64,000 bases of DNA. Origin: Blepharisma japonicum (lineage: Eukaryota; Ciliophora; Heterotrichea; Heterotrichida; Blepharismidae). The position numbers and the translations under genes are program-made. The stretch covers positions 83,729 to 147,728 of the forward strand of contig CATKHK010000102.1 in NCBI GenBank assembly GCA_949751835.1. The letters are read 5' to 3'. Below the pieces are notes generated by a model that saw only the letters and a list, made by a program, of their open reading frames with translations, was not told where the DNA came from and made no database searches. Below are positions 1 to 64,000 of this stretch, piece by piece; position 1 is the stretch's first letter, and the number at the start of each line of letters is the position of its first letter.

Positions 1-1131
1 TATATTTAGCATGATGTTGTATGAAAATTTTGTTTAATAAAGAAAAAAGATTTACATAATTGCAAAATTGGTGGAATTAAAAATGATACCTTTTAGCATA
101 TCATATCTATGATAAATTATAAAGTGAGCATAACAATTCATTTTGTTTGAATTTTCTTAAAAGCAAACCGAGTTATCATTAATATTAATAATCAACAAAT
201 TTTGCTTTTAAAGGGTTTAAATCTTATTAAAATATTGCTTTACTTTGTAGATTTAGCTAAAATTAGGGTCTTTCAAAAGTGAAAAGAAATATAAAAGAAA
301 GAATGAATCAGATAAATGGCAAAAGAGCAAGTCATAAGAGATTATCTTCTAGCATGGATGAAGTTAACTAAAGATGTCATAATCCACTTTTTAGGTCGTA
401 AAATTCAAATTTTTGTATCAACTTATTCACCATCTGCATGAGCATAGGACAGTTTAGGGGAACTTGTAAATATAAAAAAATTCTCTGCAAAATGTGCCCA
501 GATATTAAGTACTTATAAATATAATAGAAACTCTTACACTAGAAAATTAAAACGAAGCCTTTCTGATTTCAAAATTGATGACTTAAGAATTCAAATAAGA
601 GAGTTATCAAGCCACAACATAGAAAATAAAAAGAATGACAGAATTCGAGATCGAAGGCCGAAAGCTCAAACACAGAATGAAAGAATCTAAAGTTCAATTG
701 AAAGGATGCTAGAAGGATTAAATATTCACTGCTCAAGCCTGCTGAAAACTGTTTTATCCCTGAATTGATTTTTGTAAGGGGAACATTAAAAGACTTCCTT
801 AAAACTCAAAAGAGTGCCCATTCATTCTGAAACTGGTAAAAAGAGTCCATATAAAAATTTTTGCATTAAATCGCAGCCAGTCATGATCTCCTTTCATTTC
901 TCATTACTTGGCTTGGCTTCAATAATATCAAATTCACAATTTCTGTAATGAAAAACAATTGAGAGGGAATGGCTCAGTCACATCTTTTTTTCCATAAGAT
1001 ATTCTGTTAAAAAAACTACAATAATAAGGCATCCTGCTGCCACATAAAAAAATTCTAACACTAGCTTGATATAAAACTGAGACATTAATTAGATAATGAC
1101 TTTTTTATAATTCTATTCTACCTAAAATCAC
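1..1131. other. Leader region without a clear gene
   Basis: AT-rich sequence with no intact gene that I can support. Positions 316-777 hold a plus-strand frame that looks protein-like but is broken (see separate entry). The remainder, including 780-1131, shows no recognisable RNA gene, repeat or conserved ORF on either strand. Confidence 0.5.
316..777 (+). pseudogene. Degenerate ORF, unknown
   Basis: Starting at ATG 316 one frame stays open to 777 except for TAG after codon 44 and TAA near 690 (TGA read as Trp). The second part is rich in Lys, Arg, Asn and Ser and looks like real coding sequence. No 15-16 nt GT..AG intron removes the TAG, so this is either a decayed gene or chance. I recognise no family. 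Confidence 0.2.
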
Positions 1132-2352
1132 TTATTTATTTTCATCTTTTTTCATTTCCCTCTTTTGATGCTCCTGGAAGAGGTCAAACATTTCTTTCTT
1201 TCTTGGGATCTCGATAAATGTGAGTAGCCCAACTGGCTGCTTTTCTCCGAGAACAGGATAGCTGATATGATAAAAAATATTTTTCAAGCTCTGGGGCCTA
1301 ATATTATAATATTCAGCCCAAAATTCTAAATCATATGTAGTTGGATCTGCGTTGTTCAAATATAGCATTTTAAGAAGAGCGTCAATTGTGATGTCTCCTT
1401 CTTCTTGGGTTCGAAGCTCTTCATGCTTATTATATGGGTTTTCTGCCTTTGTAGATTTCCTTTTAAACTCTTTCTTGGCCTTGGTTGCTTGCATCCCAGT
1501 TTGTTCTGATAAAACGTTCATTTTCTTGATAAGCTGCTCATCTTTAGAGCTCAAGTCTCGTCTCACTAAAAACTCGTCCCCACTTCCTGAAGATATATGC
1601 TTTAAGGCTTCTTTTCTGTCTTTTTCATCAAGTATCACTGCATCTCTTGCTTTTTGTTCCATCATTTCTTTCTCTTTCAGTCACTTTTCAGTGTTGTCTG
1701 GGATCCCTACCATCTTGTTCCATACATCTTTTGCCACAATTTTCTCTCTAATACATCTCCCAAGATCTTCTGTGTATCTTTCAATCAACCATTCTGGCAT
1801 AGGGAATGGCAGCAGAATATTTTTAGCCATTGTTTCTCTGTAATCATCAATATACTCTTTATGTTCTTCTATAAGTCTGTTAATATAGTCAATCCCTTCA
1901 AAAATCTTATTTTCCTCTGGAGTCCTTTTGTCACCTTTAAGTTTCAAAAATTTTAAAGCTGAATCAATATTTCCTAGCTTATCAGCATAGCTGCGCAACA
2001 AAGGGGCAAATTCCATATAAGTTTTTTTGATTTGATTCCAAATATACTCCTTTCGCTCATACATTTCATAAATACTATAATGCTCAGTACTCAAGAGCTT
2101 GCGGAAACCAGGGTCTTCTTTGTCTCAGACATTAAATGAGCCAATTTGCTGTGTCGGTCTATCAGGAACTGGCACTTTTGGAGGAGAAACTCTTGCAATT
2201 TTGCTTTGTTCTATGGGCTTATGCACCGTCAAGCTTGACGATGAAGCTTCATCAAGCTTTTTTTCTTCCTCAACTAAATTTGCCTTTTGTTTCGGAGGGA
2301 GGCCGAGATTTTTGTATTTTTCTTCAAGAGGGAGAGGAGATTCCTTATTCAT
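1132..2352 (-). CDS. Hypothetical protein, 406 aa
   Basis: Reading TGA as Trp joins three frame segments into one continuous 406-residue protein that starts MNKESPLPLEEKYKNLG and ends at TAA 1132. The two internal TGA codons lie at about 2122 and 1680. The N-terminal quarter is charged and low-complexity with a Ser/Pro-rich stretch. The middle is helical and charged, with coiled-coil character. The C-terminal 80 residues contain a more conserved-looking segment with the motif YNIRPQSLKNIF followed by ISYPV. I do not recognise the family; a mitochondrial accessory or assembly role is possible from that tail but is a guess. It lies 45 bp downstream of the next gene upstream on the same strand, and an in-frame link to that gene through an 18-nt GT..AG stretch is possible. 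Confidence 0.7.
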
Positions 2353-2397
2353 AATTTCATAGGTGAAGAGTTCAGGACAGGTTTCATGTAAAAGCTA

Positions 2398-2784
2398 CTA
2401 TATGAATTTTACCTTTTTCTTCACAGGCTTGTCAAGCTCAACTAGTAGCTTTAGTTCTTCAATTTTGTCAATAAAGCCTGGCTGATTGTGAAGTTCTGCT
2501 GTATATTCAGAGAGATAACCATTGTAGGCACATATAAGGAGGACGCATTCACGAGTTATTGAGTCGAGTAATACAAATTCTTCTTCCTCTTTTGGGGATT
2601 CTAATGAGATTGAAGTTAAAGAAATGTAATTTTGCTCGACGAATTCACCTGGCCTTGGAACAAGCTGCTCAACGTCTTTGTATTTTCTTGTTTTTTCAGG
2701 AGTCGGGATTATTATTGGAGCTTTGATTGCCTTGGGGATTGCTGCTTTAGCAATGTTTTGGATGAACTTCTTGATCCCAGACAT
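2398..2784 (-). CDS. Hypothetical protein, 128 aa
   Basis: Open frame starting MSGIKKFIQNIAKAAIPK, which could form an amphipathic basic N-terminal helix of the kind used for mitochondrial import. The rest is mixed helix with an acidic EEEEF stretch. It ends in two adjacent TAG codons. Removing the 18-nt stretch GTAAAATTCATATAGTAG that contains both stops would continue the frame straight into the next gene (start at 2352). An 18-nt intron would be longer than the 15-nt introns seen elsewhere in this window, so I keep two genes. No family is recognised. Confidence 0.55.
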   Translation of the reverse strand: MSGIKKFIQNIAKAAIPKAIKAPIIIPTPEKTRKYKDVEQLVPRPGEFVEQNYISLTSISLESPKEEEEFVLLDSITRECVLLICAYNGYLSEYTAELHNQPGFIDKIEELKLLVELDKPVKKKVKFI

Positions 2785-3211
2785 TGAGCTAAATTTTTAT
2801 AAACATTTTGTAAAAGTGCATAGAACCAAAAATCTAACAATTTATGACATGATTTGAAAATTTTTATATGAATAATTTTAATTTTGATTTTTTTCTTGCA
2901 AAGATAATATTCTTTCAAAATAAAATATCACAACTTAGCTTGAAAATTCGTTCTTTTTAATTTGTAAAAAAGGGCTATATATAATTTTTCTATCATAGCT
3001 TAGAGTACTGGAATTAGACCTTATTATAAAAGCAAAATTACGAGAAAATACAAAGAAGCCTAAGATTTTATGACTAATAGCTTGTGAAGGAGTTATGTAT
3101 GTTTTCATTCTGCTAAGATGAGAGAAGAATGTAGCATGTGAGTACAAATTTAAGTTTATTATAAAAATCTACAAATTAATTAAATATCACTCAGAGCCAT
3201 AAATTGCTTTT
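2785..3211. other. Intergenic, nothing recognised
   Basis: AT-rich spacer of about 430 bp between two minus-strand genes. A short minus-strand open frame near 2935-3147 has no protein-like composition. I see no RNA gene or repeat. Confidence 0.5.
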
Positions 3212-4228
3212 CTAGGCTCTCCAACTCAGTCCTTTGACTTCATCTTCAAATTTTTTTAAATTTTCAATTTGAAAAGCATTTTCTGCATATATTTTTTTAA
3301 TAATGCCTTTCAATAATAAGCCGTCTATGAAAGCTCCGACTTTAATCCTGTCCAAATGAATAGATTCAGAATTCTCACTATCTCTTGTTGAACCACCTTT
3401 ATACTTGATCTTTAATTTGGAAGTTACAATTATGCTGCATAGGTCAATTTCCGGTAATTCTGTTGGTAGAAAATTATCTACTTCTTGGGATAAATCGATG
3501 TCGAGTCTTGGTCTTTTCAAAGAAAATGATATTGCGTTTTTATCTATATAATCGCTTAAGCTCATTCTGACGCTTTTATATATATAGATTTTAACGATCG
3601 AAAAATCCTCTACTTTAAGAGGCGGAAGTTTATTATTTTTTGAAGAAAACGTATTCTTTTCTTCTTCTTCCGGAGACCAATTTCCTTCTTGAATATTAGA
3701 CTCAGCAGACGATGGTCTGCTATTTTCTTGCAATATCCCTTCGCGGCATCTTTGCTCAGCAAATGCTTGAGCGTTCTCTGGGCTATAAATCTGAACAATA
3801 TCCATATGCATTTCTCTCGAGTAATTCCGAGAATTATTTACAGATATTTTTAATTTTTTAACTTCATCAGCAAGATTGTTAGGTGGGTAAGCACAATCAT
3901 TAGTGATCTTTTGTTCAGATATTTTTTGAACATCTTGAAGAATTTTCTCTATTTCTTGACTGTTATATGCTGAGCTACTCCCCTGGATATTTTCTAGCAA
4001 TTTTTTGAAATTCTCAAGGTTCATATAATACGTATCTTTTTCATTCCTCCTTTTAATGTCAGTTCTTGAAACAATCTCAAGACTTACTTTCCTTCCCTTC
4101 ATATTTCCTTCATTTCCATTTGAAGACCCTATATCTTTTATAACAAAAGTCACCTTCTTGGATTTTATAGTTGAGTTATGAGGCTCGCAATACGAGAATA
4201 AGCTAGTTATGTATTCATCATTGGACAT
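3212..4228 (-). CDS. Hypothetical protein, 338 aa
   Basis: Uninterrupted frame from ATG 4228 to TAG 3212, start MSNDEYITSLFSYCEPHN. The N-terminal third is basic with beta-type segments. The middle (about residues 90-200) is polar, with coiled-coil character and a Ser/Glu-rich linker. The C-terminal 140 residues look like a folded alpha/beta region (motifs DFSIVKIYIYKSV and DLCSIIVTSKLKIKYKGG). No transmembrane segment or signal peptide is visible. The length and clean frame argue for a real gene, but I do not recognise a family. Confidence 0.65.
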   Translation of the reverse strand: MSNDEYITSLFSYCEPHNSTIKSKKVTFVIKDIGSSNGNEGNMKGRKVSLEIVSRTDIKRRNEKDTYYMNLENFKKLLENIQGSSSAYNSQEIEKILQDVQKISEQKITNDCAYPPNNLADEVKKLKISVNNSRNYSREMHMDIVQIYSPENAQAFAEQRCREGILQENSRPSSAESNIQEGNWSPEEEEKNTFSSKNNKLPPLKVEDFSIVKIYIYKSVRMSLSDYIDKNAISFSLKRPRLDIDLSQEVDNFLPTELPEIDLCSIIVTSKLKIKYKGGSTRDSENSESIHLDRIKVGAFIDGLLLKGIIKKIYAENAFQIENLKKFEDEVKGLSWRA

Positions 4229-4807
4229 AAGTAATTTTATTAAAATTAAGATTTAATGAGGCAAAAAAATTAATCTAGAGGCTTCTACTGCTTGCAAAAG
4301 TTAAGAATGTAAATATTCTATAAAAATGTGAATTAATTGTTAAATAATTTCTACTAAATACTGGCGATGTCATTAAGTATTTTTGAAAAAATCATGCAAG
4401 TAATATTTTTCTTTATGGGCTTGTCTCAGTACTGATATAGATAAAGATTATTCATTTCAGCATTTCGAATTCAAAAACAAAATTTGAGCTGGATAGAATA
4501 GGTGATCTTTAGAATCCAAGACATTTAAGAATTACCTGCTAAATTTTATGAAAAAGATCAGCTTACAATTGTGAAGTATTTGGCTTGGTCAAATTGATGA
4601 TTATAAAAGCTTTCATGGAATAAGTGAATTTCCTCATTTTTAAGTAATTCGACGAGATGTTTGATGCTGATATTTGAAATTCAAGAATTGTTATTAAAAA
4701 ATCAGGACTCATATATTTAGTGCATTTGATTACAATCCAGAGCTATGTCTATACCAAGAGAACCTATAGGCTTCAAATTAGCAAAATTAAAAAATTTTAA
4801 AAATTTG
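4229..4807. other. Intergenic, nothing recognised
   Basis: About 580 bp of AT-rich sequence between an unknown gene and the first hydrolase copy. No frame, RNA or repeat that I can support. Confidence 0.45.
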
Positions 4808-5530
4808 TTAATTTTCATCAATAATTTTATGAATTATCTCTGCAACCTCATCAATCTCCCCTGTGAAGAAATGATCACAATTTAGCCTAAAAAATCCTTT
4901 ACATTTTTCTTTTAATTCTTTCATTAGCTCTATTGATTCTGAAAAAGGAACTTTGTCATCAGCTTCTCCATGAACAATGTAAATATTCCCTTGAGCTCTT
5001 TCGCAATAATACTTCATATCAAGGTTTAACATTTCCTGGATCATTTCTTCCGTAATCCTCCAAGTTTTCCCAAAAGCAGTATGCAGGATATAGCCGTTCC
5101 TATGGACTTCTTCAAAGCTGTCTACAATAAAGCTAGGAAGATTGCAGGCTGAAAATCGAGGAGCTAGCAATATTATGTTTTTAACCTCACTGTGCAAGGC
5201 AGAATAAATAATTACACCACTTGACGCTTTAGAGTGCCCAATAATTCCTTCAACTTCATAACCTTGTGAAACTAAAAATTTTACAGCATCATCAATATCC
5301 CCAGCATCTCTGACATAGCCTGCATATGAATTTTCTCCTTCACTATTTCCACTACCTGTCAGATCAAATCTAAAGATATTGATTTCTAGTAATTCACAAA
5401 TTAATTCGTAGTTGAATAAAATGTCTGATAGAAATCATTGAGAGATGATGTATATTTTTTTATCTTGGGGATTTTTTACTGAAAAGTTGTATGATAGCTG
5501 CAAGCCATTTCGATTTGTAAAGAAGCCCAT
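4808..5530 (-). CDS. Alpha/beta-hydrolase, array copy 1 (Ser retained)
   Basis: A 240-residue protein starting MGFFTNRNGLQLSY, with one internal TGA read as Trp (IISQW). It has the small alpha/beta-hydrolase layout of lipase/S33-like or dienelactone-hydrolase-like enzymes. There is an N-terminal strand pair, then FDLTGSGNSEGE and DAGDIDDAVKFLVSQGYE ahead of the nucleophile elbow GHSKAS at about residue 118. This is the only copy of the nine with Ser at the elbow. The acid is in GEADDKVP and the base is His in NCDHFF near the C-terminus, so a complete Ser-Asp-His triad is present. No signal peptide, so probably cytosolic. Substrate is unknown. The downstream neighbours in the array are more like each other than like this copy. 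Confidence 0.85.
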
Positions 5531-5636
5531 CTTTAGAAGGATAATTGAAACGCAGTAAAAAATAATGGCTTTTTTATATAAAAAAGCAACTATAAATTGC
5601 CTAATTATTTATAACCCTCGTATAAAAGTTATTCTG

Positions 5637-6365
5637 TTAGCTATTTATTATTTCATGAATGATCTCAACAACTTCATCCATTTCTGTACTCAAGAAATGG
5701 TCAGCACTATTTAACGTGAAAAATCCTTTGCATTTTTCTCCCAACCTTCCCACATATCCCAATACATCAGAATGTGGGGCATTTTCATCATCTATTCCAT
5801 GAATTATATAAATATCGCCCTTTATTTTGTCGCAATAATAATCCATATCAAAACTCATAAATTCATCAAGCATTTCTGTTGTAAATCTATATTCTTTTCC
5901 AAAAATTGAATGTCTGATTTCTCCATATTTCTTAACTTCTTCAATGCTTTTTTTGAAAAAATCTGGCATATTAAAAGTCCTTGCATAAATTGCAGGAGCA
6001 ATTGCTATTATTTTTTTGACTTTTCCATATAGGGCAGAATAAATAATAGTATCGCTGCCTCCTTTTCCATGCCCAATAATTCCATCAACTTCATAGCCTT
6101 GGGAATTCAAAAATTTCACAGTGTCATCAATATCTCCAGCATCCCTTTCAAAATGACTATAAGAATATTCTCCTTCACTGTTTCCACAGCCTTGAACAAA
6201 CAGTTTGAACGTATTTACTTCTAAAAACTCTACTAGGTAGTCACAATTAAATAAGAGATCTGAAAAAAGTCACTCGCAAATGATATAAATTTTCCTATCA
6301 TTTATGTTTTTAATTGATAAAGTATAGGATAATTTAAGTCCACTCCGATTTGTAAAATAATCCAT
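5637..6365 (-). CDS. Alpha/beta-hydrolase-like, copy 2 (Gly at nucleophile)
   Basis: 242 residues from MDYFTNRSGLKLSY, complete when the TGA in the segment ICEW is read as Trp. Same fold and spacing as copy 1, but the elbow reads GHGKGG, so the Ser nucleophile is Gly. The acid region is GIDDENAP and the His is in ADHFL. Unless another residue substitutes, it should lack ordinary esterase or peptidase chemistry, which suggests a binding or regulatory role. The intergenic distance to copy 1 is about 100 bp. Confidence 0.8.
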
Positions 6366-6987
6366 ATTATAAAAATAGACTTTAGAAAATTAGATCAGAT
6401 ATAATGCTGTGATATCCCATTTTGGCAGAAAAATTTTTTTTGCTGGTGTGATTTAGATATTATAATTTTAATTTTAAGTAGGTGACTTTTAAAGCAAAGT
6501 GCTTAATCTTAATAACGCCATTGCTATTTCATTATGAATTACTGACTTTCTTAATTTAATGGCGTTTATGCCAACAAATAATTTATTAAATGTAAAAAAT
6601 ATTAAAATGAATTATTTTTATTTTATTTGTGAAATAGAATATAAAAGTTTAATCATGTTTAAATGGATTAAAGCACATACTCCTTTAATTTATCCAATAT
6701 AATTTTATTTAAGGATTAAGCTATTGATCAAAATCTCCAATCTTAGATACGTAACTGCAGATATTCATATTTCTAGTTAAATATGCTTTTATACTAATAA
6801 AAATGAAAATATTTACAGCTAGATAGGCAAACTATCTTGACTAGAAAGTCTGAAAAGGGACCATAATATTAATAATTTGTCTCTATTAGAGCTTATCAAT
6901 TCATCATGGCTACTGCTTCTATTATATAAGGAGATAGACTCATTAAGCAGATTATGTATAAATAATTCTAGAGTACAACATATACTT
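6366..6987. other. Intergenic spacer in hydrolase array
   Basis: AT-rich spacer of about 620 bp, no frame or RNA recognised. A short plus-strand frame at its end overlaps the antisense of copy 3 and is not credible. Confidence 0.5.
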
Positions 6988-7716
6988 CTAGCTCTCTATT
7001 ATTTTATTAATTATCTCAGCAACTTCATCCATTTCTGTTGTGAAGAAATGATCACAGTTGTTTAACGTAAAGAGTTCTTTGCATTTGTCTCCTAATTCAT
7101 TGCAATATTCCACTACGTCTGAATAAGGAACTTTGTCATCATCAGTTCCATGGATTAAATAAATATCACCTTTTATCTTGTCACAATAGTAATCCATATC
7201 AAGACTCATAAATTCATCAAGCATTTCTGTTGTGAATCTATATTCCTTTCCAAGAACTACGTGTTTGACTTCCCCAGATTTCTGAATTTCTTCAATGCTC
7301 TCGCGGAAAAAATCTGGTAAGTTGAAAGTTGTCATATAAATTGCCGGAGCTATCGATATTATTTTTTTGACATCTCCATATAGTGCAGAATAAATAATAA
7401 CATCGCATCCTCCTTTTGCATACCCAATAATTGCTTCCACTTCGTAGCCTTGAGAAACTAAGAAGTTTACAGCATCATCAATATCTGCAGCATCCCTTTC
7501 AAATCCGCCATATGAATACTCTCCTTCACTACTTTCGCAGCCTGTCACAAAAAATTTGAACGTATTTACTTCTAAAAGCTCCATAAGTAAGTCACAATTA
7601 AACAAGACTTCCGAAAGAAGCCATTGACAAATAATGCTAATTTTCCTGTCATTTTGGTTTTTTATTGAAAAGCTATAGGATAATTTCAGTCCACTTCGAT
7701 TTGTAAAATAATCCAT
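6988..7716 (-). CDS. Alpha/beta-hydrolase-like, copy 3 (Ala at nucleophile)
   Basis: Clean 242-residue frame needing no TGA, which confirms the family length independently of the code. The elbow is GYAKGG, with Ala replacing Ser. The acid motif GTDDDKVP and base motif NCDHFF are intact. The substrate-side cap region RFTTEMLDEFMSLDMDYY is shared with copies 2 and 6. No signal peptide or membrane segment. Confidence 0.85.
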   Translation of the reverse strand: MDYFTNRSGLKLSYSFSIKNQNDRKISIICQWLLSEVLFNCDLLMELLEVNTFKFFVTGCESSEGEYSYGGFERDAADIDDAVNFLVSQGYEVEAIIGYAKGGCDVIIYSALYGDVKKIISIAPAIYMTTFNLPDFFRESIEEIQKSGEVKHVVLGKEYRFTTEMLDEFMSLDMDYYCDKIKGDIYLIHGTDDDKVPYSDVVEYCNELGDKCKELFTLNNCDHFFTTEMDEVAEIINKIIES

Positions 7717-8388
7717 ATTATAAACTTATGCATAAATGTTTAGAAAAGAAACAAAAATTCTTTTTGCAGGACGAATTTGTAATTTATATGGCAGCACGAA
7801 TTTCAATTTCAATATTTTTTTTAATTTTGTAACTATACTGCAAATTATGAATAAATGCATATTTTTAATCTTAAATATTTAATAATATTAGTATCTTATT
7901 ATTATAACAAGCACATTGTAAATGCTACTAAATGCATCTCACAATATAGATCTTCGATTTTTAAAAAATTAAATTATTTTGGAAGCTTCTAGGCTTAGTC
8001 TGCAATAAATGATATACCCTAAGATTCTCAATTTATAAGAATATGGCTATAGATACTCAGATCCCGAATGTTTAAGGGTTCACTTAATTATCAAACTTGC
8101 AAGGCTCATGATATTAACGAATAAGCCCAAATTGTGTCATCCACTTCAAAAACAGGTATCTTTGCATCATAACATGCATTTTTAAGAATTCATTTTATAT
8201 TGTTACTATTCTTAAGGTATTAATTATTAAATGCAAGCATTTTCAAAATACACTCTAGCAATCATTATGCAATAGTAATATAAGGATTTGTGATTAATAG
8301 CCTGTGTATAAAAGTTGATAAAATCAATACTATTTTATTCATTAACATATAATTTTCTTCAGAATGAAGCTTAAATTAATTAAATCTG
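7717..8388. other. Intergenic with a duplicated segment
   Basis: Non-coding. The segment at about 7985-8110 resembles 13865-14010 (shared words include CAATAAATGATA and AATCTCAATTT), so spacer DNA was duplicated along with the hydrolase units. No gene recognised. Confidence 0.45.
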
Positions 8389-8728
8389 TTAACTATTTAA
8401 TATAATCTTATTTATAATTTCGGAAAGCTCATCCATTTCTTCAGCAAAAAATGATTCGTAAATAAAATGCCCTTTACATTTCTCTTTTAATTCTCTTACA
8501 TATTCTCACGATTCTGAAAAAGGAATTTTATCATCAGCTTCTCCATGGATAGCGTAAATCTCTCTTTTGACTCTTTCACAGTAAAGTTTCATATCCAGAT
8601 GTGTCATTTCATGAATCATTTCTTCAGTTATACTTCACTCTTTTCCAAGGGCTGAATGAATTACTGACCCTTTTCTATGAACTTCATCAATACTATCCAA
8701 AATAAATTCAGGTATAACTCACCGGGTA

Positions 8729-8873
8729 GATATTTTTGCAAATTTATGGAATTGATCGGACCATATCAACTACTGAAACGCTGGGTTGCTTAGCAACAAA
8801 TACTGCCTGAAACTTAGCATAATTTCTAGCCTAGGGCAAGTCAAAGGCTGTCCTTAACTACAAGCTAGAGGTA
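8729..8873. mobile_element. IES-like insertion, 145 bp, TA-bounded
   Basis: Inserted in hydrolase copy 4. Both boundaries read GGTAGA, and excision leaving one TA restores the frame (segment RFSTRW then IPEFILD). It contains stop codons in the host frame and a small palindrome GTTGCTTAGCAAC. It does not start with GT, so it is not an intron. The IES reading is inferred from the paralogue alignment. Confidence 0.7.
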
Positions 8874-8997
8874 GAAAATCGTACACTTAGCGATATAATC
8901 TTTTTAACTTGGCCATATATGGCCGAATAAACAATTGCAGCAACAGCAGCTTTATAATGTTCAACAATGCCTTCAACTTCATAGCCTTGAGAAATTA

Positions 8998-9077
8998 TAG
9001 CTTTTTTTGCCTGGAGTGGCACATGCAGCGTACCACTCCAGAAAAGATAAAAGCAGGCTCCACACATGGGTTTACTA
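8998..9077. mobile_element. IES-like insertion, 80 bp, TA-bounded
   Basis: Second insertion in copy 4. Excision between TA at 8996-8997 and TA at 9076-9077 leaves a sequence that aligns base for base in length with the other copies. It contains a 9-bp inverted repeat CTGGAGTGG / CCACTCCAG (9011-9019 and 9033-9041). Its length is not a multiple of three. Confidence 0.75.
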
Positions 9078-9328
9078 AGTATTGCACAGCGTCATTAATG
9101 TCCCCAGCATCTCTTTCATGCCCACCATATGTATTTTCGCCTTCACTGCTTCCACACATGTGAGATAAAATGAAAAGGTGCTTCTAAAAATTCACAGAGA
9201 AGTTGGTACCTAAATAGGAGCTCGGAAAAAAACGACTGGCAAATGATTAGGATTTTTTTATCATTTGGGTTTTTAATTGAAAAGCTACAAGATAACTTGA
9301 GTCCATTTCGGTTTGTAAAATAATCCAT

Positions 9329-9760
9329 TCTCCAGTAATAATAAGTGTAGATAATGCTATATTTTTAAAATTATATCTCAACTTTTATAAGATTAAATAG
9401 GAGAGCTAGATAGATTGCTTAATTTAATGCTTTAAATAGCAAATGATTGGTTTAATAAATTAAATTTATAATCTTTTTTCGAAAAGGCTTTTCATATGAA
9501 CTATAAGATTATAAAGCCAAAAGTACAATAAAAAATGATTAAAAAATTCGACAATTATAAATTAATAGATATTAGAGTGAGAAACATCTTATAATCTATT
9601 GTATAAAAAGATTGAGTGGAGTTTATAAAAAGAGCTCAATAAATTAAAAAATTAATTAGAAAAATGAACCCCTAAAATTAATTATTATGATAAACCATTT
9701 GTTATGAAATAGAGTTACTTTAAATATTCAGACATGAATGAATTAGCTGCATTATATTTT
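9329..9760. other. Intergenic spacer
   Basis: About 430 bp of AT-rich DNA with no feature that I can support. Confidence 0.5.
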
Positions 9761-10489
9761 TTAGTTCTCCATTATTTTATGAATTATCTCAACAACTTCA
9801 TCTATTTCTGTAGTAAAGAAATGATCACAGTTATTTAGGACGTAAAAACCTTTGCATTTTTCTCCTAATTCATTGCAATATTCCAACACCTCCGAATAAG
9901 GGATATTGCTATCATCTATCCCATGGATTATATGAATATCTCCTTTTATCTTATCGCAATAATAATTCATATCAAGGCTCATTAAATCATTAAGCATTTC
10001 TGTAGTAAGCCTATATTCCTTCCCAAAAAATGTATGTATGATTTCACCAGACTTCTTAATTTTTTCAATGCTTTTATTGAAAAATTCTGGTCATTTAAAA
10101 GTTGCCATATAAACAGCAGGAGCTATCGCTATAATTTTTTTGACATCTCCAAAAAGTGCCGAATAAATTATAACATCATTTGCACCTTTCCCATATCCAA
10201 TAATTGCTTGTACTTCGTAGCCTTGGGAAATCAAAAATTTCACAGCATCGTCAATATCCTGAGCATCCCTTTCAAATCCAGCATATGAGTACTCTCCTTC
10301 GCTATTTCCACAGCCTTGAGCATAAAAACTGAAGATATTTGCTTCTAAAAGCCCGATAAGAGCCTCATAATTAAAAAATACATCTGAAAAAAACCATTGG
10401 CAAATTATGCAGATTTTCCTGTCATTTTGGTTTTTTATTGATAGGCTATAAGATAACTGCAGTCCATTTCGGTTGATAAAGTAATCCAT
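9761..10489 (-). CDS. Alpha/beta-hydrolase-like, copy 5 (Gly at nucleophile)
   Basis: 242 residues from MDYFINRNGLQLSYSL. A TGA at about 10092 (TFKWPEFF) must be read as Trp to join the two halves. The elbow is GYGKGA (Gly for Ser), with GIDDSNIP and NCDHFF retained. It is most similar to copy 7, sharing the KWPEFF segment encoded with TGA. This suggests 5 and 7 arose from one duplication. Confidence 0.8.
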
Positions 10490-11338
10490 ATTATCAGTTT
10501 AATCGCTAAATTTTTTTATTTGATTAATATTTCATGGCATCGAGGAGTTTTGGATTCAAATGCCAATATTAAATTAAAAAGTCTGTATATCATAAATAAG
10601 AATCAGAATTATGGACATTGGCTAGAATCAATAAATTATTGTTAAATTTATTGGAAATTTTAAGTTTTAAAATACATAAATTTTTAATCCTTTCAGAATT
10701 GTCTAAATAAGATTTTAAAAAAATGACTGGCAAATTATTTGTATTTTTATCAATTAGGCTTTTATTTGAAAAGCAACAAGATAGTATAAATTCAATTCAA
10801 ATTATCCAAAATTCAATAATTATAAGTTTGATCAGCATATAAATAGTATTTGCTCTCTTTTAGAATGAGCAAGATTTGCCAAAATCATAGCTTTTAGGAA
10901 ATTTTTAGATAGAAAGCAATAAAGAATTTTAATTAAAAGCCAAGCTATTTTAATGATTTTACACAATTACAGTATAAACTGCAGATTATAATACGTTAAA
11001 TTAATAATTATCTTCTTGCTACTGAATATTTAAAATTATAAGAAATTTATATTAAAAACACTTACTTCTGATTATTTTCTAATTTTTAAGATTTTGAAAA
11101 ATTCTTAATTTTGAGACGAGGTATTTGGATATCACTGAAACTCTAAAATTTTAAATAGAAAATAGGGGATGTCAAATATTTCATGCAAGAAACTTCACTA
11201 AGATATATATAAGATATTAAAAAGAGAACTTTACAAAATTATTTTCTTACTTAAACTTAATCCACTACATCAGTAATATTATCAAATAGGCTTAATATAG
11301 CAGCTCAAAAATATAATCCTATTGCGTAATTTATAATA
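10490..11338. other. Intergenic with hydrolase relic
   Basis: AT-rich spacer of about 850 bp holding the decayed N-terminal piece described separately at 10700-10808. The rest shows nothing I can name. Confidence 0.45.
10700..10808 (-). pseudogene. Relic of hydrolase 5' end
   Basis: Nucleotide resemblance to the first ~110 bp of the intact copies (words such as TGACTGGCAAATTATT and AAAAGCAACAAGATA on the plus strand), without an intact frame. It marks a lost array member. Confidence 0.55.
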
Positions 11339-12067
11339 TTAGCTTTCTATTATTTTATGAATTATCTCAACAACTTCATCCATTTCTGTTGTAAAGAAAT
11401 GATCACAGTTATTTAGCGTAAAAAGTCCTTTGCAATTTTCTTTTAATTCCTTAGCGTATTCTAATACATCTGAAATAGCAACTTTGTCGTCATCAGTTCC
11501 ATGTATTATATAAATTTCACCCTTTATTTTATCGCAATAGTAATCCATATCAAGGCTCATAAATTCATCCAGCATTTCTGCAGTAAATCTATATTCCTTT
11601 CCAAGAACTCTGTGCCTAACTTCTCCAATTTTTTGAATTTCTTCGATACTGTCTTGGAAAAATTGCGGCAAACAGCAAGATGTCATATAGATAGCTGGAG
11701 CTATCGCTATAATTTTTTTGACTTCTCCATATAGAGCAGAATAAATAATAGCGTCATTTGCTCCTTTTCCGTATCCAATAATTCCATCAACTTCATATCC
11801 TTGAGAAACTAAGAATTTTACTGCATCATCAATATCTCCAGCCTCCTTTTCAAATCCACCATATGAATACTCTCCTTCACTGCTTCCACTTCCCGTAGCA
11901 AAAAACCTGAATGTATTTACATCTAAAAACTCGATAAGAAATTCATAATTAAACAAAACTTCAGAAAAAAGTCATTGACAAATTACATAGATTTTCCTAT
12001 CATGTTGGTTTTTTATTGATATGTTATAAGATAACTGCAGCCCACTTCGATTGATAAAATGATCCAT
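11339..12067 (-). CDS. Alpha/beta-hydrolase-like, copy 6 (Gly at nucleophile)
   Basis: 242 residues, start MDHFINRSGLQLSY, with one TGA as Trp (ICQW). The elbow is GYGKGA. The acid motif reads GTDDDKVA and the base NCDHFF. It shares the CCLPQFFQDSIEEI segment with copy 8. No targeting signal is seen. Confidence 0.8.
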
Positions 12068-12510
12068 ATTATAAGAGTAGGAATAAATTAATAATATTCT
12101 TATCAAATTCAGCTTATGCAAAGGAAAAAAGCATTTTTATTGGCATTAAATAAGAGCTTAGCTTGCCAATATAAATTTGTATGAAGAGCTTGCAAATAAA
12201 AGGCATGATCTGCAATAAATCGGTAAGGTAAATTGCTATGAAATACTAAATGATCTGGAATTGGAAATACCAAAATGCGTGAAAACTATTATTTCATAAT
12301 TTTGTAGCATAAGTCCAAATTAAAAAAATTTATTTTAGCTGGCTATATTAAATTTGAAATTATAAAAATTTAATGCTATTTTTTATAGGTTTTAAGATTT
12401 ATTGTAATTCTATCACTGATAGGTTTTCTTATGACTACTATAAGCCATTGCTGTGAAATAGACTTTCGTAAAACAGTCAAGCGTGAATAACTTTAGCTAC
12501 ATTATATTTT
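12068..12510. other. Intergenic spacer
   Basis: About 440 bp, AT-rich. Words around 12190-12250 weakly resemble the duplicated spacer segment at 7985 and 13865. No gene. Confidence 0.4.
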
Positions 12511-13239
12511 TTAACTATCTATTATTTTATTAATTATCTCAACAACTTCGTCCATTTCTGTAGTAAAGAAATGATCACAGTTGTTTACCGTATAAAAGCC
12601 TTTGACTTTTTCTCCTAGTTCTCTGCAATATTCCACTATCTCTGAATATGAGATATTATCATCATCAGTCCCATGGATTATATGAATATCTCCTTTTATT
12701 TTTTCGGAATAGTAATGCATATCAAGGCTCATCAATTCTTCAAGCATTTCTGCAGTAAATCTATATTCCTTTCCAAGAGCTATATGTCTGACTTCACCAG
12801 ATTTCTTAACTTCTTCAATACTTTCATTGAAAAATTCTGGTCATTTAAAAGTTTTAGCATAAACTGCAGGAGCTATCGCTATAATTTTATTGACATCTCC
12901 ATATAGTGCCGAATAAATAATAGCATCATTTGCGCCTTTCGCGTATCCAATAATTGCTTGCACTTCATAGCCATGAGAAATCAAAAATTTCACAGCATCG
13001 TCAATGTCTCCAGCATCCCTTTCATGTCCGCCATATGAGTACTCTCCTTCGCTATTTCCACAGCCTTGGACATAAAATCTGAAAATATTTGCTTCTAAAG
13101 ACTCGATAAGAAACTCATAATTAAAAAACATTTCTGAAAAATATCATTGACAGATGATACAGATTTTCCTGTCATTTTGGTTTTTTATTGATAGACTACA
13201 GGATAACCGTAGTCCATTTCGGTTGATAAAGTAATCCAT
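12511..13239 (-). CDS. Alpha/beta-hydrolase-like, copy 7 (Ala at nucleophile)
   Basis: 242 residues from MDYFINRNGLRLS, with two in-frame TGA codons read as Trp (one after the N-terminal strand region, one in the FKWPEFF segment shared with copy 5). The elbow is GYAKGA. The acid region GTDDDNIS lacks the usual Pro. NCDHFF is retained. Confidence 0.8.
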
Positions 13240-14840
13240 ATTATAGTTTATTATAAACCGAGAATAACATTGACATGTGAAAATTTTAAGAATTAATGCC
13301 AATTAAAATTATCCTTGAGGAATTAATATGAAAACAAACTTCTTATAGCACTGTCAAGGTTCTTCATAATGAAATACTGGCTAAAAGCAATAAATTATTG
13401 GTAGTTGTATTGAGATTTAAGTCTTAAAACTTACCATTGTTAATTTTAGTGTTAATTTTATTGTTAATTTATTTGGACATTTATATGTTATATTTTTTAC
13501 TTTTTAAAATAGTTCCAAATTAAAAATTATGACGTTTAATGATTTTTTTAAAATCCAGGAATGAAGAGGAAATATATTAATAAGAAAATATTCTCAATAA
13601 TGAGAGGATCTAATTACACATAAATTGTTGATATCTTTAAAGTTTTTTAAATAAATAATGGATTCTAGGAGCTTTTTGATCTAAATATCAGATACTCAAC
13701 GAGGTTTTCTCATTTCCTTGTGATGGAGCATAGTTATTAGGTATTCTAGTCGAAAATAAAGATATTCTTGATATAATTGAAAAGGAAAGAAAGTGATGGC
13801 TAATTTTAGGTCCATTTTCTTCATACCTATTACATTAGATCTTTAATTTTCCAATTATGTTTAAGCCTCGATGCTAGGCTAAAATAAATGATACAGCTTC
13901 AGAATCTCAATTTCTGGGAAATAACTATAGGTTTTATGAAGCATTCAATAAAAATAAAATCATTTGAAGGTTAAGGTAAATTGACTGAACTTGCAAGCAT
14001 ATGAGCTTTAATTAGATCAGACCTTTAAGTAATTTATGATGAAACGCAAATATTTTCAAGATTATGCTCATTTTCAGATTTTGGATAATATAATCTATAT
14101 ATAGCATGATGTAAATATGCATTTCCCCTTCTAAGTTTCCTCCATCTGCTGCTCAAAATGCAGCGTGCTAATTTCTAGATATTCACAAAGAAGTGGCAAT
14201 TGAATAAAATTTCTCCAAAAAATGATTGGCAGATGATTAGAATCCTTCTGTCATCTAAGATTTTTATTTGAAGTTACAATCCATTTGGGTTTTTAAATAA
14301 TATATATTTCAGCTTTTTCGCTTAATTGTGAATTTATAAAATCTTTCGAAATAGTGAAATAAGGATTAAGTTAGCTCTAAATATATTGACGGATAGGCAT
14401 AAATAAATTATCTTATTTATTTTTTTTTTTAATATTACAAGTTAAGAATAAGAGTTTGATCTTCTTGATTAAAAAATTCAAAATAAATATTAAATATTAG
14501 GAAAAATAAGATAGTTGACCAAATTTAAATATTTTAATCAATTATTACAATTTAATGTAGGTGTGCTGTTTATGCCATCATAAATTTATTATTAATTAAG
14601 GATAAAAATAAAGTATAATTCCTTCTAAAGCATATAAAAGATAATTTTTTATAATATAGCATATTGAACATTTTAAATTCACTCTTGTTGATGCTCTGTA
14701 TTAATTTTTGATTTTTAAAGTCAATTTACCAAAGTTTTATTATTTTTTACATAACTCTCAAATTATAATAATATTTTGTTTAAGAAATTACTACCAGATC
14801 GTCTGAAAAAAACTCGATATAATATTAGCGAAAAATTATA
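13240..14840. other. Long intergenic spacer with relic and duplicated segment
   Basis: 1.6 kb, the longest gap in the hydrolase array. It holds a hydrolase 5' relic at 14165-14310 and a copy of the spacer segment seen near 7985 (13865-14010). This indicates another lost unit. Otherwise AT-rich with no frame. Confidence 0.5.
14165..14310 (-). pseudogene. Relic of hydrolase 5' half
   Basis: Nucleotide similarity to the intact copies across the start region and following strands (plus-strand words ATTTCTAGATATTCACAAAG, TGATTGGCAGATGATTAGAA, CAATCCATTTGGGTTT). The frame is destroyed. Confidence 0.6.
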
Positions 14841-15569
14841 CTAAGAACTCTCTATTATTTTATGAATTATCTCAACAACTTCATCTAGTTCAGCTGTAAA
14901 GAAATGATCACAATTTAGAGTGAAAAATCCTTTGCATTTTTCTTTTAATTCACTAGCATATTCTAAGGCATCTGAAAGCGGAACTTTCTCGTCGGCTTCC
15001 CCATGTATTAAATAAATATCTCCTTTTATTTTTTCTGAATAGTAATCCATATCTAGGCTCATTAATTCGTCAAGCATTTCTTCTGTAAATCTTATTTCCT
15101 TTCCTAAAATGTGATGCATGACTTCACCAGTTTTTTTAATTTCATCAATGCTGTCTTGAAAAAATTGCGGCATACAGCAATTTGTCGCATAAATAATCGG
15201 AGCTAATGCAATAATTTTCTTGACTTCGCCATACAATGCAGAATAAATAATAGCATCATTTCCTCCTTTTGCAAATCCGATTATTCCATCTACTTGATAG
15301 CCCTCTGAAACTAAGAATTTTACAGCATCATCAATATCAGCAGCGTCCTGTTCAAATCCTCCATATGAATACTCTCCTTCGCTATTTCCACAGCCTTTAA
15401 AAAACAATCTAAACGTATTTACTTGAATAATTTCACAGAGAAAGTCGTAGCTAAATAAAACGTCTGAAAAAAACCATTGGCAAATGATATAGATTTTTCT
15501 ATCATTTTGCATTTTTATTGATAAACTATATGATAGCCGCAGCCCATTTCGATTGGTAAAATGATCCAT
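14841..15569 (-). CDS. Alpha/beta-hydrolase-like, copy 8 (Ala at nucleophile)
   Basis: 242 residues. The frame is open further upstream, but I place the start at MDHFTNRNGLRLSY (15569) because all siblings start there and the upstream extension is AT-rich and unlike them. It needs no TGA. The elbow is GFAKGG. The acid motif GEADEKVP and base NCDHFF resemble copy 1 more than the middle copies do. Confidence 0.85.
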   Translation of the reverse strand: MDHFTNRNGLRLSYSLSIKMQNDRKIYIICQWFFSDVLFSYDFLCEIIQVNTFRLFFKGCGNSEGEYSYGGFEQDAADIDDAVKFLVSEGYQVDGIIGFAKGGNDAIIYSALYGEVKKIIALAPIIYATNCCMPQFFQDSIDEIKKTGEVMHHILGKEIRFTEEMLDELMSLDMDYYSEKIKGDIYLIHGEADEKVPLSDALEYASELKEKCKGFFTLNCDHFFTAELDEVVEIIHKIIESS

Positions 15570-16501
15570 ATTATAATTTAAAGCTCGAATGATTAAATAA
15601 GACAGTATCGGTAGTATCTTTCTATTCAAACTAACGTTTATGATAAAGGAAAAATATTTTATTGAACTGTATAAATGCCAAAAACATGAATGAATAATTA
15701 GTAGATAAATAATCATATAGAGTAAAAGACTTTATTATTTAGTTCAAAAATAAATAATTTGATGAATTTTAAGTATTGGTTATTTAAGGCTGCTGGTTAG
15801 TTAAAATTAGGGTTTTATTATTTATAGCTCTATCTAAGAAAAACCTTCCAATAAGGCTAGTTCAACTATTATTGCAGGCGAACATCCTAGGGTATGCCAG
15901 AATTTTTCTCAGAAATAGTTTTGATCTGACTTTTGGATTGCTCTTAAAGCTGTCAGAATTTTGAAGTGCGCTTGAGAGATGCTGAGTCAATGGCTGGAGC
16001 TCCAACTAGGGATAGACTCGCCAACTAATATGTGCGACTCTGTCTTCGTCGTCAAACTAGTTGTATCCATGTTAAAGACCTTCTTAGTTTTAAAATCGTG
16101 TAATGGTGTTTTCGGTTTCAAAATATTATGCTGTATTTTGAAATAGACATCAATTAGCAGATTCATCGATTCATTTTAAAAATATTGATTTAACAATTTT
16201 TGCCTATAATAATTTGTTAAATTTAATGTATATGATTAATAGCTTATATTGAAATAAATGATGTGCTAAATATGCATAGAATAAATTTCTATTGATTAAT
16301 CTGTATTATTTCTATTTAATTGATGGTCTTCAGTTTTACTTAAGAGTAATTATCAGTCACATTAATCTTTATGAATAGATTATTTCATATTAAATCAATA
16401 TGCTCAATATATACAAAAATGGTTTTATTACAAAATTTGCAGTGAATCATAATGCTATATAATAATTAAATATTATGCATAACTATATTGTTATTTTTAC
16501 A
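15570..16501. other. Intergenic with a less AT-rich island
   Basis: Positions 15880-16090 are less AT-rich than the surroundings. They hold a 55-codon plus-strand ORF (15979-16146) with no recognisable family. It could be chance or a gene relic. No tRNA or other RNA fold is evident. Confidence 0.35.
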
Positions 16502-17224
16502 TTAATCTTCATCAAGAATTTTTTGAATTATTTCAGCGACATCATCTATATCTCCTGTAAAAAAATGATCACAATGTAAAATAAAAATCCCTTTGCATTT
16601 TTCTTTTAATTCTCTAGCAAACTCTAACGCTTCAGTATGATCAACTAAATCGTCTTCATCTCCATGAATTATATAAATATTTCCTATAGCATTTTCGCAA
16701 TAATATTTCATATCCACTCTCATTATGTCATCAATCATTTCTTTTGTCCATTTATATGCTTCTCCATAAGCTGAGTGCGTGATTTCAAGATTTTTTTGGC
16801 AATTTTTATAGTAGTTTTTTAAATTATAAGGTAAATTATTCATGTAGAACCTTGGAGCTAGTACCACAATTTTTTTAACTTTTCCATATATTGCAGAATA
16901 AATAATTGCATCATTTGCACTTTTACAGCTTGCGATAATTCCTTCTACTTGATAACCTTGAGAAACTAAGAAGTTTACAGCATCATTGATATCTTCAGCA
17001 TCCCTATTGAACTCTGCAAATGAATAGCTTCCTTCACTATTTCCTTGACCAGTGAAATAAAATCTGAAAATATTAGATTTTAAGCAGTGAATAAGAATTT
17101 CATAGCGGAAAAATATCTCTGAAAGAAAAGTTTGACAGATAATATAAATTCTTTTATCATCTGGATTCTTTCAAAAGTAGCTACAAGAAAGTCGTAGTCC
17201 ATTTCTATTTCTAAAATTCTCCAT
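16502..17224 (-). CDS. Alpha/beta-hydrolase-like, copy 9 (Cys at nucleophile)
   Basis: 240 residues, start MENFRNRNGLRLSCSY, with one TGA as Trp. It is the most divergent copy and pairs in length and cap features (LAPRFYMNNLP, KYYCENAIGNIY) with copy 1. The elbow reads ASCKSA, placing Cys at the nucleophile position. Cys nucleophiles are known in dienelactone hydrolases, but here the flanking Gly residues are also lost. The acid region is GDEDDLVD and the base HCDHFF. Activity cannot be judged from sequence. Confidence 0.8.
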
Positions 17225-17386
17225 TCTTATCAACTAATTATTAGAAAAATTTAAACAATGTTTATATAGCTTAAGACTTTTTTACTAAATTTATCATATC
17301 AAACTTACAAAAATAAAATAAGTTAAATGCCGATGAGCAAATAAATCTCGTAATTTTAGCGAGATAGTCTATAAAACCTTGCAAAC

Positions 17387-18286
17387 TTACATCAATTGAA
17401 TATTACGATTATCCCATCCTGTAAGCTCATAACTTTCAACATCTCCATAATTAGTAGCTACACTTCTACGGCGACTACTTGGCCTTCGCAAGTCCATTGA
17501 AGATGTTTTTGGTCTTGAAATTATCCTCTTTGAGGAAATTCCCTTAATATCTCTTTTAAGTTTTTCATTGTAAGGAAATTTTAAATCAATTTCTGTATAT
17601 TTTTGTATATGCTGTTCACTGATTAAATCAGGATCAGATTTATCAATATTGTAATCTACCAGCTTTGTTTCTCCTTCTATTTTTATATCATTTTTTGCTT
17701 CATTTCCTTTCAAATCCAGTTTAATTTCATTCATTTTTGAATCAGTTTTCCCATCCAAATTTGGAATTGGAGAAATTGACCTTGAAAGCTCTTGCTTTGG
17801 TGGAAAAGTAGTGCATGAAAATAAAGGAATAAAATGCTCTTTTAAGCCAAATAATGATTGATTTGAAATGTTGTAGATAGGTTGAGCTTGGGTTTTTCCT
17901 AAAGGAATGCTTGTGTGGCATTTAGATCTTTTTCGGGTTAATGCAAGGACACTTTTTGATGAGTAAGATCTTATGAAGTCGTTCATATGGATTATGCTGT
18001 AGGGGACACGCTTTGGCTTGGAAGGCTCTGTTGATGAGTTTCCTTTATTATGGTTTTGTGAAATATTTCCAATTGGCTTTGAAACTTTTACTGAGGTTCT
18101 ATGACTTAATATACTTTTCTTCCCAATTTTTGATCCTTTTAGGGGAGGTATTGCATAATTAGAAGTGTTTTCTAAGCTCCCATTGGGGCATGAATTAAAG
18201 TTAGTTGGATGGGTCCTAAAACCGTATTGAGATCGAGATTTATATATTGTGGGCCCTATATCTCCTTCATGTATCAATTTTTCCAT
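17387..18286 (-). CDS. Basic disordered protein, 299 aa
   Basis: Uninterrupted frame from MEKLIHEGDIGPTIY to TAA 17387. It is rich in Ser, Lys, Pro and Asn, with few hydrophobic clusters, so largely disordered. A C-terminal motif SSMDLRRPSSRRRS looks like a basophilic phosphorylation site cluster. No signal peptide or membrane segment. Such proteins are common in the ciliate cortex, but no family is recognised. Confidence 0.65.
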   Translation of the reverse strand: MEKLIHEGDIGPTIYKSRSQYGFRTHPTNFNSCPNGSLENTSNYAIPPLKGSKIGKKSILSHRTSVKVSKPIGNISQNHNKGNSSTEPSKPKRVPYSIIHMNDFIRSYSSKSVLALTRKRSKCHTSIPLGKTQAQPIYNISNQSLFGLKEHFIPLFSCTTFPPKQELSRSISPIPNLDGKTDSKMNEIKLDLKGNEAKNDIKIEGETKLVDYNIDKSDPDLISEQHIQKYTEIDLKFPYNEKLKRDIKGISSKRIISRPKTSSMDLRRPSSRRRSVATNYGDVESYELTGWDNRNIQLM

Positions 18287-19374
18287 TTTTTACATAACTC
18301 CTCCTATTTTAATTATTCAATACTTGAATACTTCCAAAATTAATTCTCTTAATGTTTGGTGTTTCGATAAAACATTAATAGCCTATTGCTATTATTTTCT
18401 AGGAAAATTTTAAATTTATCAACAATGTAGCAGGAGCTACTAATTTAATTATTATTAAATTTTTTATTAAATGAAATATCCAGTATTTTATAACGATTTT
18501 TTGTCCAATTATGATTATCATTAACCAAAAAAATCGATATTTGCTAAGGAACTTAAATTCGATGTTGGAAGCCAAAAATAAAAAGGAACAATAAACTTTA
18601 TGACAAATCATAAAAATGGTAGCTTTCTGATAGAAAAATAAAATCAAAAGATTCAAATGGGCATAATGAGAATGCATTAATAATAGCTTGCCCATTAAAA
18701 AATTTATATTATTTATACAATATATATTTTTAAATCGATGAAAAGACGAAATCTAAGTCTTGCGGATAAATATAAAGTAATAAAAATGTTACTCGGATCA
18801 TTCTTACTAAGAGTATATGGTTCTTTGTAAAAATCAATCTTGATTTCTCTGTAAATTAAAAATTTCAGTTTAACCATAAAAAATCACATAATAAATGGCG
18901 ATATTATTGCCCTGATCTTTCTTGGGCTATTAGGTCTAAAAAAAATTAAACCATTGAGAATAGAATCTTACACCCTCTGTATTTTTTCAGACCTGTAGTT
19001 TCAGAAAATTTCATTTTTATAATGATCAGACACCAAAGCAAATGTTTTTTATTCTAAAATTATCAGAAATGACAGAAAATTGTTAAAGAGAAGCCTAAAA
19101 TATATTATTTAATTTAATTCAATGTAAAAAAAAATTATATATTTTTTATTAAAGTCGTTCTAGGGCTATAATTACCTCAATTTTTATTTCCTATATCAAC
19201 TAATTCTACTTTTATCATGCTCTTTGTATCAAGCCCTTTAAAACAGCATATAATGACCTCCTCTATCAATAATAATTTCTAATCTTCTTCCTCTCCATTT
19301 TGAAAATTACCCCTTCTGACCAGACTCTTTTTTTTCCATTAACAAAGTTTCCAAAATAGTATCTAATAATAAAT
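18287..19374. other. Intergenic with transposase relic
   Basis: About 1.1 kb without an intact gene. It holds a pogo/CENP-B-type N-terminal relic at 18738. The 120 bp before 19375 are pyrimidine-rich and probably hold the promoter and short leader of the next gene; no TATA motif can be singled out in such AT-rich DNA. Confidence 0.45.
18738..18830 (+). pseudogene. Possible pogo-type helix-turn-helix relic
   Basis: A 30-codon frame MKRRNLSLADKYKVIK... has the look of the N-terminal Psq/CENP-B helix-turn-helix of pogo transposases. After the TAA the same frame continues with KSILISL, resembling the next conserved helix. It is short and broken. It is independent of the transposase at 62.4-63.7 kb, whose N-terminus differs. 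Confidence 0.35.
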
Positions 19375-20490
19375 ATGAGATCAAGCTTAGTTTTCCTTCT
19401 CCTTTGTACAGTCACTTTCGGCTTAGAATACCAATCCTGCAGTAAAATCACCTGCGGCTCAGGTACAAATAATCAATGCATATCAGTTTATTCCAATAAC
19501 AACACAGTCGTGGTAACTCCTTGTTCTTCATCAAGCGACTCATGCTCAGATAATGACCAATTTTCCACTACAACTGGAAACTGAACCACAGCCACTTGTG
19601 CAGCAAAACCAACTCCAGCGACCTCCGCAAGGGACTGCTCAGCAAATTCCACAACTTTAACAGGAAAATCATGCTGTACTGATTCAAACTGTATAAGTGG
19701 TAGCTGCAGCAATGGAATTTGCAAAGGACTTGCAAGTGGTGCCAATTGTACAGCTGATGAAGAATGTCAGTCTGGGTATTTTTGCAAAAATTCTATATCT
19801 GGGAATGGTTCGAATACTACGAACTCTACAAGCACTAGGACTTGTGCGAGCGTGCTGTCTAGTGGTGATGCATGTACTATTAATAATGAATGCCCTATAG
19901 GATATGGCTGCGACAATTCTACTTGTACCAAGCTTTTTACAAAAGATATAAATTCATCAGTTTCTGATAAAATGTTTTGCAAGTCTGATTTTCAGAGAAA
20001 TGGAAAATGTGATGGGATTTTGATATACACAAATAATGGTACCCAGCCTTTGTCGTCTCCATTTAAATGTAATTTAGGCGAACAATGTAAATATGTTTAT
20101 GCTACAGATGGGTCAGCTGCAGCCACAGATTGGTGCCAATGTGGAGGAGTTGATAATAGTACAGGATATTGTGGAAGCTTTGGAAATGTAATTGGCTTCT
20201 GGGATCAAGTTTTCCCTAAGCTTCAATATAGCAGTTCTGACTGTTCAGGGAGGTTTTCACATACTGATAATTTTACAGAATTATTTAATTGCAGCTCACT
20301 TTCTAGTAGTGAGCAACAATATTTGACGTCAATGAATGATCAAGCTACATACTGGACTTTATATGAATCTGGGGCTATTGATGCTTGTGTAAATCAGCTT
20401 GGGCTATTCCCTACAAATGTCAGTTTAAATTCTAGTGCTAGCGGAGCGATTATATTGGCAATTTCAGCAGTTTTATTAATATTTGGTTAA
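19375..20490 (+). CDS. Cys-rich GPI-anchored surface protein, 371 aa
   Basis: One frame when the TGA at about 19582 (TGNW) is Trp. Residues 1-16 (MRSSLVFLLLCTVTFG) form a signal peptide. The mature part is rich in Cys, Ser, Thr and Asn, with repeated spaced Cys motifs such as CTDSNCISGSCSNGICK and CPIGYGCDNSTC, similar in style to Dickkopf/EB-type modules. Many Asn-X-Ser/Thr sites are present. The C-terminus SSASGAIILAISAVLLIFG is a hydrophobic tail after small residues, a typical GPI-anchor signal. It is therefore expected on the cell surface, perhaps as an immobilisation-antigen-like or adhesion protein. Ligand unknown. Confidence 0.8.
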
Positions 20491-20518
20491 ATGTGAAATT
20501 TAATTAAATATATAAATA

Positions 20519-21805
20519 TTATTTTCTTTCTTCTTCAAGGAATTTTTGAAATTTTCTACTATTAATCATTTTTTCACACAATTTTTCTACTTTGTCAACA
20601 TGATTGGCTAATTTTTCAACTTTTTCTTTTATTGCAGCTAAAAATTCGTCTCCAGCCCCTCCCATTTTGAAAATATTTTCTCTATTTTTTTTAACTTTTA
20701 CAATTTTTTCCCTTAAAATTTCATATGATTTCATCGTCAATTGATGATTTTTACCATATTTATTTTTTAATCCAAAATGAACCAAGCCAGCTTGTATAGT
20801 TTCCGCAGCTGCTTTAGTTTTATAAATAGAAGAAAACGACTTTGTCTCATTGGTAGTGAAATTTGAGTTTTTTTGAATAATTAAAATGATAAGTGATAGA
20901 AAAATTGTGCCTAAACAGTAGCCTAGAACAGCCATAACCCTGCCTAAGTAGCTAATAGGATAAAGATCCCCAAAACCTACACTAGACATTGAAGAAAACA
21001 TACACCAGATCCCACTTAATGGATTATGAAAATCTTGATAAGAAAGATCAATTAAAGGCCTCTCCACAATTCTCATTAAACAGCCACATATAATTACAGA
21101 AGGGATCAATAACAAAAACAAAATTACTACTAGAGGATGCAGAGCTACTAAACATTTAAATACAAATCGCACATTTGATTTGGCGTTATGATTTAAGCAG
21201 AAAGTTCTTGCTAAATGATTTTGATAGGGAGTATAATTGATAATGGCTCTATATACAAAAATTAGTCTCACTATCATAAAAATATATAAAAGTTCTGAAA
21301 GATTATAGCAGATATTTATAATTTCATAATTATATCGATATGGCATATATACCGGCGCATTGACATAAGGGTATGGGAAAATAAATAATAGCAAAAGCTC
21401 AATAATTCTGCTAAAACTAAAGGTATTTTTAATCTTCCTTTTTATAGTTACTGGAAAATTTCATATTGTAACTTTATATTCTGGCTCTTGCTTCATTAAG
21501 TATTTATCTAATAGAGCCTTTTTGCTATCTCTCTGAATAAGGAAAAAGAATGAAGCAAAAGTTGTGACGCAAATCATTTCTCGAAAATATTCAACTCGGT
21601 CTAGCTTTTCAGCACAATTATCATGAGTTCGGTCAAGTGAGTAACTAAATTCATAATCAAAAGTAGCGGCTGCAAGTCCTACTAAACTAAAAAAGCCAGA
21701 TAATAACTCACATGACCTTCATTCGTTAAAAATTGATTCTGAAGTACTTGTTTCTAATTTTCCTGATTTTTTAAGCAGAAGGTCTTTTAGAGTGTATTTG
21801 CTCAT
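20519..21805 (-). CDS. SK-like potassium channel, 428 aa
   Basis: Reading two TGA codons as Trp (near the N-terminus and before NFPVTIKR) extends the gene to MSKYTLKDLLLKKSG at 21805. Hydrophobic segments match six transmembrane helices. The pore ends in the filter SVGFGDLYP at about residues 272-280, a GFGD variant of GYGD. The C-terminal ~130 residues are helical and basic (AAETIQAGLVHFGLKNKYGK), matching the calmodulin-binding region of small-conductance calcium-activated channels, and finish in a coiled coil. It would pass K+ at the plasma membrane, probably under calcium/calmodulin control. There is no voltage-sensor row of Arg. The 3' ends of this gene and the GPI protein face each other 28 bp apart. 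Confidence 0.85.
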
Positions 21806-22831
21806 TTTAAGGATAAAAATTACTGGCAATTCAATTTGAACAGTAATGAAAAATAAAAGTGAAATTTGTTAATAATCACAAGAAGTTTATTGTTCAGCCT
21901 CTTTATTCATTTCCTATATATTGTCTCTTTTAATTATTTCCTATTAATTAAACACTATTTTACTGATAGAATCTGTAAAGCTAGATTACGTCTCTTCATA
22001 TTTTTCGATAATTAAAAATCAATTTTCATTTGATTTATTGAATTACTTAAAATCCCTTCTTTGTCAATTTTTATTGTAAGGTTCCTTACCAGTAAAAAAC
22101 ATCCCACCTATGACAGAGAATCAATATTACATGCTGCGTAATATGTGGCTCATCTCCTTAGGGAAGCCAAATTTTATGGCCTTTTCATGCCAGCTGGAAA
22201 TTTGTGACCCCGCAGGGCAAATTAAGGCAGACGCAAGAACAAAAGATTGTTTCGACGATATGATACTTTCAAAGAGACTAGAAACTTAATTTAGTGCTAA
22301 GTTGATTTGAAGTAATTAAGTCAATGTAAAATGGAACAATAATTCAAATAATTTCAGGAAAGGCGATAGCCTAAGATTATTTTTTAAAAAAAAAAAACTG
22401 CAGAAGCATAAAACTGCAAAAGTAATAATACTTTTAGGTAAAAATAAAATTTTCAGAAATTGTAAATTTAAAAATTTTCTTAGTGTGAAGACAGTTACAC
22501 TAAGCACTATAATAACATAGATAACTTTTACGGCTTCTGAAATTAATATCTAGCATAATTCTTATCAATTTGAATTTATTAGCCCTTCAAGCTTTGATAT
22601 TAAGGTTTTTTATTGTAACCATAATAAAAAATTCCTTATTTTCCAGTCATTTTATTTAGTAAATTAATTGTTTATTATAGCTTCTGATCATTTTAAAAAT
22701 AATTAAGAAAATATTTCTTTAGTCTTAAATCTATTTTCCAATCTTATTTATATGTCTAAAACACTTTATAAATTCCTAAAATTAAAATCAATAAAAATGC
22801 CATTTATTGATCATTGTCAAATATTAGATAT
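21806..22831. other. Intergenic with one small ORF
   Basis: About 1 kb, AT-rich, containing only the small ORF at 22110-22289 as a plausible gene. An A-run of about 13 lies near 22385. Confidence 0.45.
22110..22289 (+). CDS. Small hypothetical protein, 59 aa
   Basis: ATG 22110 to TAA 22289, start MTENQYYMLRNMWLISLG. The base composition is richer in G+C than the flanks and the residue mix (Cys, Trp, Phe, Met with acidic and basic residues) is protein-like. No family is recognised. It could also be an exon of a longer gene. Confidence 0.4.
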   Translation: MTENQYYMLRNMWLISLGKPNFMAFSCQLEICDPAGQIKADARTKDCFDDMILSKRLET

Positions 22832-23386
22832 ATGGTCAAAAAGGCAAAAAACATAAGTGCTATGAAGCTGCTCGAGTTAAAATATATTAATAAGTCCAAT
22901 TATAAGCAGCCACAACTTATAAATCGGGCTTGTATTTCTAATTCCGCCTACCTTCATACAAATTATAACGCATTTTACAGTATTCTTTCAAAAGTTTGCA
23001 ATACTTTCCATCTCGATTTTATTCAAATAAAGTTACTGGACTTATTACTTAGGGCTTGCAATAAGCAGAAAATCAACGAACTAGAGGAATTCTTAATGAT
23101 TGCTACCATTTTGATAAAGAAAACAGTATCATTTCATTGGAAAGAGTATGAAAAATTTGGAAGAAAAATTTTAGAAAATTATGATCAAAGGGTTTTAAAA
23201 TGGATTTTGACACATGCACCTAATTTAAGAATTCCGCTCTCAGCACATTATAGAAGAAGTGATGAGGAAGAGACTGGGATACCTATGAGTGATATTCAAG
23301 CAATTGAAAGAGATTTCAACAGTTATATTCCAAAATTGGCTTTAAAGTTGATATTAAGACAGCTTCATGCTGTTTTAGGGTTTTAA
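22832..23386 (+). CDS. Hypothetical protein, 184 aa
   Basis: Open frame from ATG 22832 (MVKKAKNISAMKLLELKY) to TAA 23386. Strongly helical, basic at the N-terminus, with the motifs FHLDFIQIKLLDLLLRACN and HAPNLRIPLSAHYRR. No signal peptide or obvious membrane segment. I cannot assign a family. Confidence 0.55.
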   Translation: MVKKAKNISAMKLLELKYINKSNYKQPQLINRACISNSAYLHTNYNAFYSILSKVCNTFHLDFIQIKLLDLLLRACNKQKINELEEFLMIATILIKKTVSFHWKEYEKFGRKILENYDQRVLKWILTHAPNLRIPLSAHYRRSDEEETGIPMSDIQAIERDFNSYIPKLALKLILRQLHAVLGF

Positions 23387-23769
23387 TAAATAAAATTATA
23401 TAATTTTAATTTCTTTACAAATTTCGTTAAGGTCTGACGAGAAAGGATAGGATTTAAAAGAGACTAAAATTTTAAATAAGTGCATTATTTAGTCAAAAAA
23501 TATTTTGTGTATTGCCATGTAAATAATTTTTATAACCCTTTACATTATAACTCTAGCTGCAAATAGAAAATAAATCTCATTTCACCTAATTTTATAATTA
23601 TTCTTTAATTTAAGTTATAATATTTATAAGTGGAATATTGGTTCATTTTCTGATTTTTTAAAAATTAAAACTTTTAATATTATTTTCTAACCAAAAAAGT
23701 TCTAAAACCTAGAAATTATCCAAGTTTCCATATGAAATGGGATGGAAATTTTAATTATTCTATAATTCA
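23387..23769. other. Intergenic, nothing recognised
   Basis: AT-rich spacer ahead of the kinase array, no feature. Confidence 0.5.
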
Positions 23770-24765
23770 ATGGGTTGCTTTTTGAGTTATTTCGGCGAAA
23801 AGCAAGAACCACAAACAGTTGCAGAATCTCACGAAATTCAATTTGACATGATCTCTCTTTCAATCCCTCAAAGAAGCCAATTATCTCACGAAATTCAATT
23901 TGACATGATGCCTATTTCAATCACTCAAAGAAGCCAATTAGAAATTGGAACTCCAATTTTTGTACACAACGGAATAAGTATTAACCAATGCCAATTCAGG
24001 GCAAATGGCCAAGAAATTAGCGCAGTTATCAAAACCTATAAAGATACCGGCTTTGGCAACCGTGAAAAATTCAACAAAGAAGTTGAAATTTTAACTAAAA
24101 TATGAGGAAGAAGCCAATATTTCTTAGACTACTATGGCAACTTTGTTGATAGCCAAAATAATATCCCCTGCTTAAATATTCTCATAGAATATTGCCCTCA
24201 AACTCTTAATGATTTAATACAATCAAAAATAAACCAAAATTCCAGTTTTTCTCCTATGGAGCTCTATAAATTTTTTCAGGATTTATTGGAAGCTTTTACA
24301 TTTTTATCAAGGTTAAAAATTTACCATCAAGATATAAATCCTAGCAATATTTTTATCAAAGAAGATGGGCAGCTAAAAATTGGAAATTTTAATGTATCAG
24401 GGATTAAAGAAGTAATTGAGGACACTTATATGCCGACTGGGGTGCATGAAGTTTTAGGATCATCAAGCTATATGGCTCCAGAATTAAAAACTGCTCAAAA
24501 AAATCAAATAAGTCATGTGAGATATCGGCCTGAGCGTGCTGATGTTTTTTCGCTAGGCCTTATATTTTATCAGTTAGCAACAATGAGAAGCATAAGGGGA
24601 TTTAATGAAAATCCGATAAATATAGAAAGGATATATAATTATATAGAATTGGAATGGATAAGGAAACTTATATCTGGGATGCTTAATTTTAAATATCAAG
24701 AAAGATTTTCGTTTGGGAGAGCATTAGGCAGTTTTAGAAATGATACTTCAACAATGAAGAATTAA
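23770..24765 (+). CDS. Divergent, probably inactive protein kinase, myristoylated N-terminus
   Basis: 331 residues with the TGA at about 24103 as Trp. The protein starts MGCFLSYF, a good N-myristoylation signal with an adjacent Cys for palmitoylation, so membrane attachment is likely. It lacks the ~270-residue N-terminal domain of its neighbours and instead has a 19-residue segment repeated twice. The kinase fold starts at about residue 58. The AVIK Lys is present, but the catalytic loop reads HQDINPSN (Lys lost) and the metal-binding motif reads GNFN (Asp lost). APE and DVFSLG follow. The loss of both points to a pseudokinase. Confidence 0.8.
23827..23940 (+). repeat. 57-bp tandem duplication in kinase gene
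   Basis: Two 57-bp units (23827-23883 and 23884-23940), differing at a few bases, encode the segment SHEIQFDMISLSIPQRSQL twice. The unit matches the region that precedes the kinase domain in the paralogues (TQRSQI). Confidence 0.85.
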
Positions 24766-25193
24766 AATAATTTTAACTATTTAAACAATAAAATACATAG
24801 AAAGATCTGATTGGATTTTCTGCTTTTTCTTTATGTAAAGAATTTAATATAACTCGATATCATTTCTTTTAATATTCAAGGACTTTTTTTGATTTTTTAA
24901 AGGTATAAGAAATTTCTAAATAATAAACATCATTTATTATATATAGAGTTTTTTTCACTAGATCGCATGAATTCATAAAGATCTAGCAAATCAAATCCAT
25001 TTTTCAATAAGAGTATTACCAAGTTTGGGTTGGGAGATATAGAGCATTCTTTATAAGAAAGCATAAAGTAGCTCATTTATAATTCGAGTCCAAACATAAT
25101 AAATAATTTACCTTAAGCTTATTCCTATAATTTTTAATATGATCTAAAAATATATGAAATTTTATCTTTATTTGTAATCCGTCTACAATTATT
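24766..25193. other. Intergenic, nothing recognised
   Basis: About 430 bp, AT-rich. The word ATTCGAGTCC near 25084 resembles a tRNA TPsiC arm but no tRNA fold surrounds it. Confidence 0.5.
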
Positions 25194-26900
25194 ATGGTCG
25201 ACCTATTAACCTCAATTGACGAGATAGCAAAAACCTATGGAAAAGTTCAAGGTAATTCCGCAAGTGAGCTTGTCCGTAAAAATAGCGGATCTTCATACAA
25301 CGAACTAATGGCTTTGTACAATGGTCTCAGCCAAGATTCTAGTAATAACCCAAATGTCGATTTGTGGCAGCTATGGCGTGCTTGTTATGTAAATGCAATC
25401 CTCTCACTTCCTGTTTCCCAAGAAAACTCTCAAAATCCTTCATTTAATCAAGAATCAGCTTCTGGTGCTTTCGATCATCTCTTATATTTGGCTACCGATT
25501 ACAATCAGCAGTTCCCAAAAGCCAACGACCGGCTTGTTTCAAGAATCAGTGAAGCTGTAAATAATTCAGAATCTATTGAAGAAGTCATAGAATGGGCTAA
25601 ACTATCCAAAACTATTAATGCAAAACTAGGAACTGACATAGGCTATGTCATAAGCTTAATTTCTATCAAATCAAAAACAGAATTATATAAAAATTCCAAC
25701 TCGGAAAATAAAGACAGAATTTTAAAAAATTTAGAAAATTTATTAGAATTAAAAAAACTTGAAATTTCGGTTGACGATGCACAAAGTATTGTAGTTGATT
25801 ATGCATTTGCATGGATTGATGATGTAAATGATTTAAAAAAATTTAAAGAAATTAGAGGAGAAAGGGCTAATCCAGACCCTGAAACAAGTATAAAAATGAT
25901 CAGGATCATTAAAAAATTGGAATTAAATGAACAAAAATATCAAGAAAAAATCAAAAAATTAGATGAAATTTTTCTGGATAATAATGTGCCTGAAGTTGAG
26001 GAAATTAAAGAGTTAGATGAGCCTGAACCTGCTTTTATTACTAATAGGAGTCAAATAATTATCGGAGAGCCAATTCATGTGGTAGGTGATATAGGAGTTT
26101 ACCGTTGCAAAATAAATTGGAATGGGCAAGAAACTGATGCAGTCATAAAAAGTTATAAATCTATTGATCCAAGCAAGCATCGTGAAAAATTCGAAAAAGA
26201 AGTAGAAATTTTAAGCCGAACCTCAGGGAGGGACCGATTTTTTTTAGATTATTATGGCAGCTTTGTTGACGAAGTAATTGAAAATAAAACTAAAAAATTC
26301 TGCTGCAATGTTTTGATGGAATATTGCCCGAAAAGTCTTGCTGATGTAATCAAAACAAAAATGAGTAAAAAATCAAAGTTTTCTCATGAAGAGCTTTATA
26401 AGATTTGCCTTGATTTACTCGAAGCTTTTAAAAGTTTGGTAAAATTAAAAATTTACCATCAAGATATCAAGCCTCATAATATTTTAATATCAAAAGATGA
26501 ACAATTAAAAGTTGCTGATTTTAACGTATCAGGGATTGTTGAAGAAATCGAACAAAGCTATATGCCGACTAATGAGCATGTTGTATTAGGTACTACAAGC
26601 TATATGTCTCCAGAATTAAAAACTGCTTTAATAAATGGTAAATCAAGAGAAAAATATAGGCCTGAACGGTCTGATGTTTTTTCGCTTGGACTTGTGTTTT
26701 ATCAATGTGCAACTTTACAAGATATTTCGAGGTTTAATGAAGATCCTAGAAATAGAGAAATAGTACTGAGGGATATAAAACTAGATTGGTTGAAAAATCT
26801 CTTATATGATATGCTTGATTTTGATTATAATAAAAGGCCTTCGTTTAGGAGAATTTTGAGGCATATGATACGAGATACAACAGAAGGTCTTTCTTCATAA
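25194..26900 (+). CDS. Protein kinase with N-terminal helical domain, 568 aa
   Basis: Complete frame without any TGA, so it defines the full family layout. Residues 1-75 (MVDLLTSIDEIAKTYGK) and 75-280 form a helical region of unknown function. The kinase domain spans about 285-560. It has the AVIK Lys at ~318, HQDIKPHN at ~421, ADFNVSG at ~442 (DFG replaced by DFN) and SPE instead of APE at ~472. The usual Gly-rich loop is missing (GEPIHVVGDIGVYRCKI). HQD lacks the Arg of HRD, so it is a non-RD kinase. Lys, catalytic Asp and metal-binding Asp are kept, so activity is possible. Confidence 0.9.
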   Translation: MVDLLTSIDEIAKTYGKVQGNSASELVRKNSGSSYNELMALYNGLSQDSSNNPNVDLWQLWRACYVNAILSLPVSQENSQNPSFNQESASGAFDHLLYLATDYNQQFPKANDRLVSRISEAVNNSESIEEVIEWAKLSKTINAKLGTDIGYVISLISIKSKTELYKNSNSENKDRILKNLENLLELKKLEISVDDAQSIVVDYAFAWIDDVNDLKKFKEIRGERANPDPETSIKMIRIIKKLELNEQKYQEKIKKLDEIFLDNNVPEVEEIKELDEPEPAFITNRSQIIIGEPIHVVGDIGVYRCKINWNGQETDAVIKSYKSIDPSKHREKFEKEVEILSRTSGRDRFFLDYYGSFVDEVIENKTKKFCCNVLMEYCPKSLADVIKTKMSKKSKFSHEELYKICLDLLEAFKSLVKLKIYHQDIKPHNILISKDEQLKVADFNVSGIVEEIEQSYMPTNEHVVLGTTSYMSPELKTALINGKSREKYRPERSDVFSLGLVFYQCATLQDISRFNEDPRNREIVLRDIKLDWLKNLLYDMLDFDYNKRPSFRRILRHMIRDTTEGLSS

Positions 26901-28428
26901 TTATTATAATTTTATGGAGTTGCATAAATAAGATTTATAAGCTCTAAATGATCTGCCTTTAAGAGTAAAATTTAATCTGTATATACATATTTGTTGTTAT
27001 ATAATATTTTAAGATATAGCTACTAATTAAATATACCTAATAAATTATTAAAAAACCTAAATATGGGATTCTTAAAAGTTAATTATAAGAAAAAAATCTT
27101 TCTCGCTTACAGATATGAAGGAGTTAAGGAGATATATTGATAAAATATAACTTTAAATTGCCTCTTTAACAAGACATTAAAATATTTATCGAAAAAAATT
27201 GACTCATCAAGAGTTTAATGCAAATAGACATCTTTTAGCTAAAATATTAAAAACTCAATATTAAGATTTTACTAGAAAACTTATTATGATTTTTAGTTAC
27301 AAATGATCTTCCACCTATATTTTTAATGAATACAACAAACATTGATATGTCGTCAACCTTTCCTCTCCTAATCTATTCAGGGCTTGGGGACTTTTCTGCA
27401 GCTTAGAGCCAAACTGATCAGGGAGCAGAACTACTTATTCTAATGCATTCGGCTGGGTTTACTTCTCTTGTCCTATAGTAAGACTTTGTGAGGATCTGAG
27501 AAAAAGGCATTTACCATAGAAATCATTATAACTGGCAATAAAGGCATAGTTTGCATCGATGATATATAAGAAGTTCATTCTTAGCCTGAACTCTAGTCAC
27601 TGGAGCAGCTGCCAAGCAGCTAATATTTTTACCCTAAGGTCTAGAAACAGCATCAAAGGCCTAGCAAAAGCAAGATCAGAGTGATCTCTTGTAAAAATGA
27701 TGAATATACAGGAATGCTCATGCAGATGAGGAAACCTTCTTATAGGTTTGTCCTGGTTAATATTTAAAGCAAGAAAGAGCCCTAATTTTTAATTAGCCTA
27801 ACCTATATTATTAATTTAGCTTGCCCTTGAATAAATATTTATTATTAGCACTTAATATTTCTATTAGAAAATTGATATGATTGAGGAGTTCTAGATTGAT
27901 CTTCTACCAATACTTCTAAATAACCATCCTTTTATATTATTTATAACTCAATTATTTCTTTTTTTTATTTATAATATCAGATACAAAAGATTTATTTTAA
28001 GAAAAATTAGATTTTCTATATAATGATAGGTGAGAACTTTTCTTAGCAGATGAGGATATGCCATAATAGTAATTCTAAATATCACTGAAAAGATACTTGC
28101 TTAATATTAGTCTTACTGTTCAATAAAGGCTTGAAAAGTCACACACACTAAACACTCGCTTTTGTCAGATAACCTTTACAAAAAAGGGTGCTTACAGTGA
28201 GTAAAAAGTTGTATAATTAAAATAGCACACTTAGAGTTCAATTTTCTTATTATTCCAATATTTCTTTTAAAAACCTTCAAAATAGTTTAATAATCCTAAT
28301 AAAAATAATTAACTTTTATCATAAATAGCATACTAAAGCTAATTCCCATGATTCTATATTTTTTATGATAAGCTAATCATAGCAGATTGTCCAAAAATTG
28401 CTCTTAATTTTAATTGCTCTACAATTAT
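26901..28428. other. Intergenic with PP2C relic and duplicated 5' flank
   Basis: 1.5 kb. It holds a decayed PP2C phosphatase on the minus strand (27247-27760). The segments 27859-28141 and 28220-28428 are near-copies of 39362-39640 and 39845-40076, the 5' flank of the second long kinase. Confidence 0.6.
27247..27760 (-). pseudogene. Decayed PP2C-type phosphatase
   Basis: One minus-strand frame over most of 27250-27490 gives, in order, MPFSQILTKSYYR, EVNPAECIR, a Trp from TGA, and VDDISMFVVFI. These match the order of the C-terminal PP2C motifs (W-E-F-x-S near 'SDG', then the YY segment, then the terminal DDIS/T-hydrophobic block). TAA and TAG stops and frame changes break it. Further upstream another frame gives LAFAR and LDLRVKILAAW, recalling the central PP2C region. 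The metal-binding 'SDG' is not preserved. Confidence 0.6.
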
Positions 28429-30129
28429 ATGGTTGACCTTCTAAACTCAATTGACGACATTGCGAAATCCTACGGAGAGGTCCAAGGAGATGCTGCAAAA
28501 GAGCTAATCCGAAAAAATTATAAATTTCCTTATAATGATCTGGTGTCTTTATACGGAAGGTTTTCTAGCGATGCTGCTGTAAATCAAGGTATTGATTTAT
28601 GGAAACTATGAAGTGCTTGCTATGCATATTCCATTCTCCTCCTTCCAATCACCCCAGAAAATCCTCAAGACCAAAAACTCACTCCAGACCTGGCTTCCCA
28701 TGTCTTAGATAACCTCACTTATCTAGCTGAGAATTGCCAAATAAAATGCCCTAAAGCCTGTGATCGGGCAATTTCAAAAATCAGCGAAGGTGTCAACATG
28801 TCTGAAACCTTTGAAGAAATCTTAGAATGGGCTAAGCAAGCTAAAGCCTTTAATGGAATATTCGGAACTGAAATAGGTTATGTCGTAAATTTAGTTTCTA
28901 TAAGGGCAAAAGTAGAACTCTATAAAAAATGCACCTCAGATAATAAAGACGAAATTTTAAAAAATTTGGAAAACTTATTAAAAATGCAAATGTTGGGTGT
29001 TTCAGCAGGAGAAGCCCAAAACGTTGTAGTTGGCTATGCGCTGAAATGGATTGAAGATGTAAATGATCTCAAAAAATTTAAAGAATTTAAACACGAAGAA
29101 GTTAAGCAAGACCCTGAAACAAGCAAAGCAATTCTAAAAATTATTAATCAGCTGGATATAACTGAAGAAAAAACTCAGGAAAAAATTAAAGAATTAAATC
29201 TGCTTTTTCCAATTCCTCTAGAGCCAGTTGTTGAAGCTCCAGAGCAACCTGTTTTAATAACTCAAAGAAGCCAGATTATCATGGGTCCTCCAATTTATGT
29301 TAGAAATGAACTAAATGTTAATCATTGCAAAATCATGTGAAAAGGTAAAGAAACTGATGCAGTAATTAAAACTTATAAAGAAATAGACGGGTATAAAAGC
29401 GCTGAAAAATTTGGAAAAGAAGTTGAAATTTTACAAAAGCTTTCAGGGACAAGTCGATTTTTCCTTGATTTTTATGGCTATTTTTATGATGAGATAGTAG
29501 AAAACAATGTTAAAAAATACTGCTCAAATGTTCTTATGGAATCTTGCCCATATAGTCTTACTGATTTAATTAAAATAAAAATGAACCAAAATATCAGATT
29601 TACCCCAAAAGAGTTAAACTCAATTGTTCTTGACCTGCTAGAGGCTTTTCAAAGTCTTGTGAACCATAAAATTTACCATCAAGATATTAAGCCCGACAAT
29701 ATTTTAATTGCAAAGGACGGACAGCTAAAAATTGCAGATTTTAATGTGTCGGGGATTAGAGAAGTTATAGAGAATACTTATTCGGCAACTGGAGTGCATG
29801 ATGTAATAGGAACTGCCAGCTATATGGCTCCAGAGTTAAGAAATGCTCAGATAAATGGAATTGGAAAAGCCAAGTATAGGCCTGAGAGAGCTGACGTTTT
29901 TTCTCTTGGGCTAGTGCTCTATCAATGTGCAACATTTGATAGCATTTTAAGGTTTAATGAAGATCCTAAAAATAGAGAAAAGGTACTGACGAATGTGGAA
30001 TTGCCATGGCTACGAGAGCTTTTGTATGATATGCTGTGCTTTGAATATAGAGAAAGATTATCGTTTAGAAGGGCTTTCAAAAAAGTGGTTCATGATACTA
30101 CGGCGCCACTTGATCCTCAAGCAAAATAA
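28429..30129 (+). CDS. Protein kinase with N-terminal helical domain, 566 aa
   Basis: Three open segments join when TGA at 28609 (WKLW) and 29338 (KIMW) are Trp; the first paralogue has TGG at the matching N-terminal site, and the copies at 40077 and 44454 have TGG at the second. The layout is as in the gene at 25194. The N-terminal domain starts MVDLLNSIDDIAKSYGE. The kinase domain has AVIK, HQDIKPDN and ADFNVSG, then MAPEL. Its C-terminal half and 3' flank are almost identical to those of the next gene although the N-terminal parts differ, which points to recombination or gene conversion. Confidence 0.88.
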
Positions 30130-30734
30130 CTCGATTTAATTCAATTATTTATTCTTTAATTGTATTTTTTTCTTTATCAGTTTTTTTAATTAAAATTCGT
30201 CATTAGATAATATCAATAAATAAACATTTTTCGAAATTTTAAGCTTTGAATTTTAAGTGCCCTTAAAAGAATTTCTTACTCTATATATAAATTTTACTAG
30301 ATTCTATTGTTAATGATTGATGGTTAATGCTTAACAATTTCTAATTTATTTATATCTATAATTTTTCTAGTAGCTATTCTATATTTATCTTTCCCTACTT
30401 TCTATGCTTCAAATATTTATCATGATAGCTACTTTTGAGAATCAGAATTTTATTTTCTCATTTTAATTCACATCTACTATTCAGGTATATTTTTAAAAGA
30501 CAATTATAAAATGGATTAAATATCGAATATCCATTTCGAGCGTCCAAGATAAATTCATTTTACATAGAAATTAAAAAAATATTTTAAATTTTATTAAATA
30601 TAATTAACTGCGATACTAATGCTTTGGCGCTTTCAATAAATATTTAATATAATTCACCATTCTTCTTAAATTTGGCGCAAAACAGCGCCATCCTCGGGCA
30701 ATTTCTATAATCTAATAAAACAATAACTTACATG
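30130..30734. repeat. 3' flank repeat of kinase units
   Basis: About 560 bp following the stop codon is nearly identical to 32160-32720 and clearly similar to 43152-43690. It is AT-rich without a frame. It marks the unit of tandem duplication. Confidence 0.75.
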
Positions 30735-32159
30735 ATGGAGAATAATCGAGCTTATTTAGTTGAACAATCATCACAGCAACTCTCTAGAGAGCGTGAGTGA
30801 GCAGCCACCAAAATTAGTGGAGCCATTAACAAAGCAGAAACGTTTGAAGAGTGAATGCAATTGACCAAGCAGGCGAGAGAGTATCAACAATATGGAGTTG
30901 ACATAGGCTACATTTTGAACTTAGTTTTCATTAAATGTCTGCCAGGATTATATAAAAATTGTACCACTGATAAAAAAGATGAAATTTTGCGTAATTTGCA
31001 AAATTTATTGGAAATGCAGAAGCTGGAGATTCCAACTCGGGAAGTAAAAAATATTATAGTTGACTATGCATTGAAATGGATTGAAGATGTAAATGATCTC
31101 AAAAAATATAAAGAATTTAAAGGTGAAGCAGTTAACAAAGACCCTGACACAAGCATAGCAATTCTAAAAATTATTAATCAGCTAGAGATAACTGAAGAAA
31201 AGACCCAAGAAAAAATTAAAGAATTAATTCTGCTTTTTCCAATTCCTCTAGAGCCAGTTGTTGAAGCTCCAGAGCAACCTGTTTTAATAACTCAAAGAAG
31301 CCAGATTACCATGGGTCCTCCAATTTATGTTAGAAATGAGCTAAATGTTCATCAATGCAAAATCATGTGAAAATGTAAAGAAATTGATGCAGTAATTAAA
31401 ACTTATAAAGAAATAGACGGGTATAGAAGCGCTGAAAAATTTAGAAAAGAAGTCGATATTTTACAAAAGCTTTCAGGGACAAGTCGATTTTTCCTAGAAT
31501 TTTATGGCTATTTTTATGATGAGACAGTAGAAAACAATGTTAAAAAATACTGCTCAAATGTTCTTATGGAACATTGCCCATACAGTCTTACTGATTTAAT
31601 TAAAATAAAAATGAACCAAAAGATCAGATTTACCCCAAAAGAGTTAAACTCAATTGTTCTTGACCTGCTAGAGGCTTTTCAAAGTCTTGTGAACCATAAA
31701 ATTTACCATCAAGATATTAAGCCTGACAATATTTTAATTGCAAAGGACGGACAGCTAAAAATTGCAGATTTTAATGTGTCGGGGATCAGGGAAGTTATAG
31801 AGAATACTTATTCGGCAACTGGAGTGCATGATGTAATAGGAACTGCCAGCTATATGGCTCCAGAGTTAAGAAATGCTCAGATAAATGGAATTGGAAAAGC
31901 CAAGTATAGGCCTGAGAGAGCTGACGTTTTTTCTCTTGGGCTAGTGCTCTATCAATGTGCAACATTTGATAGCATTTTAAGGTTTAATGAAGATCCTAAA
32001 AATAGAGAAAAGGTACTGACAAATGTGGAATTGTCATGGCTACGAGAGCTTTTGTATGATATGCTGTGCTTTGAATATAGAGAAAGATTATCGTTTAGAA
32101 GGGCTTTCAAAAAAGTGGTTCATGATACTACGTTGCCACTTGATAGTCAAGCAAAATAA
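30735..32159 (+). CDS. Protein kinase, short form, 474 aa
   Basis: Begins MENNRAYLVEQSSQQLSR, the short-form N-terminus used by five members of the array; it lacks the MVDLL... block of the long form. TGA is Trp at three places (REREW, TFEEW, KIMW). The helical region has the segment QARKEYQQ-like AREYQQYGVDIGYIL, then the kinase domain with AVIK, HQDIKPDN, ADFNVSG and MAPEL. An ATG directly upstream (30732) could also be used; the other copies have only the second ATG. Confidence 0.85.
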
Positions 32160-32777
32160 CTCGATTTAATTCAATTATTTATTCTTTAATTGTATTTTTT
32201 TCTTTATCAGTTTTTTTTAATTAAAATTCGCCATTAGATAATATCAATAAATAAATATTTTTCGAAACTTTAAGCTTTGAATTTTAAGTGCCCTTAAAAG
32301 AATTTCTTACTCTATATATAAATTTTATTAGATTCTATTGTTAATGATTGATGGTTAATGCTTAACAATTTCTAATTTATTTATATCTATAATTTTTCTA
32401 GTAGCTATTCTATATTTACCTTTCCCTACTTTTTATGCTTCAAATATTTATCATAATAGCTACTTTTGAGAATCAGAATTTTTATTTTCTCATTTTAATT
32501 CACATCTACTATTCAGGTATATTTTTAAAAGACAATTATAAAATGGATTATATCTCGAATATCCATTTCGAGCGTCCGAGATATATTGCATTTTACATAG
32601 AAATTAAAAAAATATTTTAAATTTTATTAAATATAATTAACTGCGATACTAATGCTTTGGCGCTTCCAATAAATATAATTCACTATTCTTCTTAAATTTA
32701 TAGAAATGCAAAATAATTAAAAATTATGAGAAAATAAATAACATAAGAGTTAATCTAATAAAACAATAACTTACATA
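32160..32777. repeat. 3' flank repeat, second copy
   Basis: Nearly identical to 30130-30730 until about 32690, where the two flanks diverge before the next short-form kinase. No gene; the 61-codon frame inside is not protein-like. Confidence 0.7.
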
Positions 32778-34190
32778 ATGGAGAATAATCGAGCTTATTT
32801 AGTTGAACAATCATCACAGCAACTCTCTAGAGCACGTGAGCGAGCAATCACCAAAATAAGTGAAGCCATTAACAATGCAGAAACTTTTGAAGAGTGAATA
32901 CAATTGACCAAACAGGCGAGAGAGTATCAACAATTTGGAGTTGACATAGGCTACATTTTGAACTTAGTTTCAATTAAATGTCTGCCAGGATTATATAAAA
33001 ATTGTAACACAAACCAAAAAAATGAAATTTTGCGCAATTTGCAAAATTTATTGGAAATGCAGAAGCTGGAGATTCCAGCTCGGGAAGTAAAAAATATTAT
33101 AATTGGCTATGCCCTAAAATGGATTGAAGATGTAAATGATATCAAAAAATTTAAAGAATTTAAACACGAAGAAGTTAAGAAGGACCCTGACACAAGCAAA
33201 GCAGTTCTGAGAATTATTAATCAGTTGGAGATAACTGAAGAAAAGACCCAAGAAAAAATTATAAAGTTAAATGAATATTTCTCAGTATCTGCTGAGGCTC
33301 CAGGTCAGCCTGTTTTTATTACTCAAAGAAGCCAAATATCCATGGGTCCTCCGATTTTTGTCAGAAATGAGCTAAATGTTAATCACTGCAGAATCTGATG
33401 GAAAGGTAGAGAAATTGATGCGGTAATAAAAACTTATAAAGAGCTAGGCTGGTATAAAAGCGCTGAAAAATTTGTAAAAGAAACGGAAATTTTACAAAAG
33501 CTTTCAGGGACAAGTCGATTTTTCCTAGAATTCTATGGCTATTTTTATGACGAGATAGTAGAAAACAATGTTAAGAAATACTGCTCAAATGTGCTTATGG
33601 AATATTGCCCATACAGTCTTACTGATGTAATTAAAACAAGAATAGACCAAAAAAAAAGATTTACCCCAAATGAGTTAAACAGAATTACTCTTGATCTATT
33701 AGAAGCTTTTCAATGCTTAGTAAACCTTAAAATTTACCATCAAGATATTAAGCCTGACAATATTTTAATTACAAATGATCAACAGCTAAAAATTGCAGAT
33801 TTTAATGTGTCAGATATCAAAGAATTTATTGAGAGTACTTATGCTACAACTGGAGTGCATGATGTAATAGGAACTGCCAGCTATATGGCTCCAGAGTTAA
33901 GAAATGCTCAGATAAATGGCTTTGGAAAAATCAAGTATAGACCTGAGAAATCTGACGCTTTTTCACTTGGGCTAATCCTTTACCAATTAGCCACTTTTGA
34001 TGACATTTTAAGGTTTAACGAGGATCCTGGAAACAGAGAAAAAGTACTGAGGAATGTAGAATTGCCGTGGCTGAGAGACCTCTTATATGATATGCTTTGC
34101 TTTGAATATAGAGACAGATTATCGTTTAGAAAGGCTTTCAAAAGAGTAATTGATGAAACTACAGTGCCAATTGATAGTCAAGCAAAATAA
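32778..34190 (+). CDS. Protein kinase, short form, 470 aa
   Basis: Start MENNRAYLVEQSSQQ. In-frame TGA codons are Trp at TFEEW and at CRIWW, where TGA is followed directly by TGG. Kinase motifs are AVIK, HQDIKPDN, ADFNVSD and MAPEL, then KSDAFSLG. The insert before the kinase domain (SVSAEAPGQP) is shorter than in the previous genes, explaining the length. Confidence 0.85.
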
Positions 34191-34299
34191 TTTTATACAA
34201 AATTTATTAAAATAATTAACAATTTTAAGTTTTCTAAGAAGATATATTTGCAAATTAAGAAACTGCTTATAGAAGTTATGCAGATTGACAGATTTTATA

Positions 34300-34578
34300 A
34301 TGTTCTCAGCTATGACTAGCCCGGAAAACCCTAGAGAAGTCTGAAAATATGGATGGAGAGCTCACAACCAACTAGAAAATGATGGCTTCAGGTATCAAAT
34401 CGTATATCCTAATAAAAACATTTCTCATTTTCAGAAATTCTACGCTTTTATACTAATTTTAACTACGGAAAACGAGTGGCAATGTTTATATTCATTTTAT
34501 TTTAGGAAATCACAACAGATCTTTGAATCTGGCAGAGAGGCAACTAACCACATAGAAAATCTTTGGACTTCGTTCTAA
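34300..34578 (+). CDS. Small hypothetical protein, 92 aa
   Basis: ATG 34300 to TAA 34578 with one TGA as Trp (REVWKYGWRAHNQ). The residue mix is rich in aromatic residues and clearly protein-like, with a central hydrophobic strand FYAFILIL. The second copy at 38515 has a frameshift and an insertion. A second ATG lies four codons in. I recognise no family. Confidence 0.45.
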
Positions 34579-35641
34579 ATTTGCTGTTTATTGGTGTTTT
34601 TAAAAAGTATATGAAAAAGCTTAAAACTTATAACAATGGTTTTCACTCAAATATGAAAAAGACATAGATAACTATGTGATGTTTTTCCTGTTGCTATTTA
34701 ATTATAAATGGTTACTTATCAATAGGAAGACAAATTGAAACCATAATAAATGTCTTACAGATAGAGAATTTCAATTAATTATCATAGATAAGCATATTAA
34801 ACTCTTTTAAATATAGTATTTTTGCAATAATGTAAGCCAAAAAGTAGTAAAAATTTAATTATAAAATTCCCATCATAGTTAAAAAAAAAAATCATGCTTT
34901 TGTTGGCAATTTGTAAAAGTCATAGGAAATGCAGTTTATTAGGTGCCTTTTGGCTTAGTTAGTATTTTGATATGTGAATCATGAATAGTGTGAAGAGTGT
35001 CTTATATTGAGCTGCATTGATGCAAAACTTATATTTGATTTACATGAAATCTGTGCATTTATTAATTGAATGTTTGGTCGTTATATGCATTATTTTGAGG
35101 CAGTATACTATCTTCTAAAATTTTCGTAATTAAGTATGGAGTGATATCAGAAAATGTCTACACCCTGAAATTCAATAAAGTCTTTCCTGGAGTTAAAAAG
35201 CGTATGTCATTTATCCAAAAAAATTAAAAAAATATTACTACTCTCGCTAAATCACTAGGATCTACCCATATATAATTTATAAATAGACTAAGTCATGACC
35301 TTCTTAGAATTCCATCCTATCTAAGTTATATTAGCAACTCAGGTCATTATTCGCAATATTATTAGTATTTTTTCATAAATTTACTATTAATTTGTATAAA
35401 AAGAATTATTTTTCCCACGTGCATGGTTTTTATTTTAAATGCTTTCATTGCCTATATTTTAATGTTCTACTGTAATTGATTTATCCTAATCCCTTGCCCA
35501 TTAATTTAGTAAAAACTTCTTAGCCTGTTCTGCAAGAATTTACTCACGATAATAATTTTTAAATCGCATTTTTTTAATAATATCTTCCTAATTGATATTT
35601 ATATAAATAGTAAATTATAATTACTATCTTTAATTATTAAT

Positions 35642-35897
35642 TTAATGTTTTGGAATGCTCTGCCAATTATGAATCATAATTTTTTGAATACAAAGCAAAG
35701 CTGCCCCATTTACATCTTTATTAGGATTTTGCATCAGCTTCATCACCCTAATCTTTGCTCCAACTTGCTGCAACTGTTTTTCCATATGGATGGAACCTCG
35801 CAAACTCTCCAATATCTCCAAGCGCCAAAATTATAGTTGCACACTTTCTGAATTCAGCAGCTGTACAAGTGTTTTAACCGGCCCAAGGCTGTCATTT
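35642..35897 (-). pseudogene. Fragment of V-ATPase subunit H gene (3' end)
   Basis: Matches the last ~85 codons of the intact gene at 46238-47599, including LGDIGEFARFHPYGK-type sequence, with indels that break the frame. It then stops abruptly. It lies in the same place relative to the upstream kinase as the intact gene does downstream of the last kinase. Confidence 0.8.
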
Positions 35898-36150
35898 GTG
35901 CTTGACCACACATCAACGTTTTTATTTCTCATTTTAATTCATACATACTTTTCAGGTATAAATTTTATTGAAGATATTAAACTCCAAGGCTAATCCGCAT
36001 TTTATTGTTAAATAAATATTTCATATAATTTATTACTAATTTCCCTTAAATTCATAGAAATACAAAATAAAGTAAAAATTTTGAAAATAAGTTGCAAATT
36101 CTTGAAAATCAAGCTTAAGGAGCTAACCTAATAAAACAATAACTTACATA

Positions 36151-37572
36151 ATGGAGAATAATCGAGCTTATTTAGTTGAACAATCACCACAGCAGGACTC
36201 TATAGCGCATGAACGAGTAGTCACCAAAATTTGTGAAGCCATTAACAATGCAGAAACTTTTGAAGAGTGAATAAATTTGGCCAAACAGGCGAGAGAGTAT
36301 CAAAAAGACGGAGTTGACATAAGCAGCATTTTGATTTTAGTTTCAATTAAATCTCTGCCAGGATTATATAAAAATTGTAGCACACACCAAAAAGATGAAA
36401 TTTTGCGTAATTTGCAAAATTTATTGGAAATGCAGAAGCTGGAGATTCCAGCAAGAGAAGTAAAAAATTTTATAATTGACTATGCACTGGAATGGATTGA
36501 AGATGTAAATGATCTCAGAAAATTTAAAGAATTTAAAGGTGAAGAAGTTAAGAAAGACCCTGACACAAGCATAGCAATTCTAAAAATTATTAATCAGCTA
36601 GAGATAACTGAAGAAAAGACCCAAGAAAAAATTAAAAAGTTAAATGAATATTTCTCAGTATCTGCTGAGCCTGCTGCAGAGATTCTAGATCCGCCTGTTT
36701 TAATAACTCAAAGAAGCCAAATATCCATGGGTCCTCCAATTTATGTCAGAAATGAGCTAAATGTTAATCAATGCAGAATCTGATGGAAAGGTAAAGAAAT
36801 TGATGCGGTAATAAAAACTTATAAAGAGCTAGGCGGGTATAAAAGCGCAGAAAAATTTATAAAAGAAGTCGAAATTTTACGAAAGCTTTCAGGGACAAGT
36901 CGATTTTTCCTAGAATTTTATGGCTGTTTTTATGACGATATAATAGAAAACAATGTTAAAAAATACTGCTCAAATATTGTTATGGAATATTGTCCCCGTA
37001 CTCTAAATAGCTATCTCAAGACAAGAATAGATGAAAATAAAAGATTTACCCCAAAAGAGTTAAACAAATTTACTCTTGATCTATTAGAAGCTTTTCAAAG
37101 CTTAGTAAGCCGTAAAATTTATCATCAAGATATTAAGCCTGACAATATTTTAATTACAAATGACGAACAGATAAAAATTGCAGATTTTAATGTGTCAGAT
37201 ATCAAAGAAGTTATTGAGAGTACTTATGCGGCAACTGGAGTGTATGATGTAATAGGAACTGCTAGCTATATGGCTCCGGAGTTAAGAAATGCTTATATAA
37301 ATGGAGTCGCAAAAACCAAATATAGACCTGAACGAGCTGATGCTTTTTCACTTGGGCTTGTTCTTTATCAATTAGCGACTTTTGATAACATTTTAAGGTT
37401 TAACGAGGATCCTAGAAATAGAGAAAAAGTACTGAGAAATGTAGAATTGCCTTGGCTGAGAGAACTTTTGTATGATATGCTTAGCTTTGAATACAGAGAG
37501 AGATTATCGTTTAGAAAGGCTCTCAAAAAAGTGAATCATGATGCTACAGTGTCTCTTAATAAAGGAAATTAA
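36151..37572 (+). CDS. Protein kinase, short form, 473 aa
   Basis: Start MENNRAYLVEQSPQQ. TGA as Trp at TFEEW and CRIWW. Kinase motifs are AVIK, HQDIKPDN, ADFNVSD and MAPEL, then RADAFSLG. The hinge reads VMEYCPRTLNSYL, different from the LTDLIK of most siblings, so the substrate or regulatory side may differ. Confidence 0.85.
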
Positions 37573-37846
37573 ATTTATAAATTTATTAAAATCATTAGAA
37601 TTTTAAGTCTTCTAGGTGATTTCTTTAAAGCTATGAGCTAAATTTAATAAATTTCAATTATATTAAAAGCATATTAAAAGCACTTCAATGCTGCTAAATA
37701 TGTTCTGTAAGAATTTACTCACCTATAATAAATTTTAAGCCACATTTTTTTAATAATATCTCCATTAATTTGGTTTTGATTGATATTTATATAAACAGTA
37801 AATTATAATTACTATCTTTAATTAAAGTCTATTAATCTAATGTTTT

Positions 37847-38172
37847 ATGAAATTCTCTTTCAATTCTGGATCATAATTTTTTGAATACAAAGCAAAGCTG
37901 CCCCATTTACATCTTTATTAGGATTTTACATTAGCTCCATCACCCTAATCTTTGCTCCAAGCTTGCTGGCAACTGTTTTTCCATATGGATGGAACTTCGC
38001 AAACTCTCCAATATCTCCAAGCGCCAAAGCTACAGTCTGTACACTTTCTGAATTCAGCAGCTGGACAAGTTTTTTAACAAGCCCAAAGCTATCATTTTAC
38101 AAATGATTTGCATTTTCTTTCCAAAATGCTTCTGTATGAGTGACTCCAGATACTAAGTCTCCTCTTTCCACT
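37847..38172 (-). pseudogene. Fragment of V-ATPase subunit H gene (3' end), second
   Basis: Covers about the last 105 codons of the intact gene with scattered substitutions and in-frame stops (TAA/TAG), then breaks off inside the segment corresponding to VERGDLVPGVTHTEAFW. Longer than the fragment at 35642. Confidence 0.8.
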
Positions 38173-38514
38173 TATTTAAGAGCAAAACCATAGTTATTTT
38201 TTCGCGCTTTATTAATTGCAGGAAGCCATTGGGTTTTGGTAGCCTTAATTACAGAATCAAATAATATTGAATGGTATCTTGAGTAGGACTGTTGATATTA
38301 AAATTATTAACTTTAGAGCTTTCGACAAGGGGACACAAAAGTCTCGGATATTTTATTGCCCCAATTTTATGTATGCTATATATTTTTATAACTAAAACTC
38401 TATTTTTAATCTGTATTTAGCATACTGATTAAATTAAAAGCTCAGTTTTTTATCCTTTATGTTTACAAATTAAGAAACTGCTTATAGAAGTTATGCAAAT
38501 TGACGGATTTTATA

Positions 38515-38945
38515 ATGTTCTCAGCTATGACTAGTCGGAAAACCCTAGAGAAGCCTGAAAATATGGATGGAGAGCTCACAACTAACTAGAAAATAATGGC
38601 TTCAGGTATTAAATCGTATATCTTAATATAAAATAAATAAAAACATTCCGAAATTCTAGGCTTTTATACTAAGTTTAACTACGGAAAACGAGTGGCAATG
38701 TTTGTATTCCTTTTATATTAGGAAATCACAACAGATCTTTGAATCTGGAAGAGAGACAACTAACCACATAGAAAATCTTTGGACTTCCTATACAATTTTA
38801 GAAAGACGAAAAACAAAAACAATTAGAATACCTTTTTACAGTAAATAAAACCATTGATACTGGTAGCCGTTATCCTATTTTATATATGAAATAGGATACG
38901 GTTACTAGTAGATATGTTTTTATTCATTGTAATTAGGTATTCTAA
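38515..38945 (+). pseudogene. Decayed copy of the 92-aa small gene
   Basis: Same start (ATGTTCTCAGCTATG) as the gene at 34300, but a 1-base deletion after codon 6 shifts the frame. Other indels follow, and a 149-bp insertion lies just before the stop codon. Confidence 0.65.
38791..38939. mobile_element. IES/MITE-like hairpin insertion, 149 bp
   Basis: Absent from the paralogous repeat (34571/34573). Excision between TA dinucleotides gives a near match to that copy. The insert is mostly one long imperfect palindrome: left arm from TTAGAATACC (38823), centre TATATATG, right arm ending GGTATTCTAA (38936-38945). Confidence 0.6.
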
Positions 38946-40076
38946 ATTTGCTGTTTATTGGTAATTTTTAATAAGTATACGAAAAAGCCTAAAACTTTCA
39001 GCAATTGTTTTCACTAAATATCAAGAAGACATAGTTAACTATGTTATGCTTTTCTGTTGCTATTTAATTATAAATGGCTACTTTCAATAGGGAGAACGAA
39101 TTGGAAGCATAATAAATGTCTTACAGATAGGGAATTTCAATTAATTATCATATAAACTCTTTTAAATATAGTATTTTTGCAATAATGTAAGCCAAAAAAG
39201 TAATAAAATTTAATTATACAATTGCATCACAGTCAAAAAAAAAATATGATTTTGTTAGTAATTTGTAAAAGTCATAAGAGATGACTTTTATTAGGTGCCT
39301 TTTTGCTTAAGTATTTTGAGATTGGAGAATGATGGAATCAAAAACTTTCCAACAGCTTTCTTATAACTGTAATAATTCTATTAGAAAATTGATATGATTG
39401 AAGAACTCTAGATTGATCTTTTACCAGTACTTCTAATCATCCTTTTATATCATTTATAACTCAATTATTTTTTTTTATGAAACAAAAGATTTATTTTAAG
39501 AAAAATTAGATTTTCTATATAATGATGGGTGAGAACTTTTCTTAACAGGGGAGGATATACCACAATAGTAATTATAAATATCACTCCAAAGAGACTTGCT
39601 TAATATTAGTCTTACTGTTCAATAAAGGCTTGAAAAGTCATCTAACTTTGATTTAAAAACAATTAGAAATTTAAAATATTAAATTAAGCATTTTTTCATC
39701 TATTTCTAATACTTCCTATGTGCCATGTTTCAATCAATAATTTTTTATAGAAACTCTGTTTTACTTTAATTTCACTTTAAATTTAGATTTATTATCTGAA
39801 TATAATTAAATTTTACTTTTATAATTATTAGCTTGCTTACCAATTAAAATAATACACTTAGAGTTCAATATTCTTATTATTCCAATATTTCTTTTAAAAA
39901 CGTTCAAAATAGTTTAATAATCCGAATAAAAATATACTCCAGGGAAGGGAGTATAACTAACTTTTATCATAAACAGCCTACTAAAGCTAATTACCATGAT
40001 TCTATATTTTTTATTATAAGCTAATCAGAGCAGATTGTTCAAAAATTACTCTTAATTTTAATTGCTCTACAATAAT

Positions 40077-41617
40077 ATGGTTGACCTTCTAAACTCAATT
40101 GACGACATTACGAAATCCTACGGAGAGGTCCAAGGAGATGCAGCAAAAGAGCTAATCCGAAAAAATTATAAATTTTCTTATAATGATCTGGTGAATTTAT
40201 ATGGAAGGTTTTCTAGCGATTCTGCTGCAAATAGAGGTGTTGATTTATGGAAACTATGAAGTGCTTGCTATGCATATTCCATTCTCCTCCTTCCAATCAC
40301 CCCAGAAAATCCTCAAGACCATAAACTTACTCCAGACCTGGCTTCTTATATCTTAAATAATCTCAATTATCTAGCTGAGAGATATCAAATAAAATGCCCT
40401 ATAGCCTGTGGTCTGGCAATTTCAAAAATCAGCGAGGGTGTCTACATGTCTGAAACCTTTGCAGAAATCTTAGAATGGGCTAAGCAAGCTAAAGCCTTTA
40501 ATGAAATATTTGGAACTGAAATAGGTTATGTTGTAGATTTAGTTTCTAGAAAGGCAAAAGAAGAACTCTATAAAAAATGTACTACAGATAATAAAGACGA
40601 AATTTTAAAAAACTTGGAAAATTTATTAGCAGTGCAAAAGTTGGGTGTTTCAGCAGGAGAAACCCAAAACGTTATAGTTGGCTATGCTCTGAAATGGATT
40701 GAAGATGTAAATGATCTCAATAAATTTGAAGAATTTAAACACGAAGAAGTTAAGGAGGAACCTGAAACAAGCAAAAAAATTTTAAAAATTATTAATCAGT
40801 TGGAGATAACTGAGGAAAAAACTCAGGAAAAAATTAAAAAGTTAAATGAGCTTTTTCTTATTCCTCTAGAGCCAGTTTTTAAAGTTCCAAAGCAGCCCGC
40901 TTTAATAACTCAAAGAAGCCAGATTATCATAGGTCCTCCGATTTATGTTTATAATAAGGTAAATATTCATAAATGCAGAATAATGTGGAAAGGTAAAGAA
41001 ATTGATGCAGTAATTAAAACTTATAAAGAAATAGAAGGGTATAAAAGCGCTGCAAAATTTAGAAAAGAAGTCGAAATTTTACAAAAGCTTTCAGGAACAA
41101 ATCGATTTTTCCTAGATTTTTATGGCTTTTTTTATGACGAGATAGTAGAAAACAATGTTAAAAAATACTGCTCAAATGTTCTTATGGAATATTGTCCATA
41201 CAGTCTTACTGATTTAATTAAAATAAGAATGATACAAAAAAAACGATTTATTCCAGAAGAGTTAAACTCAATTACTCTTGATCTATTAGAAGCTTTTCAA
41301 AGCTTAGTAAACCACAAAATTTACCATCAAGATATTAAGCCTGGCAATATTTTGATTGCAAAGGACGGACAGCTAAAAATTGCAGAATTTGGTGTGTCGG
41401 GGATCAGGGAAGTTATTGAAAATACTTATGTGGCAACTGGAGTGCATGATGTAATAGGAACTTTTAGCTATATGGCTCCAGAGTTAAAATGAGCTCACAT
41501 ATATAGAGATTGTAAAATCAGGTATAGACCTGAGAGAGCTGATGTTTTTTCTCTTGGGCTAGTGCTTTATCAATGTGCCACATATGATAGCATTTCAGGA
41601 TTTAACGAAGATCCTAA
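40077..41617 (+). CDS. Protein kinase, long form, 3' end in gap
   Basis: Start MVDLLNSIDDITKSYGE, closely related to the gene at 28429, with TGA as Trp at WKLW and at the segment ELKW. The kinase domain has AVIK and HQDIKPGN. The metal-binding motif reads AEFGVSG: Asp is replaced by Glu while the Gly of DFG is present, the reverse of the DFN siblings. The frame reaches the gap of N at 41618. The last 127 bp before the gap are identical to 41834-41960 after it. Confidence 0.8.
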
Positions 41618-41717
41618 NNNNNNNNNNNNNNNNNNNNNNNNNNNNNNNNNNNNNNNNNNNNNNNNNNNNNNNNNNNNNNNNNNNNNNNNNNNNNNNNNNN
41701 NNNNNNNNNNNNNNNNN
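41618..41717. other. Assembly gap, 100 N
   Basis: Exactly 100 N, a conventional scaffold gap of unknown size. The identical 127-bp stretch on both sides (41491-41617 and 41834-41960) suggests that the true junction may be an overlap or a collapsed repeat. Confidence 0.95.
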
Positions 41718-41718
41718 A

Positions 41719-43151
41719 AAAATTGCAGACTTTAATGTGTCAGATATCAAAGAAGATATTGAGAGTACTTTAGCGACGACTAGAGCGAATAATGTAATAG
41801 GAACTCCTAGCTATATGGCTCCAGAATTAAGAAGAGCTCACATATATAGAGATTGTAAAATCAGGTATAGACCTGAGAGAGCTGATGTTTTTTCTCTTGG
41901 GCTAGTGCTTTATCAATGTGCCACATATGATAGCATTTCAGGATTTAACGAAGATCCTAAAAATAGAGAAAAAGTACTGACGAATGTGAAATTGCCATGG
42001 TTACGAGATCTTTTGTATAATATGCTGTGTTTTGATTATAAAAATAGATTATCATTTAGAAGGGCTCTTCAAAATGTGATGCATGATACTACATACTCAG
42101 ACTCATACAGTTTAGTTATACTTGAAAAAGTTAAGGAAGACCTTGGCATAAGCAAAAAAAATTTAAAAATAAATAATTTGTTGGAGATAAATGAGGAAAA
42201 AACTCAGGAAAAAATTGAAGAATTAAATTTGTTTTTTCCAGTGCCATTTGGGGAAGCTGCTCCAGAGCAATCTATTTTAATAACTCAAAGAAGCCAAATA
42301 TCCATGGGTCCTCCAATTTATGTCAGAAATGAGTTAAATGTTTATAAATGCCAAATCATGTGGAAAGGTAAAGAAATTGATGCAGTAATTAAAACTTATA
42401 AAGAAATAGAAGGGTATAGAAGCGCTGCAAAATTTAGAAAAGAAGTCGAAATTTTACAAAAGCTTTCAGGAACAAATCGATTTTTCCTTGAATTTTATGG
42501 CTTTTTTTATGACGAGATAGTAGAAAACAATGTTAAAAAATACTGCTCAAATGTTCTTATGGAATATTGTCCATACAGTCTTACTGATTTAATTAAAATA
42601 AGAATGATACAAAAAAACGATTTATTCCAGAAGAGTTAAACTCAATTACTCTTGATCTATTAGAAGCTTTTCAAAGCTTAGTAAACCACAAAATTTACCA
42701 TCAAGATATTAAGCCCGACAATATTTTGATTGCAAAGGACGGACAGCTAAAAATTGCAGACTTTAATGTGTCAGATATCAAAGAAGATATTGAGAGTACT
42801 TTAGCGACGACTAGAGCGAATAATGTAATAGGAACTCCTAGCTATATGGCTCCAGAATTAAGAAGAGCTCACATAAATGGAGATAGAAAAATCAGATATA
42901 GACCTGAAAGAGCTGATGTTTTTTCTCTTGGGCTAGTGCTTTATAAATGTGCAACATTTGATAACATTTCAAGGTTTAATGAAGATTCTAAAAATCGAGA
43001 AAAGGTACTGACGAATGTGGAATTGCCATGGTTACGAGACCTGTTATATAATATGCTGTGCTTTGATTATAAAAATAGATTATCATTTAGAAGAGCTTTC
43101 AAAAAAGTGGTTCATGACACTACGTTGCCACTTGATAGTCAAGCAATATAA
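41719..43151 (+). CDS. Tandem kinase domains, 5' end in gap, frameshifted
   Basis: From the gap, one frame gives a kinase C-lobe (ADFNVSD, MAPEL, RADVFSLG). After a short linker (HDTTYSDSYSLVILEKVKED) it enters a second kinase domain (TQRSQISMG, AVIK). No stop lies between them, so this is a double-kinase gene. At 42611-42618 an A-run has seven A where the paralogue at 41234 has eight; this shifts the frame before the segment corresponding to RFIPEEL. The remainder (HQDIKPDN, ADFNVSD, to TAA 43151) is intact in the next frame. Homopolymer error or real mutation cannot be separated here. Confidence 0.65.
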
Positions 43152-43764
43152 CTCGATATAATTCAATTATTTATTCCTTAATTATTTTTTTTCTTTATCA
43201 ATTTTTTATACTTTAAATTCGTCATTGAATATCCTCAATAAATATACATTTTTCGAAATTTTAAGCCTTGAATTTTAATTCCCTTGAAAGAATTTCTTCT
43301 CTATATCTAGATTATATTAGATTCTATTGTCAATGCTTAATGCTTAATAATTTCTAATTTATGTATATCTATATTTTTTCCAGTAGCTATTCCATATTTA
43401 TCTTTCCCTACTTTCTATGCTCCAAATAATTATCATACTAACTACTTTTGAAAATCAGAATTTTTATTTTTTCAATTTAAATTGCATATACTATACAAGT
43501 ATATTTTTAAAAGACAATATAAAATGGATTATCTAAATATCCATTTCGAGAGTCAAAGATATGCTGCATTTTATATGGAAATTAAAACATATTTTAAATT
43601 TTATAAAATATAATTTAACTGAGATACTAATGCTTCGGTGCTTCCAATAAATATTTAATATAAATCACAATTCTTCTTAAATTTATAGAAATACAAAATA
43701 AATTAAAAAATTATGAGAAAATAAATAACCTAAGTGCTAATCTAATAAAACAATAAATTCCATA
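43152..43764. repeat. 3' flank repeat, third copy
   Basis: Diverged copy of the flank seen at 30130 and 32160, ending at the start of the next short-form kinase remnant. No gene. Confidence 0.65.
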
Positions 43765-44263
43765 ATGGAGAATAATCGAGCTTATTTCGTTGAGCAATCA
43801 TCACAGCAACTCTCTAGAGCGCGTGAACGAGAAGTCACCAAAATAAGTGAAGCTATTAACAATGAAGAAGCTTTTGAAGAGTGAATACAATTGAACAAAC
43901 AGGCGAGAGAGTATCAACAATATGGAGTTGACATAGGCTACATTTTGAACTTAACTTCAATTAAATCTCTGCCAGGGTTATATCAAATTATAGCTTGGAA
44001 AAATCAAGTATAGACCTGAGAGAGCTGACACTTTTTCACTTGGACTTGTGCTTTATCAATTAGCAACTTTTCATAACATTTTAAGGTTTAACGAGGATCC
44101 TAGAAATAGAGAAAAAGTACTGAGGAACGTAGAATTGTCTCGACTAAGAGAACTTTTATATGATATGCTTAGCTTTGAATACAGAAAGAGATTATCGTTT
44201 AGAAAGGCTCTCAAAAAAGTGATTCATGATTCTACAGTGCCTCTTGATGGTATAGCAAATTAA
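43765..44263 (+). pseudogene. Kinase remnant with large internal deletion
   Basis: Begins with the short-form N-terminus MENNRAYFVEQSSQQ, runs to the segment SLPGLY, then jumps out of frame to the end of a kinase domain (from KIKYRPERAD to TAA 44263). About 0.9 kb, including the AVIK, HQD and DFN motifs, is missing compared with the siblings. Confidence 0.85.
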
Positions 44264-44453
44264 CTTTATAAATTTTATTGAATATATTAAACTGCAAGAC
44301 TAATACAGCGATTTTATGGTTAAATAAATATTTCATATAATTTATTACTAATTTTCCTTGAAATACAAAATAAAGTAAAAATTTTGAAAAATAAGTTGTA
44401 TATTCTTGAAAATCAAGCTTAGGAGCTAACCTAATAAAACAATAACTTACACA

Positions 44454-45878
44454 ATGGAGAATAATCGAGCTTATTTAGTTGAACAATCATCACAGCAGGA
44501 CTCTGTAGCGCATGAACGAGCAGTTACCAAAATTAGTGAAGCCATTAACAATTCAGAAGCTTTTGAAGAGTGAGTAAATTTGGCCAAACAGGCGAGAGAG
44601 TATCAACAATATGGAGTTAACATAAGCAACATTTTGAACTTAGTTTCGTTTAAATGTCTGCCAGGATTATATAAAAATTGTTTCACTGACCAAAAAGATG
44701 AAATTTTGCGTAATTTGCAAAATTTATTGGAAATGCAGAAGTTGGAGATTCCGATTCTGGAAGTAAAAAATATTATAGTTGACTATGCACTGGAATGGAT
44801 TGAAGATGTAAATGATCTCAGAAAATTTAAAGAATTCAAACATGAAGAAGTTAAGAAAGATCCTGACACAAGCAAAACAATTCTGAAAATTATTAATCAG
44901 CTAGAGATAACTGAAGAAAAGACCCAAGAAAAAATTAAAAAGTTAAATGAGCTTTTTCCAATTCCTCTAGAGCCAGTTGTTGAGGTTCAAGATCCGCCTG
45001 TTTTAATAACTCAAAGAAGCCAGATTATCATAGGTCCTCCGATTTATGTTAGAAATGAGCTAAATATTTATAAATGCAAAATCATGTGGAAAGATATAGA
45101 AATCGATGCAGTAATTAAAACTTATAAAGAAATAGACGGGTATAAAAGCGCTGCAAAATTTAGAAAAGAAGTCGAAATTTTACAAAAGCTTTCAGGGACA
45201 AGTCGATTTTTCCTAGATTTCTATGGCTTTTTTTATGACGAGATAGTAGAAAACGGTGTTACTTATTACTGCTCAAATGTTCTTATGGAATCTTGCCCAT
45301 ATACTCTCACTGATTTAATTAAATTAAAAATGAACCAAAATATCAGATTTACCCCAAAAGAGATAAACTCAATTGTTCTTGATCTATTAGAAGCTTTTCA
45401 AAGCTTAGTAAACTGAAAAATTTACCATCAAGATATTAAGCCTGACAATATCTTAATTGCAAATGACGAACAGCTAAAAATTGCAGATTTTAATGTGTCG
45501 GGGATTAGGGAAGTTATTGAAAATACTTATGAGGCAACTGGAGTGCATGATGTAATAGGAACTGCTAGCTATATGGCTCCGGAGTTAAGAATTGCTATGA
45601 TAAATGGAGATAGAAAAATCAAGTATAGACCTGAGAGAGCTGACGTTTTTTCACTTGGGCTTGTTCTTTATCAATTAGTGACTTTTCATAGCATTTTAAG
45701 GTTTAACGAGGATCCTAGAAATAGAGAAAAAGTACTGGAGAATGTAGAATTGCCTTGGCTAAGAGAACTTTTATATGATATGCTTAGCTTTGATTACAAA
45801 GAGAGATTATCGTTTAGAGGGGCTCTCCAAAAAGCGATTCATGATACTACAGTATCTGATGATAATAAAAGAAATTAA
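44454..45878 (+). CDS. Protein kinase, short form, 474 aa
   Basis: Start MENNRAYLVEQSSQQ. TGA as Trp at AFEEW and at LVNWKIYHQD. AVIK, HQDIKPDN, ADFNVSG and MAPEL are present. It is the last member of the array and is followed by the intact V-ATPase H gene on the opposite strand, the arrangement that the two fragments upstream repeat. Confidence 0.85.
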
Positions 45879-46237
45879 ATTTATAAATTTATTAAAATCA
45901 TTAGAATTTTAAGTCTTCTAACTCTTTCAGTTTAAAATAGTGCTAGCTTTATTTTTTATAACTTATTGGCAACTTAGCAATAATTTTATTAAAAAATATC
46001 TTGAATTTAAGGTGATTTCTTTAAAGCAATGAGCTGAACTTAATAAATTTCAATTAAATTAAAAGCATATTAAAGCACTTAAATGCTATTATATATGTTC
46101 TGCAAGAACTTACTCACTATAATAATTTTTACGTCACACTTTTTAATAATATATCTCTTAATTTGGTTTTGATTGATATTTATATAAACAGTAAATTATA
46201 ATTACTATCTTTAATTAAAGTCTATTAATCTAATGTT
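45879..46237. other. Convergent intergenic region
   Basis: About 360 bp between the 3' ends of the last kinase and the V-ATPase H gene. The V-ATPase-proximal half is repeated at 35530-35641 and 37706-37846. It must hold both polyadenylation sites, but no motif stands out. Confidence 0.5.
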
Positions 46238-47599
46238 TTATGAAATGCTCTGCCAATTCTGGATCATAATTTTTTGAATACAAAGCAAAGCTGCCCCATT
46301 TACATCTTTATTAGAATTTTGCATCAGCTCCATCGCCCTAATTTTTGCTCCAAGCTTGCTGGCAACTGTTTTTCCATATGGATGGAACCTCGCAAACTCT
46401 CCAATATCTCCAAGCGCCAAAACTACAGTCTGTACACTTTCTGAATTCAGCAGCTGGACAAGTTTTTTAACCGGCCCAAAGCTGTCATTTTCCAAATGTT
46501 TTGCATTTTCTTTCCAAAATGCTTCTGTATGAGTGACTCCAGGCACTAAGTCTCCTCTTTCCACTTCTTTAAGCCATTTATCAAATGATGAAAACAGCTT
46601 TACATTGCTGGCTAAAATGTCTCCAAGATCTTTGACCAATTCTGTAACATCTGGGTCTTTTAATATTCTTTTTGACAAATTATCAATAATTTCGACCAAT
46701 TTATTTTCAATCATAATTTCTACAGTCCCTTCGCCAGCTGATAAATTTTTTAATGTGCCTAAAGCGACTCTGATGACTTTTTCTTTGTCAGTCCTTCTGA
46801 GCTCTTTTATAATTTTTCCAATTAAATTATAGTCACTTCTTATGAAAAACTCGTAAGAATCTTCGTCAAAAGAGATCATCCATAAACAGCAAATCGCAGC
46901 ATAAATAGGCTGGTGGATTCCTGATTTTTGGTCAAGTAAAGGCACAAGAATAGTTCTTAGACCGCCTGTCCTTAAAAATTCTCTTCTGACTGCGTCGATC
47001 TTAAAAAGAGGTAAAAAGCAGTAAGTGGCTTCTTCTAAAGGTAAAGTGTTGTCCATGCCTTGGTTTATTAAAGAATCTACCAGTCTTGAGGCTTGATTTA
47101 CATAATCTCCAGGGTTTTCACGGTTTCTTAATATAAGTTCGCCTAATATTGTGGAAAGAATATGACTTGCTGCCCCTACAATAATAGGAATTGTTTTATA
47201 AGAATTCGCAAATCTCACCAATAAATTAATAACATTAAAGGTCTCTCTGCCTGTCGCCAGCTGAATCAGGCTTAAAAGTTGTCGACTGTCATCTTGGATA
47301 ATTCCATCAAGTGTCGCCAAAAGACTTTGAGCAAAAATTTCATCATCACTTGAGCAGTCTAATAGAGAGAATAAGGTTCGATATATTGGAATTGGGTCTT
47401 CTGCAATCCTTCTTCGCTGCTCTTCAAGATTGCTTACCATAAATGAGGTATAGATATCAGATTGTCCACGGCCTATAGAGCCTGCAGCTTCAATTTGATG
47501 GACATTTGGCTTCATATATATAGAAAGACTGGAATATGCTTCAGGGTGGACATTAAAGACTATTGAATAAGCCATCAACCTGTCTCTTGAGACTGCCAT
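46238..47599 (-). CDS. VMA13: V-type H+-ATPase subunit H
   Basis: Clean 453-residue frame, near the usual length of 440-480. It is built of Armadillo/HEAT-type helical repeats. The C-terminal domain carries the family signature: HTEAFWKENAKHLEND, LGDIGEFARFHPYGK, LGAKIRAMELM and a final QKIMIQNW. Subunit H is a soluble V1 part that is needed for ATP-driven proton pumping and for silencing the free V1 sector, on endosomal, contractile-vacuole and food-vacuole membranes in ciliates. No TGA and no intron. Two broken copies of its 3' end lie in the kinase array upstream. Confidence 0.95.
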   Translation of the reverse strand: MAVSRDRLMAYSIVFNVHPEAYSSLSIYMKPNVHQIEAAGSIGRGQSDIYTSFMVSNLEEQRRRIAEDPIPIYRTLFSLLDCSSDDEIFAQSLLATLDGIIQDDSRQLLSLIQLATGRETFNVINLLVRFANSYKTIPIIVGAASHILSTILGELILRNRENPGDYVNQASRLVDSLINQGMDNTLPLEEATYCFLPLFKIDAVRREFLRTGGLRTILVPLLDQKSGIHQPIYAAICCLWMISFDEDSYEFFIRSDYNLIGKIIKELRRTDKEKVIRVALGTLKNLSAGEGTVEIMIENKLVEIIDNLSKRILKDPDVTELVKDLGDILASNVKLFSSFDKWLKEVERGDLVPGVTHTEAFWKENAKHLENDSFGPVKKLVQLLNSESVQTVVLALGDIGEFARFHPYGKTVASKLGAKIRAMELMQNSNKDVNGAALLCIQKIMIQNWQSIS

Positions 47600-47743
47600 T
47601 ATTTATATTATTGGTTTGGATAACATTTTTGAGTATTGAGAATTAAGAATTAAGCTTACTGGTATTTTGATTGTATTGATCTAGACATGATAAATTTATG
47701 TACTGGAAATATAATAAGAAAAATGAATATTTAATTATGAAAA

Positions 47744-49489
47744 ATGCTTGAAGATAGAAAATTTAATTTAAGCCGAATTGATTATAGCTTCGACGAAAAA
47801 ATATACACAAGCTTTGGAGATAACGAAACTGGGATAGATACTCCTGAAATAGCTAGGCCGAAATCAAGAACTCCAACATTGTTCCATCATCGCCAAATGA
47901 GTCTCCTGAAAAGAAAAGAAAAACATACACGAAAAAGCAATTCCAAAGACTTCAAGCCAAAAACGTTTAAAGATCTTGACAGTGTTATCAATTATTTAAG
48001 CACAAAAACCCCAGAATGGCACAACCTTAAAGCTCAACTTAAAAATCCATCTGTTGGGACGAATATTCAAAAATTAAGAGTTCTAAGTGAAGGCTTAAGC
48101 CATGAAAAAAAATTGGGGCCAGGTAGCTATATTTCAAATACTCCAACCTCTGGTCCGTCCTTCAGATTTTCACCTACTCCAAGATTTACTTCCACAGAAG
48201 AAGAAAGAGCTGATGTCTTATACCCTAAATCACTCTACCTTAGCGAGTCTAGAAGAGTCCAAATAAATAAATTAATCAAAAAAAACAAAAATCTCTCAAA
48301 AATTACCCCAGAAGAATTCAAAAATCTTTTATCAGATAAATTTAAAGAAAAAAAAGAAAGAGAATATCAAATAAAGAAAGTCAAAAAATTTTTAGATGAG
48401 AAAAAACATGAAGAAATAATGAATAAATATTTAGAAAAGCAAAAAAGATACGAGCAATTTAAGTATAAAAAGGACTATGATACAATAGGCAAGGCTTGGA
48501 TTTTTTTAGCAGTATCAATAGGGATTTGTACAGCTCTGCAATATAGATACTCAAAAAAAGTAAAAACAAAAAATAATAAAACAAGGCTAAACTCTTTGTT
48601 TCGAACTGTCTCGAAGTCTATTGGAAGAATTTCTAGGCGTATGAAAACCCATAAAATTGAAAAAGCAATGGAAACAATAAAGAGATTACTTGTTCCCTAT
48701 ATAAGAAAACGCACACAGCATAAAGGTGCTAGAGAAGCCAGACTTGTCTGTGAAATTATTGACAGGATGATGTTCAGTAAAAAAATGTTTAGCTTGATAT
48801 TTTATTGGAGAGGAAAAATAAAATTAGTACAAAAAATATGAAAAGATGCATATATGATAAGAAAAGCAAAATTAAAAGCACTGAAAAAATTGTGGCAAAG
48901 AATTGAAAAAGAACTGCATGCGAAGTATATACAAGCCCATGGAGGGACTAGGTCATGGGTACCTCCTTTAGTAAGGGATCATTTTATAAAGGAATTTTTA
49001 AGAAATCATTTAATTGTGTATGCTTCAGAGTCTAAAAGCCATCATCAAAAAGTTGATAAAATTACCAAAGAATTTTTATCCAAAGTAATTGAAAGAGATA
49101 TGGAAGAGTGAATTACTGGCAAAAAAATTTATTTACAGGATAAGCTTCCACCTAAACCGAGACTAAAGCTTTACACAGATAAAGCCACTATGAAAAACTT
49201 AGTTGAAAAAGCTGAAAAATCAAGACTTCAATGGGAAAAAATAATCTCTGCAGAAAAAAAAATCCTCAAAGGTGATGTTAGGTTTAAAAAAGACTCAATT
49301 ACTAATCTCAAAAATGATTTTGAAGAAGACAAAGAAGAATCAACAGAAAACGAAATTACAGTAACTCAGCCTACAGAAGGTGTTGAATTTTCTGTAGATT
49401 TATCAGCTGAAATTTTTTATGATCCTCCGAAAAGGTCTAAAAACCACAAAAAATCTCGTAAAAAAACGGTGGTAAAGCCTAAAAAATAA
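47744..49489 (+). CDS. Charged coiled-coil protein, 581 aa
   Basis: Three segments join through TGA read as Trp at about 48839 (QKIWKDAY) and 49109 (MEEWITGKK). The protein is highly basic and helical. Residues ~180-250 are a likely coiled coil (KEKKEREYQIKKVKKF), and one hydrophobic stretch (AWIFLAVSIGICTALQY) might be a membrane segment or a buried helix. The C-terminus is a Lys-rich tail. It may be a cytoskeletal or basal-body type ciliate protein. No family recognised. Confidence 0.75.
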
Positions 49490-49505
49490 TTTTATAAATT
49501 AATTC

Positions 49506-50427
49506 ATGGAAGCACTTGATAAGAGGCTATCAGATTTAGTGATCAAATATAAATTTGACTTTCCAAAAATCGCCAGAGAACTTGGAAAGTCTCAAGACGA
49601 ATTGCGCAAAAGATGAACCCATATTCACTGCTCACGTCAAAATAAATTAGTTCCCGCAAAAGCTGAAATCAAAATTCCCCAAAATTTAATTAAATCTACT
49701 ATTGAAGAAATGACTGCAACAGAATTATACCTATAAAATATTCTTCATATTTTAAAAATAATAGCCATAGTCCTATTTTTTATATATAATAAGTCATTTC
49801 TTTAATATTTCCCCCATTTACCCTCACTAAATAAGCCTACTATCTACAAATCGTGAAAATAAGAATTATCTTGACACTTCAAACGTCGATTTTACTGTCC
49901 AAAAATCAATTTCAATTACAGGAGAAGAGATCACACCTAGTGGGTTTTGCATCCTTAAACACTCATTAAAAGACACTTTTACAAAAATAAGAACCAGAGT
50001 CAAAGAGTTTTTACCTGAAATGGAGTTTGATGAAGAAGAAAATTTAGACGAAGGAGTCATGCATTTTCAAGTGTCACTTGGGGATGGAAATTTTTTATTT
50101 CAAGCTAAAGGAAATGAAGAGGAAGAAGAGTGAAAAGAAGTAGCCCCAGGAGTGCCAATACCAAATTTTGATGATATAAAAGTAATACCTGATGAAGATG
50201 TCCCCAAGCCAAGAGTTAATGGAAAAATTGAAGAAATTGAAATACCGAAAATTGAAGGGGAGGTGAAAAAGGAAAAGAAAATGAAAGAAGTGTGGTTTAA
50301 GGGCAGAAAAACAATGGTTGCATACTCAAGCAATGAAGAGGAAGAAGAAAGTGAAGAAGAAAGTGAAGAAGAAAGCGAAGAAGAAGCATATGAAGCAGAA
50401 GAAGAAAACGAAAGCGACAGCTTTTAA
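49506..50427 (+). CDS. Myb/SANT-like and acidic protein, 270 aa after IES removal
   Basis: Two frames that each look incomplete. The first starts with ATG 49506 and holds a short Myb/SANT-like motif (DFPKIARELGKSQDELRKRW, with TGA as Trp). The second is open from 49831 with no ATG near its 5' end. Removing 49734-49842 between CTAT repeats joins them in frame (ELYL then STNRENK). The joined protein has the N-terminal motif, a middle domain (VQKSISITGEEITPSGFCIL), and a highly acidic Glu/Ser C-terminus encoded by GAAGAAAGTGAA repeats. Myb-like plus acidic tail suggests a nuclear or chromatin role, as inference only. Confidence 0.7.
49734..49842. mobile_element. IES-like insertion, 109 bp, TA-bounded
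   Basis: AT-rich stretch flanked by CTAT on both sides. Its removal with one TA left fuses two frames. It is not a multiple of three, contains stops and does not have GT..AG ends. There is no paralogue in the window for confirmation. Confidence 0.6.
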
Positions 50428-50528
50428 TTTTCGCATTGGAATCTTTATATCTAATATTAAATTATTTGCAATAACAGCTTTTTATTATATAGAAAAATCA
50501 ATTAAATCACAATTTACTTATGCTATAA

Positions 50529-50879
50529 ATGAAAATTACCTCAAGCATCTTAGCAGGAGTTTTTGCAGCCACAGCTGGAGCGTTTGGTAAATTTGGTTTT
50601 CAGTCATTTTACTGGGGTGAGCCCCTATACTATGAAGAATTATCCTTAAAAATAGTTTGCATAATCATTATGCTGGCTTTAAACTCTTTGATGATCAAAT
50701 TTTTCATGCAGAGCTTAAAAGACCTCGGTGCCTCAAAAGCTACGGTCATCAATTTTACCTGTAATTACATGAGTTCTGCTATTTTCGGCTACTTGGTCTA
50801 CTCAGAATACCTGTCTCTTACATGGGGTTTAGGAGCTTTACTGATGATAATTGGAGTTTATATAATATCAAAAGATTAA
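50529..50879 (+). CDS. TMEM42: TMEM42-like small membrane protein, 116 aa
   Basis: Four hydrophobic helices: SILAGVFAATAGAFGKFGF, VCIIIMLALNSLMIKFFM, TVINFTCNYMSSAIFGYL and LGALLMIIGVYIIS. The small size, the GAFGKF motif after helix 1 and the C-terminal ALLMIIGVYII match the TMEM42 group of the EamA/drug-metabolite transporter superfamily, half the size of a full transporter. It would sit in an internal membrane. Substrate unknown. Confidence 0.75.
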   Translation: MKITSSILAGVFAATAGAFGKFGFQSFYWGEPLYYEELSLKIVCIIIMLALNSLMIKFFMQSLKDLGASKATVINFTCNYMSSAIFGYLVYSEYLSLTWGLGALLMIIGVYIISKD

Positions 50880-50887
50880 TTAATATT

Positions 50888-51919
50888 ATGGAGCTGCCAG
50901 TGATAAACGAAAAATCACATGAAAAGATTATGAACAGTCTAAGAAAAAGACTAGAACTAAGAGGAGCCAGCCAAAGAAAACTGCATTGTCCGCCTAGAAA
51001 CTATGATCGTGCTGTAGAAGAAATGAATCTGATGCAAAAAAGCTTTGACAAAGAAAGAGAAGATTTAATAGCAAAGTTGCATTGTTCGTTAAAAGAAATT
51101 TCTCCGAAGGAAAAATTTAAAATTCGGTCAAAAACGGTAAAATCGCAGACGCAGAATAGAGAAAAAATTTGAAAAGAGTTTGTTACGCAGAGTAAATATT
51201 TAAAATCTCCTAGATATTTGAAAAAAATTTATAGAGGGCTTACAGAAAGATCTCAATCTAGTCTTGCAAATAGGAATGAAATCAGAAATATAAATGATTC
51301 TGTGCTAACGAGTAGCCCACATCAGCCAGGAGGGTTGTCACCTTGGCCAGATTCACGCTCAATAAGTCCAGCTAGATCTCGAGAATCTCCAAATAAATAT
51401 CGGCCATCTTCAAACTTAAAGCAAAGGTATTTTATGATATCTGAAAGCAAATCGTCCCCAAGGCATATAACGACAACAAATGCCTCGAATCCTAATACCA
51501 ATTGTTCATCTCCTCAGCTTGTGCATATAAATGAAATTATTTCTTCTTGCTTAGAATTTAGTCATTTTGAGACTCCAAAAGTCCCAAAATCATCATCAAA
51601 AGGACTAAAGCCGAACGAAGAGGTAAAAATACTTGTTAAAGCGATAAATAAATATGAAGAGTCTTCATTAGAAAACGAATTAGAGCAGCTGCCTATAAGT
51701 GAACATATAAATAGAGAAAAAGCCTTGAGAAAAGAAGCTATGAAAAATTTATATGATACAAAATCATTGGAAAAGCTTAAAAAAGACCGATGAGACACTT
51801 CCTACTTTGTAGGCTGCAAACTCCGCAGCAAGCGAGTCTGGAAATACAAAGGCGATATTTTGCCTAAAAAATTCCAAAATGAAATAATCAGCAACTACAT
51901 GAATTCTAAATTCTTGTAA
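50888..51919 (+). CDS. Hypothetical protein, 343 aa
   Basis: ATG 50888, 8 bp after the previous stop. Two TGA codons are Trp (near 51170 and 51791). The N-terminal 90 residues are helical and charged. The middle is Ser/Pro-rich and disordered (HQPGGLSPWPDSRSISPARS). The C-terminal ~130 residues are helical, with a final motif YFVGCKLRSKRVWKYKGD. No family recognised; the style fits a cytoskeletal or cortical protein. Confidence 0.7.
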
Positions 51920-51946
51920 TTAAAATTTTCGAATAATCCTAACTTA

Positions 51947-52648
51947 TTAAGCTTCAGCTTCAATCTCTGATATCAATTTCTGTACCGTTTCATCCTCCAA
52001 CATTTGTAGCCCTGCCCTTTGCATTACAGCTACCTCAATATTCCTGCTTCCACTTTCTACCACCTCCAGCAGTCCTTTTATGGCTAATTTCAACGTTAAA
52101 TCCATTGACAAATTTTCCTGGTAATTTTTCTCTAAAAATTCCACCACATTTTTCGAATTTTTCCCAATGGCTTGTGCTTTCCAGGCACTAAAGCTTCCAG
52201 AGGGCTCAGTCATAAATAATTTAGGCTCCCCAGCTCTGCCAAATCCTACGACTAAAGTGGAAACTCCATAAGGCCTGACACCTCCTTTTTGGGTGTATTC
52301 TTGCTGTGTTCTTGCTATATGTCTTGCAATATATTCCGCTGAGGGTGGATCTTCCATTGTAAGTCTGAAACTTTGGCACTCCACCCTGGCTTTATCGCAG
52401 AGAACTCTGGCGTCTGCTGTAAGTCCTGCGAAAGCTAAAGCAATTCCTTCATCAAGAATGTGGATTTTTTTGACAGTCCTGGTGTCTTGAAGTTTTGCAG
52501 CAGCTTTTCTTTCAACTGCAAGGACAGTACAGTCTACACCTTGAACGCCAACTGCACAGCGGCCTTTGCGTACTGCTTCCATTGCGTATTCTACTTGAAA
52601 TAGATGTCCATCGGGCGAAAATATAGTGATAGCAGTATCATATGACAT
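51947..52648 (-). CDS. PSMA7: 20S proteasome subunit alpha type 4 (PSMA7)
   Basis: 233 residues. The N-terminus [25 protein letters not shown] is the alpha-subunit gate/H0 region, closest to the alpha4 type (human PSMA7). There is a later [12 protein letters not shown] motif. Alpha subunits form the outer rings of the 20S core and are not catalytic. The gene is compact, intronless and free of TGA. It lies 24 bp from the next gene on the same strand. Confidence 0.93.
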
Positions 52649-52672
52649 TTTTATAATAGAAACTTATAATAA

Positions 52673-53971
52673 TTAAAATAGGCCTTGGGACTCATACCAC
52701 CTTAAAGCGTGTATAAAGGACTCTAGAGAGAGAGATCCATATAACTGGATAGCTTTTGAAGAAACTGCTTCAAGTTTGCCAAGCTTTATTGCTAGTCCAG
52801 CAGAATCGAATAAGTCTTTGATATCTTCTTTAGGTCTTTCTCTTTTGAATTCATCTGGAGAGATCCCATATCGAAGCCAGAAATCAGGGTAAAGCAGCTG
52901 CACAGCTGAAACTTCGTCTCCATAATTATTTGGGTCTGCTACAGATTTAAATGCTTTTTTAGGTATATCATTCCTGATCGTGGGAACTCCAAACTGCCTC
53001 TCTTCATCTCCTTCCTTTACAATATTTCTAAACCCAAACCTATTAGTTTTCCCTAAATCTGGATCAGGCTGTACTTCTCTTTCATTAGGCTGCCCATGAA
53101 TGCATTGTTTAGCAGTCCACTCATTCCTTCTATGAATTGAGGCCCCAAAAGCATGATCTTCAGGCAAATTTGGCTTGCCCTGGCCTAAATTTCTAGGTCT
53201 TCCAAGTCCATCATGTGTGGTTGCCCTAAAATCTTCTACAGCTTTCTGTATAATAACAGTTTTAGGATGCGAACTTCCATATGTTTCAGGCTGCAATGAA
53301 ATTGCAGCCCCATTAAGCTGCTTAGGGTCTGGAAGTCCAAATCTATGTTCATATTTATCGACAGGCCATCTGTAATCCCTTTTTATCTGTTCCCCCGCTT
53401 CAGTTACCCCATGAGACTTATAATACATCCTTCTCACTTCTTCATTTTCAGCCCTTTTCCCATTATTCGGAAAAATCACTGAATAAGCATTTTCACTATT
53501 AACTGTTTTTACCCCAAATTTAAAATCAGGGTCATTAACGGCGCTTGGCATTTGATAATTTCTCAGTAAGGATTTTCCTAACGGTTCTCTTTTGCTTGAA
53601 GCATATTTGTCTTCTTTTAATTTATTAGCAAATTCTGTAAGGCCTTGGAGAGTATTTGGCTTAATTACTTCATGGACATGGTCAGAGCTGTGGGTTTTTT
53701 TGCCATATGTAAAATTAGTTGGAGGGAGAGGATCATCGGCTATTCCATAGTGAATTTGTTTAGCACCAGGCTCTTCATTGAAGCTTTTTCGGAATTTTTT
53801 TATATTTGGGGGAGTTGAGGTACGAGGAGGGATGGGCTTTATGCAGAATTCGGCACCTTCATCAGGGGTTGAAATTGCAAGGCCTGCAGGAGGGAGGATT
53901 GCGTTGTTTTGGGGCTGGTTTAAGAAACCTGCATTTGAGTAATAGGAAGCTTGAAATGGTCTGAAAGCCAT
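52673..53971 (-). CDS. EFHB: EFHB/CFAP21-like axonemal protein, 432 aa
   Basis: Repeated short motifs of the type FGVKTVNSENAYSVIFP, YGKKTHSSDHVHEVI and FGVPTIRNDIPKKA, and the C-terminal FDSAGLAIKLGKLEAV helix, match EFHB (CFAP21), a protein bound inside axonemal doublet microtubules. The human protein is about twice as long. No clear Ca-binding EF-hand loop is visible here. Fits the heavy ciliation of the organism. Confidence 0.72.
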   Translation of the reverse strand: MAFRPFQASYYSNAGFLNQPQNNAILPPAGLAISTPDEGAEFCIKPIPPRTSTPPNIKKFRKSFNEEPGAKQIHYGIADDPLPPTNFTYGKKTHSSDHVHEVIKPNTLQGLTEFANKLKEDKYASSKREPLGKSLLRNYQMPSAVNDPDFKFGVKTVNSENAYSVIFPNNGKRAENEEVRRMYYKSHGVTEAGEQIKRDYRWPVDKYEHRFGLPDPKQLNGAAISLQPETYGSSHPKTVIIQKAVEDFRATTHDGLGRPRNLGQGKPNLPEDHAFGASIHRRNEWTAKQCIHGQPNEREVQPDPDLGKTNRFGFRNIVKEGDEERQFGVPTIRNDIPKKAFKSVADPNNYGDEVSAVQLLYPDFWLRYGISPDEFKRERPKEDIKDLFDSAGLAIKLGKLEAVSSKAIQLYGSLSLESFIHALRWYESQGLF

Positions 53972-54766
53972 TCGGGATGATTTAAAAAACTGGAATTTTA
54001 ATAGAACAGTCTCGAATGTAAGGTAAAAGAAAATCCATTTTAAAGATGATGCTTAATCCTATCATCTTTTTAAAAACTATCACATTATAGGCCAAAAAAT
54101 GTTTCAAAAGTTTTATTCAGTGATTGAATTAGATTTAAAAACTATTGTGCTTTTATTATTTTTTTTATAAAATTCGTTGAACTTTTATTTATGTCGAAAA
54201 TTTGTCATAAATTTGTATTTTATTCCAATATTGCTGAAAAGCAAGATTAAAATAGTCATCTTATAGGATATATCCTATAAAGGTTAAATTATATTTTTAA
54301 TTATTTGAATGCCATGCACTTTTAAATTAAGAATAATGGCTTACATTATTATAAAACTCTTTTCTCAATTAAAAGCAATGCAACACTATTAATATATCCT
54401 TAGTCATGTATAGAATTTAACAATTTTAATATCTTATTCAAAAGTAAGAATTTTAATGTGAATAATATAGAACATAGCAAGACAATGAATCACGCTTGCT
54501 AACATTTATATGGGAACATTATCTTTATAATTAAAAAGCAGCAGCAGAAAAACCTTTATGGCTTTCTTTTGTTTTATTTTCCTATCATCTACACAAGTCA
54601 TGCCAAGCTATCCCAGCATAAACTCATCAGGTTCGTCATTTTCCTAGCTGGCATCTATTAAATATATTTCTCCAAAGATATGACAAAAATATTCTATGAC
54701 GTAACAATTTTTCTATGACGTACCTACTTGTATAAAAGGCCAGCCACTATCCAAAATGGCATTATA
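53972..54766. other. Divergent intergenic region
   Basis: About 800 bp between the divergent EFHB-like and ABCG genes, very AT-rich. A 29-codon plus-strand frame at about 54558 with a hydrophobic start is too short to call. Promoters for both genes must be here. Confidence 0.45.
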
Positions 54767-56745
54767 ATGATTGATAATAAAATTTATTCAAAAGAAAGTG
54801 AAGAGACTCCAAGAGAATATGTATATTCTAATAGTCAAAATAGTGAGCAGAGCCTAAGAACTCATTTAAAAGCTGAAGATCACATTGGCAGATATGTGAA
54901 ACTGTCATGGGAAGATATAAATTATTACGCGTCTACTAAAGAAAAAACTATGCATATTTTGAAAAGTGTTTCTGGGCATGCAAATCCTGGAGAATTCTTA
55001 TTCTATTTTATTGAATTTTTATAATAAAAAATTAATTGCAATTAATAATTAATTCAATTTTGCATAATATAGCAATTATGGGTTCTTCTGGATCAGGAAA
55101 AACCTCACTTTTGAATATTTTGGCAAATAGAGTATCAAGTGCAGGTCATAATGAAAGAACTGGCACAATCACAGCTAATGGAAAAGACACAAAAGAGCTT
55201 AATATAAGCAGGTACGCAGCTTATGTGACCCAAGACGATATTTTACTGCCAGTTTTGACCCCAAGAGACTGTCTGATGTTCTACGCAGCTTTAAGATGTC
55301 CTGGAACAGAAAAAGAAAGATTAGCAAAAGTAGAAGAGATTCTCAACGATTTAAATATAGCAAAAATAGCTGACAATTTAATTGGAAATACGATAATCAA
55401 AGGAATCTCTGGTGGAGAAAAAAAAAGGGTTAGTATTGGAATTGAGTTAATGTCAGATCCTTGTATTATCATGCTAGATGAACCAACTTCGGGCCTAGAC
55501 AGTTATAATGCAGGAGCTGTAGTCGATTTACTATTAAAGCAAGCCGCAAAAGGCAGAACAATTATTTCCACAATTCACCAACCAAGTTCCAATGTTTTTA
55601 AAAAATTCGATAAATTAATGCTTCTTTCTGAAGGAAATGTAGTTTATCATGGCCCATGCGATAAATCACGAAAATATTTCGCAGATCTTGGATATAAATG
55701 TCCAAGACAAGTAAATCCAGCTGATTACTATATGAGAATGCTTCATATAACAAACAGACACGAAATTACTGAAGAAGAACAAAATAAACTCGACCTATTT
55801 ACACAAAATTATAAAGAAAAATATGCCAAAGAAACAGAGACAAAATATGAACTTACTGAGTTACACGAAATAGAAAGCTATCATCCGAACTGTTGGGTAG
55901 AGTTTTTGGAATTACTTAAAAGATCAGCCAAAACAGCAGCGAAAAACAGATATGCATTAAGACTTCGGCTCATGATGGCATTAGTGATAGGAGTTCTATT
56001 AGCTATAATTTTCAATGACTTAGGCAATGGACAAGAAGCTATTCAAAATATCAATGGAGTCCTTTATATGCTTTCTATATGGTCAGTGATGAGCGGGAAT
56101 AGTTCGGTTGTTTTGAATTGTAAGATTTATTTAGATCATATGGAAAGGGCTGTCATTTTGAAAGAGACTGATGAAGGGCTATATGGGTCCTGGTCGTATT
56201 TCTTAGCCAAGAATATTGTTGATCTACCATGAACTTTTATTGCTGGGATACTTACTGGGGTTGTTTCGTATTTCAGCTTAGATCTCAATCTTTATGATGG
56301 ATCAAAATTCGTGATTTTCTGTAATTTTTATGCAGATTTTATATATGTTCTTTCGCTTCAAATGGGCATGGGTTTTGGCTATGTTACTGGCTTCATGTTT
56401 TCTACAGTTGAAGCAGCTCATGCATTTAGTACAGTAGTTCTTTTCCCTCTCACTGCATTTGGGGGAGAAAATGTAAAAATTGATTCAATTCCACTGGCTT
56501 GGAGATGGGTTACGTATATTACTGTAAAAATTATTTAGCCATTTAAATGGACTTTTCAAGCTTTTACTGTTAATGAGTACACAGATTGGGAAAAAGATTG
56601 CAATACAGAATGCGATCCTATAGGAGACTTAGGATGGTCCGATCAGTTATGGCAAGGCATCATTGGGATATTGGTGATCAGCGCTACCGTTAGGCTAATT
56701 TCATATTTTATTTTGAAATTGCAGACCCGAAATAAAAATAATTAA
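54767..56745 (+). CDS. ABCG-type half transporter 1, 630 aa after IES and intron removal
   Basis: Start MIDNKIYSKESEE. Coding parts are 54767-55000, 55072-56523 and 56539-56745, with TGA as Trp at DLPW (about 56231). The nucleotide-binding domain comes first: Walker A GSSGSGKT, signature ISGGEKKR, Walker B IIMLDEPTSGLDS, H-loop TIHQPSS. About six membrane helices follow (from residue ~360). NBD before TMD is the ABCG order. It should dimerise to export lipids or xenobiotics. A 71-bp IES sits just before Walker A. The second gene downstream is a close paralogue. Confidence 0.9.
55001..55071. mobile_element. IES-like insertion, 71 bp, TA-bounded
   Basis: Absent from the paralogous gene at 57654, where GEFLAIMG is continuous. 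Excision with one TA left gives GEF-L-AIMG exactly. It lacks GT..AG ends, is not a multiple of three, and contains the palindrome ATTAATTGCAATTAAT. Confidence 0.85.
56524..56538 (+). other. 15-nt intron
   Basis: GTAAAAATTATTTAG in ABCG gene 1. Removal joins YIT to PFKWTFQAF, the conserved segment. Unspliced reading hits TAG. Confidence 0.9.
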
Positions 56746-57653
56746 CTAAACGTATTTTATATAAATCTGAACAAAACTAAAATAAATAGATTTTTGTATT
56801 AATTTTTAAAATGGACAGATTTTAAAAAATGATCCGTTTCGTTTTTATACATATTCTAATTGATATTAATTTGAAAAGTGCAAATGACTGTAGAAGCCGC
56901 CTATTATGTAAATTTGAATTTAAATAAATATATGTAGACTCGCAATAATATTTTTTATGAGATTCTTTAAATATTTTTTGTCTAATTTTTCATCAAATTT
57001 TGGCTTGTTGGCCTTACCATAAACTGGGAAGAAGCTATATTAAAGATAATTTTAACAGAAGATGTCTTAATTTCTTAATTCTGAAGTACTCTACATCATA
57101 ATATAAGAAAAACTAGTGTTATGATTTGTTTTGATCACAAAAATAAAGCTAAATTTTTCTGCATTGTTTAATATTAAAGTAAGCTTCTATTATTTATTGG
57201 ATTTTTTAATACAATTTGTTTTATAAAAACAAGGCGCAAAAAAAAACTTGCTCGCCCTTAAGGGAGCTTGCATAGCTTTAAGAAATATGGAAATAAAATT
57301 GAATAAATAGAAAATTAAATTCATATTTTCGAACTCGAAAATTATGCAATACTGATGCTGACTAAAAATCAATGGAAAGATTATCCTTATCAAAATTTAT
57401 TCTCCTTTGAGTCTCTTATTTATCCCGTTTTGCTCTGTTATACATATTTTTTGATAAATATTTTTTTCAATTAAATTTGAGTATTTATATAGCTTTATTA
57501 TTGCCAAGCACAGATAACGTTGCTAAAAATTAAACTTTTTAAAAATACTGTATTTTCCCTATTTTAAAAGGTGTAATAATAAAAATGTTTTCTCCATTTT
57601 GAAAGGTGACGTAAAAAAGTCCAAAAATGTAACAGTTTCAAATATGGTTAATA
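56746..57653. other. Intergenic, nothing recognised
   Basis: About 900 bp, very AT-rich. A small palindromic stretch GCTCGCCCTTAAGGGAGC lies near 57250. No gene. Confidence 0.45.
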
Positions 57654-60458
57654 ATGTTTGATAACCAAATTTCCCCTGAAGAAAGCGAAGAAAGCCCAAG
57701 AGAATTTTACTCTTCTAATAGCCATACTAATGGAAAAGACGAGAAAATTCACTTGCAAGCTGATGATCCACTTCATCGGTATGTAAAGCTTTCGTGGGAA
57801 GATGTAAATTATTATGCATCTGTTGAGGGTAAAAGAATGCATATTTTAAAAAGCGTCTCTGGACATGCAAATCCTGGAGAGTTTCTGGCTATTATGGGTG
57901 CATCAGGCTCAGGAAAAACTTCACTTTTGAATATTTTGGCAAATCGAGCAAGAAGCGGGAATAGCGCAGAAATGACTGGAACCATCTCTGCTAATGGTAA
58001 GAATGCCAAAGAATTCAATATAAGTAAGTACGCAGCCTATGTTACCCAAGACGATGTTTTACTCCCAGTTTTGACTCCTTGTAGGGCATGAGACTATACC
58101 ACACTTCAACTATCTAATTATTCTTATAATAAATGTTAATAACAATGCAGTATGTAATCTTTTGCATAATCATCAAATGACGACATTCTTAAGGTAGCAT
58201 CTGCCAATCTGCACCACTCACTTTGAATTGTATAATTATGAGGCCTTGTTTTACAAGGAAATTTTATCAGCTATGCAACAGAAGGGGAGGAAACCTACCC
58301 TTTGGATTGCTCCCTAGAAAGTTAAAAGGCCTGTGGTTTTCCCGCTTCAATCCTACGCAGCAAATGAATCAATAGCGATCGACGATGACAAAGAAGACAA
58401 AGTGCTCATTCTTGAGCAGCTGAAGCTGGAACACCATTTGCAAGGCATAATCTGGTGAAACAAATAGATCAGATCAGCGATTAGTGACCCGACACTCGTA
58501 AAAATGTTGGAAGGTCTGGAGTGGTAGCCATAGTGGACGTTAAGCGAGTGCAAAAGCCATTAAGTTTACTTCTGCGTAATTCTAGTATGATTTTAGTATT
58601 TTTGATAATATACTAGATACTATATCTTTTATCTTTCTTAAATAAATTGATTTATAATATTAAATCATTGTTTTTAATAAAATCAAAGTTTTGAATTTAA
58701 TTAAATAAAATTCATAATATTTATATTGTTATATTGAAATTGGCAAATTAAGTAACTTTAATTCAGCAGTATTAATTTAATTTATGATAGCAAATATTTT
58801 CATATTTATTTATAATAATTTTCATTTAATTAAACAACCCTTCAAAAATAATTTTCATATTTAATAGTAGAGATGCAACATCTGGCTAAATTAAATTTTA
58901 TAGAAACATATATATTGCATTATTTTATTATTTTTATAACCAAAATTAGGTAGCTAGAATAAGGAGGCTTTTTACGATTGGCCAGACTCCAAGAGATTGC
59001 TTAATCTTTTATGCCAAGCTAAGATGCCCCGGAACAGAAAAAGTAAGATTCGCAAAGGTCGAGGAAATTCTGAATGACCTTAACATTGCGAGAATTGCTG
59101 ATAACCTGATCGGTAATGCAATGATCAAAGGAATCTCTGGTGGAGAAAAAAAGAGGGTTTGTATAGGAATCGAGCTTATGTCTGATCCTTGCATTATTAT
59201 GCTAGATGAACCGACTTCGGGCCTAGACAGTTATAATGCAGGAATTGTAGTCGATTTGCTATTAAAACAAGCCTCTAAAGGAAGAACTATCATTTCCACA
59301 ATCCACCAGCCAAGTTCCAATGTCTTTAAAAAATTCGATAAATTACTACTTCTCTCTGAAGGAAATGTAGTTTATCATGGTCCTTGCAAAAAATCAAGAA
59401 AATATTTCGCAGAGCTAGGATATAAGTGTCCAAGTCAAGTAAATCCAGCTGATTACTATATGAGAATGCTCCATATAACAAACAGACATGAAATTACAGA
59501 TGAAGAGCAAAACAAGCTTGATCTGTTTACTGAAAATTATAAAGAAAATCACGTCGACGAGACTGAATCAAAATATGAGCTTACTCAGCTGCACGAAATA
59601 GAAAGCTATCGTCCAAACTATTGGGTCGAGTTTTTGGAATTGCTCAAAAGGTCAGCCAAGATATCGGCCAAGAACAGGCCGTTAATAAAACTCCATATTA
59701 TATTTGCCATCCTTTTTGGGACTTTGATAGCATTAATCTTTAATGGCATAGGAAATGGACAAAAGGCCATGCAAAACACCAATGGAGCACTTTATATGAT
59801 CTCTATTTGGGCAATAATGAGCGGAAATCATGCAGTTATTATGAACTGTAAGGATTATTTAGATTATATTGAAAGAGCAGTCTTTTTGAAAGAACATGAT
59901 GAAGGACTCTATGGAACATGGTCTTATTTCTTAGCTAAAAACGTTATTGATTTGCCATGAACCTTTATAGCTGGAATTCTTTCTAGTGTCATAATTTATT
60001 TCAGCTTAGATCTCAACCTTCATGATGGGTCAAAATTTGTGATTTTCTACTGTATTTATGCTATGGCGCTACAGACTGGTATGGCCTTTGGCTATGTTAC
60101 TGGGTACATGATGTCAACTGTTGAGACAGCTCTTGCGTTTAGCACTATTATTCTTTTCCCTATAACTGCATTTGGAGGAGAGCATGTAAAAGTCACTTCA
60201 ATTCCTTTGGCTTGGAGATGGATTAGCTATATTGCTGTAAATTTTATTTAGCCTTTTAGATGGGTCTTTCAAGCTTTTACGGTTAATGAATACAATGATT
60301 GGGAAAGAGATTGTGATACAGGCTGTGATCCTTTAGGACACTTAGGATGGTCTGATCAATTATGGCAAGGATTTGTTGGAATTATTGTGGTAAGCACTTG
60401 CGTGAGGCTTCTTGCTTATTTTTTATTGAAGTTGCAGACTCGTAATAAAAGATCTTAA
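57654..60458 (+). CDS. ABCG-type half transporter 2, 625 aa after insertion and intron removal
   Basis: Start MFDNQISPEESEE. Coding parts are 57654-58078, 58991-60236 and 60252-60458, with TGA as Trp at DLPW. Walker A is GASGSGKT, signature ISGGEKKR, Walker B IIMLDEPTSGLDS. A 912-bp insertion breaks the gene between VLTP and RDCLIFYA, in the NBD ahead of the signature. If it is not removed the protein is dead. The coding sequence on both sides is otherwise clean, which favours a removable element or a recent event. Confidence 0.8.
58079..58990. mobile_element. 912-bp insertion in ABCG gene 2
   Basis: Bounded by a 6-bp direct repeat GACTCC (58073-58078 and 58985-58990). Much of the first half has unusually high G+C. 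A minus-strand frame there includes RPHNYTIQSEWCRLADATLR, preceded by a broken frame with YWFICCVGLKREN. This order loosely recalls ISXO2/IS1595-type DDE transposases. The second half is AT-rich. No terminal inverted repeats are visible. Confidence 0.6.
60237..60251 (+). other. 15-nt intron
   Basis: GTAAATTTTATTTAG at the same codon position as in ABCG gene 1. Removal joins YIA to PFRWVFQAF. Confidence 0.9.
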
Positions 60459-61007
60459 TCATCAATATTAAAAAATTAGTCTTCTAATTTAGTAAAATTA
60501 TATCTTAAGAAATTTTATTTATGTTCTATCCACATCAGCTCAAAACAATTTATATTTTACTTGAAAGACTTTAAAATTCAGGCTCCATGGCTGAATACAT
60601 ATATTTGTGATTCTATAAAAATTGATTTCCTTAAAAAATCATCTTGCAATGTCTAATTATTCAATAAAATGGCCTAATTAGGTAAAATTGTAGAATCACA
60701 AAATTTTAATCAGTCTGAGCTAAGCATCTGGCCTCAAGAAGATCTTAGGATTATTGCATCAAGTCTTGTATCGGCTGCTTTTATACTTTAATTGGAAATT
60801 GCAAATCTCAAAAATTTACTTTCATTAAATTAGATTATTAAAAGTAAAAATTGAACCAGACTAAAATTACTATATTTAAATTGTCCAATTTTTTAAAAAG
60901 GCTGATCAGTAAAATTAAAACGACAAATTATTATTAGCCATTATTTTAATAGTCTTAAATGATAAGTTATAGAAATTAATGGCAATTAATAAATTAAATA
61001 TCAGAAG
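60459..61007. other. Intergenic with a short broken frame
   Basis: About 550 bp. A frame at 60669-60790 (ATG GCC TAA, then 38 open codons ending in TAA) looks faintly protein-like but is too short to call. Confidence 0.4.
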
Positions 61008-62438
61008 ATGGAGAATTCGGAGCAATGATCAGAGCGCAATCAAGCCAAAAATAAAACACAGGGGAGCTTAGAAGAATTTAAAAATCTTGAGCATCAAGCA
61101 ACGCCAAAACAAATTGTTTCTATTATTATTGGTCATTCAGGCCATGGCAAGTCTACTCTAATAAATTATTTTACTAACTATTTCAGAGGTGGCACTTTAA
61201 ATGACAAAAAAGTTGCAATACCCACAGAAAACTACAAATCTGTTACAGAAAAAGAATTTTCTCATACAGAGCGTAATGCTACAATGTATTTGAGCCAAAC
61301 TGAAAATTGTTCACACTATACATTTGTAGATCAAAAGTCTAATCAGTATATTTTTATTGATACTCCTGGGTTAAGTGACACTCAAGGTTCAGACCAAGAT
61401 GATAAAAATATCGAAAAAATTTTTGACACTTTATGCATGACAAAGATATTGAATGGTATAATAGTAATCCAGAACGGAAGTGAATCCAGGCTGACTTCTA
61501 GTGTTAAAAATGCTTTGGTTAGACTAAGAAACTGTCTTCCTTTATCTGCTAGGGAAAACATCATACTTATATTAACAAACTCACCTGAGTTTTCTACATT
61601 TGATGAAGATTGCATCCCACTTAAAGTAAAAAAAACTTACTTGATGGACAATAGCGCTTTTAATGTGCCAGCAGAAGACATTTATAAAATAAGCAGAAGG
61701 CAAAAAAACATTCTAAATATGAAGTGAGAAATGTCAATGGATGTAATTGAAGAATTAATGAATGATTTATTAGGCTTTAATCAGATTCAAACAAAAGATT
61801 TCCAAATAATGAAAGATGAAATTAATCATGTAAAAAGCAGCTTTCATCATGCAAAAATAATTTTGAAGAACTGACTCGACATACGAGATAAAATCTCAGA
61901 AATAAAAATTGAAAAAGATGCCCTAGATGCTGATGCATTAGCGAACCAAGATTATACATTGAAAAGAACTGTATTCCAAACAGAATTTGTAAATACATCA
62001 TATCACAATACTATATGCAGCAGATGCAGCACTTTATGCGATGAGAATTGTGGGTTGGAGTATACGAATTCAACAAATGCTGAGATATTTATAGGGTGTT
62101 CTTGTATGAATGGGTCATCTAGTTGCGAAGTGTGTAAGTGCGGCTATTCATTAACTTATTATTCAGCAGTGCTTAAGCACCACAGCGGCCCTTATAGGCT
62201 TTTATTTCTCCTTTTCCATGTCTTCCTTCATTCTTCAACACTCTTTCCTACAGGCTCTTCCTCAGCTCCCTTTCCCGTTTCTTCTCCAATTTCTTCTTCA
62301 GTTTTTTCTTCAGTTTTTCCTACAGCTTCTCATCTAGCTTCTCCTTCAGTTTCTCCTTCAGATTCTTTCTCAATTTCTCCATCGGTTTCTCACTCAGAGT
62401 GGTTTAAAAATCAATTTAAAGTCAACATGCTTTTATAA
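61008..62438 (+). CDS. AIG1-type GTPase with Cys-rich tail, up to 476 aa
   Basis: Start MENSEQWSERNQAKNK. TGA is Trp at three or more places. G1 P-loop GHSGHGKST at ~42, G3 DTPG at ~118 and a degenerate G4 LTNS at ~188 place it with AIG1/GIMAP-like P-loop GTPases. A helical linker follows, then a Cys-rich part (CSRCSTLCDENCG, CSCMNGSSSCEVCKCG) that could bind zinc. The last ~85 residues (Ser/Pro/Phe repeats from CTTCTCCTTCAGTTT-like DNA) run into the left repeat of the transposon and may not be the native C-terminus. Such GTPases act in membrane or immune-like responses; here the role is unknown. Confidence 0.75.
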
Positions 62439-63696
62439 ATTTAAATTTTTAAATGTTTGGCAATGATCAAATGCAATGTTTTCTCCTTCTTCTTGCCTTG
62501 CTAAGTTGCATAATTTGAAGCTTTTTGCTATTGTCTCTTGTTCTAAACCCTCAAAAGCAGCTCTTACCCATCCAATAGCACAAAATCTGTCTGGATTTTT
62601 TATATTTCCAGCTTGAGTTCTTCTGTCAATGTTTTCTTCGATGTATTTGTTCTTCATTTCGTCAAGTTTTGCTTTAAATCCTCTAAAAATGCTAACGTCT
62701 AATGGTTGAACATATTTAGTGCACCCAGCAGGAATAAAAATATGCTTTATTCTTCGATCTTGGTAAATATCCTTTATTTCTTCACACATATGGGTAGTGC
62801 ATTTATCGGATATAATTAGTTCGACATCTATGTAATTTTTCTTAATGTAATTAGAAAGAATTTCTTTTGTTATGTATCCATTTGAACTGCATGCTATTTG
62901 AATGTTATCTGGCAGATTGAGTTTCTTTATAAATGTTTCTGGGAATTTATTTTTTTCTGAAAATACAATCAATACAGGATCTTTATCACCATTTGCTCTA
63001 ATTGATAGAAGAACAGTGAATGCTTTACTTGAAATAGAGAGAAGCTGCTGATACTTCTTTGTTACCTTTTAAATCCAAGGTATAATTGGCCATTGACCCC
63101 CATTCAACTCTTGTTTCGTCGAAATTAGCTATCTTTCTTGGGTCAATTTCATTTATATTTGCTATTTGTGCTAAATTCCTGTAAAATCTTTGTAAGGATT
63201 GCCTTATTTGCTCATCAGTTTTGATTTTAAATGTGCTGATTCTTTTTCAGCATATTTCATTTCTTTTCTTGAATAAAAGAGCCCAATTATCACTGGCTTT
63301 GAACCCTTGTAAACCATCTCGTTCTGCAATTTCTAAAGCATCTCTTTGAATATCAGCAGTCTTTATCCTCAATCCAGCATCTCTTTTTCTTTGAAAACAC
63401 TCGAAAACAGATTCTTCCAGTTCTGGATATTTAGGGCCAGAAGAAGCAACTAGAGCTTTTTTTTTGCTGTCCTTTTCTGCGCTATTCATGAGCTGTTCTT
63501 GCTGATTAGTTCTAAGCCATTTTCTAAAAGTATCAAGAGATAATGGCTTATCTTTGCAAAATTCAGCAGCTGTTAGTCCAGATTCATTAAATTCGATTAC
63601 TAGCTCCTTCTTTTCTTCTACAGTGTATCTCCGTCTCTTGTGATTGCCTGAGCTGATCTCTCTTTTTCTCTTTAAATTTGCCGGGAATTCTTCCAT
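62433..63696 (-). pseudogene. Pogo-like DDE_1 transposase, frameshifted
   Basis: Starts MEEFPANLKRKREISS. Residues ~20-60 are a CENP-B/Psq-type helix-turn-helix (YTVEEKKELVIEFNESG). A second DNA-binding segment follows. TGA at about 63247 is Trp. The DDE domain has FDET (first Asp), IISDKCTTHM (second) and YVQPLDVSIFRGF (third), the pogo/Tigger pattern. A 1-nt frame change near 63040, after KGNKEVS, splits it into two frames. Whether it is a sequencing error or decay is unknown. Confidence 0.8.
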
Positions 63697-63725
63697 TTAT
63701 TATTTATTAATAAAAATTTTCCCCT

Positions 63726-63781
63726 GGCCTTATCTCAGAGTGGTATATTTTTTTTAATATAGACCACTCTGAGATAAGGCC
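63726..63781. repeat. Perfect 19-bp inverted repeat
   Basis: GGCCTTATCTCAGAGTGGT (63726-63744) and its exact reverse complement (63763-63781), separated by 18 bp. A third copy with one change is at 63848-63866. Confidence 0.9.
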
Positions 63782-63877
63782 ACCCAGAGTTTTATTAATA
63801 AAATATGAAATTTTATTATTAAATTAGTAATTCTCTAATAAGAGTAGACCATTCTGAGATAAGGCCACCTGGCCTTA
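63733..63877. mobile_element. TA-bounded MITE/IES-like insertion, 145 bp
   Basis: Flanked by the 10-bp direct repeat CCTGGCCTTA (63723-63732 and 63868-63877) and made largely of pogo-type inverted repeats. Excision leaving one TA gives the in-frame segment NFPLALVRAVRSG of the Rpn3 fragment. Confidence 0.65.
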
Positions 63878-64000
63878 GTTAGAGCAGTTAGATCTGGAGA
63901 ACTAGAAAGGTATAATCAAGTTATCACAACTTACCAAAATTCGTTTAATGAAGACATGAACCTTTCACTTGTAGCAAGACTCAGACATATTGTAATTAAA
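63878..64000 (+). CDS. PSMD3: 26S proteasome subunit Rpn3 (PSMD3), partial
   Basis: 41 codons open to the window end: VRAVRSGELERYNQV, then F-N-E-D and VARLRHIVIK. This matches the start of the PCI domain of Rpn3/PSMD3 (AVR-x-G-x-L, then RLRHNVIK). The N-terminal part of the gene is not found upstream; transposon and IES-like sequence lie there instead. So it is either a gene interrupted by a large germline insertion or a fragment. Confidence 0.7.

Follow-up and report, generated by a model that had tools for sequence, protein, structure and literature searches.

The 64,000-nt stretch of DNA analysed here (the window) carries a tandem family of alpha/beta-hydrolase-fold genes in which the nucleophilic Ser is missing from seven of the eight intact copies (Gly or Ala in six, Cys in W9), and the Ser-less genes evolve under clear purifying selection. 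The family is probably best understood as selected pseudo-hydrolases with a rebuilt putative pocket and lid, the products of which would probably bind a ligand or another protein.

Layout and fold of the window copies

The genome reads TGA as Trp and carries CCCTAACA telomeres, and is thus Blepharisma-like. With TGA read as Trp, as six of the eight intact ORFs need, positions 4808-17224 of the minus strand were found to encode eight intact genes of 240-242 codons, one broken copy and one relict (Table 1). The length of W8 was counted from the family ATG, its open frame extending further upstream. The frame of W4 is disrupted early, with a net change of -5 nt by hand count against W3, and this copy also contains two IES-like inserts and changes in the His region. 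An assembly gap at the cluster was rejected, as the sole run of N in the window (41618-41717) is distant from it.

Table 1. Members of the hydrolase-fold cluster in the window
Feature	Position	Strand	Length (aa)	Elbow	Residue at nucleophile position (codon)	Remarks
Copy 1 (W1)	4808..5530	-	240	GHSKAS	Ser (TCT)	Asp and His present; oxyanion HG replaced (SQWF)
Copy 2 (W2)	5637..6365	-	242	GHGKGG	Gly (GGA)	
Copy 3 (W3)	6988..7716	-	242	GYAKGG	Ala (GCA)	
Copy 4 (W4), broken	8389..9328	-		IVEHYKAA	Tyr	
Copy 5 (W5)	9761..10489	-	242	GYGKGA	Gly (GGG)	
Copy 6 (W6)	11339..12067	-	242	GYGKGA	Gly (GGA)	Structure predicted
Copy 7 (W7)	12511..13239	-	242	GYAKGA	Ala (GCG)	
Relict (N-terminal fragment, additional copy)	14178..14297	-				tblastn; best match W8 residues 4-47, 48% identity
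Copy 8 (W8)	14841..15569	-	242	GFAKGG	Ala (GCA)	
Copy 9 (W9)	16502..17224	-	240	ASCKSA	Cys (TGT)	Asp and His present

ORF translations and codons reproduced the elbow residues of all nine copies as given in a preliminary description of this DNA, with Ser in copy 1 only. Its count of eight Ser-less copies out of nine stands if broken copy 4 is included; the intact genes alone give seven of eight. The retention of Asp, His and a length of 240-242 aa, which it had also reported, was found in all eight intact copies.

The predicted structure of W6, the only copy modelled, shows an alpha/beta-hydrolase fold and places Gly at the elbow; the model is weak in the lid and in the oxyanion loop (pLDDT 51-70 by block). 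The strand-elbow-helix arrangement and lid place the family in the alpha/beta-hydrolase superfamily. All eight window copies fell below the 27-bit cut-off of Pfam PF12146 Hydrolase_4 (S33), with W1 scoring best at 26.3 bits, and W2 exceeded the cut-off of AXE1 PF05448 instead (24.0 against 21). Matches from an NCBIfam scan of W1, W6, W9 and C68 were all far under the curated cut-offs, W6 reaching 26 bits against TIGR01607 PST-A, for which the cut-off is 218. Feruloyl/cinnamoyl esterases and S33-type lipases (Est1E, LJ0536, TTL lipase; Hydrolase_4) gave the best Foldseek rows and ranked with the top VIA and sequence matches, sharing with the family its fold, element order, length class and Asp/His positions. 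The top PDB sequence matches of W1, C68 and the window profile were the OsmC-family esterase chains 5cml and 9wo1, in alignments that span the lid; both retain GHSLGG, and the 9wo1 chain is longer, at 400 residues.

Catalytic residues across the genome

The preliminary description had located the amplification in one locus. Instead, a census of this one Blepharisma-like genome identified two tandem clusters plus singles, with 25 intact members: the window cluster, 14 on another contig and 3 singles. Members were picked for open frames, so that broken copies W4 and C3:107238-107946 are uncounted; the distant C9 was left out of the tree, the codon models and all counts, C30 served as outgroup and was left out of the codon models and of the 25, and the weak hits C57, C22 and C38 were kept outside the family counts. 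The relict, the second cluster and the loss of the HG oxyanion motif from all eight window copies come in addition to what had been described before.

Unlike the esterases and lipases that it resembles, the family lacks Ser in 13 of its 25 intact members and HG in 24 of them. Both clusters hold Ser-bearing as well as Ser-less members, and on the tree Ser was lost in at least four separate changes, with Gly/Ala/Cys, Ala, Tyr/Cys and Met as the replacements in the respective lineages; a single origin of the loss was rejected. Asp is present in 25/25 members and His in 20/25. The five that lost His are all Ser-less (5 of 13 such members) and belong to the 17 paralogs outside the window, so the described retention of His holds inside the window but not across the family.

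The HG motif is missing from every window copy, W1 included, while C68 has HG, GHSKAGN, Asp and His all present. Since Ser is present in 11 of the 24 members without HG, loss of this motif need not have abolished catalysis. Nor is HG strictly required: HC was found in 3 of 11 S33 control genes with Ser, Asp and His intact (the control being the 11 full-length hits among 22 matches, from 22 of 78 candidates scored, with 11 partial hits unused), and the solved chain 5cml likewise has HC in the alignment. W1 has Ser but is among the 24 of 25 members that lack HG, and may therefore not represent an unaltered enzyme within the set.

Another Ser or Cys at the catalytic spot, an outcome raised in the preliminary description, was not seen: the alignments of W2, W3 and W5-W8 and the predicted structure of W6 revealed no substitute Ser, Cys or Asp at the elbow. 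Ser110 (W6 numbering) was rejected as a replacement nucleophile; it sits within the helix after the elbow in the W6 model, and it is invariant across the window copies and hence also present in W1. W9 has Cys, His and Asp in place, but its elbow Gly and HG are altered; from its sequence, this Cys could still serve as nucleophile. A Cys nucleophile is a feature of the dienelactone hydrolase family. The other member C3_1145 also has Cys at the elbow, with His lost. The proposed loss of catalysis is thus largely upheld by the window copies, with W9 as the possible exception, and hydrolysis has most likely been lost in the Ser-less genes. As a separate observation, Asp and His in all seven Ser-less window copies would fit residual chemistry as well.

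Selection on the Ser-less genes

Codon models gave an omega of 0.18 in the Ser-less window clade, where omega = 1 was worse by 132 lnL units (2 delta lnL 264), and 0.14-0.21 for each Ser-less lineage, confirming that the frames are under purifying selection despite the lost nucleophile and giving a dN/dS far from the value near 1 that decaying copies had been expected to show. Ser-less branches are slightly relaxed, with omega a little higher (P 0.004). The frames of the Ser-less genes remained full-length even where pairwise dS reached 1.4. An all-versus-all comparison at E 1e-3 of the eight 600-nt upstream flanks returned one non-coding match, of 54 nt between W5 and W7; a second match, between W1 and W6, falls in the coding sequences of neighbouring genes (W2 and W7). 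Constraint on the copies exceeds chance, omega being far below 1 while the upstream spacers barely align. The test demonstrates constraint and is silent on its cause.

Positive selection was rejected, M2a showing no positively selected site class and no gain over M1a. Pocket and lid segments contained 27 of the 44 fast sites, the five pocket segments having been drawn after the site list was known; one of these five, the His loop, has 0/7 fast sites. The window clade carries fixed changes in the pocket and lid segments, and within it the pocket region is no more variable than elsewhere.

Origin and possible roles of the family

We propose that the ancestor of the family was a standard S33/feruloyl-esterase-like enzyme resembling C68 (HG, GHSKAGN, Asp and His), in which the HG motif would have been replaced once, early. 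Duplication into two tandem clusters would have followed, then the losses of Ser and last, in some Ser-less lineages, the loss of His too. The Ser-less products may now act as sensor, carrier or regulatory subunit via the putative rebuilt pocket and lid. As fold and length are kept and the pocket of the window clade is no more variable than the rest, a function without acyl-serine hydrolysis is most likely; binding of a ligand or partner is hypothesised here by analogy with known hydrolase-fold proteins.

In the accessible parts of PMC3531792, the plant gibberellin receptor GID1 is described as derived from hormone-sensitive lipases and as having lost His while still using Ser and Asp. It shares with the family a hydrolase fold that lost catalysis, in its case to become a ligand receptor, but the Ser-less window copies show the reverse pattern of residues. 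According to the portions available of PMC7022630 and PMC10756756, respectively, NDRG3 has its entire triad substituted and the path to its pocket blocked, and AXR4, an ER accessory protein of plants, lacks active-site residues. Asp in all 25 members sets the family apart from such full substitution. Unlike the NDRG family, the neuroligins and AXR4, the family also has members with Ser, and its losses of Ser recurred within a single genome.

These nonenzymatic folds, which in the text available act by protein contact, lend some weight to an alternative that we regard as unlikely, namely that the Ser-less copies serve as regulators or scaffolds, paired with Ser-bearing paralogs (such as W1 or C68) or with another protein, and act via conserved surfaces around a vestigial pocket. 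Ser-bearing members do lie beside Ser-less ones in both clusters, but the concentration of fast sites and of changes fixed by the window clade in pocket and lid fits this account poorly, and the drift expected of a vestigial pocket within that clade was not observed. It is less likely again that catalysis persists without Ser, through a Cys nucleophile (W9, C3_1145) or a His-Asp dyad as general base (W2, W3, W5-W8). The invariant Asp, the His of every intact window copy and the complete Cys, His and Asp of W9 would suit such chemistry, and S, T or C are named as possible nucleophiles in the part of PMC10756756 consulted; yet HG is absent from all these copies, C3_1145 has its Cys without His, and Tyr or Met at the elbow elsewhere, together with the His losses among Ser-less members, are a misfit for one retained chemistry. 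Decay of tandem duplicates after amplification, to which the two broken copies, the relict and the slightly raised omega of Ser-less branches might point, is very improbable and was ruled out by the codon models, the more so as Ser-less frames stayed full-length at a divergence where the spacers hardly align.

The binding role that we favour can be carried further, as a long shot drawn from analogy: starting from a single esterase, Blepharisma may have built up a multi-gene family of hydrolase-fold small-molecule sensors, with hydrolysis switched off at least four times and the pocket reshaped, as the protist equivalent of GID1/KAI2-type reception in plants. Hydrolase-fold pseudo-enzymes are already known from plants and animals, as far as the accessible text of PMC3531792, PMC7022630 and PMC10756756 goes. 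No earlier report of the present family was found among the papers listed from the Blepharisma, ciliate-pseudoenzyme and hydrolase-fold literature, covered mostly without subscription papers and partly by title or abstract; the word 'hydrolase' is absent from the main text of PMC9942806 and PMC9942856.

For annotation, neither the Ser retained by copy 1 nor the Pfam label AXE1 on copy 2 is proof of an esterase. The plant and animal hydrolase-fold pseudo-enzymes are mostly settled families. Here, the likely ancestral form (C68) shares one genome with members that have Ser but lack HG and with Ser-less lineages, at least four in number, under measured constraint, and because these types coexist, the order and cause of a change from enzyme to binder become testable in a single organism.

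Family members and their catalytic residues

Genome searches identified at least 25 intact members of this alpha/beta-hydrolase-fold family in B. japonicum, together with two broken members, these counts being lower bounds (Table). The related gene C30 was treated as a distant outgroup, outside the 25.

Members of the family and other features discussed (W, window copy; C, contig)
Feature	Position	Strand	Remarks
Window cluster	window 4808-17224	-	8 intact members (W1-W3, W5-W9), 1 broken copy (W4), 1 N-terminal relict
Insert in W4	window 8731-8875		145 bp, TCTACC at each end
Insert in W4	window 8998-9077		80 bp, TA at each end, internal inverted repeat
Cys-rich ORF	window 19375-20490	+	N-terminus hydrophobic by eye; weak Dickkopf_N match, 27.9 bits against a cut-off of 25
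C3 cluster	C3, 95.5 to 122 kb		14 intact members
Broken member inside C3 cluster	C3:107238-107946		in-frame TAA; counterpart of W4
Single members	C4, C26, C68		one on each contig
Sole Ser-less control	C90:69427-70362		different S33-type tandem cluster; Gly at nucleophile (GDGIGG)
S33 genes	C90:157458, 159523, 160756		HC instead of HG; Ser, Asp and His retained

The oxyanion motif (HG), the nucleophile elbow and the Asp and His positions were scored gene by gene, along with their codons. Asp was retained in all 25 members. Ser had been lost in 13: seven window copies (Gly in W2, W5 and W6; Ala in W3, W7 and W8; Cys in W9; W1 keeps Ser), C3_955, 985, 1131, 1145 and 1160, and the C26 member. His had been lost in five (C3_955, 1131, 1145 and 1160; C26), every one of them Ser-less, and all eight intact window copies carry Asp and His and lack HG. 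Among the 25, HG was found in C68 alone, and it is also present in C30; Ser persists in 11 of the 24 HG-less members.

The control consisted of 11 full-length PF12146 genes from elsewhere in the genome, with Ser in 10 and HG in eight (HC in the other three). Loss of Ser (13/25 in the family versus 1/11 in the control, P 0.025), loss of HG (24/25 versus 3/11, P 4e-5) and, within the family, loss of His (5/13 Ser-less versus 0/12 Ser-bearing members, P 0.04) carry P values that are indicative only, since related genes are not independent. Apart from C90:69427-70362, the seven full-length genes read on C90 retain Ser.

Six of the eight intact window copies require TGA to be read as Trp; TGA in some copies aligns to TGG in others, and the genes end in TAA or TAG. 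In the assembly (45.2 Mb, 224 contigs), of which the window is C102:83729-147728, the telomere repeat CCCTAACA, searched as a three-fold repeat, gave 168 matches versus 0 for the reversed control. Among the places listed, those on C11, C36, C47, C69, C78, C80 and C89 all lay at or before base 421, those on C4 lay at the contig end, and further ones were on C5, C6, C7, C17 and C38. Both this code and this repeat are given for Blepharisma stoltei in PMC9942806, pointing to an organism in or near Blepharisma.

Omitting either insert in W4 restores the family reading frame over its junction, and the inserts therefore look like internal eliminated sequences retained in the somatic assembly or fixed there. 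When each insert was searched together with its flanks, the only genomic match was the window's own copy. W4 is still broken by a separate net 5-nt loss.

Order and number of losses

On a tree of 217 columns, with motif columns excluded, the minimum was four changes between Ser and not-Ser, three between His and not-His and one at HG. A forced single clade of all Ser-less genes, a group defined after a first tree was known, was rejected (worse by 109 lnL units, p-AU 7e-42). When the tree was rooted on C30, whose branch is long and uncertain, C68 branched first (support 90/84), from which we infer that HG loss preceded the radiation of the remaining members. The Cys of W9 and the Gly or Ala of the other six Ser-less window copies may reflect either one loss or two (support 83/58).

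Selection and pocket variability

Across the 25 genes, omega was 0.156 under a codon model built for the TGA = Trp code, with 62 sense codons and 240 columns. On branches within the window Ser-less clade (W2, W3 and W5-W9) omega was 0.182, and fixing it at 1 cost 131.8 lnL units. Ser-kept branches differed from Ser-less ones (0.134 versus 0.182, P 0.004), the five Ser-less lineages were mutually indistinguishable (0.184, 0.171, 0.209, 0.180 and 0.144), and NG86 values for pairs inside Ser-less clades lay at 0.14-0.35 in 19/19. Low omega throughout these branches and pairs argues that the Ser-less genes are preserved, under a constraint slightly weaker than on Ser-kept branches.

With two classes of sites, 22% of sites fell at omega 1, and M2a brought no improvement over M1a. 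The omega-1 sites were enriched in five segments named as pocket (27/68 versus 17/172 elsewhere, P 4e-7), which were delimited after the site list was already known to the analyst. With the lid excluded, 12/30 pocket-segment sites were at omega 1 (P 1e-4), and the His loop by itself had 0/7. In the present family, column entropy at the elbow averaged 1.96 bits versus 1.32 overall. Among nine hydrolases used as controls (C90 and C3:369606), by contrast, 6/6 elbow columns fell under their family's mean entropy, and neither the catalytic His column nor the Asp column varied. Inside the window Ser-less clade, pocket segments showed no extra variability versus the remaining sites (P 0.32). By plain count, seven of the 14 residues fixed in this clade and rare outside it lie in pocket segments, and D105, adjoining the elbow, is among the fixed residues. 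Our reading is that the pocket was rebuilt once and held thereafter.

Known systems and proposed function

Loss of catalysis is already known in this fold from GID1 (PMC3531792), NDRG3 (PMC7022630) and AXR4 (PMC10756756), of which GID1 lost His and kept Ser. Going by the available parts of these descriptions, none of the three shares the residue-loss pattern of the present family.

W2, W3 and W5-W8 would not hydrolyse esters via the acyl-serine route, W9 may be a Cys enzyme, and W1 should not be assumed to be the active member of the set from its Ser alone. The first strand of the predicted W6 structure begins at residue 2, and visual inspection of the window copies revealed no signal peptide. 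These proteins are therefore probably cytosolic, which somewhat disfavours a cell-surface role. Given that W2, W3 and W5-W8 still have the fold, both Asp and His, and a pocket that became fixed anew, ligand or partner binding is judged their most likely putative use.
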